A stretch of DNA of 64,000 nucleotides, from contig CANNGA010000005.1 of NCBI GenBank assembly GCA_947504035.1, positions 1-64,000 of the forward strand, written 5' to 3'. The notes below the pieces were generated by a model. The model did no database searches and was not told the DNA's origin. It saw nothing but the letters and a program-made list of their open reading frames with translations. Position numbers and translations under genes: made by a program. This DNA is from an uncultured Flavobacteriaceae bacterium (GTDB lineage: Bacteria; Bacteroidota; Bacteroidia; Flavobacteriales; Flavobacteriaceae). This document shows positions 1 through 64,000 of the stretch, piece after piece (the stretch's first letter is position 1; every line of letters begins with the position of its first letter).

Positions 1-276
1 TTTGTCTAACAAAAAACACACAAAGTATTGTAAACATTAGGGGTGTAAAAATATAAGTAGAAAATCAGCAAGCCCTATGGTAATGCTATCTTGAAAACCT
101 TGATAATTCTCTATAAAATTTTCAATATAACTAATTGATGTAGAGGTGTCTATTGTGGTTTATACTAAGGTTAAATTTACTATAAACTGGTTAATGGTTG
201 AAGCTTGTAAGTTATAGCTTGCTTTGAGTTATCTGGTTTGCATATGATCTTCTATCATATTCTATCATACACATAA
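1..276. other. Intergenic, no gene recognised
   Basis: AT-rich stretch with many stops in all frames. It lies beyond the recognisable part of the decayed IS1182-type transposase and may be more of the same remnant, but no conserved motif could be read in it. Confidence 0.4.
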
Positions 277-560
277 AGGTGGCATCAGGATCTGTCTTGC
301 TCTAACCGCTAAACCATATAAAATAAATGTTCTGATTAAATACTTGCTTTAGTTTTTCCTGAAGAATACAAATTACACAAATAAGCATAAATAATAACCT
401 TTAAAAGCATTCTAGAGTGATCTTTAGAAGTATCTCCTTCTTTATAGCTTGTTTCAAAATAGAAAGGTCTAAAGCATCTAATAGCATTTACATTACAAAT
501 GGGATGATTTCTGGAAACTAAATCATGATAACTAGCTGGTAAAAGATTTAACTGATCTTG
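277..560 (-). pseudogene. Decayed IS1182-family transposase fragment
   Basis: Conceptual translation of the minus strand with frameshifts gives pieces in the order expected for the N-terminal part of IS1182-type transposases: LLPASYHDLVSRNHPI near 495-560, YKEGDTSKDHSRMLLKV followed by IIYAYLCN near 372-446, QNIYFIWFSG near 306-335 and SKTDPDAT near 277-297. These match the family pattern of an NHPvR motif, a YKGGGTSSYHPRMLLKV-like block, then NIHFMWLSG and PDHNTINRFR. There are frame changes, a stop after the FSG block, and no C-terminal catalytic part, so it is a dead remnant. The family is recognised from memory; the decay is seen directly. Confidence 0.75.
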
Positions 561-625
561 ATCCTAAGTCTAGAAAATTACATGTTGACTCGACAATTAA
601 TTGGCTAATTATATAAAATGTAAAC

Positions 626-660
626 AAAAAAAACTATCTTTTAAGATAGCTTTTTTTTTC
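626..660 (-). terminator. Hairpin terminator after the sigma-54 regulator gene
   Basis: A short perfect stem (ACTATCTT/AAGATAGC type) is flanked by an A-run on the left and a T-run on the right, so it can act in both directions. It lies about 40 bases past the stop of the minus-strand response regulator gene. Confidence 0.75.
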
Positions 661-696
661 TAATTCTATAGAATTTAAGGTTTTAAAGTATCAGAT

Positions 697-1860
697 TTAT
701 TTACTCGCGAACAATTTCACATCCTCTTCGCTCACTTCGCTACCGCCTAAAATAATTAAGCGTTCTACAACATTTCTTAATTCTCTAATGTTTCCGGTCC
801 AATCGTAATCTTGAAGCAATTTTATAGCAGACTCTGTAAATGCTTTTGGAGTATTGCCTTGTTCTCCTGCTATCTTTTTAGAAAAATGCTGTATTAGTAA
901 AGGAATATCATCTCTTCTATCGTTTAGCGCAGGAACTTTAATAAGAATAACGGCCAGTCTATGGTACAAATCTTCTCTAAACTTACCATCGGCAATCTCT
1001 GCCTTTAAATCTTTGTTTGTTGCCGCGACAACACGAACATTAACTTTTATATCCTTATCGCTACCAACGCGTTGTATACGGCTTTCTTGCAATGCTCGCA
1101 ACACTTTAGCTTGAGCAGATAAACTCATATCTCCTATTTCATCCAAAAATATAGTACCGCCATTAGCCGCTTCAAATTTACCTGCTCTATCTTTATTGGC
1201 ACTTGTAAAAGCACCTTTTACATGACCAAACAATTCGCTTTCTATCAACTCACTAGGAATTGCAGCACAATTTACTTCTATCATTGGGCCCTTTACCCGA
1301 TCACTCTTTTGGTGTAACCAATGGGCAACTAATTCTTTACCTGTACCATTTGGACCAGTGATTAAAACCCTCGCATCAGTTGGTGCTACTTTATCTATGA
1401 TAGCCTTGATTTGGGCTATAGGCGCACTATCCCCAATCATTTCATATTTTTTACTAACCTTTTTCTTAAGAATTTTATTCTCTACGACTAGCTCTTTACG
1501 ATCTAAAGCGTTTCTAACTGTGTTTAATAAACGGTTTAAATCTGGTGGTTTAGAAATATAATCAAAAGCACCTAAACGCATCGTATTCACCGCAGTATCC
1601 AAATCGCCATGACCAGAAATCATAACCACAGGAATTTCAGGTTTTAGTTTACGTGTCGCTTCTAAAACTTCTACACCGTCCATTTTTGGCATTTTAATAT
1701 CACAAAGTACCAGGTCGTAATCGGTCTTTTTAATTTTATCCATTCCAGACAAGCCATCTTCAGCCTCTTCCACTTCATACGTATCACTTTCCTCAGAAAG
1801 AATCTTTACCAATACACGTCTTATGGCAGCTTCGTCTTCAATAATTAATAGTTTTGGCAT
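697..1860 (-). CDS. Sigma-54-dependent response regulator (NtrC-like, no HTH)
   Basis: Cytoplasmic two-component response regulator coupled to a sigma-54 activating AAA+ ATPase. Residues 1-120 are a receiver domain with acidic pocket E8/D9, phospho-acceptor D54 and K104. Residues about 140-375 are the AAA+ domain with Walker A GPNGTGKE (169-176), Walker B TIFLDE (236-241) and the sigma-54 contact loop reading GAFTSA (216-221) instead of the usual GAFTGA. The protein ends at 387 residues right after the AAA+ lid, so the C-terminal Fis-type DNA-binding helix-turn-helix found in NtrC and AtoC is absent. The partner histidine kinase is not in the window. Family assignment is secure; activation of sigma-54 from solution without DNA binding is an inference. 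Confidence 0.93.
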   Translation of the reverse strand: MPKLLIIEDEAAIRRVLVKILSEESDTYEVEEAEDGLSGMDKIKKTDYDLVLCDIKMPKMDGVEVLEATRKLKPEIPVVMISGHGDLDTAVNTMRLGAFDYISKPPDLNRLLNTVRNALDRKELVVENKILKKKVSKKYEMIGDSAPIAQIKAIIDKVAPTDARVLITGPNGTGKELVAHWLHQKSDRVKGPMIEVNCAAIPSELIESELFGHVKGAFTSANKDRAGKFEAANGGTIFLDEIGDMSLSAQAKVLRALQESRIQRVGSDKDIKVNVRVVAATNKDLKAEIADGKFREDLYHRLAVILIKVPALNDRRDDIPLLIQHFSKKIAGEQGNTPKAFTESAIKLLQDYDWTGNIRELRNVVERLIILGGSEVSEEDVKLFASK

Positions 1861-1869
1861 ATGTTTCTA

Positions 1870-2745
1870 TTATATTTTAAATTTTATTCCTGTTCTTAAA
1901 TAGAACGAATTAACATCATCTAATTTAAAAACTTCATCTCTATTTCGATCTCTTAATACATTATTTAGTCGAAATGTATATCCTGAATACAAATACCCTA
2001 CCAAATGCTTAGAAAATAAATACTCGTATCCTAAACCGCCTACGATTACAGATAAAGAAATCTCGTCTGCAACCTGTCCGTTTACATTAATAGGCTCTTG
2101 TATATTTGCAAGATAACCATCTAATCCTACAAAAGATTGAATACTGTTTTTACTATTAATAGTATACTTTAAATTAGACTTTGGTACTCCTGCATTATAA
2201 CTCCAAGTATCATTTAGCTTCCTAAAATAACTTATAAAAGGCAAAGGAAAAGGAATACCTGTTGTAGAATTAAACGTTAACCCTAAAATAAGCCTAAAAG
2301 GATGTTTTATATCTGTAGCTTTAGTTTTGTCTCGTATGGCAAAGATACCACCATTTAAAAAAACATCATCAGATGCAATACTTCGGGTTAATGTAGACGC
2401 TATTCTTGGATTGAATTTAAAGCCTGCACGCCATTTTTTATTCCATTTAAAGGTATAAGCTATATTTAAATCTACCACATAAATCTCATCCAATTGATTG
2501 GTATCAAAAGGATAATCTTTTTCTAAATCTAAAAGAATATTGTTGAACTCTGCACCTAAAACTAAATAGGTACTCTCTTTTAATTTAAAAGGAAAATTAA
2601 TAAGGCCTCTTAAGCGCGTATACCTATCTTCAGACTCACTTTGCGGAATAAAAGAATACTCTAATCGCGCTAAATCTGTAAGCTGTGCATGACCTAATAC
2701 ACTCATAAAAAGCATTAAAAATAAGATCTTAATTGTAAATTTCAT
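1870..2745 (-). CDS. Outer-membrane beta-barrel-like protein (DUF6268-like)
   Basis: 291-residue exported protein. An N-terminal signal peptide of about 20 residues (MKFTIKILFLMLFMSVLGHA, cleavage near HAQ) is followed by alternating hydrophobic/polar strands rich in Tyr, Phe and Asn, ending in FYLRTGIKFKI, as expected of a small barrel. Features such as the RLEYSF start and GLGYEYLFSKHLVGYLYSGYTF block resemble the flavobacterial DUF6268 group. It starts 9 bases upstream of the response regulator gene on the same strand, so the two may be co-transcribed. The function is unknown; a link to envelope sensing with the adjacent regulator is inference only. Confidence 0.7.
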   Translation of the reverse strand: MKFTIKILFLMLFMSVLGHAQLTDLARLEYSFIPQSESEDRYTRLRGLINFPFKLKESTYLVLGAEFNNILLDLEKDYPFDTNQLDEIYVVDLNIAYTFKWNKKWRAGFKFNPRIASTLTRSIASDDVFLNGGIFAIRDKTKATDIKHPFRLILGLTFNSTTGIPFPLPFISYFRKLNDTWSYNAGVPKSNLKYTINSKNSIQSFVGLDGYLANIQEPINVNGQVADEISLSVIVGGLGYEYLFSKHLVGYLYSGYTFRLNNVLRDRNRDEVFKLDDVNSFYLRTGIKFKI

Positions 2746-2760
2746 TATATGTTATTGTAT

Positions 2761-3693
2761 TTATTCCTTTGTTTGGGAAATAATATGAATGTCTCTTTGA
2801 GGGAATGGTATACTTACACCATGTGCTCTAAATAATTTATCAATACTAAACCTAATGGCACTCTTAGGTAGCGCTGCTTGAAAACTATCATTTAATGTAA
2901 ACACTAATTTGAAATCTAAAGCACTGTCTCCAAAATTTGTAAACAGAACAATAGGTTCTGGATAGTCTAAAACCTGTTCATTTTTAGTTGCAGCTTCTAA
3001 CAGTAATTTTTTTACTAGCTCTACGTCACTGCCATAAGCTACTCCTACTGTTATGTGTTCTCTTGTTATTTTTCCATTTTGAGTCCAATTGTAAAGGCTA
3101 TTTGTTAAATATAAATGATTAGGGATCACCAACACTTTATTATCGATGGTTACCGCTCTTGTCGTTCTTAATTTAATCTCTTCTACCTTACCTACTTTGC
3201 CTTCTAATTCTATAACATCGCCTACATGTACCGATTGGTCTATTAAAATAAATACACCCGATATAATATCTTGAAATAGCGTTTGTAATGCCAAACCAAT
3301 ACCGATCAATAACGCTGCTGATGCTGCAAACACAGCGGTTACATCAAACCCTATGGAATCAAACACAACAAGCATTACTATCATGTAAATAATCCATCTC
3401 GCAAAAGAAAACACGGTATTAAACTTTACTTTATCGTCTTTTGGCATTTTACGAGTCACCAGCTTTTTAACCCACCTCAAAAAATAACTCGTCGTAAATA
3501 AAACTAAAACCACAAGTAATACATACTTTACTTTTAGCATGATATGGTGTGCGTCTTCTCCAGAACCTACCGAGAAGTCAAACAACTTAAATTCTAAGAT
3601 ATCTATAAAACTTTGCCATGCAGAACTTTCTGTTATGGCATCGCTAACATTATCAACTTCTTGTCCTATTTTTTCTGTAACATTATCTTGCAT
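2761..3693 (-). CDS. Mechanosensitive ion channel, MscS family
   Basis: 310-residue small-conductance mechanosensitive channel that opens under membrane tension to release solutes. Hydrophobic segments lie at about residues 50-72, 88-106 and 112-140; the last is Ala/Gly rich and leads into GLALQTLFQDIISGVFILID, the pore-lining TM3 and its continuation typical of MscS. A beta domain with the EGKVGKVEEIKLRTT pattern and the VIPNHLYLTNSLYNW segment (equivalent to the family PN motif) follows, then the alpha/beta C-terminal domain. It lies 15 bases upstream of the barrel gene and directly follows the ABC permease gene with one base between, so it is probably in one operon. Confidence 0.93.
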   Translation of the reverse strand: MQDNVTEKIGQEVDNVSDAITESSAWQSFIDILEFKLFDFSVGSGEDAHHIMLKVKYVLLVVLVLFTTSYFLRWVKKLVTRKMPKDDKVKFNTVFSFARWIIYMIVMLVVFDSIGFDVTAVFAASAALLIGIGLALQTLFQDIISGVFILIDQSVHVGDVIELEGKVGKVEEIKLRTTRAVTIDNKVLVIPNHLYLTNSLYNWTQNGKITREHITVGVAYGSDVELVKKLLLEAATKNEQVLDYPEPIVLFTNFGDSALDFKLVFTLNDSFQAALPKSAIRFSIDKLFRAHGVSIPFPQRDIHIISQTKE

Positions 3694-3694
3694 A

Positions 3695-5008
3695 TTAATA
3701 TTTCAACCACTTTATAAGTTCTTTATAGGTTGGTTTTTTACCATACATTAAAATACCAACACGGTAAATTTTAGAGGCAAACCAAACAGTAAATACAAAC
3801 GTTCCTACTAAAATAACAAAAGCCAGTAACTGCTGCCACAATGGGACTCCAAAAGGAATGCGCATAAGCATTACAACAGGCGATGTTAAAGGTATAAAAG
3901 AAAATATGGTAGATATAGTACCATGCGGTTCTTCTATAACCGTAAAAAATCCGATATAGACAGCTAAAATTAGCGGCATAATTATAGGTAACATAAATTG
4001 TTGCGTATCGGTTTCATTATCTACAGCAGCTCCTATTGCTGCATACAAGGAACTGTATAGAAAATATCCACCTATAAAAAAACATATAAATGCAATTATT
4101 AAATTGGTGAGCGGTAAACTAAAAAAGCCTTGTAATACGTCTTGAATTTCGGTAGAAAAGCCTTGTCCTTGTAAAGCTTGATGCATTACTGCGTGTTGTG
4201 GCGTTTGCAAAGCACTTATATCTATACCTAGAATTACTGATGCTACAAGCCCTAAAAGCCCCCCTAAACATATCCAAATTGCAAATTGAGTAATTCCAGC
4301 CAAAGATGTTCCTATTATTTTCCCTAACATGAGTTGTACAGGCTTTACAGACGCTATAATAACCTCAATAATACGGCTTGTTTTCTCTTCTATAACGCTG
4401 CGCATAATCATATTGCCATAAATAATAATGAACATGAATAATAGATATCCTGCTGCACCACCAAAAATAAGTTTAACAAATCCATCGGACTTAGAAGCCG
4501 TCTTCCCTTCAAAATTCTCTTGATATATAGAAACGTTTACTTTTGAAGCCTCGATTTGTTCTAAATCAAGACCAATAGTTTCATAATTCATTTTAGTTAG
4601 GCGTTTTTCTAATCTACGCTCTAATCTGGATAGCACAGACGATGCTGGCGAAGCATCGGAATAAAACGTTATCCCTTTTGATAACGCATTAATATCTGTA
4701 TTATTTTCAATGTGGAGCAATCCAAATCCAGAAGATGCCGTCACTAAGCCCTTCGCTTCTTCTAAAGAGAGTCCAGACAAGTGGTTATAAGTTAATGTGG
4801 GCGTGTCTTTAAAAATCGGTTTAAGTAGTCCCGACTCGTCTAAAATAGAAATAACACGCACTTTGTCATTATTAACTTGCGATAAATAAGCCACAAGACT
4901 CATAAGTCCTATTACAATAACAGGGCTTAAAACAGTCATTATAATAAATGCCTTATTTCTTACTTTAGAAATATACTCACGTTTTATGATAAGCGGTAAA
5001 TGATTCAT
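3695..5008 (-). CDS. ABC-2 type exporter permease (NatB/YhaP-like)
   Basis: 437-residue membrane subunit of an ABC exporter. One membrane segment lies at residues about 20-42, followed by a long extracytoplasmic region (about 45-180) and then a bundle of five or six membrane segments. The cytoplasmic signature region MRSVIEEKTSRIIEVIIASVKP with QLMLGKIIG is characteristic of the ABC-2 family related to NatB. The ATPase gene ends 3 bases upstream, so the two form a transporter. The substrate is not evident; NatAB was described as a sodium exporter, but homologues have other or unknown cargo. Confidence 0.9.
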   Translation of the reverse strand: MNHLPLIIKREYISKVRNKAFIIMTVLSPVIVIGLMSLVAYLSQVNNDKVRVISILDESGLLKPIFKDTPTLTYNHLSGLSLEEAKGLVTASSGFGLLHIENNTDINALSKGITFYSDASPASSVLSRLERRLEKRLTKMNYETIGLDLEQIEASKVNVSIYQENFEGKTASKSDGFVKLIFGGAAGYLLFMFIIIYGNMIMRSVIEEKTSRIIEVIIASVKPVQLMLGKIIGTSLAGITQFAIWICLGGLLGLVASVILGIDISALQTPQHAVMHQALQGQGFSTEIQDVLQGFFSLPLTNLIIAFICFFIGGYFLYSSLYAAIGAAVDNETDTQQFMLPIIMPLILAVYIGFFTVIEEPHGTISTIFSFIPLTSPVVMLMRIPFGVPLWQQLLAFVILVGTFVFTVWFASKIYRVGILMYGKKPTYKELIKWLKY

Positions 5009-5011
5009 ATT

Positions 5012-5944
5012 TTAGGCCTTTGTTTCTGTTACTTTTTGAATAAAAATATCATTAACACTAGGGATTAACTCTACAAAGTGAGAAACTTGCCCTTTAGTGG
5101 TTAAATAGTTTAATAAATCATTTGGGCTTCCACCTTCAGTAAGCGTTATATCGAGTTGAAGGTCATCGTTTAAACTTTTAAAGTCTGTTGGTTTGGTATT
5201 AAATTTAGTGGCTATTTCTGTTTCTAGCGCTTCAGCATTACTGGTATGGATCCCTATTTGATAGGTGTTTGATTTATAGGCCCGTTTCACCTCTAAAAGT
5301 TTTCCATCTAAAATTTTATGAGATTTATGTATTAAAGCAATATCGTCACATAAAGCTTCTACAGACTCCATACGGTGCGTCGAAAATATAACGGTAGCTC
5401 CATTCGCTCTTAGTCTTAAAATTTCATCTTTAATAAGATTAGCGTTTATAGGGTCGAAACCAGAAAAAGGCTCATCAAAAATAAGGAGTTTAGGCTCGTG
5501 TAATACCGTAACTATAAATTGTATTTTTTGTGCCATACCTTTAGATAATTCGTGTATCTTTTTATGCCACCAATCCCCTATTTCTAAACGCTCAAACCAA
5601 TAGTTTAAACGTGCTTTGGCTACAGATTTGCTCAGCCCCTTTAATTGTGCTAAATACAAGGCTTGTTCACCTACTTTCATAGATTTATACAAGCCGCGTT
5701 CTTCCGGTAAATAGCCTATATCTTTGACATGCGATGACTGTAAAGGACTACCATCTAAAAAAACATGTCCAGAATCTGGAAGTGTAATTTGATTGATAAT
5801 TCTTATAAGTGTCGTTTTTCCTGCTCCATTAGGACCTAAAAGTCCATAAATACTTCCCTTAGGAACGGCTATAGACACTTCATTTAATGCTGTAAAATTT
5901 CCAAATTTTTTACTAACATTGGTTACTTCTAATAGATTATGCAT
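5012..5944 (-). CDS. ABC transporter ATP-binding protein (NatA-like)
   Basis: 310-residue nucleotide-binding subunit that powers the adjacent ABC-2 permease. Walker A GPNGAGKTT is at residues about 38-46, the Q-loop is near LPEERGLYKS, the ABC signature reads LSKGMAQK rather than LSGGQ-type, Walker B is LLIFDEP and the H-loop is FSTHRME. A C-terminal extension of roughly 90 residues after the ATPase core is usual for this exporter subgroup. First gene of the same-strand run that continues with the permease, MscS, barrel protein and response regulator. Confidence 0.92.
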   Translation of the reverse strand: MHNLLEVTNVSKKFGNFTALNEVSIAVPKGSIYGLLGPNGAGKTTLIRIINQITLPDSGHVFLDGSPLQSSHVKDIGYLPEERGLYKSMKVGEQALYLAQLKGLSKSVAKARLNYWFERLEIGDWWHKKIHELSKGMAQKIQFIVTVLHEPKLLIFDEPFSGFDPINANLIKDEILRLRANGATVIFSTHRMESVEALCDDIALIHKSHKILDGKLLEVKRAYKSNTYQIGIHTSNAEALETEIATKFNTKPTDFKSLNDDLQLDITLTEGGSPNDLLNYLTTKGQVSHFVELIPSVNDIFIQKVTETKA

Positions 5945-6377
5945 TCAGAATTTTGAATTGATAAATAGCAGTAAATATATTAAATGTTGATGAGTCTTAA
6001 GACAAGGCTAAGCCTAAAAGATGCATGAATTTTAAAAAAAATTAAAGTGTCATGAAAGGTTCTGTTTTTTAATACGACTTATATAAAAAAGCTGTGAAAA
6101 ACAAAACCCACCCTTAACGCAAATTAAGGATGGGAAAAAAATTGCTATGAAAAAGAAAAATTATCGCTAACGTCGTTAACGATAATCAAATATAGTTTTT
6201 TTTTCTTAACAAATAGCAAAACTATGAAAATAAGTTGCTATTTATGTTAAAAAGAAGCGTTTTAGTCTGTTCTTTATGTGTGTTTTTGAGTTAAAATACA
6301 TTACAAACAACTGATTAATAGCATAATAAGAATAGGCCGTCTAAAAATATTTAGACGGCTTAGATGTTTACGTGTAC
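5945..6377. other. Gene-free region with three inverted repeats
   Basis: No coding frame is supported. It holds three dyad symmetries: 6107-6134 (stem CCCACCCTTAA, one mismatch), 6160-6186 (palindrome ATTATCGcTAACG/CGTTAaCGATAAT) and 6336-6359 (stem GCCGTCTA). The first is followed on the minus strand by a T-rich tract and could be a minus-strand terminator. The second has no terminator character and could be an operator upstream of the ABC transporter genes. Confidence 0.5.
6107..6134 (-). terminator. Hairpin, possible minus-strand terminator
   Basis: Arms CCCACCCTTAA and TTAAGGATGGG pair with one mismatch around a six-base loop; on the minus strand the hairpin is followed by a T-rich stretch. 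It would stop transcription coming from the decayed transposase region toward the ABC genes. Confidence 0.45.
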
Positions 6378-6718
6378 TCTTAGCTTCTCTAATTTGATTA
6401 TTTTTAATTTCGATAGCCTCCGATTCTGATATTTTAAAAAGCTTGTAATTCTGGTTTTTGCATACGATACAGATTGGTAACCTTTACAGCTTTAGAAAAA
6501 CATTTCTTAGCAATCATCTTCATAGAATTAGCCAGTATAGAGTGATTTTTTTACGTTATCTCTAAGTAAATTGGGCTTTTTAAGCCGTTGTTCCACCTTA
6601 GTTCCTGCAATATAGCTATAATCCCTCCTTTCTTCCCTTTCGTTTTTTTAGTAGTGATAATACTGTAGAATTCTCCTCTAAAAAGAACTGTCTCATTGAC
6701 AGATAAGTGCTTAGTCAT
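6378..6718 (-). pseudogene. Decayed ISL3-family (ISAon1-like) transposase fragment
   Basis: Minus-strand translation gives MTKHLSVNET, then FRGEFYSIITTKKTKGKKGG, then after a stop LANSMKMIAKKCFSKAVKVT and, after a frameshift, EAIEIKNNQIREAK. ISAon1-type ISL3 transposases carry the same series: KHLSLDET, ELYTIVTNKAAKGKKG, DMAxxMxxIxKKCFPxAxxVTDRFHVQK and EAIxxENxxI. Internal stops, an internal deletion and missing ends make it inactive. The family is recognised from memory; the order and frame damage are read directly. Confidence 0.82.
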
Positions 6719-6808
6719 ATTCTGGATCATAACTAAAAGTTGTGTCTATAAGTCTTAAAGATTACAGGTCTACTCTTATTTTAATTTACTAATTATCGAA
6801 ATATTAAA

Positions 6809-6842
6809 CAAAAAAAGACTGCCTATTCAGACAGTCTTTTTA
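6809..6842 (-). terminator. rpsA terminator
   Basis: Stem AAAAGACTG pairing with CAGTCTTTT around a short loop, with A- and T-runs on the two sides. It sits about 28 bases past the rpsA stop on the minus strand. Confidence 0.85.
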
Positions 6843-6869
6843 AAAATTTTAGATTTTAAAAACTAAGAT

Positions 6870-8705
6870 TTAGCTTTTACCGTCCATTTTATCTTTAAGC
6901 GCTTGTAAAGCATCATTAGCATCACCTAAAGTTGGTTTTGCTTCTGCAGCAGCACTAGCCGCTTTCTTAGCAGCTGCTTTTACGTTTGCAGCTTCTTCAG
7001 CTTTATGAATTGCAGCGTGAGACGCTACAACGCGTTTAAACTCTTTGTTAAATTCAATAATCTTGAATTCAGCAGTTTCACCTTTCTTCAGTTTGCTACC
7101 ATCTTCTTTCTCTAAGTGACGTGCAGGTACAAAAGCAACGATATCTTCGTTAAACTTAATTGTAGCACCTTTATCAACGATTTCAGAGATTTCAGCTTCG
7201 TGAGATGTGTTTAAAGCAAATTCAGTTTCGTATTTATCCCAAGGGTTATCTGTAGTTTGTTTGTGCCCTAAACTTAATTTACGACCTTCTACATCTAACT
7301 CAAGAACGATAACATCTAACTTATCACCTACAGCACAAAACTCAGATGGATGCTTGATTTTCTTAGTCCAAGATAAATCAGAGATGTAAATTAAACCATC
7401 AATACCTTCTTCTAATTCAACAAATACACCAAAGTTAGTAAAGTTACGTACAACACCGTTATGCTTAGAACCTAATGGGTATTTAGTTGTAATATCTGTC
7501 CATGGATCTGGCGTTAATTGCTTGATACCAAGAGACATTTTACGATCTTCTCTATCTAAAGTTAAGATAACAGCTTCTACTTCGTCTCCTACAGATACGA
7601 AATCTTGTGCAGAACGTAAGTGTGTAGACCAAGACATTTCAGAAACGTGGATAAGACCTTCAACACCATCAGCTACTTCGATAAATGCACCGTAATCTGC
7701 GATGACAACAACTTTACCTTTAACTTTATCTCCAACTTTAACCTCTTCACCTAAAGCTTCCCATGGGTGTTTGCTTAATTGTTTAAGACCTAATTGAATT
7801 CTTGACTTATCTTCATCAAAATCAAGGATTACAACGTTAAGTTTTTGATCTAATTCAACGATTTCATTTGGATGGTTAATTCTAGACCAAGATAAATCTG
7901 TAATATGTACTAAGCCATCTACACCACCTAAATCTATAAAGACACCGTAAGACGTAATGTTTTTAACAACACCTTCTAATACTTGTCCTTTTTCTAATTG
8001 ACCAATGATTTCTTTCTTTTGTTCCTCAATATCAGCCTCAATAAGTGCTTTGTGAGATACAACAACATTTTTAAATTCGTGGTTGATTTTAACAACTTTG
8101 AATTCCATTGTTTTATTAACGTACTGGTCGTAATCTCTAATTGGCTTCACATCAATTTGAGAACCTGGTAAGAAAGCTTCGATACCGAATACATCTACAA
8201 TCATACCACCTTTAGTTCTACACTTCACAAAACCATTGACGATCTCTCCAGTCTCATGTGCTTTATTTACACGATCCCATGCCTTAATAACACGCGCTTT
8301 TCTGTGAGATAATACCAATTGACCTGTAGCGTCTTCACGTACATCAATTAATACTTCTACTTTATCGCCTACTGATAAGTTAGGGTTGTAACGAAACTCG
8401 TTTAATGAAATCACACCTTCAGACTTTGCGTTGATGTCGATAATGGCATCTCTGTCTGTAATGTGAATCACTTTACCTTCAACAACCTCGTCGTCTAAAG
8501 TATCTACAAAGTTTTCTGCTACTAATTTTTCAAACTCTTGAAGTTGTTTATCGTCTACCTCGTCAATACCTTCTTGGTAATTGTGCCAGTTAAACTCTTT
8601 TAAAAACTTTTCAGGATTTGCTTGTGCTTCAGATACTACTGAAGCCTCTTGTTTTGGAGCTTCTACCGCTACTTGGTTTTCAGCTTGTTTTTCGTTTTCA
8701 GCCAT
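6870..8705 (-). CDS. rpsA: 30S ribosomal protein S1
   Basis: 611-residue ribosomal protein that binds mRNA and helps load it on the 30S subunit. After an acidic N-terminal extension there are six S1-type OB-fold repeats, starting at roughly residues 73, 150, 240, 325, 412 and 497. Repeats 3-5 are the most canonical, with GVFIDLGGVDGLVHITDLSW-type sequences; the last is more divergent. The C-terminus is Ala/Lys-rich and ends KDKMDGKS. The layout and length fit Bacteroidota S1. Monocistronic: terminator just downstream and a 500-base untranslated gap upstream. Confidence 0.97.
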   Translation of the reverse strand: MAENEKQAENQVAVEAPKQEASVVSEAQANPEKFLKEFNWHNYQEGIDEVDDKQLQEFEKLVAENFVDTLDDEVVEGKVIHITDRDAIIDINAKSEGVISLNEFRYNPNLSVGDKVEVLIDVREDATGQLVLSHRKARVIKAWDRVNKAHETGEIVNGFVKCRTKGGMIVDVFGIEAFLPGSQIDVKPIRDYDQYVNKTMEFKVVKINHEFKNVVVSHKALIEADIEEQKKEIIGQLEKGQVLEGVVKNITSYGVFIDLGGVDGLVHITDLSWSRINHPNEIVELDQKLNVVILDFDEDKSRIQLGLKQLSKHPWEALGEEVKVGDKVKGKVVVIADYGAFIEVADGVEGLIHVSEMSWSTHLRSAQDFVSVGDEVEAVILTLDREDRKMSLGIKQLTPDPWTDITTKYPLGSKHNGVVRNFTNFGVFVELEEGIDGLIYISDLSWTKKIKHPSEFCAVGDKLDVIVLELDVEGRKLSLGHKQTTDNPWDKYETEFALNTSHEAEISEIVDKGATIKFNEDIVAFVPARHLEKEDGSKLKKGETAEFKIIEFNKEFKRVVASHAAIHKAEEAANVKAAAKKAASAAAEAKPTLGDANDALQALKDKMDGKS

Positions 8706-9211
8706 TTGCTGATGAATATATTTGTATTCTGTATATTTTAAAAAGTTAAACGCCTAATACACAGAAGTGTTATAACATATGTTTGTTGATCCCCTTTTCA
8801 TCTTTTTAATAAGGCGCTAAAAAGGAGTGCAAAAATACATATTTTCAAGTAATTAGCCTAATTATGGTATTTATTTTTGGCTGTTGTTAAAACTTTATGG
8901 CAATACCTCATATTTTAGGGAGTGTTATACCATTTAAAAACAACTTGAGTTTAATTTACGAGCTTTATAAGCTTAAAATTAGCAAAGCCTTTATATAAGT
9001 TTTCTTTCGCATGTCATTAGTCTTCATAAACTTAGAATTTATAGGTCTTAAAAAAGAGTTTCTATTTAAAAGTAATAAGGTAAATACAGGTTTATGATCC
9101 TAGTGGTATGCGAAAAAAATAAAGTTATATATTAAAAAACTGCATTGAAAATTCAATTTCTAATTCAGAAATTTTACTATATTGTAATCATTAAATTTTA
9201 AAATCAAAAAA
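8706..9211. other. Intergenic region between divergent rpsA and LysM genes
   Basis: No coding frame is supported. It must contain the promoters of both genes; a TATTTTTG box on the minus strand at 8830-8837 fits the Bacteroidota -7 consensus for rpsA, giving a 5' leader of more than 100 bases. No ribosomal-protein leader structure was recognised with confidence. Confidence 0.5.
8830..8837 (-). promoter_or_regulatory. Candidate -7 box for rpsA
   Basis: TATTTTTG on the minus strand matches TAnnTTTG exactly. A clear -33 TTTG at the proper spacing was not seen, so this is tentative. Confidence 0.4.
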
Positions 9212-9592
9212 ATGACAGCAAAAGCGAAATATCAAGATGTCCTAGAATTAGGAGAAACATTAAATATTCAAAATGGAGATGTAAAAGAAGAAAATGGTCA
9301 ATTACAAATTCATGGTACTGCAAACACACAGTATGAAAAAGATTTAATTTGGGATAAGATAAAAGCTGTTGGCGGTGAGAATCCTTCAGATATCATGGCA
9401 AATATTGAAGTTGCAGATACAAGCGTTTACCATAGACATACTGTGCAAAGCGGCGAAACACTAGGTAAAATTGCAAAGCAGTATTACGATAACCCTTCTA
9501 AATACCAAGCTATTTTTAAAGCCAATACAGATATTTTAGATAATCCAGACCTTATCAAGCCTGGTCAAGAATTAATCATTCCTAATCTATAG
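9212..9592 (+). CDS. BON/LysM-domain protein (Kbp/YgaU-like)
   Basis: 126-residue protein related to E. coli Kbp (YgaU), which pairs a BON domain with a LysM domain; E. coli Kbp was reported to bind potassium. Here residues 1-70 form a BON-like region, slightly shorter than in Kbp, and residues 74-124 are a clear LysM domain (HTVQSGETLGKIAKQYYDNP ending GQELIIPNL). No signal peptide is visible, as in Kbp. Single gene with its own strong terminator. The role is probably envelope or ion stress related, by homology only. Confidence 0.85.
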   Translation: MTAKAKYQDVLELGETLNIQNGDVKEENGQLQIHGTANTQYEKDLIWDKIKAVGGENPSDIMANIEVADTSVYHRHTVQSGETLGKIAKQYYDNPSKYQAIFKANTDILDNPDLIKPGQELIIPNL

Positions 9593-9613
9593 TATTTTTA
9601 AATTATACGTATA

Positions 9614-9654
9614 GAAAAAGCGCCTGATGTATAAAGTACATCAGGCGCTTTTTA
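9614..9654 (+). terminator. Strong intrinsic terminator after the LysM gene
   Basis: Near-perfect stem AAAAAGCGCCTGATGTA with TACATCAGGCGCTTTTT around a short loop; bidirectional A/T flanks. It also lies between this gene and the convergent DUF547 gene. Confidence 0.92.
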
Positions 9655-9698
9655 GTTATATTAAGGTTTACAGAAGACTTTTACTTCTGTGCACCATC

Positions 9699-10403
9699 TT
9701 ATTTTGTTTGCAAATTCCAGTTGTAATCCATGTAGGTTATTTTAGTTTTATCTGTGATTTTTGTACCTCCAGAATGAATATTAATAAAATTAATAATGTC
9801 ATTCAAACTTGCAAAATCATCTTTATACCAATCAAAGGTTTTAGAAATTTCACTTACAGCTGCGCCAAGTTTATTTTTTGTAGGATCATTTAAAAAATTA
9901 CTTGTAGCAACACCTAGTTCTTTTTCTATATTTTCTGGTTCGTAAGCTGTACGTTTTAATACTGGAGACGATATTGCTGTAGAATACAGTGCAAAATGCA
10001 CTCTAGGATCTCCTAATTTTCTCAAAATTTCATGTTCAATATTATCTAAAGACACTTTTGTCCCTGCATAATCTATAATCTTATCATCAAAAGCATTAGG
10101 AATATAATTGATACTCTTTAAAGGATAATGTTCTGCTATTAATTTTATAATGTTCGCATTGTAAAAATTGATCCAATACGATTTCTTTTCACTAGTAGTC
10201 CACCCACGATTAGGCGAAATTTTGGAGAAACTGCGTGTTATAGCATTTAATTGATCTACATTTTTTAAAACCTTGTCGAAGTTAACGACGCCCTTGGAGG
10301 ACACATGATCTTTAAGAAATTTGTTGTAGTCTGCAAGGTCTATAGTTTGCGAAAATGCATTAAGACCAAAAAGTAGTAGTAGAAAGGGGATAAAATTTTT
10401 CAT
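9699..10403 (-). CDS. DUF547 domain-containing exported protein
   Basis: 234-residue protein with a signal peptide (MKNFIPFLLLLFGLNAFSQ, cleavage near FSQT). The DUF547 core is visible: KSYWINFYNANIIKLI near residues 75-90, then the VSLDNIEHEILRKLGDPRVHFAL stretch with the DPRVHF motif, and a C-terminal part with FLNDPTKN. DUF547 proteins are secreted or periplasmic with no established biochemical activity; similarity to cysteine-protease-like folds has been suggested. The usual DPRiHfalnCgs motif here reads DPRVHFALYST, so the cysteine often found just after it is missing. Confidence 0.88.
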   Translation of the reverse strand: MKNFIPFLLLLFGLNAFSQTIDLADYNKFLKDHVSSKGVVNFDKVLKNVDQLNAITRSFSKISPNRGWTTSEKKSYWINFYNANIIKLIAEHYPLKSINYIPNAFDDKIIDYAGTKVSLDNIEHEILRKLGDPRVHFALYSTAISSPVLKRTAYEPENIEKELGVATSNFLNDPTKNKLGAAVSEISKTFDWYKDDFASLNDIINFINIHSGGTKITDKTKITYMDYNWNLQTK

Positions 10404-10650
10404 TTTAAATAATTGCTTTAGTTTATATATGGTACTAAGTCGTAATTAATATATGAAACTATCATAAAAATGATAGTGTTACTTTTAAAAAAAACAAAAA
10501 ATAACACGCAAATACCTCAATAACAAGCACTTGAAAACAAATCAAATCTTATCAAAATTTTAACATTTAGAGCCGTAAGCAATGTGTTTTTTAAAATGAA
10601 GATCACTTGTAAAGTCCGTTTTAGGACATAGAGATATTGTTTTTTAAAGA

Positions 10651-11352
10651 CTAGGTTTCATGTAATTTCCCTAAAACCACATCAATGAGTCCCAAAATAT
10701 GATCTAACTGTTCTTGGATAGACATCTCAGAATTATCGATTTCTATAGCATCTGCTGCTTTAACTAAAGGAGAATCTTCTCGATGTGTATCGATATAATC
10801 ACGTTCTGTAACATTTTTAAGTACAGCATCATAAGTAATTTTATCGCCACGATCTATAAGTTCTTTAAAGCGTCTCGAAGCACGTTTTTCGGCTGAAGCT
10901 ATCATAAACAGTTTAAGTTCGGCCTTAGGAAATACCACAGTACCAATATCTCTACCATCCATAACAACACCTTTGTGTATGCCCAATTGTTTTTGAATAG
11001 CAACTAATTTAGAGCGTACTTGCGATATAGCAGCTACTTTACTCACAAAGCCAGATACTTCTAAAGTGCGTATGTCTTGTTCTACGTTTATGCCATTTAA
11101 ATAGACTTCACCATAGCCTAAATGGGAGTTAAATGTAAAACTCACATCAATTTTTGTTAAGTGCGCAACTAAGGCTTTTTCATCAAAATTAGCTTTAGAA
11201 ATGATACCTTCTCGGATAGCATACAAGGTAATGGCCCTATACATGGCTCCAGAATCTACATAAACATATCCTAAATGTTTCGCAATTTGTTTTGCGACAG
11301 TACTTTTTCCTGTTGAAGAAAAGCCATCTATGGCAATTGTGATTTTCGACAT
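10651..11352 (-). CDS. cmk: Cytidylate kinase
   Basis: 233-residue (d)CMP kinase that makes (d)CDP in pyrimidine nucleotide salvage and DNA precursor supply. P-loop GFSSTGKST is at residues 10-18, followed by YVDSGAMYRAITLYAI, the MDGRDIGTVVFP motif near residues 131-142 and the RASRRFKEL lid segment. The length is standard. It lies downstream of porQ on the same strand with a gap of about 250 bases; cmk, porQ and lon are found next to each other in many Flavobacteriia. Confidence 0.97.
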   Translation of the reverse strand: MSKITIAIDGFSSTGKSTVAKQIAKHLGYVYVDSGAMYRAITLYAIREGIISKANFDEKALVAHLTKIDVSFTFNSHLGYGEVYLNGINVEQDIRTLEVSGFVSKVAAISQVRSKLVAIQKQLGIHKGVVMDGRDIGTVVFPKAELKLFMIASAEKRASRRFKELIDRGDKITYDAVLKNVTERDYIDTHREDSPLVKAADAIEIDNSEMSIQEQLDHILGLIDVVLGKLHET

Positions 11353-11598
11353 GATTCAATTTCTAAATCTCAAAAATACTTAATATAAGATAAATGACGC
11401 CATTTTGATTCAAATTACTTCAGTTTAAAAGCGTGATTTACGGTCTAAAAAAGTTGCGTTGCGCAGTAGTATTCTATTTTTCATAGCCCTAAGTGAGGTC
11501 TTTATTTATAAAGCCTAACCTTAAATCATTTTAAAACTAGTAAAGAAGGCTCTAAGTATAAGACAAAACCATCCTAAGCCGTAACCAAAATAAACGTT

Positions 11599-12627
11599 TT
11601 ATTGAAGGTCGATCTGTAAGCCAAAAAAGTTAGAGTTCGCTGCACTTGTGTATTTGGCATGGGTATAGCTAAAACGCATTTTATTGAGTTTGATAGAAAA
11701 CCCAGCAGAGACCCCTGAAAAATTACGTTGTTCTAAAATTCGTAATTCGTCTGCACGTCTAAAATTATAACCTAAACGGATATTAAATCCGCCTTCTGGA
11801 AACAATTCTGCACCTAAAATAGTGTGACGAATAACCTGCCCTATAAACCCAATGCGCTCTGAGCTTTCATTACCAGACAAATCACTTGTAATACGTGCTG
11901 GATTAGGTCGTGCTATAGGCCATTCCTGTAAATTTTCTAAGGTAATATGCCAACGTAAAGGTACATGTTCTAAGGTTTGCGACATACCAAAGCCTATTTC
12001 GAATGGTAAAGGCTCATTTGTTCCTGCAAACGTTGTAAGTTGCGTCCCTAAATTACGCACCACCAGTGTCGCTTGAAAATCAATATCGGTATCATTATAC
12101 AGTAAACCTAAATCTGAAGCCACACCTAAAGACGTATACTGTTCTAACTTAGATGTTATAAATTTAATGTTAGAGCCAAAGTAAAATTTAGAAAATCCTA
12201 TCTGTAAGGCGTATCCCAGAGAAACTGCTGTTTCACTTGCTGAAAAATCGCCTGTAGAAATACCATTCTCATCAAATCCATCAAAAGTTCCATAATTAAT
12301 ATAAGTAACACCTGCATGAAAGGTTTGCAGTCTTCTATCAAAATTATAGGCATAAGCCGCAGTACCGTAGCCAATACCACCTAAGTAACTTGTAAAATTT
12401 AAAGCCAATTGGTTATCCTGCTCTATATTAATTGTAGCAGGATTAAATAAGGGTTGCGTAACGTCGTAGTCTACATTAGTAAAAACCCGTCCACCTAAAG
12501 CCGCTTGCCGTGGAGAAGACACTAAGTTTAAAAACTGATATACAGACTCCCCTCCTACTTGAGCAAAGAGAGGTGTTGCTATAAGCACACAAAACGTAAC
12601 AATAATTTTTCTTAGCATATTTACCAT
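11599..12627 (-). CDS. porQ: Type IX secretion system protein PorQ
   Basis: 342-residue outer-membrane barrel-type protein. A signal peptide at the start (LRKIIVTFCVLIATPLFA, cleavage near FAQV) is followed by GGESVYQFLNLVSSPRQAALGG, a hallmark beginning of PorQ/PorV-like (FadL-type) proteins, and NPATIN. In Porphyromonas PorQ is part of the T9SS attachment complex with PorU, PorV and PorZ. The start at 12627 could also be the Met at residue 4, which would suit the signal peptide slightly better. It lies between cmk and the LysM/lon pair; the gene order supports the call. Confidence 0.9.
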   Translation of the reverse strand: MVNMLRKIIVTFCVLIATPLFAQVGGESVYQFLNLVSSPRQAALGGRVFTNVDYDVTQPLFNPATINIEQDNQLALNFTSYLGGIGYGTAAYAYNFDRRLQTFHAGVTYINYGTFDGFDENGISTGDFSASETAVSLGYALQIGFSKFYFGSNIKFITSKLEQYTSLGVASDLGLLYNDTDIDFQATLVVRNLGTQLTTFAGTNEPLPFEIGFGMSQTLEHVPLRWHITLENLQEWPIARPNPARITSDLSGNESSERIGFIGQVIRHTILGAELFPEGGFNIRLGYNFRRADELRILEQRNFSGVSAGFSIKLNKMRFSYTHAKYTSAANSNFFGLQIDLQ

Positions 12628-12692
12628 ACAAAGTAAACGAATCTATTTTAAAACGACGCTATATCGCTTTTATTTTTTAGACGTTCATATTT

Positions 12693-13238
12693 CTATTTAA
12701 GTCGTAGTTTTTGACCGACACGTATGGTGCTACCTCGAAGTTTATTTAAGCGTTTTAATTTAGACAAGCGCATCTTGTTTTTAATGGCAATACCATAAAG
12801 TGTTTCCCCTTCAGAAACGGTCCAAATATCTGCATTTGCAGACTCTGGTAATGCTGTAATTCGCAATTTTTGTCCAACAGCAACCAAAGTCGTTTCTAAG
12901 TTGTTATACGTTTTAAGCGTATTGATAAGCACATTATAACGTTTAGAAATATCAAATAAAGACTCCCCTTTTTCAACAATATGGTATATTGTTTCTTCAA
13001 CCTCTTCCTGAGGTTGCACAGGTTCTGGAGTTTCGTTAGCCTCTGGCTTTTGGTAAATATAAGTTTGTGTTTCGGTATCGTAGACTGTAAACTCTCCTGT
13101 AGCCACGTTTAATCGTGCGGGTTTACCATCTAAAAGTACATCTTTGTAATACGGTTGGTTTTGTGAAAAACCAACCGTGTATAATAAAACTAAAGTACTG
13201 GCCGATAGTAATACTGTTCTTCTATAATTCTTTTGCAT
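12693..13238 (-). CDS. LysM-domain exported protein
   Basis: 181-residue exported protein with a signal sequence or anchor ([19 protein letters not shown]). A short N-terminal region leads through a Pro/Glu-rich linker (about residues 65-82) to two LysM domains, about residues 84-128 ([20 protein letters not shown]) and 137-180 ([18 protein letters not shown]). It probably binds peptidoglycan in the periplasm. Its start overlaps the end of lon by 17 bases, so it is translationally coupled to lon. The exact role is unknown. Confidence 0.85.
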
Positions 13239-15672
13239 TTTTTACACGCTGTTTCGTCAATGCGATATCAATAACTTCACTCATTTCTTTTACGTAATGA
13301 AATGTAAGCCCTTTTAAATAATCGGCTTTAATCTCTTCAATATCACGTCTGTTATCTTCACACAATAAAATCTCTTTAATTTTGGCACGTTTGGCAGCTA
13401 AAATTTTCTCTTTAATACCGCCTACAGGTAGAACTTTACCACGAAGTGTAATTTCACCCGTCATCGCCAAGCTCTTTTTTACTTTCTTTTGTGTAAACAA
13501 AGAGACTAAAGAGGTTAACATTGTTACCCCAGCACTTGGCCCATCTTTAGGCGTTGCTCCTTCGGGCACATGAATGTGTACATTATAGTTTTCGAAAACC
13601 TTGGTATCAATCCCAAAATGATCGGCATTAGACTTGATATATTCCATAGCTATCGTCGCCGATTCTTTCATCACCTTGCCCAGATTCCCTGTAATACTTA
13701 GGGTTCCTTTACCTTTAGATAAAATAGATTCTATAAACAAAATATCACCTCCTACACTAGTCCAAGCCAAACCTGTTACAACACCTGCTACATTATTATT
13801 TTCGTACTTATCACGCTCTAATTTAGGGCCGCCAAGCACTTCAATAACGGCGTCATTGTTAACCTTTACATCGTATGCTTCTTCCATAGCAATACTCTTA
13901 GCTGCAAAGCGTACCATTTTTGCAATTTGTTTTTCTAAACCACGCACGCCAGATTCTCTCGTGTAGCCTTCTACAATTTTTTCTAATTGGGCTTTAGCAA
14001 TCTTTAAGTGCGATGCGTCTAAGCCATGCTCTTCGAGCTGTTTAGGTAATAAATGACGCTTTGCTATTTCTACTTTTTCTTCTATCGTATAGCCTGTTAC
14101 GTTAATAATTTCCATGCGGTCTCTTAAAGCAGGTTGTATGGTCGCTAAACTGTTAGAAGTGGCTATAAACATAACCTTAGACAGGTCGTAGCCCATCTCT
14201 AAGAAATTATCGTAAAATTCGTTGTTCTGCTCTGGGTCTAAAACTTCTAACATTGCAGAAGAAGGGTCGCCTTGGTGCGAGTTCGATAATTTATCAATCT
14301 CATCTAAGACAAAAACAGGATTTGAAGTCCCTGCTTTCTTCAAACTTTGAATGATACGCCCTGGCATTGCGCCTATATAGGTTTTACGGTGTCCACGAAT
14401 TTCAGCTTCATCTCGCAAACCGCCCAAAGATATACGTACATATTCTCGCCCTAAAGCCTCTGCGATAGATTTCCCCAAAGATGTTTTACCAACTCCTGGA
14501 GGGCCATATAAACAAAGTATAGGCGATTTCATATCATTTCGCAACTTTAACACCGCAAGGTATTCTATAATTCTACGCTTTACATCGTCTAAACCATAAT
14601 GATCTCTATCTAAAATTTTCTTGGCCCGTTTTAGATCGAATTTGTCTTCACTAAATTCATTCCAAGGTAGGTCCAGTAACAACTCTAAGTAGTTGCGTTG
14701 TATGGAATACTCAGACACCTGCGGGTTCATACGTTGCAGCTTGCCTATTTCTTTATCAAAATGCTTGGCTACCTTTTCGTCCCATCCTTTGGTAGCAGCC
14801 TTAGCTTTCATCTCATCAATCTCTTCATCATGACTCACGCCTCCCAATTCTTCTTGAATGGTTTTCATTTGTTGATGCAAGAAATACTCTCGCTGTTGTT
14901 GACTCATGTCCATTTGAACTTTGGACTGTATGTCATTTTTAAGTTCTAACTTTTGAAATTCAACATTCATGAATTTCAACGTTGCTAATGCTCTACTTTT
15001 TAAATCATTGGTTTCCAGCAACTCTTGCTTATCTAATACAGAAAGGTTCATGTTAGAAGACACGAAATTCACTAAAAAAGAGTTGCTCTCAATGTTTTTT
15101 ATAGCAAAAGAAGCCTCGCTAGGTATATTTGGGCTTTCTTTTATAATTTCTAAAGCCAATTCTTTTATAGATTCTATAATGGCGGTAAACTCTTTACTTT
15201 TTGGAGCTGGCTTTGTTTCTGGTACATCGCGTACTGTAGCATTCAAGTAAGGTTGTTCTGAAATCACATTTTCGATTTCAAAACGTTTTTTCCCTTGTAT
15301 AATTACGGTAACGTTACCATCTGGCATTTTAAGCACTCTTAAAATACGCGCTACAGTTCCTGTCGTATATACGTCTTTTGCTTTAGGGTTTTCTACCGTT
15401 TCGTCTATTTGTGCTACAACACCAATCACCTTACTGCCTTTGTTGGCATCGTTAATAAGTTTAATGGACTGGTCGCGCCCCGCAGTAATAGGGATAACGA
15501 CACCAGGGAATAATACCGTGTTTCTTAGAGAAAGTATCGGCAGTGTTTCAGGTAATTCCTCATTATTTATAGCTTCTTCATCTTCTGGCGTCATTAATGG
15601 GATTAATTCTGAATTTTCATCAAACTCCTGCAATGACAAACTGTCAAACGTCATTAAATTAGATTTCTTCAT
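13222..15672 (-). CDS. lon: ATP-dependent Lon protease
   Basis: 816-residue LonA-type AAA+ serine protease for damaged and regulatory proteins. The N-terminal substrate domain begins [19 protein letters not shown]; the AAA+ module has Walker [10 protein letters not shown] and Walker [10 protein letters not shown]; the protease domain carries the Ser-Lys dyad in DGPSAGVTM and [10 protein letters not shown]. Length is normal for LonA. An in-frame Met seven codons in could be the true start. The 3' end overlaps the LysM gene by 17 bases, suggesting a two-gene operon. Confidence 0.97.
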
Positions 15673-15860
15673 ATGTATATTTAGGTCATTCTGTCACTTA
15701 AACAGAAAACATCGTATTTTAAGGTTCATATTAACAGACTGCAAATTACTACATAACAAGCAATTATACGTCCTATTTGGGCTTATACTATTATATTAAA
15801 TTCAATAGTTATGCCATACGATCCTTTCTGTTAAAAAAAGTACAGCAATAAAGCGCTTAG

Positions 15861-16511
15861 TTATAGTTTTCCTAGTTTTTTTAAAACCAAAAGCAACACT
15901 ACGGGGATGGCTAGTAAAACAACCATAAGCATATTCGTTTTAAACAACCACGGAGCCATGAGTAATGTAATGACATAACCGCCAACAGCACCTCCAAAAT
16001 GCGCATCATGCCCTATATTGTCCATTCTGTTTTTCATACCGTAAATAGAATACAGTAAATACCCTATTCCAAAAATATAAGCAGGAATGGGAATTGGTAT
16101 AAAAAACAAATACAAGCTCATCCCTGGCTGTAACAAAATTGCAGAATAAATAATGCCGCTCACCGCGCCACTAGCGCCTACAGCACTGTAATACGGTTCA
16201 TTCTTATGAAAATAAAGAGACAGTAAATTTCCTATCATCAAACTGCCTAAATAAATTACTATAAAATTAAACACACTTAAATAGTTAATCACAATACCAG
16301 AAAACACGTAAAGTGAAAACATATTAAACAACAAATGTTGCATGTCACCATGCAAAAAGCCAGAACTAAACATTCTTATCTGCTCGCCACTTTTAATACG
16401 CCCTACATTAAACTTATACGTTTCAAAGAAACTAAAATCATTAAATCCTTTATAGGATATTAAAGCATTTGCAGCGATAATGATAATTGTGATCAGGTCT
16501 ATTTTCCCCAT
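15861..16511 (-). CDS. Rhomboid-family intramembrane serine protease
   Basis: 216-residue polytopic membrane protein with about six membrane segments. The catalytic Ser114 sits in GASGAVSG and His171 in HDAHFGGAVGGY; the HGDMQHLLFNM stretch supplies the conserved His54, His59 and Asn63 of the oxyanion region. These cleave transmembrane substrates within the bilayer. Compact form with no added domain. The gene is back-to-back with the divergent acyltransferase gene, 62 bases apart. The substrate is unknown. Confidence 0.93.
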   Translation of the reverse strand: MGKIDLITIIIIAANALISYKGFNDFSFFETYKFNVGRIKSGEQIRMFSSGFLHGDMQHLLFNMFSLYVFSGIVINYLSVFNFIVIYLGSLMIGNLLSLYFHKNEPYYSAVGASGAVSGIIYSAILLQPGMSLYLFFIPIPIPAYIFGIGYLLYSIYGMKNRMDNIGHDAHFGGAVGGYVITLLMAPWLFKTNMLMVVLLAIPVVLLLVLKKLGKL

Positions 16512-16541
16512 AACATTAAAACGATTACATTCAAATTAATA

Positions 16542-16549
16542 TATATTTG
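16542..16549 (+). promoter_or_regulatory. -7 box for the acyltransferase gene
   Basis: TATATTTG, an exact match to the Bacteroidota TAnnTTTG box, 24 bases before the ATG, which leaves a very short leader. Confidence 0.55.
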
Positions 16550-16573
16550 CGCTTACAAATCTAAAACTATTAA

Positions 16574-17464
16574 ATGCAATTACTAGCTTATATTGTTCTT
16601 TATCCCATTTTATGGTGTATTTCTATACTTCCATTTAGACTTCTCTATGTGGTTTCAGATGCTGTTTACATTTTATTGTACCGTATTATAGGGTACCGTA
16701 AAAAAGTAGTTCTTGAAAATTTACGACTTGCATTTCCTGAAAAGACAGATACCGAAATCGCTGTTATTACCAAAACGTTTTACCATCATTTATGCGATAT
16801 GATTATGGAGGCTATTAAATCTATTTCTATATCTAAAGCAGAACTGCAAAAACGCTATACATTCACTAACATAGAAGTATTACATGAATTTGAAAAAGAA
16901 AATAGGAATGTCGTGTTGTTCATGGGGCATTATGCCAGTTGGGAATGGGTTTTTATACTGCAAACTTATATTAACCATAAAGGCTACGCTGTTTATAAAA
17001 AACTAAGTAACATATATTTTGACAGATTGGTAAAGCGTATTCGTGCCAAATACAACACATATCTTATCACAACTAAAGAGACTTTTCCTAAGCTGGTAAG
17101 AGCAAAAAAGAATAATGAATTAACCCTTAATGGATTTGTATTCGACCAGTCTCCTAAATTATCTAAAGCCATACATTGGCAAGACTTTATGGGCATTAAT
17201 GTCCCTGCACACGTTGGTGCTGAAGTTTTGGCCAAACGTTTGGATATGGCAACAGTATTTTTAAAGGTTAAAAAAGTAAAGCGTGGTTACTATGAAGCGA
17301 CGTTTTCTGAGCTTTCTAAAACACCAAAAGCACACAAAGATTTTGAAATCACCGATAGCGCTTTAAAACTTGTAGAAGAACAAATTAGAGAAGCTCCTGC
17401 CTATTACCTCTGGACGCACAAACGCTGGAAACACCGTGGTAAAAATCCCAATAAAACTCAATAA
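16574..17464 (+). CDS. Lipid A biosynthesis acyltransferase (LpxL/HtrB-like)
   Basis: 296-residue inner-membrane acyltransferase of the LpxL family, which adds secondary acyl chains to lipid A or acts on related lipids. The hydrophobic N-terminus (residues 1-38) is a membrane anchor. The catalytic motif is GHYASWEW near residues 118-125 (HxxxWE type), with further family features FDQSPK and a C-terminal YYLWTHKRWKHR block. Length is typical. Whether it acts on lipid A or on another Bacteroidota lipid is not evident from sequence. Confidence 0.9.
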   Translation: MQLLAYIVLYPILWCISILPFRLLYVVSDAVYILLYRIIGYRKKVVLENLRLAFPEKTDTEIAVITKTFYHHLCDMIMEAIKSISISKAELQKRYTFTNIEVLHEFEKENRNVVLFMGHYASWEWVFILQTYINHKGYAVYKKLSNIYFDRLVKRIRAKYNTYLITTKETFPKLVRAKKNNELTLNGFVFDQSPKLSKAIHWQDFMGINVPAHVGAEVLAKRLDMATVFLKVKKVKRGYYEATFSELSKTPKAHKDFEITDSALKLVEEQIREAPAYYLWTHKRWKHRGKNPNKTQ

Positions 17465-17473
17465 ACAACTTAT

Positions 17474-18421
17474 TTATACATTCCATTGCGTTTTACGCCA
17501 TACTTTCTGCGCTTCTTTATTCAGGAACGTCCAAGCAACAATACGTGTAGATTTATTGCCTGTTCCCATAGGAATCGTTTTAATATCTAACACATTTGCA
17601 GCCTTTAAAAGCTTGTAAATTTTATTTAAATGCGCCTGTTTAGAGACCAATGTAGAAAACCAAAAACACTGCTTAGAAAAATGGACGCTGTCTGCGATCA
17701 TGGTTTTGATAAATTGATACTCCCCCCCATTATAAATAAGCTCGTTTGCGTTGCCCGAAAAATTTAATTGCGGCTTTTGCGTCCGTTGGCCTGTTAGATT
17801 TTTTATTTTACGTTGCGTGCCTTTAACAGCATCTGCTGTCGACGCATGAAATGGTGGATTGCAAATGCTAATATCTATTTTTTCATGAGGTTGAATAATC
17901 CCACTAAACATCTGGCGCGGTTTTGGTTGTAAGCGACAAGTAATTTGATCTTGTAACTGTGGATTTGCAGCAATGATAGCCTTAGAAGCAGCAATAGACT
18001 GCGGTGCTATATCCGAAGCAATGCACTGCCAACCGTATTCAACCACACTTATAATTGGATAAATACAACTTGCGCCTGTACCAATATCTAAACATTTAAT
18101 TTGTTTTCCAGAAGGCAAACGTCCAAAATTAGACCCTTTTAAAAGATCGGCCATATAATGTATATAATCGGCACGTCCTGGTATGGGTGGACATAAGTTT
18201 GTATCTGGAAACTCCCAATAGGTAATGCCGTAATAGTGACTTAAAAGCCCCTTGTTTAATAATTTTACAGCAATAGGGTTAGAAAAATCTATAGACGCTG
18301 CGCCATGTTTGTTAGCCACCACATAGGCTTGCAAGTCGGGATAGGCTTTTAAAAGGGCCTCTAAATCGTAGCGTTCTCTATTTCTATTACGAGGGTGTAA
18401 TTTTGATTTTTCTAATGCCAT
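17474..18421 (-). CDS. rlmF: 23S rRNA (adenine(1618)-N6)-methyltransferase RlmF
   Basis: 315-residue SAM-dependent methyltransferase that modifies A1618 of 23S rRNA. The family start KSKLHPRNRNRERYD is followed by WEFPDTNLCPPIPGRADYIHY and the SAM-binding CLDIGTGASCIYP near residues 117-129; the catalytic NPPF motif is in ISICNPPFHAS. The C-terminus contains QCFWFSTLVSK and GTGNKSTRIVAWTFL, as in E. coli RlmF (YbiN). It is convergent with the acyltransferase gene, only 9 bases apart. Confidence 0.96.
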   Translation of the reverse strand: MALEKSKLHPRNRNRERYDLEALLKAYPDLQAYVVANKHGAASIDFSNPIAVKLLNKGLLSHYYGITYWEFPDTNLCPPIPGRADYIHYMADLLKGSNFGRLPSGKQIKCLDIGTGASCIYPIISVVEYGWQCIASDIAPQSIAASKAIIAANPQLQDQITCRLQPKPRQMFSGIIQPHEKIDISICNPPFHASTADAVKGTQRKIKNLTGQRTQKPQLNFSGNANELIYNGGEYQFIKTMIADSVHFSKQCFWFSTLVSKQAHLNKIYKLLKAANVLDIKTIPMGTGNKSTRIVAWTFLNKEAQKVWRKTQWNV

Positions 18422-18499
18422 AGTCTCTTTTTCAACGCAACTTTAGTAATCGTACAGGTTTTACATGTTAAAACGCTGTAACGCTATATTATATTTTAA

Positions 18500-18535
18500 T
18501 AAAAAATCCACTCAATAGGCATTGAGTGGATTAAA
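18500..18535 (-). terminator. glmM terminator
   Basis: Stem AATCCACTCAAT pairing with ATTGAGTGGATT around AGGC, with a T-run in the minus direction; about 17 bases past the glmM stop. Confidence 0.88.
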
Positions 18536-18551
18536 ATATGCAACATGCCGT

Positions 18552-19943
18552 TTACTGTATACCAGCAATAGCACCAATTTCTTCTATAAATTTATCAGCT
18601 AAAGTATCTGCTTCATCTTGCGACTTTGCCTCTGTATAAATTCTAATAATAGGCTCTGTATTACTTTTACGTAAATGCACCCAACTTTCAGAAAAATCAA
18701 TCTTAACCCCATCTACAGTGGTTAATTTTTCGTTCTGGTAACGGGTCTCCATAGCACTTAAAATACCATCAACATCCAATTCTGGTGTTAGCTGTATTTT
18801 CTTTTTGCTCATGTAATAATCGGGGTAGCTTTTACGTAAAGCACTTACCGTTATTTTCTTTTCGGCTAATAGACTTAAAAATAAAGCCACACCCACTAAA
18901 GCATCACGACCATAATGTAACTCTGGGTATATAATACCGCCATTACCTTCACCGCCAATAACCACTTTATTTTTTTTCATAAGTTGTACCACATTCACCT
19001 CGCCTACAGCAGAGGCTTCATAACTACCGCCATGTTTTTCTGTAACATCGCGTAGCGCTCGTGTAGAACTCATATTACTTACCGTATTTCCAGGGGTTTT
19101 ACTCAACACATAATCGGCACAAGCAACAAGCGTATATTCCTCTCCAAACATGTCTCCATTTTCATCCATAAAAGCCAAACGGTCTACATCTGGATCTACA
19201 ACAATACCAAAATCGGCATTGTGTTTTTTAACCGCTTCCGAAAGATCGGTAAGGTGTTCCTTAAGAGGTTCTGGGTTGTGCGGAAAGTGTCCTGTTGGGT
19301 CACAGTATAATTTCACAACATCAACACCTAGAGCTTCTAAAAGTAAAGGAATTACAATCCCTCCTGTTGAATTCACACCATCAACAACCACTTTAAAACC
19401 TGCGCTAGCCACTGCTTTTTTAGTGACTAAAGGCAATTCTAAAACCGCTTCAATATGTAAATCTACATAGGCATCGTTTTTGGTTATTTTTCCTAAGTGG
19501 TCTACATCGGCAAAAGCAATACTCTGGTCTTCTGCTAACTCTAAAATTTTAGCACCTTCAACAGCATCTAAAAACTCTCCTTTTTCATTTAAAAGTTTTA
19601 AGGCATTCCACTGTTTAGGGTTATGGCTTGCCGTTAAAATAATCCCACCATCGGCATGCTCCATAGGCACAGCAACTTCAACCGTTGGTGTTGTAGATAA
19701 GTCTAAATCTATAACATGAATACCCATACCTATTAAAGTATTCATCACTAAATCCTGAATCATTTTTCCTGAAATACGGGCATCTCTCCCTACAACTACG
19801 CGGTATGTCTCCTTATTGCGTTCTTGTTTTAACCATGCGCCATAGGCAGCAGCAAATTTAACAGCATCTATTGGGGTTAAGTTTTCGCCTATTGTTCCGC
19901 CAATAGTTCCCCGTATTCCTGAGATTGATTTTATAAGTGTCAT
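18552..19943 (-). CDS. glmM: Phosphoglucosamine mutase GlmM
   Basis: About 463 residues from the chosen ATG. Interconverts glucosamine-6-P and glucosamine-1-P on the path to UDP-GlcNAc for cell wall and LPS. The start at 19943 gives MTLIKSISGIRGTIGG, the usual family start; the reading frame extends eight codons further to an alternative start, but that extension has no family support. Motifs: phosphoserine S106 in TASHNP, metal loop DPDVDRLA, sugar loop GEGNGG, phosphate-binding RKSNTEPIIRIYTEA. In Bacteroidota this sequence type may also act on other hexose phosphates. Confidence 0.94.
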   Translation of the reverse strand: MTLIKSISGIRGTIGGTIGENLTPIDAVKFAAAYGAWLKQERNKETYRVVVGRDARISGKMIQDLVMNTLIGMGIHVIDLDLSTTPTVEVAVPMEHADGGIILTASHNPKQWNALKLLNEKGEFLDAVEGAKILELAEDQSIAFADVDHLGKITKNDAYVDLHIEAVLELPLVTKKAVASAGFKVVVDGVNSTGGIVIPLLLEALGVDVVKLYCDPTGHFPHNPEPLKEHLTDLSEAVKKHNADFGIVVDPDVDRLAFMDENGDMFGEEYTLVACADYVLSKTPGNTVSNMSSTRALRDVTEKHGGSYEASAVGEVNVVQLMKKNKVVIGGEGNGGIIYPELHYGRDALVGVALFLSLLAEKKITVSALRKSYPDYYMSKKKIQLTPELDVDGILSAMETRYQNEKLTTVDGVKIDFSESWVHLRKSNTEPIIRIYTEAKSQDEADTLADKFIEEIGAIAGIQ

Positions 19944-20021
19944 AAAAATTATTTGTAAATAGAGCACAAATATACAGTTTCAAAGTCGCATTTCTTAGCG
20001 TGGAATTTGTAAATTTCACGA

Positions 20022-20624
20022 ATGAATTATTTAGCACATATTTATTTATCAGGAGGTAATGATTTGGTAACAATAGGCAATTTTATGGCAGATGGCATTA
20101 AAGGCAAAACATACACCACTTATCCGCCTGCTGTGCAAACAGGAATTCTTCTACACCGACATATCGATACATTTACAGATGCCCACCCCACAGTACGGCA
20201 AAGCACAAAACGCTTACATGAAAAATACGGCCATTATGCGGGGGTTATTGTAGATATTCTATACGATCATTTTTTAGCTAAAAACTGGAAGCACTACTGC
20301 GACACCCCTTTAGAGCTTTATGTCGCTACATTTTATAAGGCTTTAGAAACCCATTACACCTTACTCCCAAAACGCATACAACATATGATGCCTTTTATGA
20401 TTGCCGATAACTGGCTCCTTAGTTACGCGTCTATAGAAGGCATCACTAAGGTGTTAGAAGGTGTCAACAGAAGAACCAAGTACAGATCAGGCATGGATAA
20501 GGCTGTACACGAATTAGAAACACACTATAAAGCTTTCGAATCGGAATTCACACAGTTTTTTGAGGCCTTAAGTCATTTTTCTGAGCAAAAATTAGTGGAA
20601 TTAACACCAAACGAAACACCCTAA
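20022..20624 (+). CDS. Acyl carrier protein phosphodiesterase-like (AcpH family)
   Basis: 200-residue protein of the AcpH family, which removes the phosphopantetheine arm from holo-ACP. Family features: MNYLAHIYLSG at the start, GNFMADGIKG, the metal-binding-type HRHIDTFTDAHP near residues 46-57, and VDILYDHFLAKNW. Length matches E. coli AcpH. Divergent from glmM, whose start lies about 80 bases away. The activity in Flavobacteriia has not been established to my knowledge. Confidence 0.88.
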   Translation: MNYLAHIYLSGGNDLVTIGNFMADGIKGKTYTTYPPAVQTGILLHRHIDTFTDAHPTVRQSTKRLHEKYGHYAGVIVDILYDHFLAKNWKHYCDTPLELYVATFYKALETHYTLLPKRIQHMMPFMIADNWLLSYASIEGITKVLEGVNRRTKYRSGMDKAVHELETHYKAFESEFTQFFEALSHFSEQKLVELTPNETP

Positions 20625-20772
20625 TTCTTATTTGTATCGTATATATATAAAAGTAGTAGTGTAGATCATCCATAAGAACTGTTATACTACCGATTTTTAG
20701 CGTTTATGCTTTAACAAATCAATGCTTTTTAATAATTTCGGCGCAGGAAAAACAGACTTTACGTACGTATTA

Positions 20773-21471
20773 ATGACTTATAAAAAACCTCTTAAAATAA
20801 TCCTTGGCATTGTTATTTTTATAACCCTCCCCAGCCTGTTGCTTTTTGGGTATTTATACTATACCAATCATGAAGAGCGCCCTACAGGTATAGAAGGTGC
20901 TGCGGCAGACCAATTGGCTACAAAAATGCTTATGGCTTTAAATTATGAAGCTTTTGTAGGTACCGATTATATTGAGTGGACTTTTAAGAACAAACGGCGT
21001 TACAAGTGGCACAAATCTGAAAAAAAATGCGAAGTACACTGGAAAGAATACAAAATACATTTAGATCTAGAAACTCCTGAAAACAGTAAGGCCTATGTAC
21101 ACGGTTTTACCATTCAAGGTGATTTAGGTAAGGAATTGATTGCAGAGGCCCAGAGTTATTTTAAAAAAGATGCCTTTTGGCTAGTAGCGCCTTTTCAAGT
21201 CTTTAAAAAAGGGACGAAAAGAGCAATGGTGACCAAGGCTAACGGACAAAATGCCTTATTAGTAACCCATAATGATGATAGTGCTTACCTGTGGAATTTA
21301 GACCAAACAGGCCTACCTAATAGTATTAACATGTGGGATGCACAAACACCTATAAAAGGCTTAGAGGCCTCTTGGGCCGATTGGCAAGTGGTCGATACTG
21401 GAGTAAAACTCCCAAAATTTCATAAAGTCTTGTTTTTTGGTATGGAGATAACCGATGTAAAAACCGAATAA
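20773..21471 (+). CDS. Conserved hypothetical membrane-anchored protein
   Basis: About 232 residues from the chosen ATG (MTYKKPLKIILG). The reading frame runs 17 codons further upstream, but the later ATG directly precedes a basic stretch and a membrane segment (residues about 7-29). The rest is soluble and probably periplasmic, rich in Trp, Lys and acidic residues, for example KNKRRYKWHKSEKKCEVHWKE, VHGFTIQGDLG and KDAFWLVAPFQVF. It resembles uncharacterised flavobacterial proteins; I do not recognise a function. Confidence 0.7.
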   Translation: MTYKKPLKIILGIVIFITLPSLLLFGYLYYTNHEERPTGIEGAAADQLATKMLMALNYEAFVGTDYIEWTFKNKRRYKWHKSEKKCEVHWKEYKIHLDLETPENSKAYVHGFTIQGDLGKELIAEAQSYFKKDAFWLVAPFQVFKKGTKRAMVTKANGQNALLVTHNDDSAYLWNLDQTGLPNSINMWDAQTPIKGLEASWADWQVVDTGVKLPKFHKVLFFGMEITDVKTE

Positions 21472-21805
21472 CCAAAAAAAATTAAAACCTTAACAATAAA
21501 TGTTTTAAACACTAAATACATCTACAAAACAAGGACTATACGGTTCGTATTAAGTACTTTTTCATTCGTAGTCTATTTTGAAGATTTTTCATGGGCTCTA
21601 TCCTCTAATAAATTGTGAATAGGGTTTTAATTGTCACCAAACAAACCTACAGTGAAACTAAGGCTTACAGTACAATACTAGTATTTACAAGATTTTAAAG
21701 CTTTCATAGTATTTTTAAAGCCTCCTTTAAGTTTAACATCTTTATAACGACTTTCCTACTTTATTCTTAAACGCAAAACACGTAACTTCGCAACTTTGTG
21801 TTGCT
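21472..21805. other. Intergenic region upstream of uvrA
   Basis: No coding frame. A TAACTTCG sequence near 21783, one mismatch from TAnnTTTG, may be the uvrA promoter; no LexA-type operator was recognised. Confidence 0.35.
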
Positions 21806-24646
21806 ATGACGAATTTTGAAGAAAAAATAGAGGTAAAAGGCGCTAGAGTCCATAACCTTAAAAATATTGATGTTTCCATACCTAGGGAACAATTAGTGGT
21901 AATTACAGGTTTATCTGGTAGTGGAAAGTCCTCCTTGGCTTTCGATACCATTTATGCCGAAGGCCAACGTAGGTATATTGAAACTTTTTCTGCCTATGCC
22001 AGACAATTTCTGGGCGGTTTAGAACGTCCCGACGTGGATAAAATAGATGGTCTTTCTCCTGTTATTGCCATCGAGCAAAAAACAACGAGTAAATCACCGC
22101 GTTCTACAGTAGGTACCATTACCGAAATTTACGACTTTATGCGCTTGCTGTTTGCGAGGGCTAGTGATGCTTACAGTTACAATTCTGGTGATAAAATGGT
22201 GAGTTACAGCGACGACCAAATCAAACAACTTATTCTAAAAGATTTTAAGGATAAGCGTATTAATATTTTGGCTCCTGTTGTACGCTCACGAAAAGGCCAC
22301 TACAGAGAATTGTTTGAACAAATAGCCAAGCAAGGGTTTGTAAAAGTAAGAACCGATGGCGAGATAAGAGACCTCACCAAAGGCATGAAACTAGACCGTT
22401 ATAAAAATCACGATATAGAGATTGTGATAGACCGTTTGGTGGTTAACGCTAATGCCGACAACGATAAACGCCTTACCGAAACCATAAATACTGCCATGTA
22501 TCATGGAGATGATGTGCTTATGGTAATAGATCAAGACACCCAAAAAGCACGTTATTTTAGTAGAAATTTAATGTGTCCCTCTTCTGGCATCTCTTATCCT
22601 AATCCAGAACCTAATAATTTTTCGTTTAATTCGCCTAAAGGCGCCTGCGATAATTGTAATGGCATTGGAGAGTTGTACCAAGTTAATCCGTCTAAAATTA
22701 TACCAGACGAAAGTCTTTCCATAAAAAGCGGTGCTATAGTCCCACACGGTGCTGCAAAAAAGAGTTGGATTTTCAAACAATTTGAAACAATAGCACAGCG
22801 CTACGATTTTAAATTGACCGACCCCTACAGTAGCATTCCTAAAGCAGCCAAACAGGTCATTCTTTATGGTGGTGATGAAAAATTTTCTGTAGAAAGCAAA
22901 ACCTTAGGGGTTACCAGAGATTATAAAATAGATTTTGAAGGGGTTGCACATTTTATTGAAAACCAATACAAAACTGCAGAAACGACCTCTTTAAAACGCT
23001 GGGCTAAAGATTATATGGACAAAATAAAATGTCCTGTATGCGAAGGATCGCGTTTAAAAAAGGAATCCCTATACTTTAAAATAAACGGCAAAAATATAGC
23101 TGAACTGGCCAATACCGATGTTATAGAATTGGCAGATTGGTTCAAAAACCTAGACGAACACCTTTCGGAAAAACAATTTAAGATTGGCGAAGAAGTCCTT
23201 AAAGAAATAAAAGCCCGTTTGCAGTTTTTATTAGATGTTGGCTTAGACTATTTAAGTTTAAATCGCAGTTCTAAATCCTTATCTGGTGGCGAAGCACAGC
23301 GCATTCGTTTGGCCACACAAATAGGTTCGCAACTGGTAGGAGTACTTTATATTTTAGATGAACCTAGTATTGGCTTACACCAACGCGATAACGAAAAATT
23401 AATAAACTCTTTAGTGTCCTTGCGCGACATTGGCAATTCGGTAATTGTTGTAGAACACGATAAAGACATGATAGAGCGCGCCGATTATGTAATAGACATT
23501 GGGCCAAAAGCGGGCAAATACGGTGGTGAAATTATAAGTGTAGGCACCCCAGAAATGCTTAGCTCTCAACATACACTTACGGCAGACTATATAAATGGCG
23601 TAAAAACGATTGCTGTACCCGAAACACGACGTGCTGGTAATGGGCAGTTTTTAGAATTAAAAGGTTGTACGGGCAATAATCTTAAGAATGTTTCCGTTAA
23701 ATTACCCTTAGGGAAAATGATTGGGATTACTGGGGTCTCAGGAAGTGGTAAGTCTACTTTAATAAATGAAACCCTTTACCCTATTCTAAATGCACACTAT
23801 TTTAATGGTGTTAAACGACCAATGCCCTACAAAAGCATTAAAGGTTTAGAGCATATCGATAAAGTCATCGACATTAACCAGTCGCCAATAGGCCGAACGC
23901 CTAGAAGTAACCCTGCAACCTATACCAAAACTTTTGACGAAATACGTAGCCTTTTTGCTAAAATACCCGAAGCAATGATACGCGGTTATAAAGCAGGACG
24001 CTTTAGCTTTAATGTAACAGGCGGACGCTGCGAAACCTGTAAAGGTGGAGGCTTAAAAGTCATAGAAATGAATTTCTTACCAGACGTTTATGTAGAATGT
24101 GAAACCTGTCAAGGCAAGCGTTTTAATAGAGAAACTTTAGAAATTCGCTACAAAGGTAAAAATATAAGTGATGTTTTAGATATGACCATTACAGAAGCCG
24201 TGGACTTCTTTGAGCATATCCCTAAAATATTTAGAAAACTTAAAACCATTAAAGATGTAGGCTTAGGATACATTACGCTAGGACAACAAAGCACAACCCT
24301 TTCTGGTGGTGAAGCGCAACGTATTAAGCTGGCTACCGAATTGAGTAAACGTGACACAGGAAACACCTTCTATATTCTAGACGAACCCACAACAGGTTTG
24401 CATTTTGAAGATATACGTGTGTTAATGCTGGTATTAAATAAATTAGTAGATAAGGGCAATACAGTGCTTATTATAGAACATAATTTAGATGTTATAAAAA
24501 CGGTAGACTATATTGTTGATATAGGTTACGAAGGCGGCAAAGGCGGTGGCGAAATCGTTGCTAAAGGCACACCAGAACAAGTGGCCAAACACAAAAAAAG
24601 TTATACCGCTAAATTTTTAAAAAAAGAATTACATTACCCCAACTAA
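21806..24646 (+). CDS. uvrA: Excinuclease ABC subunit A
   Basis: 946-residue damage-recognition ATPase of nucleotide excision repair, which loads UvrB. It has two ABC modules: Walker A GLSGSGKSS near residues 33-41 and GVSGSGKST near 645; signatures LSGGEAQRI in both halves; Walker B YILDEPSIGLHQ and YILDEPTTGLHF. Zinc-binding CxxC pairs are visible in the first module (CDNCNG, CPVCEG) and the second (CETCKGGG, CETCQGKRF). Length is standard. The LOG-family gene follows 44 bases downstream and may be co-transcribed. Confidence 0.98.
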   Translation: MTNFEEKIEVKGARVHNLKNIDVSIPREQLVVITGLSGSGKSSLAFDTIYAEGQRRYIETFSAYARQFLGGLERPDVDKIDGLSPVIAIEQKTTSKSPRSTVGTITEIYDFMRLLFARASDAYSYNSGDKMVSYSDDQIKQLILKDFKDKRINILAPVVRSRKGHYRELFEQIAKQGFVKVRTDGEIRDLTKGMKLDRYKNHDIEIVIDRLVVNANADNDKRLTETINTAMYHGDDVLMVIDQDTQKARYFSRNLMCPSSGISYPNPEPNNFSFNSPKGACDNCNGIGELYQVNPSKIIPDESLSIKSGAIVPHGAAKKSWIFKQFETIAQRYDFKLTDPYSSIPKAAKQVILYGGDEKFSVESKTLGVTRDYKIDFEGVAHFIENQYKTAETTSLKRWAKDYMDKIKCPVCEGSRLKKESLYFKINGKNIAELANTDVIELADWFKNLDEHLSEKQFKIGEEVLKEIKARLQFLLDVGLDYLSLNRSSKSLSGGEAQRIRLATQIGSQLVGVLYILDEPSIGLHQRDNEKLINSLVSLRDIGNSVIVVEHDKDMIERADYVIDIGPKAGKYGGEIISVGTPEMLSSQHTLTADYINGVKTIAVPETRRAGNGQFLELKGCTGNNLKNVSVKLPLGKMIGITGVSGSGKSTLINETLYPILNAHYFNGVKRPMPYKSIKGLEHIDKVIDINQSPIGRTPRSNPATYTKTFDEIRSLFAKIPEAMIRGYKAGRFSFNVTGGRCETCKGGGLKVIEMNFLPDVYVECETCQGKRFNRETLEIRYKGKNISDVLDMTITEAVDFFEHIPKIFRKLKTIKDVGLGYITLGQQSTTLSGGEAQRIKLATELSKRDTGNTFYILDEPTTGLHFEDIRVLMLVLNKLVDKGNTVLIIEHNLDVIKTVDYIVDIGYEGGKGGGEIVAKGTPEQVAKHKKSYTAKFLKKELHYPN

Positions 24647-24690
24647 AACCATTAAAAGTAACTGCGGTTACACAACAGAAATTATAATAT

Positions 24691-25380
24691 ATGAGAAAAG
24701 AACAGAGACATAAAAGCTGGAATGAAATAAAAACCAATGATTCTTGGGCTTTATTTAAGATCATGGGAGAATTTGTAAATGGATTCGAAAAAATGAGTAA
24801 AATTGGCCCCTGCGTGTCCATTTTTGGTTCGGCACGTACCAAGCCAGAAGATCCCTATTACGAATTGGCCGTAAAAGTAGCCGAGAAAATTGTAGAATCT
24901 GGCTATGGCGTTATTACAGGTGGTGGACCAGGTATTATGGAAGCAGGTAATAAAGGAGCCCATTTAGGTGGAGGTACCTCTGTAGGTCTTAATATAGATT
25001 TACCTTTCGAACAACACGATAACCCGTATATCGACCCCGATAAAAGTTTAGATTTCGATTACTTCTTTGTTCGTAAGGTGATGTTTGTAAAGTACTCTCA
25101 AGGATTTGTAGTAATGCCTGGAGGCTTTGGAACCTTAGACGAACTCTTTGAAGCCATTACCCTTATACAAACCAATAAAATAGAGAAATTCCCAATCATA
25201 TTAGTAGGCACTAAATTTTGGACAGGTTTAATCGATTGGATAAAAAGCACATTATTAGACGCTAATGGCAATATTAGTCCCGACGATATGGATTTAATTC
25301 ACGTAGTAGATACAGAAGACGAAGTCATTTCTATTTTAGATACCTTCTACCAGAAATCAGGCTTAAGCCCAAATTTCTAA
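24691..25380 (+). CDS. LOG-family Rossmann-fold protein (TIGR00730)
   Basis: 229-residue protein of the LOG/lysine decarboxylase-like family. Conserved PGGFGTLDE is near residues 146-154, and GGGPGIMEAGNKGA near residues 75-88. Plant and some bacterial members hydrolyse nucleotide 5'-monophosphates to release the base (cytokinin activation); for bacterial members without cytokinins the physiological substrate is often unknown. It lies directly behind uvrA and is followed by a terminator-like hairpin. Confidence 0.93.
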   Translation: MRKEQRHKSWNEIKTNDSWALFKIMGEFVNGFEKMSKIGPCVSIFGSARTKPEDPYYELAVKVAEKIVESGYGVITGGGPGIMEAGNKGAHLGGGTSVGLNIDLPFEQHDNPYIDPDKSLDFDYFFVRKVMFVKYSQGFVVMPGGFGTLDELFEAITLIQTNKIEKFPIILVGTKFWTGLIDWIKSTLLDANGNISPDDMDLIHVVDTEDEVISILDTFYQKSGLSPNF

Positions 25381-25395
25381 AACAAAATACCCTTC

Positions 25396-25432
25396 ACACT
25401 TGGCCTGTAAGCACAGGCTAAGTGTTGATTTT
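25396..25432 (+). terminator. Terminator after the LOG-family gene
   Basis: Stem ACACTTgGCCTGT with ACAGGCtAAGTGT around AAGC, followed by a T-rich run; 16 bases past the stop. Confidence 0.8.
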
Positions 25433-25454
25433 AATTCTATAACCCCCCTTTACC

Positions 25455-28301
25455 GTGAGACGCAATTACATCCTAATTTTATTCTTTTACCTTTATACCG
25501 CTATAGGCCAAACGCAGAATAGCATTGCCCTAAAAGCAGACTTTAACCTAGAAGATAAAAGCATTGCACTCTCACAAACCATTACTTTCACCAATACCTC
25601 TAAAGACACGCTAACGGCCATCTATTTAAACGACTGGAATCATAGTTACGCCTCTAAAAATACAGCATTAGCCACACGTTTAGCCGAAGAATACATCAAT
25701 AAGTTCCATTTGGCAAAAGATAAAGAACGTGGTTACACCACTATTACAGCCATACGCCAAAACAATAGTCCCGTAAGCTACGTGCGTTTGCAAGATCAAA
25801 TAGACGTTATTAAAGTCAATTTACAACAACCACTAGCACCACAAGCCTCCTACACCTTAGATTTAGAATATCGTGTAAAACTTCCCAATGACAAATTTAC
25901 AGGCTACGGCTATACCAAAACTAATGACTTAAATTTAAGATACTGGTACCTTACCCCTGCGGTTTATGACGGCGAGTGGCATTATTTTAGCAATAAAAAC
26001 TTAAACGATTTATTTATACCAAAAGCAGACATCACACTAGAGATTTCTTACCCTACAGAATACACCCTAACAACAGAACTCAATTTAGAGCAAACAAGTG
26101 TTAAAGACAGTGTGACTACCAGTAACTATTCGGGAAAAGATAGAAATGCGAATAAATTATACCTCAGTACAGCACCCCAATTCAAATCTATAAAGAACAA
26201 TACGATTGAAGTGGTATCAGACATGTATACCGATAATTTAATGATGGTAGATCAGGTGTTAATCAATGATAAAGTCATTAATTACATCTTTGACAATTTA
26301 GGCGCTTATCCGCATGAAAAACTATTGGTTTCAGAAATTGATAATGCCAAGGACCCTGTATATGGTTTAAACGCATTACCCTCCTTTTTAAAGCCGTATC
26401 CAGACAGCTTTCAATACGAATTAAAACTGTTAAAAGTAGCCCTGAGAAACTACCTTGAAAACACGCTACTTATCAACCCTAGAAAAGACCACTGGTTGTT
26501 CGATGGGATACAAATATATTTCTTAATGAAATATGTAGAAACATACTACCCTAAAGTCAAATTTTTAGGGAAACTCGCTAAAATATGGGGCGTTCGCGCG
26601 TTTCATGCTGCCGACTTGTATTACAACGAAAAATACACCTTGGGTTATATGAGTATGGCGCGTACCAATAGAGACCAACCACTCACCATGCGAAAAGACT
26701 CGCTGTTAAAATTTAACAGTAACATTGCTAATAAATACAAAGCCGGTCTTGGTTTAAAGTACTTAGACGATTTTATAAACAACGATGTGCTAGAAGACGC
26801 TATTAAACCCTTCTTAAAAACGAATAAACTTAAATACACATCATCAGCTGCCTTTGAAACCTTTATCAAATCGAAAACCGATAAAAATATCGATTGGTTT
26901 TTTACAGACTACCTGCAAACCCGTAAAAAAATAGATTTCAAATTTGAAAACGTAGAAAAAACCGAAGACTCTATTCGACTTACCATTAAAAATAAGAGGG
27001 ATAATAACATGCCTATCGCCTTATTTAGTTTAAAAAACGATAGTGTAGTTTCTAAATATTGGGTAGAAAATATAGGCGCATCAAAAACCATTAGCATTCC
27101 TAAAAACGATGCTAATAAGCTGGTGCTTAACTACGATGGAGCAGCACCAGAATTTAATTTACGTGACAACTGGAAATCTCTAAAGGGTTGGTTGTTTAAC
27201 AACAGACCCATACAATTTAAACTATTTAAAGATGTAGAAAACCCGTATTACAATCAAGTATTTTTTATGCCCATTGTAGAATTTAATAACATTTACGACG
27301 GTCTAAACTTAGGAGTAAAAGTATACAACGGGACGCTATTACGTCGTAGTTTAAGATACAAAATACAACCTCAGTATTCTGTAGGCTCTCAGTCTTTAAC
27401 AGGAAGTATTTCTGCGTTTATGACGCATAATATAGAAAACAGTAATTTATTTGCAGTAGGCTATGGGGCGCGGTTTAGCAACCGTTCCTTTGCAGAAGAT
27501 TTATTTGTACGTCGCTTTAGTCCATCACTATCTTTTTTCTTTAGAGACGATAACGATTTTAGGTCGAACAAGCGTAAATCATTACGTCTGCGCTTTTTAG
27601 ACATTAACAGAGATCAAGGCCTATCCGATCGTGATATTTCTAATGTAAACCGTGATGACGAACCCAATTACAGTGTCTTTAATGCACGATACGTCCACTC
27701 TAACGATAACCTCATAAACTTTAGCAAGTGGTATGTAGATTACCAACTCTCTAAAACCTTTAGCAAGCTTTCTTTAAATTATGAATACAGAAAACTTTTT
27801 GAAAGCAACCGACAGCTTAACGTAAGATTCTATGGAGGTGCGTTCTTAAATAATGACAATGCTGCAGATTCCGATTTCTTTAGTTTTGCTTTAGACCGCC
27901 CTACCGATTATCTGTTTGAATATAATTACTTAGGCCGCTCTGAAGATACAGGACTCTTTAGCCAGCAATTTATACAAGCAGAAGGCGGATTTAAATCTCA
28001 ATTAGACATTCCTTTTGCTAACCAATGGATTGCAACCACTAATGTAAGTACTACACTATGGCGTTACATTTTAGGCTATGGCGATCTCGGTTTTGTAAAA
28101 AACAGAGCGAACTCAGCAGAGTTTGTATACGACTCTGGAATTCGCGTTAATTTGGTTACCGATTATTTCGAATTGTATTTTCCTATATACTCCAATCTAG
28201 GTTGGGAAATTGCGCAACCCAACTACGAACAAAGCATACGTTTTAAATTTACAGTAGATCCAGAATCACTTCTAGGCCTCTTTAGAAGACGCTGGTTTTA
28301 G
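25455..28301 (+). CDS. M1-like metallopeptidase-fold protein without HExxH, apparently fused to a barrel-like domain
   Basis: 948-residue exported protein. The GTG start is the only one that keeps the signal peptide (RRNYILILFFYLYTAIGQTQ). Residues about 20-250 resemble the N-terminal beta domain of M1 aminopeptidases (ALKADFNLEDKSIALSQTITFTN; YRVKLPNDKFTGYGY). Residues about 250-500 correspond to the gluzincin domain, but no HExxH is present: the place where HELAHQW would stand reads LKVALRNYLENTL, and the later WLxEG motif reads HWLFDGIQIYF. Residues about 570-948 look like a beta-rich, aromatic outer-membrane barrel ending in RRRWF. Probably a non-catalytic surface or barrel protein; the exact role is unknown. 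Confidence 0.75.
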   Translation: MRRNYILILFFYLYTAIGQTQNSIALKADFNLEDKSIALSQTITFTNTSKDTLTAIYLNDWNHSYASKNTALATRLAEEYINKFHLAKDKERGYTTITAIRQNNSPVSYVRLQDQIDVIKVNLQQPLAPQASYTLDLEYRVKLPNDKFTGYGYTKTNDLNLRYWYLTPAVYDGEWHYFSNKNLNDLFIPKADITLEISYPTEYTLTTELNLEQTSVKDSVTTSNYSGKDRNANKLYLSTAPQFKSIKNNTIEVVSDMYTDNLMMVDQVLINDKVINYIFDNLGAYPHEKLLVSEIDNAKDPVYGLNALPSFLKPYPDSFQYELKLLKVALRNYLENTLLINPRKDHWLFDGIQIYFLMKYVETYYPKVKFLGKLAKIWGVRAFHAADLYYNEKYTLGYMSMARTNRDQPLTMRKDSLLKFNSNIANKYKAGLGLKYLDDFINNDVLEDAIKPFLKTNKLKYTSSAAFETFIKSKTDKNIDWFFTDYLQTRKKIDFKFENVEKTEDSIRLTIKNKRDNNMPIALFSLKNDSVVSKYWVENIGASKTISIPKNDANKLVLNYDGAAPEFNLRDNWKSLKGWLFNNRPIQFKLFKDVENPYYNQVFFMPIVEFNNIYDGLNLGVKVYNGTLLRRSLRYKIQPQYSVGSQSLTGSISAFMTHNIENSNLFAVGYGARFSNRSFAEDLFVRRFSPSLSFFFRDDNDFRSNKRKSLRLRFLDINRDQGLSDRDISNVNRDDEPNYSVFNARYVHSNDNLINFSKWYVDYQLSKTFSKLSLNYEYRKLFESNRQLNVRFYGGAFLNNDNAADSDFFSFALDRPTDYLFEYNYLGRSEDTGLFSQQFIQAEGGFKSQLDIPFANQWIATTNVSTTLWRYILGYGDLGFVKNRANSAEFVYDSGIRVNLVTDYFELYFPIYSNLGWEIAQPNYEQSIRFKFTVDPESLLGLFRRRWF

Positions 28302-28426
28302 ATTATTTCTAGTTTTTACCGTTATTTAATAGGGTATTGTCATAATTTTAATCAAAATATGTGTTTTAATGCATATTAAGCCCTGTTTTTAGGCGATTTT
28401 TTATTGCAAAACCATCAAAAAATGAC

Positions 28427-28434
28427 TAATTTCG
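28427..28434 (+). promoter_or_regulatory. Candidate -7 box for the E1 gene
   Basis: TAATTTCG, one mismatch from TAnnTTTG, 22 bases before the chosen ATG. Confidence 0.35.
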
Positions 28435-28456
28435 CGTGCATTCTAACGATCATTAT

Positions 28457-30874
28457 ATGGAGTCTATTCCCGAGCTGACAAACAATAATATTTCATTCGA
28501 CGATTTTAAAGCTGAAGTTTTAAACGACTATAAAATTGCAGTATTAAGTCGAGAATGCAGTTTGTTAGGCAGACGGGAAGTTCTTACGGGAAAAGCTAAA
28601 TTTGGTATTTTTGGTGATGGGAAAGAAATACCGCAATTAGCAATGGCTAAAGCGTTTCGCAAAGGCGATTGGCGTTCTGGATACTACAGAGACCAAACCT
28701 TTATGATGGCTATAGGCCAACTTAGCATCGAACAATTTTTTGCAGGGCTTTACGCCAATACCAATTTGGAATACGAACCTATGTCTGCAGGACGCCAAAT
28801 GGGAGGCCATTTCGTAACCCATAGTTTGGATGAAAATGGCAATTGGTACGACTTGACCAAACAGTACAATTCTAGTGCAGACATCTCCCCTACTGCTGGG
28901 CAAATGCCGCGCTTATTAGGTTTGGCACAAGCTTCGAAAGTGTATAGAACCCTAGATAATTTAAAAGGCTCTAAATTCTCTGTAGAAGGGAATGAAGTCG
29001 CATGGGGGACTATAGGTAATGCCAGTACTTCCGAAGGTTTATTTTTTGAAACCATTAATGCCGCTGGTGTTTTACAAGTGCCTATGATAATAAGCATTTG
29101 GGATGACGAATATGGAATTTCTGTTCATGCCAAACACCAAACCACTAAAGAAAACATTTCTGAAATTTTAAAAGGTTTCCAGAAGACAGAAGACAGTAAC
29201 GGCTTAGAAATTCTTAGAATTAAAGGGTGGGACTACCCTAACATTATAGAAACCTATCAAGAAGCAGCAACAATAGCCCGAACGTCTCATGTGCCTGTGT
29301 TGATTCATGTTACCGAACTTACACAACCCCAAGGCCATTCCACATCTGGCTCGCACGAGCGTTATAAGGATGGGGAACGTTTAAAATGGGAAGCCGACCA
29401 TGATTGTAATAAAAAAATGCGCCAATGGATTATTGAAAGCGGTATCGCGACCAACGAAACCCTACTCAATATAGAACGTATTATAAGACGTGAGGTTAAA
29501 GATGGCAGGAATAAAGCCTGGACCACTTTTATGACGCCTGTTAAAAAGGAGCAACAAGAACTGGTTAGCTTATTAGATAAAGTTGCTGAAGGTCATGTAA
29601 ACGGTGTGTTTATCACGCAACTTAAAAGCACTTTAGCTGCTATTAGCGAACCCACTCGAAAAGATATTTTATCGCATGCTAGAAAAGCACTGCGCTATAG
29701 CATTTCCGACAGTAACGCAGCGCATACCGAAGCTTTACGCACTTGGATAGACAACTATTTCAATTTTGTACAACCCCGTTTTAGTTCGCACCTGTACTGC
29801 GAAACCGATCAATCTGCATTACACGCTACCGAAATAAAGCCTGTTTTTGATGAGAGTTCTGAGTTGGTTGATGGCCGTGTGATTATTAGAGATAATTTTG
29901 ATGCTATTTTTAACAAACATCCCGAGAGTTTAATCTTTGGCGAAGACTCTGGTACTATTGGAGATGTAAACCAAGGTTTAGAAGGCCTACAAGCCAAATA
30001 TGGTGAGTTACGCGTTGCCGATGTAGGCATTAGAGAAGCCACTATTATAGGTCAAGGTATAGGCATGGCTTTAAGAGGCTTACGCCCTATTGCAGAGATT
30101 CAATATTTAGATTATATTCTTTATACTTTACATGTTATTAGTGATGATTTGGCCTCCTTGCATTACCGCACGAAAGGGCGTCAAAAAGCACCACTAATTA
30201 TAAGAACCCGTGGGCACCGCTTAGAAGGCATTTGGCATTCAGGTTCACAAATGGGAGGAATTATCAATTTAATGCGCGGCGTATTTGTACTCGTACCTAG
30301 AAATATGACCAAAGCTGCTGGTTTTTATAATACACTTCTAGAAAGTGACGATCCTGCTTTAGTTGTAGAATGTCTAAATGGTTATAGACTTAAAGAACGT
30401 CGCCCTAATAATATGGGGAATTTCAAAACGCCTATTGGCGTGGTAGAAACCCTTATGGAGGGTACAGATATTACTTTAGTCTCTTACGGTTCTACACTTC
30501 GCATTGTAGAACAAGCCGCAAAAGAACTTTTAGCTATAGGCATTGCTGCCGAAATTATTGATGTACAATCCTTAGTGCCTTTCGACATTCACCACGATAT
30601 TGTAAAAAGCATCGCTAAAACCAACCGTTTAATGGTCATAGACGAAGACGTTCCTGGAGGCGCTTCAGCTTATATTTTAGACAAAATTCTTAACACCCAA
30701 GACGCTTTTAAATATTTAGACAGTACGCCTAAAACCGTATCAGCGAAAGCACATCGCCCTGCCTATGGTAACGATGGCGATTACTTCTCTAAACCTTCTG
30801 TAGAAGATATTTATGAGGCAGTTTACGATGTTATGCACGAAACCAATCCAAGTCATTTCCCGAGGTTACGCTAA
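28457..30874 (+). CDS. Fused alpha/beta 2-oxoacid dehydrogenase E1 component
   Basis: About 805 residues from the ATG at 28457; a GTG seven codons upstream is open but overlaps the likely promoter. Thiamine-diphosphate E1 of a branched-chain type 2-oxoacid dehydrogenase complex with both subunits in one chain. Alpha half: GRQMGGHFVTH, a TPP/metal loop reading GNASTSEG instead of GDGxxxEG, then WDDEYGIS. Beta half: FGEDSGTIGDVNQG, the RVADVGIREATIIGQGIGMA block, and GLRPIAEIQYLDYI. The fusion is common in Bacteroidota. E2 and E3 genes are not in the window. Confidence 0.9.
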   Translation: MESIPELTNNNISFDDFKAEVLNDYKIAVLSRECSLLGRREVLTGKAKFGIFGDGKEIPQLAMAKAFRKGDWRSGYYRDQTFMMAIGQLSIEQFFAGLYANTNLEYEPMSAGRQMGGHFVTHSLDENGNWYDLTKQYNSSADISPTAGQMPRLLGLAQASKVYRTLDNLKGSKFSVEGNEVAWGTIGNASTSEGLFFETINAAGVLQVPMIISIWDDEYGISVHAKHQTTKENISEILKGFQKTEDSNGLEILRIKGWDYPNIIETYQEAATIARTSHVPVLIHVTELTQPQGHSTSGSHERYKDGERLKWEADHDCNKKMRQWIIESGIATNETLLNIERIIRREVKDGRNKAWTTFMTPVKKEQQELVSLLDKVAEGHVNGVFITQLKSTLAAISEPTRKDILSHARKALRYSISDSNAAHTEALRTWIDNYFNFVQPRFSSHLYCETDQSALHATEIKPVFDESSELVDGRVIIRDNFDAIFNKHPESLIFGEDSGTIGDVNQGLEGLQAKYGELRVADVGIREATIIGQGIGMALRGLRPIAEIQYLDYILYTLHVISDDLASLHYRTKGRQKAPLIIRTRGHRLEGIWHSGSQMGGIINLMRGVFVLVPRNMTKAAGFYNTLLESDDPALVVECLNGYRLKERRPNNMGNFKTPIGVVETLMEGTDITLVSYGSTLRIVEQAAKELLAIGIAAEIIDVQSLVPFDIHHDIVKSIAKTNRLMVIDEDVPGGASAYILDKILNTQDAFKYLDSTPKTVSAKAHRPAYGNDGDYFSKPSVEDIYEAVYDVMHETNPSHFPRLR

Positions 30875-30911
30875 AATGTACGTTGCCTATTATTCCTTTT
30901 AAGTTGTTTGT

Positions 30912-31388
30912 ATGAAAGCTGTAAATCTTCCTGAGATTAAAAAAGAATTACAAACCTTGCCCAATCACGAACTGGCGCAACTCTGTTTACGTTTGGCCCG
31001 CTTTAAAAAGGAAAACAAAGAATTGCTTACCTATTTATTGTTTGAATCTCACGACGAAAGCAACTATATAGCAACAGTAAAAACGTTTATAGACGACGAA
31101 TTTCAAAGTATCAATACCAGTAATCTGTACTATATAAAAAAGAGTTTACGCAAACTTTTACGTCATGTTAAAAAGTTTATCCGCTACTCTCCAGAAAAGG
31201 AAACAGAAGCCGCGCTACTGCTCTACTTTTGTGAAACGCTACAACGTTTACATCCGCCTATTTCTAGAAGTACGCAACTGCAAAACATGTATGACCGGCA
31301 GCTTGCCTTAGCCCAAAAAGCAATTGCCAAACTGCATGAAGATTTGCAATACGATTACAATCTAATTATTGAAGCACTAGAAAACTAA
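30912..31388 (+). CDS. Conserved hypothetical helical protein
   Basis: 158 residues, no signal peptide or membrane segment, predicted all-helical with many Lys, Leu and Glu. It begins MKAVNLPEIKKELQTLPN and has a KKSLRKLLRHVKKFIRYSPEKETE basic stretch around residues 73-97. It resembles uncharacterised cytoplasmic proteins of Flavobacteriaceae. It follows the E1 gene by 37 bases and may be transcribed with it. Function not recognised. Confidence 0.7.
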   Translation: MKAVNLPEIKKELQTLPNHELAQLCLRLARFKKENKELLTYLLFESHDESNYIATVKTFIDDEFQSINTSNLYYIKKSLRKLLRHVKKFIRYSPEKETEAALLLYFCETLQRLHPPISRSTQLQNMYDRQLALAQKAIAKLHEDLQYDYNLIIEALEN

Positions 31389-31546
31389 CAGCTATTCATA
31401 ACTGTGCCATTCGTTTTCAATTCTAAAATTCCTCTATGTCTTGTCCTTAAACGTTGTTTTTGTATACTCCAGTAAACACGTGTAAAATTCTGAATCTTTA
31501 AGCGCTTGTAAACGCCTCCCTAAATTTTAGTACTTTAGGTCTTATT

Positions 31547-32386
31547 ATGAAAACAATTACCCTACCAGACGAACTGCATTTAAATACAACACAGTCTATT
31601 GCTGTGTATCACTACGAAAGTAATACCGAAATAGAGAAACAACACGTTTTATTACATAAAAATACCTTTAGCTTTCTTCAAGAAGGCACCAAAGAAGTCT
31701 TTTTTGACAATGCTACCTATGCCATAGACAACACACAATTTCTAGTCATGAAGTCTGGACATTGTTTAATGACCGAAAAGCTTTCTAAAGCTTCAAAACA
31801 CTACCGTAGCATTCTATTTTTCTTTTCTAACGACGACATTTTAAAATTTATACAAAAATTTAAACTCAAAACGGCAGCTCCAAAAATCGTATACTCTACA
31901 TACGCCTTTCATTACGATACGTTTATAGAACGTTTCGTTGCGAGTTTACTAGACATTTCTAAACTGTCTAAAGCAATCCAAGAACAGCTTTTAAGCATAA
32001 AATTTGAAGAAATAATGCTGTATCTCATAGCCCTAAAAGGCACCGATTTTCTTAATGCTATACTTAATATTAACAACAATCAAAAGCAAAAGTTCATTCA
32101 AACTATAGAGAACAATAGATTAAACAAATTAACTCTTAAAGAACTGTCGTTTCTGTCTCATATGAGCGTGTCGACCTTTAAGAGAGAATTTGAGAAAAAT
32201 TTTCACAGTTCTCCTAGCAAATGGTTTCAAGATAAGCGGCTAGAACATTCTGCTTTTCTCTTAACGAAAGCATCAAAAAGACCTTCAGATATCTTTGCTG
32301 AAATTGGATATGAAAACTTATCTAATTTTATACAAGCATTTAAAGCCAAATACGGTGTTACGCCAAAGCAATACCAATCACAATGA
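31547..32386 (+). CDS. AraC-family transcriptional regulator
   Basis: 279 residues. Residues about 1-170 are a cupin-like sensor domain of the ExsA type with no obvious ligand motif. Residues about 180-279 carry the two AraC helix-turn-helix units: LTLKELSFLSHMSVSTFKRE, then PSDIFAEIGYENLSNFIQAF with the closing YGVTPKQYQ. DNA-binding activator or repressor. The PEBP gene follows on the same strand about 95 bases downstream with its own promoter box, making it a candidate target. Confidence 0.93.
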   Translation: MKTITLPDELHLNTTQSIAVYHYESNTEIEKQHVLLHKNTFSFLQEGTKEVFFDNATYAIDNTQFLVMKSGHCLMTEKLSKASKHYRSILFFFSNDDILKFIQKFKLKTAAPKIVYSTYAFHYDTFIERFVASLLDISKLSKAIQEQLLSIKFEEIMLYLIALKGTDFLNAILNINNNQKQKFIQTIENNRLNKLTLKELSFLSHMSVSTFKREFEKNFHSSPSKWFQDKRLEHSAFLLTKASKRPSDIFAEIGYENLSNFIQAFKAKYGVTPKQYQSQ

Positions 32387-32442
32387 ACTTTTAGCACTAC
32401 TTTTTGAGCCTTTCTAAGTAGGCTAAACCTCATAAAGTGGCG

Positions 32443-32450
32443 TAAATTTG
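32443..32450 (+). promoter_or_regulatory. -7 box for the PEBP gene
   Basis: TAAATTTG, an exact TAnnTTTG match, 31 bases before the chosen ATG. Confidence 0.55.
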
Positions 32451-32480
32451 CAGTATAAATTAATACTTAAAACAACTATT

Positions 32481-33038
32481 ATGATAAAATTAGTTCAACT
32501 TTTAACCGTATGTATCGCTTTTTCGGCATCGGTTTATGCACAACACACATTTACACTATCCAGTACCGATCTTGGTGGTCAAGCTACAATTAATGAAGAA
32601 TTTAACGGCTTTGGATGTACTGGTAAAAATCAGTCGCCACAATTATCTTGGAAAAACGCTCCAAAAGGCACTAAGAGTTTTGCGGTAACCATGTACGATC
32701 CAGATGCCCCTACTGGTAGTGGTTGGTGGCATTGGCTTGTTTTTAATATTCCGGCAAACAGTAATACATTAGTAACCAACGCGGGTAATACAGCACTAGA
32801 TTTAATGCCTAAAGGCGCTATACAAAGTATCACCGATTACGGCGCAAAAGGCTACGGAGGCCCTTGCCCGCCAGAAGGTCATGGCATACACCAATATATC
32901 ATTACAGTATATGCCTTAAAAACAGACAAACTCGAATTAAATGAAAACACCAATCCTGCAGTAGTAGGGTACTACTTATGGAACAATACCCTAGCCAAAG
33001 CTAGTATTGTGAGCTATTACCAAAGAACTAAAAAATAA
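32481..33038 (+). CDS. YbhB/YbcL-type PEBP protein, exported
   Basis: About 185 residues from the ATG at 32481, chosen because it gives a clean signal peptide (MIKLVQLLTVCIAFSASVYA); an upstream start in the same frame would overlap the promoter. The phosphatidylethanolamine-binding protein fold is shown by MYDPDAPTGSGWWHWLVFNIP (ligand-site DPDAP and HW) and by GPCPPEGHGIHQYIITVYAL. Family members bind anionic ligands; the bacterial role is not clear. Downstream of the AraC regulator. Confidence 0.92.
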   Translation: MIKLVQLLTVCIAFSASVYAQHTFTLSSTDLGGQATINEEFNGFGCTGKNQSPQLSWKNAPKGTKSFAVTMYDPDAPTGSGWWHWLVFNIPANSNTLVTNAGNTALDLMPKGAIQSITDYGAKGYGGPCPPEGHGIHQYIITVYALKTDKLELNENTNPAVVGYYLWNNTLAKASIVSYYQRTKK

Positions 33039-33063
33039 CACCATTAGTTTTACCTCATACAAC

Positions 33064-33106
33064 CAGGCCTATAGCGCTGTCCTAACGACACGTTATAGGC
33101 TTGTTT
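33064..33106 (+). terminator. Terminator after the PEBP gene
   Basis: Arms GCCTATAgCG and CGtTATAGGC around a 14-base loop, followed by TTGTTTAATTT. Confidence 0.75.
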
Positions 33107-33345
33107 AATTTAGTCCCTTTCCTAAAGAAATGTGTCGTGACTCCGCTTTGCATGCGTGTATGCTCCGTTTTTATGACAACTGAAATGACAAGGAGTTTCG
33201 TTTTTAACAACTTTTAGCAATTCTAAAACCTATTTACATCACTTTAAAAAGTCTTCGTGTTTTTAAAAATCTTTTAGATTTGTAGGACATCTATGGGGAA
33301 TTGGTATTTTAGTATTCAATATTATTTTTGTGAGTAAGTTGATAA
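33107..33345. other. Intergenic, nothing recognised
   Basis: AT-rich sequence with a more GC-rich island around 33130-33180. No coding frame or repeat is supported. Confidence 0.35.
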
Positions 33346-33747
33346 ATGATGCAAAAAGTTTGGAAATATATTAAGAAACACAAAATAGTTAATTTATTAA
33401 ACCTTATTCTGCTCCTAATTTTAAGCGTTCCTTTCTCTTATTCTTATGGAAACAATCGAGAAACAGAAAAATTGTATTGGATATCAAATTACATATATAA
33501 TGAACTCGATCTAATTGTCTTTTACTTACCGATACTAGCTTTAACAATTGGGTTCCAGATTGCCACAAAAAAGGTTTGGAAAAATGCGCTTTTGACACTA
33601 AATTTAGGCATTGCTGTTATCTACTTTTTAGAGACATTGTTTTCATTGATAGTTCCAATTCAAGACCATTCATTTGGTCTTGGTCAATTATTAATTTTAA
33701 CGTTATTTCCTTTAATTACATTTATATATAGATTCGAACAATTTTAA
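33346..33747 (+). CDS. Hypothetical four-helix membrane protein
   Basis: 133 residues with about four hydrophobic segments (roughly residues 14-32, 55-72, 80-100 and 110-128) and few charged residues except at the N-terminus (MQKVWKYIKKHK). No family recognised. It is a single gene in a disturbed accessory region, between the PEBP gene and the SDR remnant. Confidence 0.6.
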   Translation: MMQKVWKYIKKHKIVNLLNLILLLILSVPFSYSYGNNRETEKLYWISNYIYNELDLIVFYLPILALTIGFQIATKKVWKNALLTLNLGIAVIYFLETLFSLIVPIQDHSFGLGQLLILTLFPLITFIYRFEQF

Positions 33748-33891
33748 TAGAAATAAAGTCCCCTAAACAATGTTGAATATTTACAAAACCCCTATCTAAT
33801 TTTATTTTCAGCTTTTACCTTCCAAATGCTGCAAATCATACTATAAATTACATCTATTATAAGTAAACAGAATTTAAAAACTAAAATAATA

Positions 33892-34164
33892 TTGAATACT
33901 AAAATCGCAATTATAACTGGTGTTAGCAGCCTAAAAGGCATAGGAAAAGCCATCTGTTGTGAATTAGCAACAAGGGGGTTTGATATTTTTTTCACGTATT
34001 GGTTACCCTATGATATGGAAATGCCTTGGGGCGTAGACCAAGATGAACCCGAAATAATTAAAAAATAAATTTTAGATTTAGGCGTGAGATGTGAAAAACT
34101 AGAATTAGATTTATCTAGAGAAAAAGCATGTGAAACACTATTTACTACAGTTAAAAATGATTAG
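33892..34164 (+). pseudogene. Truncated SDR oxidoreductase remnant
   Basis: Reading from 33892 gives NTKIAIITGVSSLKGIGKAI, the nucleotide-binding start of a short-chain dehydrogenase (extended TGVSxLKGIGxAI variant), then FFTYWLPYDMEMPWGVDQDE, an in-frame stop TAA at 34066-34068, then ILDLGVRCEKLELDLSREKA and a stop at 34162. The rest of the gene, including the Ser-Tyr-Lys active site, is missing. The end coincides with the start of the next lipoprotein gene. The original start seems to be TTG or lost. Broken gene, no product expected. Confidence 0.85.
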
Positions 34165-35356
34165 ACCTTTTTTCTTTTTAAGCCTTAGTGTCGTAGTGAT
34201 GGGCTGCAGTCCCCCTAAGCCCTCACTTAATTACTTTAAACAAACACCTCCAGGTGCTTCACCTATTATTTTTGCCCCAAATAGCATTTCAATAAAGGGC
34301 AGACTAGAACATGGTATTTCTTTTGCTCCCGATACCAAAGAACTTATATTTGGAGTCTTAGACCATGAGAATTGTGGAAAATTATATACCTCAAAAAAGA
34401 CAGCTACAAATTGGGAGCCACCAACGCTATTCGAGCCTCTAAAGAATGATTGCGCTTTCTTACCTTATTTCTCTCCAAATGGACAGACCTTAATATATGC
34501 CAGTTCTAAAACGAATGTTAATGGAGCAACAGATATTTATACTATAAAAAAAGTAAATAATGCTTGGGAGTCGTCTACAATTCGTAAAATGCCATTTAGT
34601 GCGACTAGTAGAGACGCTAATGCTTCTATGACAAATGATGGAACCATTTACTTCTCGTCAACTAGGCATTGTGAAGGCAAAGCAAATTGCCATACTGCAG
34701 ACTTATTTTATTCAAAATTTGTGGCTAACGATTCCCTATACACAACCGCAATTACCGAGTTAGCCTCTCCTAAAGATGAAGAAAGCGTTTTTATAGCGCC
34801 AAAAGAAGATTATATACTATTTTGCAGATATACCGATAAGACAACGTGGATGGATTTGTATATCAGTTACCTAAATAAACATAAAAAGTGGACTGTACCT
34901 AGAATAATTGATGCCTCACTAAATTCAAAAGATTGGGACAGGCGTCCATTTGTAACCATTGATAATCAATTTTTATTTTTTACACGCTTAGAAATTGGTA
35001 AAAAAGGATTGACCGAATCTGATATTTACTGGGCCAATACATCAAAACTTTTTAAGCCTTATGTCTATACTCCTATTTCTAGTTATTTCGTAAAACATGG
35101 CGAAAAATTCGAAATTGCAATGCCTAAGGATTACTTTAAAGATATTGATCATAAGCAATTAACCATAGTCCTTAAAACTAAAATAGATGGCGTAAAGTTT
35201 GATGCCAAAAAAATGACTCTTTCTGGAAGCGCTAATTTTAAAAAGGATATAACCTTAATTTTTGAAGCGTCAGACCCCTATAATAACACAACCCAGAGTA
35301 CCCTAACTTTAAAACTAAAAGATACGTCTGCTACAACCCCCATTGAAACGCCTTGA
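34157..35356 (+). CDS. PD40-repeat (TolB-like propeller) lipoprotein
   Basis: About 399 residues from the ATG at 34157, which gives a lipoprotein signal peptide with lipobox VVVMGC (cysteine near residue 17). The body contains WD40/PD40-like beta-propeller repeats: GISFAPDTKELIFGV, LPYFSPNGQTLIYASS, ASMTNDGTIYFSST and RRPFVTIDNQFLFFTR. The C-terminal part (about 320-390) looks like an Ig-like beta region. Probably faces the periplasm or cell surface. An earlier GTG in the same frame lies within the SDR remnant and is unlikely. Confidence 0.83.
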   Translation: MIRPFFFLSLSVVVMGCSPPKPSLNYFKQTPPGASPIIFAPNSISIKGRLEHGISFAPDTKELIFGVLDHENCGKLYTSKKTATNWEPPTLFEPLKNDCAFLPYFSPNGQTLIYASSKTNVNGATDIYTIKKVNNAWESSTIRKMPFSATSRDANASMTNDGTIYFSSTRHCEGKANCHTADLFYSKFVANDSLYTTAITELASPKDEESVFIAPKEDYILFCRYTDKTTWMDLYISYLNKHKKWTVPRIIDASLNSKDWDRRPFVTIDNQFLFFTRLEIGKKGLTESDIYWANTSKLFKPYVYTPISSYFVKHGEKFEIAMPKDYFKDIDHKQLTIVLKTKIDGVKFDAKKMTLSGSANFKKDITLIFEASDPYNNTTQSTLTLKLKDTSATTPIETP

Positions 35357-35377
35357 CACCTGTTTTAAACCAAAATT

Positions 35378-35788
35378 ATGGATTCTAAAATTATAGAAAT
35401 TGATGCTCAAAAAACTTTAGAGATAAGACAACGTGTCATGTGGCCTGATGCACCCTTAGATGTTGTAAAACTGCCTCATGACAAAAACGGAACGCATTAT
35501 GGATTGTACCTAAATCAAAAATTGATTTCAGTGGTATCGGTTTTCAAATCGTCTAACGAAGTCCAATTTAGAAAATTTGCAACACTACAAGAATTTCAAG
35601 GCAAGGACTTTGGTTCCCAATTACTAACATTCCTATTACACACAGTCGAAGAAGAAAAGTTTGCTAAAATTTGGTGTAACGCTAGAGTTGGTAAAATTAA
35701 TTTTTATGAGAAATTTGGTCTAAAGCAAACCCCTACTGTTTTTGAGAAAAACGGTATTAAATATGTGATTATGGAAAAAATATTCTAA
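35378..35788 (+). CDS. GNAT-family N-acetyltransferase
   Basis: 136-residue single-domain GCN5-related acetyltransferase using acetyl-CoA. Core features: a beta4-type VVSVFKSSNEVQFRKFATLQEFQGKDFGSQLL stretch with the acetyl-CoA loop Q-G-K-D-F-G (residues about 76-81), then IWCNARVGKINFYEKFGL and a final YVIMEKIF. Substrate unknown. It starts 21 bases after the PD40 lipoprotein gene and may share its transcript. Confidence 0.88.
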   Translation: MDSKIIEIDAQKTLEIRQRVMWPDAPLDVVKLPHDKNGTHYGLYLNQKLISVVSVFKSSNEVQFRKFATLQEFQGKDFGSQLLTFLLHTVEEEKFAKIWCNARVGKINFYEKFGLKQTPTVFEKNGIKYVIMEKIF

Positions 35789-35932
35789 AATGGCTCTAAG
35801 AGGCCCCTGTATGGTACATTTTACTGCGGTATTAAAGATACCTTCCAACCTTTACGATGGCACATTTACTTTAGAACATTAAACGCATTTTTTTAATTTA
35901 GGACAACGATTAGAGCATTTCTGAATACATTT

Positions 35933-36008
35933 TATCTGCTATACATCAGATATTTAAAATTATCTGCTTTTTAACAGATATTATTTTTTATCTGCTTTTA
36001 AAAGGATA
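35933..36008 (+). promoter_or_regulatory. Three-fold 28-bp array of TATCTG-N8-CAGATA operators
   Basis: Three copies of a 20-bp inverted repeat start at 35933, 35961 and 35989, exactly 28 bases apart. The first two are perfect (TATCTG, eight bases, CAGATA); the third has the left arm intact and a degenerate right arm (AGGATA), where it runs into the -7 box of the next gene. The sequence between arms is AT-rich and variable. The best candidate binder is the helix-turn-helix of the SatD-family protein encoded immediately downstream, which would make it autoregulated; this is inference. Confidence 0.8.
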
Positions 36009-36014
36009 TATTTG
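36007..36014 (+). promoter_or_regulatory. -7 box of the satD-type operon
   Basis: TATATTTG, an exact TAnnTTTG match, overlapping the right arm of the third operator and lying 14 bases before the ATG. The leader would be almost absent. A protein bound at the third repeat would block RNA polymerase. Confidence 0.65.
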
Positions 36015-36027
36015 AAAAAACAAACTT

Positions 36028-36627
36028 ATGATAGCTGTTATAACAGGAGATATAATCAATTCCAAAGCTGGAGAAGTTAAGAGTTGGTTACCACTTTTAA
36101 AAGAGACACTTAGCATCTACGGCAACACACCTAAACATTGGGAAATATATAGAGGTGATAGTTTTCAGTTATCCTTAGACCCCAAAAAGGCCTTACTTGC
36201 AGCAATTCATATCAAATCTACCCTCAAACAAACTAAAACATTCGATGTAAGGATGGCTATAGGTCTTGGGGAAGAAACATACAGCGCACATAACATAACC
36301 GAATCTAATGGCAGTGCTTATGTAAATTCAGGAGAATGTTTCGAAAATTTAAAAAAAGATTCTTTGGCTCTAAAAACAAATAGTGAAGTTATAGATACTA
36401 CTTTAAATATCATGATTAGATTAGCACTTTTAACCGTAGATAATTGGAGTAGCGTGGTATCTAAAGTCATAAAAACCGCAATAGAACACCCCAATAAACC
36501 TCAAAAAGACTTAGCAAAACGTCTTAATAGGTCTCAAAGTAACATTAGCGAGGCTTTTAAAAGAGGAGGCTATGAAGAAATAATAACCATGAATCAATTT
36601 TACGTTAAACACATTTCTACATTATGA
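36028..36627 (+). CDS. SatD-family protein with C-terminal HTH
   Basis: 199 residues, cytoplasmic. It starts MIAVITGDIINSKAG, the signature beginning of the SatD family, named after the streptococcal acid-tolerance sat operon; the biochemical function is unknown. Residues 1-110 read like a palm-type nucleotide-cyclase/GGDEF fold: first strand with D8, then YRGDSFQL (41-48, D44) at the place of GGDEF, a helix, then VRMAIGLGE (74-82) at the place of the SIG strand. Residues about 158-182 (QKDLAKRLNRSQSNISEAFK) form a helix-turn-helix. Its stop overlaps the next ATG by four bases. The SatD call is fairly secure; the palm interpretation is mine. Confidence 0.8.
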   Translation: MIAVITGDIINSKAGEVKSWLPLLKETLSIYGNTPKHWEIYRGDSFQLSLDPKKALLAAIHIKSTLKQTKTFDVRMAIGLGEETYSAHNITESNGSAYVNSGECFENLKKDSLALKTNSEVIDTTLNIMIRLALLTVDNWSSVVSKVIKTAIEHPNKPQKDLAKRLNRSQSNISEAFKRGGYEEIITMNQFYVKHISTL

Positions 36628-37340
36628 TTGTCTTAATAATAAAACTATTAGTTGCTCATGTTTTAGGTGATTTTGTATTACAACCTAACCGTTGGATTGA
36701 AGCTAAAAAAAAGGAAACTTATAAATCTAAATATTTCTATTTACATGGTGTAATACATCTTATCGCCCTCCTTGTTGTACTTGAATTTAAGGTAAGTTAC
36801 TGGCCTTATATTATAGGGATAGTGGTAAGTCATTTGTTAATTGACCTTTTAAAGTTAAACCTCGAAACTAAACTTAATACAAGGCTATTATTTGGGTTAG
36901 ACCAACTCTTACATCTTATAATCATTGGCCTAGTAGCCTATAGCAATGCACCATATGCAATACAACTAAAACAGATATACACACCAAAGGCCTTACTACT
37001 TGTACTTGCCGTGCTATTGCTTTCTTTTGTATCATCTATAATTATGAAAATAGTAATGAGTAAATGGATTTTAGAAGAAGACAAATCTGAAGACTCCTTA
37101 GAAAACGCAGGAAAATATATAGGCATCTTAGAACGTCTATTTGTTTTTGGCTTTATACTCCTTAACCAATGGAGTGCCATTGGACTGCTTATTGCTGCTA
37201 AATCTGTTTTTAGATTTGGAGACCTCTCTAGAGCTAAGGACCGAAAACTCACAGAATACATACTTATAGGAACTTTAATGAGTTTTGGCTTGGCCATTTC
37301 TACAGGTCTATTGTACCAATATATAAATAGTCTATTGTAA
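36624..37340 (+). CDS. DUF3307 membrane protein
   Basis: 238 residues, with about six or seven membrane segments. DUF3307 hallmarks: LVAHVLGDFVLQP at residues 10-21, LHGVIH (40-45), SHLLIDLLK (69-77) and DQLLH (93-97). Conserved polar residues H12/D16, H41/H45, H70/D74 and D93/H97 lie in or next to membrane helices, a pattern like membrane-embedded metal-dependent hydrolases of the YdjM type; enzymatic function is inference. The start codon overlaps the end of the SatD gene (ATGA), so the two are translationally coupled. Confidence 0.85.
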   Translation: MIVLIIKLLVAHVLGDFVLQPNRWIEAKKKETYKSKYFYLHGVIHLIALLVVLEFKVSYWPYIIGIVVSHLLIDLLKLNLETKLNTRLLFGLDQLLHLIIIGLVAYSNAPYAIQLKQIYTPKALLLVLAVLLLSFVSSIIMKIVMSKWILEEDKSEDSLENAGKYIGILERLFVFGFILLNQWSAIGLLIAAKSVFRFGDLSRAKDRKLTEYILIGTLMSFGLAISTGLLYQYINSLL

Positions 37341-37439
37341 AAAGTCCCAAAGAACTTCTATAAGTCGTGTTACACATCGTAACAATATATGGCAACATTT
37401 TATAGTGCTACACATATAACAATGTAATGCCATAAAACT

Positions 37440-37478
37440 AAAAAACGGCTTAAAACAAATGTTTAAGCCGTCTTATAC
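37440..37478 (-). terminator. Hairpin terminator, bidirectional
   Basis: Stem ACGGCTTAAA(CA) with TGTTTAAGCCGT, an A-run on the left and T-rich sequence on the right. It follows the DUF3307 gene on the plus strand and also the lipoprotein remnant on the minus strand. Confidence 0.7.
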
Positions 37479-37511
37479 GTAGTATCGTGAATGTATCACA
37501 GCATTCTATGA

Positions 37512-37619
37512 TTAGTCATTTTTATACTTCACACCAAGATTACACCATAAGATTTCAGCTTTACCACTTTTACAACGGTACGCCCCAAAACACAACCTAG
37601 CTTCTGTTGGAAATGTTAT
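37512..37619 (-). pseudogene. 3' remnant of the duplicated lipoprotein family
   Basis: Minus-strand reading gives RLCFGAYRCKSGKAEILWCN followed by LGVKYKND and a stop, close to the C-termini of the gene at 49805-50701 (RFGAYRCKGGRADILWRN) and of the fragment at 51616. Only about 36 codons can be aligned; upstream the frame is lost. A third, most decayed copy of that family. Confidence 0.85.
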
Positions 37620-38085
37620 GATTTACACACTAAAAAAGTGTAGAAAAACAATGCCGTGTTTTACAAAATCAAATTTTCTAGGTATTTAAGCGTTGAGACC
37701 TTATAAATAAACCTAAAAGATGTAGAATTAATTTTGGTAATGTTATAATTAGAATCTACTTAATTTTTAAAAAGCACACTCCAAAAACCACATAATACAT
37801 TAAGAATATACAATGTTTCAAATGGATGTCTTCCCGTATAAGTTCTTTTAATGCCTAAGCAATTAAAAAATAGACCTAAAACAAGTTGTTCTAATGCTAC
37901 AACCAGAATCTAATCGTTAAAACTTAGAGTAACAGTTTAATACCTAAAAAGGCATCTTCTGTTCCAAAATTTCTACATAATCTACCTTAAAATCCTGCAC
38001 TGAATCAAAAGTTTACTACATTAGAGACAGCTAATAGCGTCATGCTATAAAAAATAGGTGATACAACTTAATAACCGAACAGGCC
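37620..38085. other. Intergenic, nothing recognised
   Basis: AT-rich sequence between the lipoprotein remnant and the DUF4157 gene. No coding frame supported; the promoter of the DUF4157 gene should lie at its right end, but no clear TAnnTTTG box was found. Confidence 0.35.
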
Positions 38086-40236
38086 ATGCATTTACAAGCA
38101 GATAAAAATGAGGACCACCAAACCTTATCAACGGGTACTAAAACTAAGGACCAACGCATGCAAAAGTCTCAATTTGAATTTAGAGACCTTAGGCCTCAAA
38201 CGGCACAACTCAAAACACTACAAAGTCACGCCAATAAGAGCCCTAAACAACAACAGGTAGGTAGATTTCAAGATATGGCAGATACTTATGCTACCCAGCA
38301 AGAGTCACCTATATTACAAAAAGCAAACCGTACGGGACTACCTAATACCTTAAAAACAGGAATAGAACAGCTCTCTGGTTATGCAATGGATGATGTAAAA
38401 GTACATTACAATTCTAATAAACCAGCCCAGCTTAATGCACATGCGTACGCACAGGGTACAAACATACATATCGCATCTGGACAAGAAAGGCATCTTGCAC
38501 ATGAAGCCTGGCATGTTGTTCAACAAAAACAAGGGCGGGTACAACCTACATTGCAAATGAAAGGTAAAATTGGAATTAACGATGATGAGAATTTAGAAAA
38601 AGAAGCCGATGTTATGGGGGCCAAAGCCTTACACATAGGCCATCCTCTTCGCCCTAGCTTACCCCTGCAACCACAAACCCCAACCACACACTATACCACT
38701 ACATTTCAATTATTCAAGTATGTTAAAAAGCAGAATAGAGTACAAAGACGAGATGATGCTTATAGAACGAAAAGCGGCGAAGAAGATGTAGACCGAACAG
38801 CATATCAAAACTACCTGTTTGACCAGATCACCAAAGACAAAATTAAATCGTACGCCCCTACAGTAATGGGAACTAAAAAAGCAACAGACGAAGCAACCAT
38901 GCGCCCACACCGAGAAGATTTAACCGATAAATTGATATTTAGAGGCATGAGTGTAAATAACATTGCTAATAGAGCAAAAGATGATGCCTCTATTTTTACT
39001 GTAGACCAACCCAATGGTACTGCTTCCCCTGTAGAACATATTGTAGATGACGCTCCTAATTCGCCGTATTTATCGTTTGAAAGCCAAGGCTTAAATGTAA
39101 GTGCTGGTAAATATGCACATAAACCTGTCGATGCGCAAAACCAACCTATAGGTGTACAAACTTTAAGTTCTGGATTCTTTAAACAAGAGAAATCGTATAC
39201 CCAAGAGAACATGGACAAACACCAAGGCAAACGCATTGGTATTGTGGCGGGCATCTTTAATCAAGCGCATTATTTAGATGTATCTACCGAAACAAAAGCT
39301 CAAGCTGAAGTCGCGAAAACGACCAGCAGTCCTGCCGACAAAGCTACGGCTGTAGATTTGGCTGTTGCCGATAAAGAAATTTTAGTCAAACCTGGGACTG
39401 ATGGGATTAGCAAAGGACAAGTGCCTTTTTATGCAAAAGTAGAAGTTTTAACCAAGGATGAATTTATCGCAAATATAGATCGACAAACGCCCACGATGGC
39501 TCTCGGTTTTCATAATGGGGTCTATTATAAAATTCAAATTGATACAGCCAAAAGCAATGCAAAATTTCATTTCCAATTCCAAATGGACGACAGCTATACT
39601 GGTGGTGGTGGCATCATTAATTCTATAGACGATCTTGTAATTAATGCCGATTTATTTGGTTTAACCATAGAACAACAACATATGGTTCGTGAAGATTTAC
39701 CTTTAAAAACTGAAGCCTTAGTTACTCTAGACCATAACATCTCAAGAATACGTTTAAGTGCTGTTAAAAAAGAACACCTCGCAGAATTAAAAGGAGAGTA
39801 CGAATATTTATCAAACTGGTTGGCATCAGAAATGATAGCACCTGAACAGGTACAAGCCATTCCTAGTCTTAAAACCTTTGATGAAAACCTCAAATCAGTC
39901 TTAAAAAAACTGGATACATTGCAATGGCTTCTTGATATTCCTGAAAATCAGAAAAAATTAAATAAAACTAAAGCCTTTCTAAACAAATGCCTCTTAGCGG
40001 AAAGCAGACCAACCGTTACCACAAAGATTGGTGATTTTAAAGCAAGTGTATCTACAATGAAAGCTTTATACCTCACTACGAAACTTGCTTTTGAAACATG
40101 GCAAACAGCACGTATTACAGCTATACCTGCCGTGGTTACGTTTCATGAAATCATTACGGCACTAGAGCCTTTATTTGATGCTGTAGAACAATTATTCGAA
40201 CAAATAGAAGGCCCAGAAGCAGAAATAGCACAATAA
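38086..40236 (+). CDS. DUF4157 protein with ADP-ribosyltransferase-like region
   Basis: 716 residues, no signal peptide. Residues about 85-175 are a DUF4157 domain, found in effectors and toxin carriers linked to extracellular contractile injection systems: GIEQLSGYAMDDVKVHYNS, AYAQGTNIHIASGQERHLAH and the zinc-peptidase motif HEAWH (139-143) followed by VVQQKQGRVQPT. A region around residues 275-465 has the order expected of an ADP-ribosyltransferase: FRGMS (R286), SPYLSFES (S326-S330), KYAHKP, then DKEILVKPG (E431) and VPFYAKVEV. Residues about 480-716 are mostly helical. A polymorphic toxin or injected effector is likely; no injection-system genes lie in the window. The ART reading is inference. 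Confidence 0.8.
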   Translation: MHLQADKNEDHQTLSTGTKTKDQRMQKSQFEFRDLRPQTAQLKTLQSHANKSPKQQQVGRFQDMADTYATQQESPILQKANRTGLPNTLKTGIEQLSGYAMDDVKVHYNSNKPAQLNAHAYAQGTNIHIASGQERHLAHEAWHVVQQKQGRVQPTLQMKGKIGINDDENLEKEADVMGAKALHIGHPLRPSLPLQPQTPTTHYTTTFQLFKYVKKQNRVQRRDDAYRTKSGEEDVDRTAYQNYLFDQITKDKIKSYAPTVMGTKKATDEATMRPHREDLTDKLIFRGMSVNNIANRAKDDASIFTVDQPNGTASPVEHIVDDAPNSPYLSFESQGLNVSAGKYAHKPVDAQNQPIGVQTLSSGFFKQEKSYTQENMDKHQGKRIGIVAGIFNQAHYLDVSTETKAQAEVAKTTSSPADKATAVDLAVADKEILVKPGTDGISKGQVPFYAKVEVLTKDEFIANIDRQTPTMALGFHNGVYYKIQIDTAKSNAKFHFQFQMDDSYTGGGGIINSIDDLVINADLFGLTIEQQHMVREDLPLKTEALVTLDHNISRIRLSAVKKEHLAELKGEYEYLSNWLASEMIAPEQVQAIPSLKTFDENLKSVLKKLDTLQWLLDIPENQKKLNKTKAFLNKCLLAESRPTVTTKIGDFKASVSTMKALYLTTKLAFETWQTARITAIPAVVTFHEIITALEPLFDAVEQLFEQIEGPEAEIAQ

Positions 40237-40358
40237 AAAGCAACGTTCTTATAGTACTTTAGAGTTTACCACAAGTACCTCTACAGGATATCATATAAAT
40301 TTTGAAATAGCTATTATTTGCTTAATTTAGAAGTGCATTTATAAAATTACATCTCATA

Positions 40359-40889
40359 ATGACCTTAACATATACTTTGGAAGAAGAAGACTTTTTAGCA
40401 CTTCATTTATATTTTACTTTTGAAGATGAAAAATCAATAAAACACCTCTTAAAAATTAAGTTTATTCTGGTCGGTCTTTTTGTTTTTATAGGACTAAATT
40501 CATACAATAGTAACAATTCCATAATTGCACTTTTAATGGGTGTTTTTTCTATTCTAACCTTTATTTTTTTTAAGAAAATATTTAAATTCAAAATAAAAAA
40601 ACTATACTCTAAAACTATTAGAAGTAGTCAAGCGAAGAGACTTAGAGAAAAAGAAACAATATCATTTACTTCTGATTATATCATAATTACCTCTAAAATT
40701 GAGGAACACAAAACGAAAACCTCTGAAATACAAAATAGTATTGAGACGAAAGATCACTTTTTTATAAAATCAGCTCAGAACTCTTATTTTATAATTCCTA
40801 AAAAAGATATTGATAATTTAGACTTAGTAAAAAACAACCTAAAAAAATTGAATATTGATAATGTTGAGAATTTAACATGGACACTGTAA
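40359..40889 (+). CDS. YcxB-like membrane protein
   Basis: 176 residues. It starts MTLTYTLEEEDFLALHLYF, the usual opening of YcxB-like proteins, has two membrane segments at about residues 38-55 and 58-75, and a C-terminal cytosolic beta-rich region with YFIIPKKD, matching the YcxB C-terminal pattern. Function unknown. Position directly downstream of the putative toxin gene makes it a candidate immunity protein, but no sequence feature proves this. Lower GC than its neighbours by eye. Confidence 0.75.
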   Translation: MTLTYTLEEEDFLALHLYFTFEDEKSIKHLLKIKFILVGLFVFIGLNSYNSNNSIIALLMGVFSILTFIFFKKIFKFKIKKLYSKTIRSSQAKRLREKETISFTSDYIIITSKIEEHKTKTSEIQNSIETKDHFFIKSAQNSYFIIPKKDIDNLDLVKNNLKKLNIDNVENLTWTL

Positions 40890-40904
40890 TTTAAAAACAA
40901 GATT

Positions 40905-41321
40905 ATGAACACCTATATAACGGCAAATTCTGAAGCTGGAAAAGCATTCTACGAGAAATTCCATAACAAAGGACGGCTAGTAATGTTAAACCTATTGAAG
41001 TTTAAAGCCATAGCAGATTATACCAACCTAGAACCGTTACAACCTACCGAACCGCTTTCTGGGGTGAAGGCTTACCAATTGTATATCGATAATACCTTAC
41101 CTGCGTTAGAAGAAATAGGTAGCAAAATTATCTATTACGGTAAAAGCAAAGACTTTTTAATTGGTCCCGACTCAGAAAAATGGGATGCCGTGTTATTGAT
41201 GGCACATGAATCTGTTACTAAATTCATGGCTTTTGCTCAAAGTGAAGTCTATTTAAAACATGTAGGACACCGCACAGCAGCCTTAGAAGACTCTAGATTG
41301 TTACCCACGAGCGAAATTTAA
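40905..41321 (+). CDS. DUF1330 domain-containing protein
   Basis: 138-residue small cytosolic protein of the DUF1330 group, a ferredoxin-like fold related to dimeric alpha/beta barrels. Features: GRLVMLNLLKFK near residues 23-34, the VKAYQLYIDNTLPALEEIG helix, and SEKWDAVLLMAHESVTKFMAF. No enzymatic activity is established for the family. It starts 15 bases after the YcxB-like gene and could be co-transcribed. Confidence 0.85.
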   Translation: MNTYITANSEAGKAFYEKFHNKGRLVMLNLLKFKAIADYTNLEPLQPTEPLSGVKAYQLYIDNTLPALEEIGSKIIYYGKSKDFLIGPDSEKWDAVLLMAHESVTKFMAFAQSEVYLKHVGHRTAALEDSRLLPTSEI

Positions 41322-41487
41322 ATTACAGTGATGCGTACCTTATCCAAATACTCTTCGTAATGTAATTTAATAACGGTAAATCTAATGCGTAAACTATTGC
41401 TATTCTGCGAGGCACTTTACATCTGTAAAGTTCACTATATTTACCTTATTCATACACTTTTTATATAAAACCAAGTAGAGGTAAACA

Positions 41488-42078
41488 ATGGACGCCAAAC
41501 CCTTATTAAATTACATAGCAAACTATGTGGATTTAACTGCAGAAGAAGAAACCCTTTTGCTTTCTAAAGTTAGTTTTCAAAAGTATGCTAAACACCAATA
41601 CATCTCACGACAAGGCGCTATTTGCTCTACGGCTAATTTTGTTATTTCTGGCTGTACCAGAACGTTTTTTAGCAATGAAAAAGGTCATGAGCATGTGGTT
41701 TTATTTTCTATTGAAGACTGGTGGGCTTCAGATCTTGGTAGTTTTATTACCCAATCGGCAGCAGACTTTAGTGTACAATGTATAGAAGATACCACCTTAG
41801 CCCAGTTTACATATCAAAATTTAGAAAGCCTTTACACACTAATACCTAAACTGGAACGTTTGTTTAGAAAAATATTAGAACGCGCTTTTGTGGCATCGCA
41901 AAAACGAATCACACGTAGTTTTAGCTTAGATGCTAAATCACAATACCTTATATTTAAAACCATCTATCCCGAAATAGAACAGCGAGTTCCTCAATACATG
42001 ATTGCTTCTTATCTAGGCATAACCAAAGAATTTCTAAGTAAAATAAAGCGAGAACTTCTTAAAGCGGCTAAAAGTTAA
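41488..42078 (+). CDS. Crp/Fnr-family transcriptional regulator
   Basis: 196 residues. Residues about 20-120 are a cNMP-binding-type beta barrel (KYAKHQYISRQGAICSTANFVISGCTRTFF), without the phosphate-binding arginine pattern of CRP, so it may not bind cAMP. Residues about 140-190 contain the C-terminal DNA-binding region with VPQYMIASYLGITKEFLSKI as the helix-turn-helix. This shorter form is common in Bacteroidota. The YceI gene lies 92 bases downstream on the same strand and is a plausible target. Confidence 0.9.
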   Translation: MDAKPLLNYIANYVDLTAEEETLLLSKVSFQKYAKHQYISRQGAICSTANFVISGCTRTFFSNEKGHEHVVLFSIEDWWASDLGSFITQSAADFSVQCIEDTTLAQFTYQNLESLYTLIPKLERLFRKILERAFVASQKRITRSFSLDAKSQYLIFKTIYPEIEQRVPQYMIASYLGITKEFLSKIKRELLKAAKS

Positions 42079-42170
42079 TCTAGTTTATTTTTTTAACGTT
42101 TAATAATGTGGACATTTGTAGCTCACCTATAATCACAATTAATAAATCAATATCAAACACTTTTTAAATT

Positions 42171-42749
42171 ATGAAATCAATAACAAAATTTATAACATTA
42201 ATTGCATTTACTTTTGCAGCTCTGTCCTTCACAACTGTAGACAAAGAAAAAAAAGAAATTAGCGAAACAAACAGCAATATCACTTGGAAAGGTTATAAAG
42301 TTACAGGATCGCATGCCGGAACAATTAAAATTAAATCTGGACATTTAGATTTTGACAAAGGACGTCTAACTGGTGGTGCATTTACTGTAGACATGACTTC
42401 TATTAACGTTACAGATTTAAGTGGTGGCTCTAAAACACAACTTGAAGGCCACTTAAAATCTGACGATTTTTTTGGTGTAGCAAACCATCCTACAGCGCAA
42501 TTAACGTTGACAAAGGTTAAAGCTTCTGGTGAAAATTCATATGAAGCTACAGGAGATATTACCATTAAAGGAAAAACAGAAGTCATTACATTTACCATTG
42601 CTGTGTTTAAAGACAAAGCAAATGCATCTTTAAAAATTGATCGCACGAAATTTGGTGTAAAATATGGCTCATCTAGCTTTTTTGATGGCTTAAAAGACAA
42701 AGCTATTAATGATGAATTTGATTTGGTTGCCGAATTAAAATTTAAATAA
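42171..42749 (+). CDS. YceI-family exported protein
   Basis: 192 residues with a signal peptide (MKSITKFITLIAFTFAALSF). YceI domain: SNITWKGYKVTGSHAGTIKI, LTGGAFTVDMTSINVTDL, HLKSDDFFGVANHPTAQLTL and ITIKGKTEVITFTI. YceI proteins form a lipocalin-like barrel that binds long isoprenoid or quinone-type lipids in the periplasm. Downstream of the Crp/Fnr regulator; followed by a strong terminator. Confidence 0.95.
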   Translation: MKSITKFITLIAFTFAALSFTTVDKEKKEISETNSNITWKGYKVTGSHAGTIKIKSGHLDFDKGRLTGGAFTVDMTSINVTDLSGGSKTQLEGHLKSDDFFGVANHPTAQLTLTKVKASGENSYEATGDITIKGKTEVITFTIAVFKDKANASLKIDRTKFGVKYGSSSFFDGLKDKAINDEFDLVAELKFK

Positions 42750-42795
42750 CCCCTATTAATAACAATTGGAGGCAGTAGGACATCTTCTCTCCTAC

Positions 42796-42845
42796 TTAAA
42801 AAGCATATAATCGCTCAATACACAGCTGTTATATGCTTTTTTCAT
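42796..42845 (+). terminator. Terminator after the YceI gene
   Basis: Arms AAAAGCATATAA and TTATATGCTTTTTT around a loop of about 18 bases, ending in a T-run. Confidence 0.8.
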
Positions 42846-42981
42846 GATAGCATATTAACAAGCAAATTGGTTCTAAAAACAAAAAAGCATAATCGTATCC
42901 CTTTCTAATATGAAATAGTGAATTCACTTCTATACCATCTATAAACTAGGTTTTATACAGGCTTAAATCCCAAAAAAAAAG

Positions 42982-42989
42982 TAATTTTG
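42982..42989 (+). promoter_or_regulatory. -7 box for guaC
   Basis: TAATTTTG, an exact TAnnTTTG match, 27 bases before the ATG. Confidence 0.5.
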
Positions 42990-43015
42990 AAGCGCTACCA
43001 ATACTTAAGAACATT

Positions 43016-44056
43016 ATGCGCATAGAATACGATATAAAATTAGGTTTTAAAGATGTCATGATTCGTCCTAAACGCTCTACATTAAAGAGTAGAAAAGAAG
43101 TGCATTTAGAACGTGAGTTTAAATTTTTACATAGTCCGTTTAAATGGTCTGGTATACCCATTATGGCGGCAAATATGGATACTGTTGGAACGTTTGAAAT
43201 GGCATTAGCCTTATCGAAACAAAAAATGTTCACCGCCATTCATAAGCATTATACAAGTGCACAATGGCATAATTTTTTAACAACAGCTCCCAAGGGAATT
43301 TCAAATTACATTGCTATAAGTACAGGTATTGGGACTAAAGATGCAGAAAAGTTGTCTCAAATCCTCACTGCGCATCCCGAATTGCAGTTTATTTGTATTG
43401 ATGTTGCTAATGGATATTCAGAGCATTTTGCAAATTTTGTAAAGCACACCAGAATAACCTACCCAGATAAAGTTATCGTTGCTGGTAATGTGGTTACAGG
43501 AGAGATGGTAGAAGAATTATTATTATCCGGAGCAGACATTATAAAAGTTGGTATTGGTCCTGGTTCTGTGTGTACAACACGTATAAAAACAGGTGTAGGT
43601 TACCCCCAATTATCTGCAATTATAGAATGTGCAGATGCGGCACATGGTTTAGGAGGGCAAATTGTAAGTGATGGTGGTTGCGCTATTCCTGGAGATATAG
43701 CTAAGGCCTTTGGTGCTGGAGCCGATTTTGTCATGCTTGGTGGTATGTTTGCTGGCCATGATGAAAGTGGCGGCGAGCGCATTGATAGGGATGGTAAATC
43801 GTATAAAAAATTCTATGGCATGAGTTCTGCTACTGCAATGGATAAACACGCTGGTGGTGTTGCTAATTACAGAGCTAGTGAAGGGAAAGCCGTTGAGGTA
43901 CCTTACCGCGGTGCTGTTAATGATAGTGTTTTAGATATTTTAGGAGGTCTAAGAAGTACATGTACCTATGTTGGCGCAGCAAGACTCAAGGAACTCACTA
44001 AACGCACCACGTTTATAAGAGTCGCCGAACAAGAAAATAGAGTGTACTCTAAATAA
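43016..44056 (+). CDS. guaC: GMP reductase
   Basis: 346-residue TIM-barrel enzyme that converts GMP to IMP and ammonia with NADPH in purine salvage. The catalytic cysteine is C186 in [18 protein letters not shown]; the phosphate loop [35 protein letters not shown] and the [11 protein letters not shown] segment are intact. No CBS domains, which separates it from IMP dehydrogenase. Length matches GuaC of E. coli. Single gene with its own promoter. Confidence 0.97.
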
Positions 44057-44572
44057 ACTCAAAAAAGGAGTCCATTTCAAATGTCACGTAAACTATTGGT
44101 TACAAGGTATTTGAAAGCACTTTCAAAAATCATTTTAAGAGGTAATGAACCGTTTGCACCCAAAAACAAGCACTTCTAGGGCCATATATACCCTTTCACC
44201 TAGAAACTAAAGGCAACTGCCTAATTTCAAAAAAAACACACTACGAAACACCTATTTTTGCCCCATCTAAGGGATCATTACAGGATACATACTCTCACAA
44301 AAACAGTGCTATTCTATAACATTTACTGCTATACAATACACTGTTTTTTTACAATTACTTATAATGACTTTCTAGTATTTTAATAACACTAAACACAAAA
44401 CAAGTATAGGCTCTATATACCACGTGCTATACAAAAAAAGACGCGCAAACTACATGTTTGTAGGATTAACGAAGATTCATAAATACTATGCTGTACGTCA
44501 CAGTATATTTTATTTGTCTTACGCATATTTGCGCCTTCTTTTTTTTAATTAAAATCTAAATACTAAATAATT
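44057..44572. other. Intergenic region upstream of the S8 protease gene
   Basis: No coding frame. An inverted repeat with the core CAAACTACATGTTTG lies near 44447-44461. The sequence CATATTTG near 44524, one mismatch from the -7 consensus, may be the promoter of the protease gene. Confidence 0.4.
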
Positions 44573-46945
44573 ATGACTCAAAAACAATTCTCCCTATTAA
44601 CAATCTTATTAGCACTTCTGCTGGTAATACCACTAAATGCACAGCAGCCCGATCTAGAAAAACCCTCTAGTTTAAGATGTATGGGCTTAGAAAAAATAAC
44701 AACGCCTAACAGTATTCCCGAGGCTTTAGAACAACAATGGGTAGTAAATGAAGACTATATTTCTATAATGGCACGTCCACATTCGGCAGCAGGTACTGAA
44801 GCCTTACGTGCAGAACTTGTAAAACTAGGCCTTAAAGACATTAAAACAAGAACTTTCGGTTTAGTTTCTGGTTTTTTGCCCATAGAACAGCTTCCAAAAT
44901 TAGAAGCCTGTCGCTACTTAAAGGCTGTAATACCTACCTTGCGAAATACAACAAGTTTAGGACGTGCAGAAAATCAAGCAGCCAGTGCATTCTTTTCAGA
45001 CCATATCAGCCAAAAATTAGGCCTTGACGGTAAAGGCATTAGAATTGGTATCATTTCAGACACTTACAATAAACTAGGTGGTGCAGCGCAATCTGTACTG
45101 GACGGTGATTTGCCAGGAACAGGGAACCCTAATGGATTCACTAAAGAGGTTGTTGTACTTCGAGAATCTGTAGTAAGAGGTATTGACGAAGGCAGAGCGA
45201 TGGCAGAGCTTATTCATGATATCGCACCAGCCGCAGAACTCTACTTTTATGGTGCTTTAGATGGTATTTTAGAAATGGAAAGTGCTGTACTGGCACTTGC
45301 AGAAGCAGGTTGCGATATTATTGTAGATGATTTACTCTCTAATTCGGCCCCCATCTACCAAGACGGTATTGTAGCTCAAGCTGTAGACAAAGTCACTGCA
45401 GAGGGTGTCGCCTACTTTTCGGCTGCTGGGAATTTTGGTAAAACTGCTTTCGAATCTGAATATAGATTTGAACTTGTAGACAATGAATCTAAACAGGTAT
45501 TTAGGTACCTCTCTGGAAATATTGATAGGTTATTTTTAATACGAAGAGGGCTTCAACTGTCTGTAGAATTGCATTGGGATGATTTTTCCATATTTGGTAG
45601 TGGTAGACAACCTGAAGGTGACTTAGACATAGAACTTATAAATGAAGCAACAGGTGAAGTATTAGCGTCTAGTACAGAAAGTAATTTTGATACTGGTGTG
45701 CCTTTAGAAAGGATATTCTATCAAAATTTAACGGGTGAAGACCTTTTTGCACTACTCGTTATTACAAGACGAGACGGCGTTAATCCAGAACGCATCACTT
45801 ATTTTTTAGGAGGTGATATAGTTTTTCTAAGAAAAGGAGATATAGAAGCTGTGGATGAAGGTTTTAACGGTACAATTTATGGCCATAGAGCTGCAGAAGG
45901 TGCTATAACCTTAGCAGCAATGAATTATACACTCTCACCAGAATTTGGAGGTACGCCTCGTATAGAAGACTTTTCCTCTTATGGCGGTTTGCCTAAAATA
46001 CGTAACAGTAAAGGAGAGCGTATGCCCTTAGAAATAAGACAAAAACCAGAGTTGACAGCTCCAGATGCTGTTAACACCTCCTTTTTTGGCTTTCAAGATC
46101 CTGAATCAGATGGTTTCAATAATTTCTTTGGCACTTCGGCCGCAGCGCCCAATGCTGCTGCTGTAGCCGCTTTAATGCTTCAAGTCAACCCCGATTTAAC
46201 ACCACAAGACATTAAATCTATTCTTATAGAATCTGCTTTAGATATGGATGATCCTATTACTGAAACTTTCGATACAGGATTTGACTTTGCCTCTGGTTAC
46301 GGCCTATTACAAGCTGATAAAGCCATAGCCATAGCTAATGGCAAACCTCTTGTGTATAGAGTTGAGATGATCGATGCGGACACCAATACACTCGTAGAAA
46401 TTATTGAGGACGATGAGGTAATCGATTTTTCTGAAGTGACCTCTAATGTAGATATTCGTTTTTTAAGTACAAATACAAAAGCATTGACTTCTTTTTTACG
46501 AGACGATGCCTTTACTTTTATTACCAATTTTAGTGATACACAACCTTTTTTAGCGGTAGATGCAGCTAATAGCTTTAACACACCTTGGTTACCAGATGCC
46601 GCCAACTACAACTTAAAATGGTTGGCTTTAGATGGCGAAAGTTCGAAAGATCAAGATGCAATGAACTTTAGCATTATAAATTCTAACTTAGATACGGATA
46701 CACAGGCGATTGCGGCAACACCAATATCTGTATTTCCTAATCCAACATCAAACGCATCTACAGTACATATTAAAAGTACAGGAGCACCTATTATTGGTTC
46801 TAAACTATTCAATCAATTGGGTTTAGAAGTCGCTCAGGGACAAGGTAGCACGCTTAAAATTAACAAAATACCAAAAGGTATTTACATACTTATTACCGAA
46901 GATGCCCAAGGCCATACTCATAATTGTAAAATGAGTGTAGAATAA
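44573..46945 (+). CDS. S8-like serine peptidase with T9SS sorting tail
   Basis: 790-residue secreted protein. Signal peptide at residues 1-23 (cleavage near LNAQQ). Residues about 140-590 are a subtilase-like domain: catalytic D163 in GIISDTYN, S522 in GTSAAAPN and the oxyanion asparagine in AAGN. The place of the catalytic histidine motif HGTHV reads EGRAM (E206), so the histidine is replaced by Glu as in sedolisins, whose oxyanion residue is Asp rather than Asn. An extra insert at about 300-440 looks like a beta domain. The last 75 residues (VFPNPTSN, then IPKGIYILI) form a type A T9SS C-terminal domain for export and cell-surface anchoring. Confidence 0.9.
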   Translation: MTQKQFSLLTILLALLLVIPLNAQQPDLEKPSSLRCMGLEKITTPNSIPEALEQQWVVNEDYISIMARPHSAAGTEALRAELVKLGLKDIKTRTFGLVSGFLPIEQLPKLEACRYLKAVIPTLRNTTSLGRAENQAASAFFSDHISQKLGLDGKGIRIGIISDTYNKLGGAAQSVLDGDLPGTGNPNGFTKEVVVLRESVVRGIDEGRAMAELIHDIAPAAELYFYGALDGILEMESAVLALAEAGCDIIVDDLLSNSAPIYQDGIVAQAVDKVTAEGVAYFSAAGNFGKTAFESEYRFELVDNESKQVFRYLSGNIDRLFLIRRGLQLSVELHWDDFSIFGSGRQPEGDLDIELINEATGEVLASSTESNFDTGVPLERIFYQNLTGEDLFALLVITRRDGVNPERITYFLGGDIVFLRKGDIEAVDEGFNGTIYGHRAAEGAITLAAMNYTLSPEFGGTPRIEDFSSYGGLPKIRNSKGERMPLEIRQKPELTAPDAVNTSFFGFQDPESDGFNNFFGTSAAAPNAAAVAALMLQVNPDLTPQDIKSILIESALDMDDPITETFDTGFDFASGYGLLQADKAIAIANGKPLVYRVEMIDADTNTLVEIIEDDEVIDFSEVTSNVDIRFLSTNTKALTSFLRDDAFTFITNFSDTQPFLAVDAANSFNTPWLPDAANYNLKWLALDGESSKDQDAMNFSIINSNLDTDTQAIAATPISVFPNPTSNASTVHIKSTGAPIIGSKLFNQLGLEVAQGQGSTLKINKIPKGIYILITEDAQGHTHNCKMSVE

Positions 46946-46966
46946 ATAGTTTATTGTCTAATTTAA

Positions 46967-47010
46967 GAACAGCAGAATAGCCATTTACTGGTATTCTGCT
47001 GTTTTTGTTT
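46967..47010 (+). terminator. Terminator after the S8 protease gene
   Basis: Arms CAGCAGAATAgCC and GGtATTCTGCTG with a short loop, followed by TTTTTGTTTT. Confidence 0.9.
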
Positions 47011-47380
47011 TAAGATATATGTAACGCTTTTTAAGCCTCATTTACAAAAGCAAATACATCTAGAGTAAATTCACATTTAAAAAAAGTATACTTTAAAGGT
47101 TATAAATGTCATTAAAATTAGCATACATTAGTGTTTAAGATTTTTGGTTACCACTTAAAAATCTGCGACGTCAACTAAACACTATACCTATTATAGGTCT
47201 CATAAGATAAAAAGTACGCTATTACATCTAAGTACAGCATCACTAATTACTATCCTGTTTTTACAATGCAATACTAAAAAAACTCAAGAAACGCTGTCTG
47301 TTACTACAACAGTAGTAAGTCCCAAAACCACCTTCTTTGAAAGTCATTATCCCTCTGGCGCACTTCAAACCAAAGGACAA

Positions 47381-47965
47381 TTGATGGGAACATTAAAAAC
47401 AGGAAAATGGGAATCTTATTATGAAAACGGTGCCATTTATGCCGTAGAGCATTACGATAATGGAAAACGGAATGGTTATTATAAAAGTGACTATTCGGGT
47501 GATTTATGTATGGAAGGAACTTTTAAAAATGATAAAAAAACAGGTGTATGGAAAAGCTTTTTTAAAACAAATAACCAATTAAAATACCTGAAATTATATG
47601 ATATTTTGGGGCTTGCTACAGGAGTTTGGGAAAGCTATTATGATTCTGGAGAACTAAATAATGTAGAACAGCATCTCAACGGCAAAAAACAGGGTAAACA
47701 GACCGAATACTTTAAAAATGGTAACGTTTCTAAAACAGGAATGCATATTCAAGGCCAAGCAAATGGCGTTTGGATGTACTATTATGATGATGGTCATTTA
47801 GCCTGCGAAAAAACATTTGTAAACGGTGTGGAATCTGGTGTATACACATCGTATCACAAAAATGGAAAACGTCATAAAACGGGCATGAAACAACAGTTTA
47901 AAAAAACAGGCACTTGGATAACTTATGATAATAAGGGTACCATTATTAAAACAGAAACGTATTAA
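47381..47965 (+). CDS. MORN-repeat variant protein (YwqK-like), 5' end uncertain
   Basis: The annotated part (TTG at 47381, or ATG at 47384) encodes 194 residues of MORN-variant repeats: GKWESYYENG, GVWKSFF, GVWESYYDSGE, GVWMYYYDDGH and similar. The same frame stays open upstream to about 47160 and encodes more repeat (FFESHYPSGALQTKG), preceded by a signal-like stretch LHLSTASLITILFLQCNTKK, but that part has no ATG, GTG or TTG. Either ATA at 47207 is used or the start codon was lost and the gene is decaying. YwqK-like proteins are often labelled antitoxin, without strong evidence. Convergent with the ABC ATPase gene, 10 bases apart. Confidence 0.72.
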   Translation: MMGTLKTGKWESYYENGAIYAVEHYDNGKRNGYYKSDYSGDLCMEGTFKNDKKTGVWKSFFKTNNQLKYLKLYDILGLATGVWESYYDSGELNNVEQHLNGKKQGKQTEYFKNGNVSKTGMHIQGQANGVWMYYYDDGHLACEKTFVNGVESGVYTSYHKNGKRHKTGMKQQFKKTGTWITYDNKGTIIKTETY

Positions 47966-47975
47966 TTTTTGGAAG

Positions 47976-49211
47976 TTATAACGGCATTACGACACCTCTA
48001 GATCCATTTTTAGAGGGGATTAAATTGTAATTAAAGTCTGGTGCTATATATTCTTCTGGGCGGTGCGATACATAAATAATAGCAGTCTTACGTGTTTCAG
48101 CAATTTTATTGATAAGTGCTCCAAATAGTTTTGCATCGTAATCATCTAATCCATTTGTAGGTTCATCTAATATTAATAATGCAGGATGTTTAACCATAGC
48201 TCTGGCAATTAATACTAAGCGTTTATGCCCATTGGATAACAATTGAAAACTGGAATGCGCCAAATGCGACAATTTTAAAAGTGTTAACCACGAATTGGCT
48301 ATTGCCATTTGTGTGTCGGTTGGCACTTGGTAAAGGCCTATAGAATCTACAAATCCAGATACAATCATACGCAGTACAGTATCTTTTCGTTTAAACCCTA
48401 TCAACATATCCGAAGTATAAAACCCGATGTGTTTTTTAATATCCCATACAGATTCTCCAGAGCCTTTTTTAATACCAAATAAGGTCATATCTTGTTGATA
48501 CCCCTTAGGATTATCACCAGAAATTAAAGCTAGTAAAGTACTTTTCCCAGAACCGTTTGGGCCTATCAGTTGCCAAAATTCACCTGGTTGTATTGTCCAG
48601 TCGATCGCTTTCAAAATTGGCCGTTCCAAATAATTTACAGAGACATTAGTTAACTTAATTAATGTGTTTTCTTGCTCTGAAACGACTTTGTAGGGTTGAG
48701 GCAAATCATTAATAAAGTAAGTATCCAAGGCCTTCAAGCCTATTTGCTCCAAATGAAATGGTATAAGCCTTCCATGAGCATCCAATTGGTATTTTTCTGT
48801 TATAAAGGGTAAAAAATCACGAACTCTAGTCGCTATTTGTATAATTTGTGTTGTGCTGCTAAGCGCTGTAAACTGGGTGACTATATTTTTCTGTGCAGCG
48901 GTATCTAAACAATCAAAAACATTATCTAAAACCAAATATTCTGGAACGTCTCCTGTTAAAATATGGTTTAAAAGTGCACGCTTACGTTCGCCTTCTGAAG
49001 ATGTTGCTAAGCTTGTAGTTCTGTTTGTCGTTACCTGAAAATCCTCATGCCGAAGCTCTGCATCGATATAGCGATTAATAGTAACTTCAGAAAAAATGGC
49101 ACCTTTAAACTCAGTTAACTCAGGGAAAAGAATACCTGTTTCTATCCGCTTTAACAGTGCCGTTTTAGCATCTGTACTCGAAATGTATATGGCGATATGT
49201 TCTGGGAGCAT
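47976..49211 (-). CDS. Two-domain ABC ATPase (ModF/PhrA-like)
   Basis: 411-residue cytosolic protein with two ABC ATPase units and no membrane part, like E. coli ModF. The C-terminal unit (about residues 190-411) is complete: Walker A GPNGSGKST, signature-type LLSNGHKRLVLIARA, Walker B LLILDEPTNGLD and H-loop YVSHRPEE. The N-terminal unit keeps a signature-like SSEGERKRALL and a Walker B EYLVLDNVFDCLD, but the Walker A position reads YISSTDAKTALL and is not functional. Role unknown; ModF has been linked to molybdate, without molybdate genes here. Confidence 0.87.
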   Translation of the reverse strand: MLPEHIAIYISSTDAKTALLKRIETGILFPELTEFKGAIFSEVTINRYIDAELRHEDFQVTTNRTTSLATSSEGERKRALLNHILTGDVPEYLVLDNVFDCLDTAAQKNIVTQFTALSSTTQIIQIATRVRDFLPFITEKYQLDAHGRLIPFHLEQIGLKALDTYFINDLPQPYKVVSEQENTLIKLTNVSVNYLERPILKAIDWTIQPGEFWQLIGPNGSGKSTLLALISGDNPKGYQQDMTLFGIKKGSGESVWDIKKHIGFYTSDMLIGFKRKDTVLRMIVSGFVDSIGLYQVPTDTQMAIANSWLTLLKLSHLAHSSFQLLSNGHKRLVLIARAMVKHPALLILDEPTNGLDDYDAKLFGALINKIAETRKTAIIYVSHRPEEYIAPDFNYNLIPSKNGSRGVVMPL

Positions 49212-49221
49212 TACAAAATAG

Positions 49222-49475
49222 TTCTTATAAATCTTTAATATAGCATGGTACTAGACCATTTTAAAAGTCTCTAGTTAAAATTACCGACTGTAAGATCTAT
49301 CTCTTCTGTGACTTCCTCTGTTTTTTTATATCAAAAAGACTTAAGCGCCAGCAAAATGTACAGATACTTTCTACAATTTTTCTTCAAATGGTAAAATTAT
49401 ATTTCGAGCAAAAATACGAATCCTAAGGTTAATTGAATGAATCGTGTTTTTAGATCTGTTTTTAAAAGATAGGGC
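49222..49475 (-). pseudogene. Decayed 3' end of a BadF-type kinase gene
   Basis: Aligns base by base with the 3' end of the kinase gene at 52282-53142: for example TGGTACTAGACCAT against TGGTACTAAACCAT, ACTGTAAGATCTATCTCTTC against ACTGTAAAGCCCATTTCTTC, and GCAAAATGTACAGATACT against GCAAAATGTACAGGTACT. Similarity runs from the stop codon region to about 85 codons upstream, with substitutions and small indels that break the frame. Nothing upstream of it resembles the rest of the kinase. A leftover of a partial duplication. Confidence 0.88.
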
Positions 49476-49804
49476 TTTATAAACGTAAAACCAATACCTT
49501 ATATGATACCAAAATCTCATCTTGTATATCCTTGTCCTAACAAGTGGAGGTACTTCATTACATATAAATAAAGTTATAAACCCTATTCACGCCCAGACGT
49601 ATTGTACTGTAAGGCATTACCGAAAACTAAACAAAAGGCATTATGCTTATTAAAATAACCGTTAGAGCAATATAACAGAATATATAATGCAGTAGTTTAG
49701 ATGAGGGTATTTCAAACGTATAACTATAAAAAAACTGCCTAAGATTAATACTTAGACAGTCTTTAGATTAACTATTTGTAAGTGCTAAATAAGCGTCTAT
49801 AAAA
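49476..49804. other. Intergenic, terminator only
   Basis: No coding frame. Contains the terminator of the lipoprotein gene at its right end. Confidence 0.4.
49732..49766 (-). terminator. Lipoprotein gene terminator, copy 1
   Basis: Arms ACTGCCTAAG and CTTAGACAGT around ATTAATA, with an A-run on the downstream side for the minus strand. Closely similar to the hairpin at 51537-51574, showing that the duplicated unit includes the terminator. Confidence 0.8.
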
Positions 49805-50701
49805 TTAGTTATTATTATAACCTACTCCCATATTACGCCATAAAATATCTGCTCTTCCGCCTTTGCAACGGTAAGCACCAAAACGTATTTTAGCGTCTAC
49901 TGCTCTAAAGGTATCTTTAACATAAAAGCGACTGCGTGCGCCACCTATATTAGAGTCGACATAATGTCTTAGCCTTCCATTAACCGTTTCAAAACCATTG
50001 GTAATACTCACAAAAAAATCTGTATCCGCTTTCACTCTTTTCAAAGGTCCATACAGTATTCTACCTCCGGTACCTGTCCCTCCACGCTCTTTCACCTGCT
50101 CGCGGTAAATATCAAAATGTCTTTGTCCGTTTACCGTTATTGGCTTAGCAACATACAAACACACTGCAGGATCTGGAGACCCACCACCACCGGTATGTTT
50201 CCCTTTAGCTTGTATAATGTAGGTTCCATTATTATTAGTTAATCGACTGTTAGTAGATTGCTTATCACCACTACCAGCAGCTCTAATTCTACAAGTTCCA
50301 GATACTCTAATAAAATTTCCGTTTCGTATTTTGGTAACTTTTCTACTTTGCCGCTCTATTCGTGTTTGAAGGCGATCACTACTGTCATTATTACCACTTA
50401 ATCGGTACAGGCCATACGTTTTCCCATTAACTACGGTTTGGCTATAATCATGACTACAAGATCTGTCATCAATATTTGGGCTAACCCGCTTATTCACATC
50501 TTTGCTTCTTGTAAACGTGTACACTCTAGTACTACACGCTCCTGATAAGTTATCGCTTATAGGTACATTAGTTCCTTCTTGAATGGCATTCACATCAGTT
50601 TCTTCTGTTAATTGATCTTCACTAGAGCAAGAAATTGCAACTGTTGACAATGCAATGATTGCCAAAGTTTTTACATTTGGTAAATGTAGTTGGTTTTTCA
50701 T
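49805..50701 (-). CDS. Secreted lipoprotein, jelly-roll-like C-terminus
   Basis: 298 residues. The lipoprotein signal ends at lipobox VAISC (cysteine near residue 25) followed by SSEDQ, as in exported Bacteroidota lipoproteins. Residues about 55-140 are basic with several cysteines (GACSTR, RSCSHDY, GTCRIRA). Residues about 150-298 are beta-rich with FDIYREQ, FFVSITNGFETVNGRLRHYV and RFGAYRCKGGRADILWRN, which recalls polysaccharide-lyase-type jelly rolls ending in a conserved Y-rich strand; I am not sure of this and no catalytic set could be assigned. The protein is markedly rich in Arg and Gly compared with its neighbours. Intact member of a local family with two broken copies. Confidence 0.72.
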   Translation of the reverse strand: MKNQLHLPNVKTLAIIALSTVAISCSSEDQLTEETDVNAIQEGTNVPISDNLSGACSTRVYTFTRSKDVNKRVSPNIDDRSCSHDYSQTVVNGKTYGLYRLSGNNDSSDRLQTRIERQSRKVTKIRNGNFIRVSGTCRIRAAGSGDKQSTNSRLTNNNGTYIIQAKGKHTGGGGSPDPAVCLYVAKPITVNGQRHFDIYREQVKERGGTGTGGRILYGPLKRVKADTDFFVSITNGFETVNGRLRHYVDSNIGGARSRFYVKDTFRAVDAKIRFGAYRCKGGRADILWRNMGVGYNNN

Positions 50702-51536
50702 TTTTAAAAATTTTAGTTTAGTTTAGATTTTGATTATCAAAACCCTGGTTACCAACAATTTAATTTAAATAACAATTAGTACTATCCTGTTCTATCTGCC
50801 TTTCTTTTTTAATTTTGTATAACAAAGCCGGCAAGGGTATGCGCTTAGATTGTATTAGTTTTAATTATAAAGCGCCCCTATATGTATAAACTATTCCTTG
50901 GACAAACCGCCATATACAATACGTTTCATGTGTACATTTCGCAAAATAATTGCATAAATAGTTAAGGGTAGTTTCATGGTTTACACCACACTTATCTACA
51001 GTTATAGAATGCTATTAAGTGAATCATATTATTTTAATATTTTTTTTAATTTAAAGCTTTAGATTACACTAAAAATAAGATTTTACATATGTGAAATGCA
51101 ATTTGCCTATTGCTATGCAAAGCCTATTAAATTCTAAATGCAACAATGAGAATAGTTTTATAAATTAAGCAACGATACGGTTAACCAAACATGTCATACC
51201 TATTATAACGCACTAGAACGTACTCATTTTATCGAAGGTATTGATACAATACACAGGTACACACTAATGGTCCTATTTAATAATGTATTATCTGTTTTTT
51301 ACTCGTAAGACGCCTTATGTCAAAGTTTAAGCGCTCTTCTTTTATTGCTTATTATATTTAATTGTTTGAACTATAAACTTCACATGATATAAACACCATT
51401 ACAATTATGTATAACAACTACATCCCTTTTATATAGGAAATTAAGCTACTCCCTAACGTAATTCATGTAATTAGAATAATAGATCACAAAAACAAAGATT
51501 TAAGCTAAATATTGTATGAACTAACACATATATAAA
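50702..51536. other. Gene-free spacer with a repeated block
   Basis: More than 800 bases without a supported frame. The block at 51197-51227 (TACCTATTATAACGCACTAG and onward) is similar to 52103-52133 in the next spacer, so part of this region belongs to the duplicated unit. Confidence 0.5.
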
Positions 51537-51574
51537 CAAAAAAACTGCCTAAGATTAGGTCTCAGGCAGTTTCT
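51537..51574 (-). terminator. Lipoprotein gene terminator, copy 2
   Basis: Arms AACTGCCTAAG and CTCAGGCAGTT around TTAGGT; A-run on the downstream side for the minus strand. Confidence 0.85.
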
Positions 51575-51615
51575 AATTTAGACTATTTACATGTGATAAA
51601 TACGCTTACTTGATG

Positions 51616-51870
51616 TTAATCATTTTTAAAGTTTATGCCCATATTTCTCCATAAAATATCTGCTTTTCCGCCTTTACAACGGTAAGCTCCAAAACGTATT
51701 TTAGCACCTGTTGCTTTAAAGGTGTCTGGAAAAAAACGATCTTTATTATTCGCCATATTAGAGTCTACATAATGCCTAAGTTTGCCATTATCAGTTTCTA
51801 AACCATTCGTTATACTTACAACAAAAATCTGCTTATCACCAACTTTACGGTCTGTCAAAATCCAAACTTA
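51616..51870 (-). pseudogene. Truncated second copy of the lipoprotein gene
   Basis: Codes for about 80 residues matching the C-terminus of the protein at 49805-50701: FVVSITNGLETDNGKLRHYV, RFGAYRCKGGKADILWRN, ending MGINFKND. The frame can be followed a few codons upstream (ILTDRKVGDKQ) to a stop near 51867. The signal peptide and the first two thirds are missing, so it is very likely not functional. The small reading frame starts with TTG (51858). Its terminator is also duplicated. Confidence 0.88.
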
Positions 51871-52281
51871 TGAGATTTTGTTCTAAAAGCAAGAGCTATT
51901 TATTCTTATAAAAATTTTCAATAGCACTATACACCTTGTTACAATGAAATTATTCCACTTTTAGGCACGACATTAGTATCGTATTTATATGAATTATGGA
52001 CACGTATAAGTCGTATTCAGAAAAACGACTAATCGATACTATTAGTAGAGTACTAATTAAAATGATTTTAGTAAATGATATAGTCCTAACGTTTTATACG
52101 TTAAACCTATTATAAGGCACTGGAATGTCCTCATCGTTTTTTACTAACATTGGTATAATTGCGACTCATGGTAGAACAGTATTAGCTAACAGTCCTCGCT
52201 TTAATTTAGTTTTTTTGTATCAACAACATTTAAACTGTAAACTTGAGTTTGCTTAAATACCTCTAAAACAGTTTACAGGAA
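51871..52281. other. Gene-free spacer with a repeated block
   Basis: No coding frame. Holds the partner of the repeated block (52103-52133). Confidence 0.45.
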
Positions 52282-53142
52282 CTACAAATCTTTGGTATGA
52301 AATGGTACTAAACCATCTATAGGTCTACGTTCAAAATTGCCCACTGTAAAGCCCATTTCTTCTGCGACTTCACGTATTTCTTTTTGCGCAAAAAAGGCTA
52401 TAGAACCTGCAAAATGTACAGGTACTGTTTGCAATTCTTCTTTAAATTGTAATATCATATTTCTAGCAAAAACACGAATCCCCTCTTTAATTAAATTAAT
52501 AGTGTATTCGGAATCTTTTTGTAAAAACATGAACTCTGCAAAACTGGCTAAGTAGGCATTAGGATTAGGTTGTTTATAGAGGTTGTATTTTATAAAATCT
52601 GAATCCATATTGTATTTTGCACCAAAAGCTACTTTTACATTCTCTGGCATATGGTTAAAGTAATAGTCTCTAATGAGTTGCTTGCCATAATAATTTCCAG
52701 ACGCATCATCCATTAAGGTATAGCCTAAAGAATTGACACGTTGGTGCAATTGATTGCCATCGTAATAACTACAATTAGAACCTGTTCCCATAATACAGAC
52801 TACTGCTGCTTCTTTAGGATGGTTAATCGTAGCATAAACCGCAGCTAATGTATCTTCGTTAACCTCTACAACGGCATTGGAGAAAATACCTTCTAAAACA
52901 CCTTGTAAAAGCTGTTTTGGGTTTTCTGTACCGCAACCTGCGCCATAAAAAAACACATGAGTTACTGCTGCGCTATTGTCTTTAAGCGCTTTACTTTTCT
53001 TAATAATCTTAGTGAGTTTCTTCTCTGTTAAAATTGCAGGGTTAAGGCCTTTGGTGCGTACCTTTTCCATTAATTTATTACCATTGTTATCTACGGCTAA
53101 CCAGTCTGATTTGGTAGAGCCACTATCCACTATTAAAATCAT
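52282..53142 (-). CDS. BadF/BadG-type N-acetylglucosamine kinase-like protein
   Basis: 286 residues from the ATG at 53142 (MILIVDSGSTKSDW); an upstream extension of 16 codons is open but overlaps the gapA terminator. ASKHA-fold sugar kinase of the BadF/BadG/BcrA group related to N-acetylglucosamine kinase. The phosphate-1 loop is VDSGSTKSDW, phosphate-2 is IMGTGSNCSYYDG, and the adenosine region is HFAGSIAFFAQ. It lies just behind gapA and pfkA on the same strand, which fits a role in amino-sugar or sugar entry to glycolysis. The substrate is inferred from family only. Confidence 0.88.
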   Translation of the reverse strand: MILIVDSGSTKSDWLAVDNNGNKLMEKVRTKGLNPAILTEKKLTKIIKKSKALKDNSAAVTHVFFYGAGCGTENPKQLLQGVLEGIFSNAVVEVNEDTLAAVYATINHPKEAAVVCIMGTGSNCSYYDGNQLHQRVNSLGYTLMDDASGNYYGKQLIRDYYFNHMPENVKVAFGAKYNMDSDFIKYNLYKQPNPNAYLASFAEFMFLQKDSEYTINLIKEGIRVFARNMILQFKEELQTVPVHFAGSIAFFAQKEIREVAEEMGFTVGNFERRPIDGLVPFHTKDL

Positions 53143-53156
53143 AAGTTGAAAAGTAT

Positions 53157-53200
53157 AAAAAAACTCCATACGGCTTGTGTTAAGCTGCATGGAGTTGATA
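53157..53200 (-). terminator. gapA terminator
   Basis: Arms CTCCATaCgGCTT and AAGCtGcATGGAG, followed on the minus strand by a T-run. It lies between gapA and the kinase gene, so the kinase likely needs read-through or its own promoter. Confidence 0.8.
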
Positions 53201-53212
53201 TGTTATTATATA

Positions 53213-55221
<2,009 letters not shown>

Positions 55222-55367
55222 GTAATACTTTATTTTCGAAGTAAAATTACTAAACAAAAACCATATTTCTATAACATAAGTCATATTTTAATGTCATATG
55301 GAAACTATAACGTTTTAGTTAACTTTAATGAAATTCTAAAACGAAATCTAAAAGTGTCATTTAATGT

Positions 55368-58300
55368 TTAATTATCGCTATTTGTTGGCTTTATAGAAAT
55401 AAAACTAGGAAGTGCTTCTGTCTTGGTTTCTGGTTTTTCGGCGTCTTGAGGTGTTGCTTTCGCTTTCTTTTTGAATAAACTTCGAATCAACTCCTTAAAA
55501 GTATCAAAATCGACATTATAGGATAACCCCGCACCTTGTGTATAACCGATATCTTGTCCAAAACTTTGAATGCTATTTTCTCTATTAAAGACTTTCGCAG
55601 AGAGTGTCCCATCGTCATTAAGTAAGAAACTAATCTCTAAATCTCCTGCAATAACTGTTTGGGTTTCTCCTGCACCACCAACAGGCACCCCTACTTTACC
55701 ATTAAAAAACACACGATCATTGAGCTGAGTTTGAAAGGTAGCTACGACCCTATCATCGGTTTGATAATCGGGCCTGTTTTGTCCTGCTTCGTAATTAAAT
55801 CCAAAATTAATTTTTCCGTCTTCGCTGGTAAATATTCCATTTACAATCCCATTAAGGCGTTCTGCTATAGTTCCAGAAACATTTAACTCTCCAGAACCTC
55901 TATTCTGAAAAGAACCTCCAGAAGCTAAAAAATATAAGGCTTGGTTACCACGCTCGGCTTCAGACTCTAAACGGTATTGCAACTCTGACCGTATGGTTGA
56001 ATTTACATTTGGAAATTGAAAATCGAAACTAGGCTGCGGCCGTTCTAAATCTCCTGTAAGTGTTATATCTAATTCGACGGGGATGCTTCTATTTATCGGA
56101 TTATCTAACAATGGAGATGGGTTGGTTTGTGTTTTGTAGGACGCTAACATATTAATTTGTGCCTTTAAAGGATCACCTTCCCAAGCGATCGTTCCCCCTG
56201 GTTGGACAATAAATTGTTTTTGCACCAAACCTCCATAAGCAAAATTGTAAACCCCTTCAAATACAGAGAAATCACCCCACATATTAAATTTGCCATTGGT
56301 ATTAATCTCTACTAACAATCCTCCTACTCCACGTCCTTTTAAGGCGTGCCCTGTCTCTTTATTGATAATAATTTCTAATTCGGCATCCTGAGTCACATCT
56401 AAATCGAAATCTAATTCCAAACCGTTTACTTCCTCAAACACAAAAGCTTCTCCATTAGCTCTGGCTTGTTTTTGTTCTGGTGTGATAAAATGTATAAAAG
56501 AATTATCTCCAAAGGATTCTGTATCAGACAACGGGATTTTAAATACGGTACCTGGTTTGGTTTCGCCCACAACTTTTATAACCAATTCTTCAGTAGGTCC
56601 ATAAATATCTGCAACACCGCCAACAAACCCTTTTCCATAGTACAGCGATTCTTCGGTTTGTTTTGTATCTAACACCAAAAATTTATCTGTCTCTAGATGT
56701 AAACCTAAACGCCATTTTAATAAATTTGTATGACTTATAAAGCCATTAAGTACAGCCTTAGATTTGTATTTCGTATCTGTAAGTTTTGTGTTATCAAACA
56801 TAAAACTTTGATCCTTTAAAATTACGCGTGCTTTATCATTGAGTTGGTAGTCTACATTTAAATACGGAATCGCAAATCCACCTGTAGCAATATCTAATAC
56901 TCCCTCTATAGAAGGACTCTTTAGATCTCCTACAACATGAGCTTTACCTGTAACATCGCCTCTTACCTGAGACAACACACCAGCTAAAAGCGGGTTTAAA
57001 GGTTTTAAACTAAAGGCATTAAAATTTAAATCTACATCGATATTGGTACGTTTTCCAACAACATTTATAGCACCTAAAATATTAAATGTATTTTTAATAT
57101 CGTCCTTAATACTTACATCTACATTGTAATTCGTTAGGTTTTCGTTACCGTTTATTTTAGCATTAAAACTCCCTAATGCAAAATCATTGACTTTAAAATC
57201 ATCGATTACAACGGTGGAGTTTGGCAAATAGCTTCCGTTTTTTTGCAGTACATCTAACTTGCCATTAACAAAACCTTCTAATTTTAAACTGTCAACCTCT
57301 GGTACAATTTTAGAAAGTTGAACGTTTTTAAAGCTCAATTTTAAGTCTTTCTCTGTAGAGTCTTTCAAAAAACCAGAAAATTTAATCTCTTCATTACCGT
57401 GATTAATCCTAAATTTATCTATTTCGAAAGCAGAAAAATCTTTGGCAAACGAGACTTTATTAAAGCGATCATCATCTGTATTGATGTCCCATTTGTAATC
57501 CTTAACAGTAACATCTGAAGTTTTAAAGCCTATTACAGATTGATTGGCTTCGTTTATGGTATGGTAAAAACTAAGATTAAATTTATCTGTATTATGTTTA
57601 CCCCCTGTAAATTCTGAACGCATAAACAGTGTATCATTTACCGTGACATTAATAAGACTAAACTTTGAAGCGTTGTAAAATTTAGTATTAATACTATCAA
57701 CTTCAACATAGGTATTAAATAAGGGGTTATTATTATCGACTTGAAGATCGATCTGTTTTGCAAAATTATCTAATACACGTATTTGAGGAGATTTAAAAGT
57801 AAGCTTAAATTTATTGGCTTCACTTTCTAACGCACCTCTTATAAATGTGTTTTTACCTATTTCTACATCTGGATAAAACACTTCTATAATTTTATTGTAG
57901 ATTCTAAAATCAAAATCTAAATTTTGATTTTCAGCCACTTTAAATGGTTTGTAATTGGTATAGATATTCCCCACTGCATTTTGAAACAACTTAGAAATAT
58001 CTTTAATTTTAAATTCACCACTTATGCCTCCTTCAATAATATCTGGAGAGTTTATATCAATGTATCTGGTCTTGCCTTCAAATTTAGACGCGATTTCAAA
58101 TTTCTTGAAATTATAGATGTCATTTTCATTTCTATAAGATGTGTTTCTAAAGGTAATGCTCCCGAAGGCATCATCTATAGTACTGCTGTTCATATTAATG
58201 TTTACCGTACTTTTTAAAATAGAGACACTGTCTTTTTTCACAAAATTAAGTGCATTTAAATTGGCGTAGTCGACTTCTGCTTCAAAATCGTATTTGTTAA

Positions 58301-59771
58301 CAGCTTCTGAGTAATCAAACAAACCATTAAATTTTAATTTCAAATTTTCATCGTTAACTAATAAAATTCCATCAAAAATTTTATTGCGAATCTTTCCTGA
58401 AACAATGGTCTTGTTGTAATTGTAATTATTGTAATTTAATTGATAAATATTACCTTTAATTTCTGTGTCTATAGTTTGAGCAACAAAACCATGACCATCT
58501 ACATCTAAATTTAAAGACACCTGCCCTACTTTTTTATTACCGATAAAGGTTCCTAAATCGAACGTATCTAAAACAATATTACCTTTATAAGAGGCATTAT
58601 CAATATCATTTAATTTGGTGATTTGTAAATCAGAATCTATAAAACCAAGTCCCGTACGTATTCTAAGATCTGCGTCGACTTTTGTTGCTGTAACTTGAGA
58701 TGTTCCTGTAATTTTAAACGGCCCCAGTCTGTCAAATGTAGAAGGAATAGCTTCGCCTAATACATTGGGTAATAAGGCTCTCAAATCTTTATAGGTAGAA
58801 CTTAAATTTGAAAAGTTACCATCCATTAAAAAATCATTAGGCGCTGTACTAAATAAGTTCTTAAAAATTATATCTCCGTATACAGCGGTATTCCGACTCG
58901 TTTTAAGCTGCAACCCTTTTGCTTTTAAATGATTTAAAGTACCTGAGAGATCTACGTTAAAATTTGCAAATTGATGTTTACCAAATTCATTATAGAATGT
59001 ATTGAGTTCATCTAAAAGGATTTCAGAATTTCTAAAAGAAGCTTCTAAAGTGACCTTATCGGTAAAGTATTTTAAATTTTCACGATCGTAAAAGAATTTT
59101 AAACGCCCTGATAATACCGACTTATGTGTTCGAATCTCAAGATCATCAAAAGTCATATCATTAACGGTATACTTAAAGTTGGTCATTAAGTTTTTAACGG
59201 CTACACCTCTGGTATCTTTAAAAGATAGCGTATTTACACGCATGCTTACATCTGGACCACTTATTAAAAAATTGGTCGCATTGATATTTAAGTCTTTAAA
59301 CTTTAAAAGATGTGTTGTTGTTTTGTTTTCATCTATAAGGTTAAAAACACCATTATAAATAGAAACATCGCTTGAAGACATTAAAAAATCTACTTTTTTA
59401 GCCGATCGTTTTTTACTACTTAGCTTATCCACAAAAACATCTAAATTAGTTTCTGTTTCATCCTTGTAGGTTTTAATATTAAAAACCAAATCGATAATAT
59501 CGATATCGCCAAAAATTAAACGGCCTTTATAAAGATTAGGAAAACTCAATATAGACGTATTTAATTCCTTAATGCTTATAAGTGTATCTTTTTTATAGTC
59601 TTCTATATAAATGGTTTTAAGTTCTACATCTCCATTAAATTGCAGCCCTACTTTTTCTATACTAATATGTGTCTCAAAATCTCTATTTAGTAATTTTGTA
59701 ACATGAGATCCTAATCGTGTTTGTACTAGAGGTATAGAAAGTATAAGTACCACGATAAGGAATAGCAACAT
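55368..59771 (-). CDS. tamB: Translocation and assembly module protein TamB (DUF490)
   Basis: 1467 residues as given. A single N-terminal membrane anchor (LLFLIVVLILSIPLVQT) is followed by a very long beta-rich periplasmic part and a C-terminal DUF490/TamB domain with LELDFDLDVTQDAELEI, GGTIAWEGDPLKAQINMLASY, LDITLTGDLERPQPSF and LNDRVFFNGKVGVP. TamB-type proteins span the periplasm as lipid bridges or assist outer-membrane assembly. The frame is open for about 17 more codons upstream with positively charged residues suited to a membrane anchor, but lacks ATG, GTG or TTG; ATT at 59816 is the only near-start. Divergent from tsaD, an arrangement common in Flavobacteriia. Confidence 0.93.
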   Translation of the reverse strand: MLLFLIVVLILSIPLVQTRLGSHVTKLLNRDFETHISIEKVGLQFNGDVELKTIYIEDYKKDTLISIKELNTSILSFPNLYKGRLIFGDIDIIDLVFNIKTYKDETETNLDVFVDKLSSKKRSAKKVDFLMSSSDVSIYNGVFNLIDENKTTTHLLKFKDLNINATNFLISGPDVSMRVNTLSFKDTRGVAVKNLMTNFKYTVNDMTFDDLEIRTHKSVLSGRLKFFYDRENLKYFTDKVTLEASFRNSEILLDELNTFYNEFGKHQFANFNVDLSGTLNHLKAKGLQLKTSRNTAVYGDIIFKNLFSTAPNDFLMDGNFSNLSSTYKDLRALLPNVLGEAIPSTFDRLGPFKITGTSQVTATKVDADLRIRTGLGFIDSDLQITKLNDIDNASYKGNIVLDTFDLGTFIGNKKVGQVSLNLDVDGHGFVAQTIDTEIKGNIYQLNYNNYNYNKTIVSGKIRNKIFDGILLVNDENLKLKFNGLFDYSEAVNKYDFEAEVDYANLNALNFVKKDSVSILKSTVNINMNSSTIDDAFGSITFRNTSYRNENDIYNFKKFEIASKFEGKTRYIDINSPDIIEGGISGEFKIKDISKLFQNAVGNIYTNYKPFKVAENQNLDFDFRIYNKIIEVFYPDVEIGKNTFIRGALESEANKFKLTFKSPQIRVLDNFAKQIDLQVDNNNPLFNTYVEVDSINTKFYNASKFSLINVTVNDTLFMRSEFTGGKHNTDKFNLSFYHTINEANQSVIGFKTSDVTVKDYKWDINTDDDRFNKVSFAKDFSAFEIDKFRINHGNEEIKFSGFLKDSTEKDLKLSFKNVQLSKIVPEVDSLKLEGFVNGKLDVLQKNGSYLPNSTVVIDDFKVNDFALGSFNAKINGNENLTNYNVDVSIKDDIKNTFNILGAINVVGKRTNIDVDLNFNAFSLKPLNPLLAGVLSQVRGDVTGKAHVVGDLKSPSIEGVLDIATGGFAIPYLNVDYQLNDKARVILKDQSFMFDNTKLTDTKYKSKAVLNGFISHTNLLKWRLGLHLETDKFLVLDTKQTEESLYYGKGFVGGVADIYGPTEELVIKVVGETKPGTVFKIPLSDTESFGDNSFIHFITPEQKQARANGEAFVFEEVNGLELDFDLDVTQDAELEIIINKETGHALKGRGVGGLLVEINTNGKFNMWGDFSVFEGVYNFAYGGLVQKQFIVQPGGTIAWEGDPLKAQINMLASYKTQTNPSPLLDNPINRSIPVELDITLTGDLERPQPSFDFQFPNVNSTIRSELQYRLESEAERGNQALYFLASGGSFQNRGSGELNVSGTIAERLNGIVNGIFTSEDGKINFGFNYEAGQNRPDYQTDDRVVATFQTQLNDRVFFNGKVGVPVGGAGETQTVIAGDLEISFLLNDDGTLSAKVFNRENSIQSFGQDIGYTQGAGLSYNVDFDTFKELIRSLFKKKAKATPQDAEKPETKTEALPSFISIKPTNSDN

Positions 59772-59888
59772 GATAACTGCTATAAGCTTGTATAGTATTT
59801 TAAATATCTTTTTAATACGCTCTTATTTATTTAAACTATTTTATTCTAAATCTTAAAACTGATTGGTTATTAACAACCAAATAATGCC

Positions 59889-59896
59889 TAATTTTG
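59889..59896 (+). promoter_or_regulatory. Candidate -7 box for tsaD
   Basis: TAATTTTG, an exact TAnnTTTG match, 76 bases before the ATG; a TTGG element lies about 25 bases upstream, slightly more than the ideal spacing. Confidence 0.4.
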
Positions 59897-59971
59897 TGTT
59901 GGTATTGTTTTGAGAGAAACTACTGTTTACTTGTTTTCAAAATTAACAATTATTGTGCCCAATTTTAAGTA

Positions 59972-60994
59972 ATGTCTAAACAAAATATTTTTATTTTAGG
60001 TATAGAATCGTCTTGCGATGACACCTCTGCAGCTGTAATACAGAACGGTAAAATTTTAAGTAATGTTGTTGCGAGTCAAAAAATACATGAAGATTACGGT
60101 GGTGTTGTGCCAGAATTAGCTTCTAGAGCACACCAACAAAACATTGTACCTGTAGTCCATCAAGCACTAGAAGCTGCTCATATCACTAAAAATCAAATAG
60201 ATGCCATTGCATTTACCAGAGGCCCCGGGCTTATGGGAAGTTTACTTGTAGGGACTTCTTTTGCCAAATCTTTAGCCTATGGTTTAAACCTACCATTAAT
60301 AGATGTTAACCATATGCAAGCGCATATTTTAGCTCATTTTATTGAAGAGGAAGGCTTTAAGAAACCACCATTTCCGTTTTTAGCAATGACCATTTCGGGC
60401 GGACACACACAAATTGTACAAGTAGAAAGCCACTTTAATATGACCGTTATTGGTGAAACTATTGATGATGCTGTGGGTGAAGCTTACGATAAAAGTGGTA
60501 AGATTTTAGGTTTAGGCTACCCTGCAGGACCAGAAATTGACAAACGTGCACAGCTGGGCAACCCAAAAGCTTTTAGCTTTACAAAGCCTAAAGTAGATGG
60601 ATTAAATTTTAGTTTTTCTGGTCTTAAAACAGCGATCTTATACTTCATTCAAAAACAAACAAAAGCAAATCCTAATTTTATCCAAGAGCATTTAAATGAT
60701 ATCTGTGCTTCTATACAGTACACCATTATTGGAATTTTAATCGATAAATTAAAAAAGGCATCCAAAAGTACAGGAATTAAACATATTGCGATTGGTGGTG
60801 GCGTTTCTGCGAATTCTGGCATTAGAAAAGCACTTAAAGATGGGGAACAAAAATTTGGATGGACCACCTACCTTCCTAAATTTGAATATACAACAGACAA
60901 CGCTGGTATGATTGCCATTGTAGGGTATTTAAAGTACTTAGAAGGTAATTTTGCGGCTCAAGACGTTATGGCTTCTGCGCGCTTAAAGCTATAA
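59972..60994 (+). CDS. tsaD: tRNA N6-adenosine threonylcarbamoyltransferase
   Basis: 340 residues. Transfers the threonylcarbamoyl group to A37 of ANN-decoding tRNAs together with TsaB, TsaC and TsaE. Start ILGIESSCDDTSAAVI; metal-binding HMQAH (H114, H118) in DVNHMQAHILAH; nucleotide loop TISGGHTQIV; later LGYPAGPEIDK and FSFSGLKTAIL; C-terminal GGGVSANSGIRK and TDNAGMIAIVGY. All hallmarks present, full length. Confidence 0.98.
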   Translation: MSKQNIFILGIESSCDDTSAAVIQNGKILSNVVASQKIHEDYGGVVPELASRAHQQNIVPVVHQALEAAHITKNQIDAIAFTRGPGLMGSLLVGTSFAKSLAYGLNLPLIDVNHMQAHILAHFIEEEGFKKPPFPFLAMTISGGHTQIVQVESHFNMTVIGETIDDAVGEAYDKSGKILGLGYPAGPEIDKRAQLGNPKAFSFTKPKVDGLNFSFSGLKTAILYFIQKQTKANPNFIQEHLNDICASIQYTIIGILIDKLKKASKSTGIKHIAIGGGVSANSGIRKALKDGEQKFGWTTYLPKFEYTTDNAGMIAIVGYLKYLEGNFAAQDVMASARLKL

Positions 60995-61373
60995 GTTCCC
61001 TAACACGCTACATAAACATTTAATATAATCCTATCCCCATTGGATAGCGAAAGCTTTCTGTATGAGGAGATAGGCTCCTTTTTAAAATACTTTTTTAGCA
61101 CTTTTAAACCAGAGTTGTTAGAAATAATGACTCCATTTAAAATGTTAAGAAAAAACAGCTATTTAATAGGCTCATGCTTAATATACGCTCATGTTCAAAT
61201 TTCAATTCGCACAGAATTCATAAATACTAAAAAAGACGACAAAACTCTTTAAAAAATCGATAAAAAGACAAATTATTAAAAGTTATTAACATTTAATTCT
61301 TGAAAACTTATAGAGGCGCTAAACTAAAGCAAAGCTTTAAAAATTAAATTTGATAAAATTTAATTTAAATCTT

Positions 61374-62024
61374 ATGAAAAAAAACCTACTTATCTACGGT
61401 TTATCGGCTACGTCCCTATTTTTAAACGCCCAAACAAGTACCGAAAAAACCTTAGAAACTATTGAAAATCACGAACAAGCTTTTCAATTTATCAAGCAAA
61501 ATTCCAAACATAATAACAAACTGAATGGAAAGATATTAACATTCAATGAAGAAAAACATAAGACAAGACTTACACAAGCGCTGTTTCAACTTGAAAAAGG
61601 AGATGTGACTTCAGAACGGGATGAGTATGAAAAAACACTCTACAAAATAATAGACAAAACAAAAACACCTTATTACCGCTTATCTTATATTGTGCTAGAC
61701 GGAAGTCAATATAGCATGGAAAGTATTGACGAACTCAGAAATACACTTATAGAAAGCTATAAAAAAGGCACATCTTTTAGTACTTTAGCCAACCAATACT
61801 CTATGGATGATAATGCGCAGCGTGGTGGCGATACGGGTTGGTTTACCAGCAACAGTCCTTATGCAGACTTAGAAATGGCTATTTTAAACCATGCACATGG
61901 TTTAGACGACATTTTTACAGTAAATGTGCCTGCTAAAAACAAGTATTATGTGGCCATTCAAACGCATGAACCAAGAGAATTATCAGAAATAAAAGTGCTA
62001 AGAATTGTAGAACCTATTAAATAA
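61374..62024 (+). CDS. PpiC-type peptidyl-prolyl isomerase, exported
   Basis: About 216 residues from the ATG at 61374, which directly gives a signal peptide (MKKNLLIYGLSATSLFLNAQ); an earlier start in frame would put eight residues before it. A charged helical region (about 20-95) leads to a parvulin/PpiC domain (about 97-210) with YRLSYIVLDGS, the KGTSFSTLANQYSMDDNAQRGGDTGWF motif and IFTVNVPAKNKYYVAIQ. Periplasmic folding helper. Stop and the rsmE start share a base (TAATG). Confidence 0.88.
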   Translation: MKKNLLIYGLSATSLFLNAQTSTEKTLETIENHEQAFQFIKQNSKHNNKLNGKILTFNEEKHKTRLTQALFQLEKGDVTSERDEYEKTLYKIIDKTKTPYYRLSYIVLDGSQYSMESIDELRNTLIESYKKGTSFSTLANQYSMDDNAQRGGDTGWFTSNSPYADLEMAILNHAHGLDDIFTVNVPAKNKYYVAIQTHEPRELSEIKVLRIVEPIK

Positions 62025-62737
62025 TGCAACTTTTTTTTAATTCAGAACTCAACGCAACGGCTTCAAATTTTTCGTTTTCGAAAGAAGAGAGCAAACACAT
62101 TATGAAAGTACTTCGTAAATCCATTGGTGATACTTTAAGTATCACTAATGGTGAAGGTACTTTATTTACAGCAGAAATTACGACACTTACTTCAAATAAA
62201 TGCAGTGCCAAAATTAGCTCTAAAACGCAGCAAGATCAAAAAAATTACAGATTGCATCTTGCAGTAGCGCCTACAAAAATGAATGAGCGTTACGAATGGT
62301 TTTTAGAAAAGGCAACAGAAATTGGTATTGATAGCATTACCCCTATTATATGCGATCATAGTGAGCGTAAGATCATCAAACACGAACGCTTTGAACGGAT
62401 TTTACAAGCAGCCATGAAGCAATCTTTAAGTTGTTTTTTACCCAAATTACATTCTGCTTTATCTTATAAAGATTTTATAAATCAGGACTTTACAGGTACT
62501 TGTTATATTGCACATTGCGATGCTCAACACAAAACAAGCCTAAAACAAGAACTTCAAACATCTAAAGCAAAAGATATTACAATTCTTATAGGTCCTGAAG
62601 GTGATTTTAGCAGTAATGAAATTAAAAAAGCTCTAGCGCAAAATTTTAAACCTATTACTTTAGGTGATACACGCTTACGTACTGAAACAGCAGCAATTGT
62701 AGCTTGTCACTCTGTAGCTTTTATACATCAGGATTAA
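62024..62737 (+). CDS. rsmE: 16S rRNA (uracil(1498)-N3)-methyltransferase
   Basis: 237 residues. SPOUT-class methyltransferase that modifies U1498 of 16S rRNA. N-terminal PUA-like part with HIMKVLRKSIGDTLSITNGEG, then the knot: KMNERYEWFLEKATEIGIDSITP, ILIGPEGDFSSNEI and the final ITLGDTRLRTETAAIVACH. Complete. Translationally coupled to the PpiC gene by a one-base overlap. Confidence 0.97.
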   Translation: MQLFFNSELNATASNFSFSKEESKHIMKVLRKSIGDTLSITNGEGTLFTAEITTLTSNKCSAKISSKTQQDQKNYRLHLAVAPTKMNERYEWFLEKATEIGIDSITPIICDHSERKIIKHERFERILQAAMKQSLSCFLPKLHSALSYKDFINQDFTGTCYIAHCDAQHKTSLKQELQTSKAKDITILIGPEGDFSSNEIKKALAQNFKPITLGDTRLRTETAAIVACHSVAFIHQD

Positions 62738-62738
62738 A

Positions 62739-62762
62739 CCGTATTTTTAGTTACAATACGGC
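62739..62762. terminator. Shared hairpin between convergent genes
   Basis: Arms CCGTATT and AATACGG around TTTAGTTAC, lying just after rsmE and overlapping the stop codon region of the minus-strand DUF1223 gene. No clear T-run, so moderate confidence. Confidence 0.5.
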
Positions 62763-63476
62763 TTGATTACCTCCTGTTATATCTAAGGATGCATCTTGCA
62801 CTAATAACACCAGTGCGAGCTCATCTCCAGGAATAACAAGTTCTGGAATTTTTATTTGACCACTATGAGATGTTGCCTCCAATTGTGTATACGTTTCTGC
62901 AACAACAACATTTGTATTACGTAAGGTTCTATTTCTATTTTCACCCCGTTTTACAATCGTTTCTCGCTCTTTTATAACCAGTACAGCTCTCAGTGTTTTT
63001 CCGTCTACAGCGCCTTTAATATTATAATCGTAAGTTACAATACCATTTTTTTTATCGAGTGCGTTAATAGCAACTACATTAGGATGTGTTTTCTTAAAAT
63101 AAGACTTTAACTTACTGTACATAGTCGCTTTATTAGACCCTACAAAATGCTCTTTACCGTTAATCACCACTTGAGGCGTATATATGCTACTGCTATAAAA
63201 TTTAGAGCCATAGGCACGTTGCTTATCGCTGTAGGCTTTTTTACTAAAGGGATCTTTCCAACCAATATAATTCCAATAATCAACATGATAAGACAGCGAA
63301 ATAACATTCTCATCAAATTCTGTCTGTACTTCATCTACCAACTTGTCGGCCGAAGGGCAACTCGAACACCCCTGCGACGTAAACAACTCTAAGACGACCA
63401 AGTTACTTTTTATAGTATTCATAGACGATAAAGTAATAACTAAAACTAGGTTTATGGCAAAAAAGAGCTTATGCAT
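62751..63476 (-). CDS. DUF1223 thioredoxin-like exported protein
   Basis: 241 residues with an N-terminal signal peptide (LFFAINLVLVITLSSMNTIK). Typical DUF1223 sequence: VVLELFTSQGCSSCPSADKL with a CxxC pair, then LSYHVDYWNYIGWKDPFS, QRAYGSKFYSSSIYTPQVVINGKEHFVGSN. The fold is thioredoxin-like; a redox role is probable but unproven. Followed on the other side by the divergent DUF4159 gene. Confidence 0.92.
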   Translation of the reverse strand: MHKLFFAINLVLVITLSSMNTIKSNLVVLELFTSQGCSSCPSADKLVDEVQTEFDENVISLSYHVDYWNYIGWKDPFSKKAYSDKQRAYGSKFYSSSIYTPQVVINGKEHFVGSNKATMYSKLKSYFKKTHPNVVAINALDKKNGIVTYDYNIKGAVDGKTLRAVLVIKERETIVKRGENRNRTLRNTNVVVAETYTQLEATSHSGQIKIPELVIPGDELALVLLVQDASLDITGGNQAVL

Positions 63477-63503
63477 GGTATTTTATTTTTATTTTTGATA
63501 CTT

Positions 63504-64000
63504 ATGAGATTTAGTTGTTTTATTTATAGAAAGCTTACGCTTGTTTTTATACTTCACATATTTTTAACACAAGCAGTAACAGCGCAAGAGCTTGCCATTT
63601 TGAAATACAAAGGCGGAGGAGATTGGTATAGCAATACAACAGCATTACCCAATTTAATCGCGTTTTGTAACGCCACTATAAAAACAAAAATTACGCCTCA
63701 ACCAGAAACCGTTGAAACAGGCAGTCCTGATATTTTTCAATACCCGTTATTGCATATGACAGGGCATGGAAATGTTTTCTTTAGTGATGATGATGCCGAA
63801 AATCTAAGAAACTATTTGCTGTCTGGTGGGTTTCTACATATTGATGACAATTATGGAATGGCTCCTTTTTTAGAAAAAGAATTAAAAAAAGTATTTCCTA
63901 ATAAAGAGCTCATAGACATACCAACAACACACGCTATCTTTAATAGCCCTTACAAGTTCCCTTCTGGCTTACCAAAGGTTCATGAACATGATGGCAATCG
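63504..64000 (+). CDS. DUF4159 domain-containing protein (partial, runs off the window)
   Basis: First 165 codons of an exported protein: signal sequence (LTLVFILHIFLTQAVTAQ), then the DUF4159 core ELAILKYKGGGDWYSNTTAL, NLIAFCN, LLHMTGHGNVFFSDDDAENL, YLLSGGFLHIDDNYG and FPNKELIDIPTTHAIFNSPY. DUF4159 proteins have no defined activity; they often sit near MoxR/DUF58 genes. The 3' end is outside the window. The start at 63504 is the only ATG before the signal peptide. Confidence 0.88.
   Translation, partial: MRFSCFIYRKLTLVFILHIFLTQAVTAQELAILKYKGGGDWYSNTTALPNLIAFCNATIKTKITPQPETVETGSPDIFQYPLLHMTGHGNVFFSDDDAENLRNYLLSGGFLHIDDNYGMAPFLEKELKKVFPNKELIDIPTTHAIFNSPYKFPSGLPKVHEHDGN

What the first reader, a model, noticed from the sequence alone, without database searches (positions are those of the whole stretch)
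36028..36627. SatD protein reads like a cyclase/GGDEF-type palm joined to an HTH
Order of motifs: strand with D8 (VITGDIINS), YRGDSFQL with D44 in the GGDEF position, helix, then VRMAIGLGE in the place of the SIG strand. This matches the palm core of class III cyclases, GGDEF and minimal CRISPR polymerase proteins, with two acidic residues placed to hold metal. A helix-turn-helix follows at about 158-182. A protein that might make or sense a nucleotide while controlling its own promoter would be new to me.
Basis: inference. Interest (0 to 1): 0.85.

Follow-up and report, generated by a model that had tools for sequence, protein, structure and literature searches.

The report
DNA-binding cyclase-like protein with membrane partner
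This small uncharacterised bacterial protein joins a domain shaped like enzymes that make signalling nucleotides to a DNA-binding domain that probably switches its own gene, and it is encoded beside the same kind of membrane protein, which points to an undescribed two-gene signalling module.

Summary
The 199-residue SatD protein is confidently predicted (pLDDT 93.8) as a palm-type domain followed by a helix-turn-helix. 47 of the 50 listed PDB fold matches are Cas10, GGDEF, nucleotidyl cyclase or GTP cyclohydrolase III structures. D8 lies in strand 1, D44 in the strand 2-3 hairpin; both are invariant in 140 of 140 rows (131 distinct proteins).

Sequence similarity to cyclases alone is weak, and one control profile also scored. 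The HTH probably binds three 20-bp palindromes at an exact 28-bp pitch just upstream, the last touching a -7-like box. Palindrome sequence drifts between species together with recognition-helix residues (98 of 101 agree for residue 175). Arrays of other sequence at 28-29 bp recur in distant relatives.

A related membrane-protein gene follows satD in 80/80, 30/30 and 28/30 loci and in 9/9 plasmid records examined. The shared part is not DUF3307 but a C-terminal domain ("GxLER") that matched no family model in the members tested.

Best reading: an autorepressor with a metal-nucleotide palm site in a two-gene membrane module. Whether it makes a nucleotide (about 50%) is untested.

The parts
36028..36627 (+). 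satD: palm-type domain (residues 1-116) plus helical/HTH domain (120-196); D8 and D44 form the predicted metal site
36624..37340 (+). Overlapping membrane-protein gene: N-terminal DUF3307 (residues 4-122), C-terminal domain about residues 155-230 named here GxLER
35933..35952 (.). Operator-like palindrome 1, TATCTGCTATACATCAGATA
35961..35980 (.). Operator-like palindrome 2, TATCTGCTTTTTAACAGATA
35989..36008 (.). Operator-like palindrome 3, imperfect, TATCTGCTTTTAAAAGGATA
36007..36014 (+). TATATTTG, matching the Bacteroidota -7 element TAnnTTTG (consensus recalled), overlapping palindrome 3 by 2 bp

Best explanation
SatD is a palm-domain protein of the GGDEF / class III cyclase / Cas10 type fused to a helix-turn-helix, and acts as the regulator of its own two-gene operon. 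SatD dimers bind three palindromes at a fixed 28-bp pitch; the third touches the -7-like box, so binding should repress satD and the overlapping membrane-protein gene. The palm keeps an apparently intact metal-nucleotide site (D8, S12, G43, D44). Most likely this site binds, and possibly converts, a nucleotide, and that state sets how SatD dimers bind the array and/or acts on the membrane partner. Likelihood per step: palm fold 0.95 (predicted); metal site 0.85 (inferred from invariance and topology); HTH binds the upstream array 0.85 (inferred from covariation and spacing); repression rather than activation 0.75 (inferred from position); functional unit with the membrane partner 0.9 (linkage); nucleotide synthesis 0.5 (inferred); a nucleotide made by SatD controlling the partner 0.3 (speculative).
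For: Fold; 47 of the 50 listed PDB matches are Cas10, GGDEF, nucleotidyl cyclase or GTP cyclohydrolase III. Site: D8 and D44 invariant in 140/140 rows; palm-only hhalign score 31.3 to Guanylate_cyc (60 column shuffles, maximum 21.1) and 26.1 to GGDEF (maximum 15.2), with both acids aligned. Operators: 99 of 101 upstream regions score above the best of 101 shuffles; best palindrome pair at pitch 28/29 in 68/80 loci of the window's branch and 23/30 distant loci, against 16/240 and 3/90 dinucleotide shuffles. Recognition: five of the seven SatD columns most informative on operator class are 169, 171, 172, 175, 176; 98/101 agreement for residue 175, 11 operator changes and 9 residue changes on a palm-only tree; 78/81, best palm column 71/81. 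Promoter: TAnnTTTG in 29 of the 72 best arrays (of 81 scored), 28 at the same offset, shuffled rate 0.015. Partner downstream: 80/80, 30/30, 28/30; 9 of 9 plasmid records examined, of 17 hit records; no other neighbour cluster exceeds 22 of 80 loci.
Against: No sequence search links SatD to a cyclase, GGDEF or Cas10. In the first hhalign run the window's-branch set scored a P-II control (probability 29.3) above Guanylate_cyc (12.0), and the distant set gave only 0.7 to Guanylate_cyc and 5.8 to GGDEF; P-II beat its own null in the palm-only run (24.0, null maximum 16.5, 27 columns). Foldseek gives one hit at or below 1e-3; query TM is about 0.3-0.44, and rmsd is 12-16 Angstrom for the listed Cas10 rows, mostly 4-6 for GGDEF and cyclase domains. 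The window's branch has R at position 42 where GGDEF has G, a single hairpin acid (GDS), and G at position 102 where 28/30 distant SatDs have R. Covariation may partly be shared ancestry: independent pairs on well-supported branches never go the other way, but are too few (2 on the palm-only tree, p 1; 6 on the joined tree, 3-4 the same way, 2-3 without difference, p 0.125-0.25).
Confidence: 0.7

Rival explanations
1. SatD is a ligand-sensing repressor whose palm is a non-catalytic leftover, as in PucR/CdaR regulators; it binds a small molecule and never makes a nucleotide.
For: [quoted passage not shown] PucR structure 3onq is at ranks 36 and 39. The window's branch lacks the R102 of distant SatDs and has GDS rather than GDE.
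Against: Unlike MabR, the two aspartates, S12 and the hairpin glycine are invariant over 140/140 rows, more strictly than any HTH column.
Confidence: 0.4
2. satD and its membrane partner form a toxin-antitoxin-like or guard pair: the membrane protein is harmful unless SatD holds it in check by repression, contact or a nucleotide.
For: Tight two-gene linkage with overlapping genes and operator-like arrays. A gene annotated satD was the only accessory gene in the top quarter of essentiality scores in S. pyogenes, present in 178/249 genomes (PMC11323703, section 7). In Panoptes, OptE alone inhibits growth and catalytically active OptS restores it (PMC12657218, passages). The pair sits on plasmids.
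Against: Toxicity was not tested; homology and gene context of the streptococcal satD were not tested here; no convincing PADLOC match; no satD in phage records with two queries.
Confidence: 0.3
3. SatD is an ordinary one-component regulator whose ferredoxin-like domain merely resembles palms; the acidic residues have a structural role.
For: No sequence homology to cyclases by HMM; the P-II control, a ferredoxin-like fold (recalled), also scored in hhalign; YkoF (1sbr) is at rank 46.
Against: 47 of the 50 listed structural matches are nucleotidyl-transfer palms or GTP cyclohydrolase III, and the two acids sit at the positions that define palms (PMC2904730, section 5).
Confidence: 0.12

Closest known systems
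Panoptes OptS (mCpol) with OptE
   Same: Palm with two catalytic aspartates (D6, D57), encoded in a two-gene operon with a membrane protein (PMC12657218, abstract and passages).
   Different: OptS is a minimal palm (mCpol); SatD carries an HTH and an operator-like array. OptE is a two-TM S-2TM-beta protein; the GxLER partner matched no family model. SatD is more widespread in this phylum's samples (PF16264 65/296; mCpol 5/395).
GGDEF diguanylate cyclases
   Same: Palm topology; most distant SatDs read LGDEFQ at the hairpin (L, F and Q each in 28/30), as in GGDEF.
   Different: No PF00990 match; the first G is R or L; no I-site or c-di-GMP evidence.
Class III nucleotidyl cyclases
   Same: Best profile score in the palm-only run; D8 and D44 align with both motif aspartates; single hairpin acid in the window's branch.
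   Different: No PF00211 match; transition-state Asn/Arg not recognisable in the window protein; fused HTH.
PucR/CdaR-type regulators (MabR, BAD_0249)
   Same: GGDEF-like domain followed by an HTH.
   Different: MabR lost the catalytic motif and has a globin-like N-terminal domain; SatD keeps the acids.
DUF2652 cyclase-like proteins
   Same: Earlier case of an uncharacterised bacterial family assigned to class III cyclases by computation (PMC4886424, abstract and part 1 of 6).
   Different: Another family; described as single-domain apart from one protein fused to a polyketide cyclase domain.

Membership tests
Pfam SatD (PF16264) | Score over the curated cut-off | tested here: met
   29.7 against 29 bits; the six-frame search of the window's own genome did not report it, so it is borderline
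RRM-fold palm superfamily | Beta-alpha-beta-beta-alpha-beta core | tested here: met
   AlphaFold2 model and Foldseek; prediction only
RRM-fold palm superfamily | Asp at the end of strand 1 and acid(s) in the strand 2-3 hairpin (PMC2904730) | tested here: met
   D8 and D44 invariant in 140/140 rows, positions from the model
RRM-fold palm superfamily | Significant sequence-profile link to a palm family | tested here: inconclusive
   hhalign beats shuffles but so does the P-II control; HMM searches find none
RRM-fold palm superfamily | Mg-dependent nucleotidyl transfer | not testable with these tools
   Needs an enzyme assay
GGDEF (PF00990) | GG[DE]EF motif and family score | tested here: not met
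   RGDSF; no Pfam match
Class III nucleotidyl cyclase (PF00211) | Family score over cut-off | tested here: not met
   No Pfam match
Class III nucleotidyl cyclase (PF00211) | Two metal aspartates | tested here: met
   Aligned; that these aspartates bind metal is established for the family, not tested for SatD
Class III nucleotidyl cyclase (PF00211) | Transition-state Asn/Arg helix | tested here: inconclusive
   28/30 distant SatDs have R at position 102 in a similar helix, the window's branch has G; equivalence not shown
mCpol / Panoptes | mCpol profile match | tested here: not met
   PF18182 not matched by SatD; window genome negative
mCpol / Panoptes | Membrane partner in a two-gene operon | tested here: met
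   the partner family differs
PucR regulators | PF17853 and PF13556 match (as named in PMC11617747) | tested here: not met
   No such match
Autoregulator | Conserved operator at its own promoter that covaries with the recognition helix | tested here: met
   DNA binding itself not tested, and the phylogeny-aware sign test lacks power

The most novel reading that the evidence does not exclude
SatD is a DNA-bound nucleotide synthase. Its palm makes a second messenger that holds the GxLER membrane protein in check (a guard module like Panoptes, but regulating its own transcription), while the same palm, through nucleotide-dependent contacts between dimers spaced 28 bp apart, sets its occupancy of the promoter. 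Message synthesis, membrane output and transcriptional feedback would then sit in one 200-residue protein, in bacteria and archaea.
Probability: 0.25. Interest if true: 0.92.

Novelty: new variant of a known kind. Interest (0 to 1): 0.78.

Why it matters
SatD and DUF3307 are names without a mechanism in the papers found. Evidence here that SatD is a palm-HTH protein, that its operator-like array is retained through changing sequences, and that the constant partner is an unmodelled membrane domain makes the function directly testable. If catalytic, it would join the nucleotide-signalling palms (GGDEF, cyclases, Cas10, mCpol) as a type that is its own transcription regulator, and could explain why a gene annotated satD is essential yet accessory in S. 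pyogenes (PMC11323703).

Tried and rejected
Sequence-only homology to palms: phmmer and hmmsearch of SatD against PDB and hmmscan found no cyclase, GGDEF or Cas10; kept as evidence against. Full-length hhalign was weak, and the P-II control scored above Guanylate_cyc for the window's-branch set; the palm-only rerun with 60 shuffles per family is better, but P-II still beats its null. Rows open on both strands were dropped before these alignments; 30 Guanylate_cyc, 21 GGDEF, 16 P-II and 24 response-regulator rows were used, from 30 loci each.

Phage or defence gene: no SatD of the window's kind in viral contigs (68 pattern matches, none confirmed), none in phage records with two queries, no convincing PADLOC match, no BFVD fold hit at E 0.001 or better. 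The DUF3307 half of the partner does match a phage family, phrog_2470. The partner has no good PDB fold match (best E 0.67), so I give it no function. I first counted the partner of distant loci as DUF3307; one search showed that 17 of the 28 are 104-115 aa and can share only the C-terminal domain.

Wider regulon: in the window's genome the only exact TATCTGC-N7-CAGATA matches are the two at satD; matches with up to two mismatches (43 forward, 47 reverse) are fewer than the backward-read control (66, 65), so no other targets are claimed. The window-wide count of loose matches is not clearly above chance (6 of 100 shuffles reach it).

Literature: searches for SatD, DUF3307, PF16264, SatD with cyclase/GGDEF/mCpol, satC/D/E, and palm with HTH listed no paper that assigns SatD to palms; I opened only some of the listed papers, the library lacks most subscription journals, and one paper recalled from memory was not held.

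Full report
What was checked. The ORF at 36028-36627 encodes the 199-residue protein described. Pfam places it just over the SatD threshold. The next gene (36624-37340) overlaps it by four bases and carries DUF3307.

Fold. With an 81-row alignment, AlphaFold2 gives mean pLDDT 93.8 and pTM 0.91. The first 116 residues have the order strand-helix-strand-strand-helix-strand-helix-strand; five helices with an HTH follow. Foldseek against the PDB finds 921 matches at E 10 or better and lists 50: Csm1/Cas10 first (E 9.6e-4, the only hit at or below 1e-3), then Cmr2, GGDEF domains and class III cyclase Ma1120, with GTP cyclohydrolase III and a cUMP synthase further down (E up to 0.049). By title I count 47 of the 50 in these groups (SadC as GGDEF from recall), two chains of the PucR regulator 3onq, and one YkoF. 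Query TM-scores are modest (about 0.3-0.44, the query including the HTH); rmsd is 12-16 Angstrom for the Cas10 rows and mostly 4-6 for GGDEF and cyclase domains. D8 lies in strand 1 and D44 in the turn between strands 2 and 3, the positions that Anantharaman et al. give as the common active site of palms, with a single hairpin acid in nucleotide cyclases and usually two elsewhere (PMC2904730, section 5 read). Superposition of the two residues was not measured.

Conservation. In an alignment of 140 rows, 131 of them distinct (30 of the 85 genomes matched, 30 loci, and the best 80 of 580), five columns are fully invariant: D8, S12, G43, D44, G95. Distant SatDs mostly read LGDEFQ at the hairpin, the window's branch RGDSFQ. 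Arg42 is in 110/110 rows of the window's branch, Leu in 28/30 distant ones. Eight of eight annotated plasmid-borne SatDs from Proteobacteria, Bacteroidota and haloarchaea show the same two motifs by eye, one (L314) with a one-residue insertion.

Sequence evidence for the palm is weak. No HMM search finds a palm family. Full-length hhalign was poor, with the P-II control ahead of cyclases for one set. With the palm alone, Guanylate_cyc scores 31.3 over 81 columns (best of 60 shuffles 21.1) and GGDEF 26.1 over 105 columns (15.2). D8 falls on the D of FADIVGF and on the first D of DID, D44 on the D of TIGDAYM and on the third letter of GGEEF (that these are the metal-site acids is recalled). P-II scores 24.0 over 27 columns (16.5), and the response-regulator control 12.9 is not significant (14 of 60 shuffles reach it). 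Structure and invariance carry the claim.

Operator array. Upstream lie three 20-bp palindromes at 35933, 35961 and 35989, exactly 28 bp apart. In relatives the array persists while its letters change: TATCTG, TATCGG, TATTAG, TATTAC and others. 99 of 101 upstream regions score above the maximum of 101 shuffles. With an independent pair search, pitch 28 or 29 is best in 68/80 of the window's branch, 23/30 distant loci and 2/3 plasmid loci, against 16/240, 3/90 and 0/9 shuffles. Distant arrays have other sequences, such as GTTTCAT...ATTGAAAC. Of the 72 best arrays (28-bp pitch and score 33 or more, of 81), 29 have TAnnTTTG by the end of site 3, 28 of them starting 2 bp before its end; shuffled rate 0.015. 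The TAnnTTTG consensus is recalled.

Who binds it. Mutual information between SatD columns and operator class (100 of 101 rows used) ranks 171, 175, 39, 169, 172, 3, 176 highest; five of the seven are in or next to the recognition helix. Acidic residue 175 agrees with C at half-site position 4 in 98/101 and 78/81, against 71/81 for the best palm column. Changes number 11 (operator) and 9 (residue) on both trees. Independent pairs on supported branches never disagree but are too few for significance: 2 pairs, p 1; 6 pairs, 3-4 agreeing and the rest without difference, p 0.125-0.25. I conclude that SatD binds the array and probably represses its own promoter; neither was shown directly.

Partner. 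A membrane-protein gene related to the window's lies directly downstream on the same strand in 80/80 named loci, usually overlapping the satD stop (gap -3 in 58, -6 in 13), in 30/30 loci and 28/30; of the two misses, L035 lies at a contig end and L048 does not. No other neighbour cluster is found in more than 22 of 80 loci. Of the 28 distant partners, 17 are 104-115 aa and share only the C-terminal domain with the window's protein; nine are longer, and the one of these tested (L034) has no DUF3307 match. The domain reads G-x-x-E ... A-x-K ... R ... Y-x-L-x-G in nine short members, with ER in eight of them. I call it GxLER. Five partners gave no Pfam family over its cut-off, nine no NCBIfam match better than E 0.0036, two no PHROGs match, and their profile no PDB sequence. 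The domain is in all nine plasmid records examined (of 8 + 9 hit records), from Gamma- and Alphaproteobacteria, Bacteroidota, Fusobacteriota and haloarchaea. The window partner is predicted all-helical (pLDDT 91.4, pTM 0.74) with no good PDB fold match. Its invariant H12/D16, H41/H45, H70/D74, D93/H97 (54 of 54 rows) suggest a metal site in the DUF3307 half (inference).

Mechanism. The best-supported reading is an autorepressor with a metal-nucleotide palm site in a two-gene membrane module. Retention of both acids and S12 in all rows, where the PucR-type MabR lost the motif (PMC11617747, passages), argues for a working nucleotide site. Whether it makes a product is open. Panoptes gives a precedent for palm synthase plus membrane protein, with D6/D57 required and the membrane protein inhibiting growth alone (PMC12657218, abstract and passages). 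In S. pyogenes a gene annotated satD is the only accessory gene in the top quarter of essentiality scores (PMC11323703, section 7 read), as expected of the protective half of such a pair; its relation to this module was not tested. The fixed 28-29 bp pitch (about 2.7 helical turns) suggests contacts between neighbouring SatD dimers. Since OptS binds its substrate between two protomers, nucleotide-dependent contacts are conceivable (inference).

Distribution. Close SatD relatives occur in 85/149 family genomes; PF16264 in 65/296 and PF11750 in 75/292 phylum genomes. The Pfam model misses many of the window's kind, the window's own gene among them, so the SatD figure is a lower bound. No relative was confirmed in viral contigs or phage records.

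Verdict. The work adds the operator covariation and the GxLER partner. Catalysis remains to be tested.

Noticed in passing
36624-37340: The partner protein's C-terminal 'GxLER' domain matched no Pfam or NCBIfam model in the members tested although it recurs beside satD in bacteria and archaea; DUF3307 covers only the N-terminal half.
   Followed up: partly
36624-37340, residues 12-97 of the partner: Four invariant [HD]xxx[HD] pairs (H12/D16, H41/H45, H70/D74, D93/H97) in predicted helices of the DUF3307 half look like a membrane metal site.
   Followed up: no
38086-40236: 716-aa protein with an eCIS_core domain (PF13699) at residues 85-150 and a long C-terminal region without a Pfam match.
   Followed up: no
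L306 (Pseudomonas fragi plasmid pPFL, 10.3 kb): The satD pair is one of few cargo items on a very small plasmid, beside replication, recombinase and toxin-antitoxin genes.
   Followed up: no
L053 and L314: Divergent SatDs whose hairpin reads G-x-D-E-[IF], with one extra residue between the invariant G and D.
   Followed up: no
window genome G000, contigs C12, C15, C17, C20, C21, C33: Several copies of the palindrome TATGTGCAATTGCACATA (with variants on C21 and C28), found as near-matches to the operator pattern; perhaps part of a mobile element.
   Followed up: no
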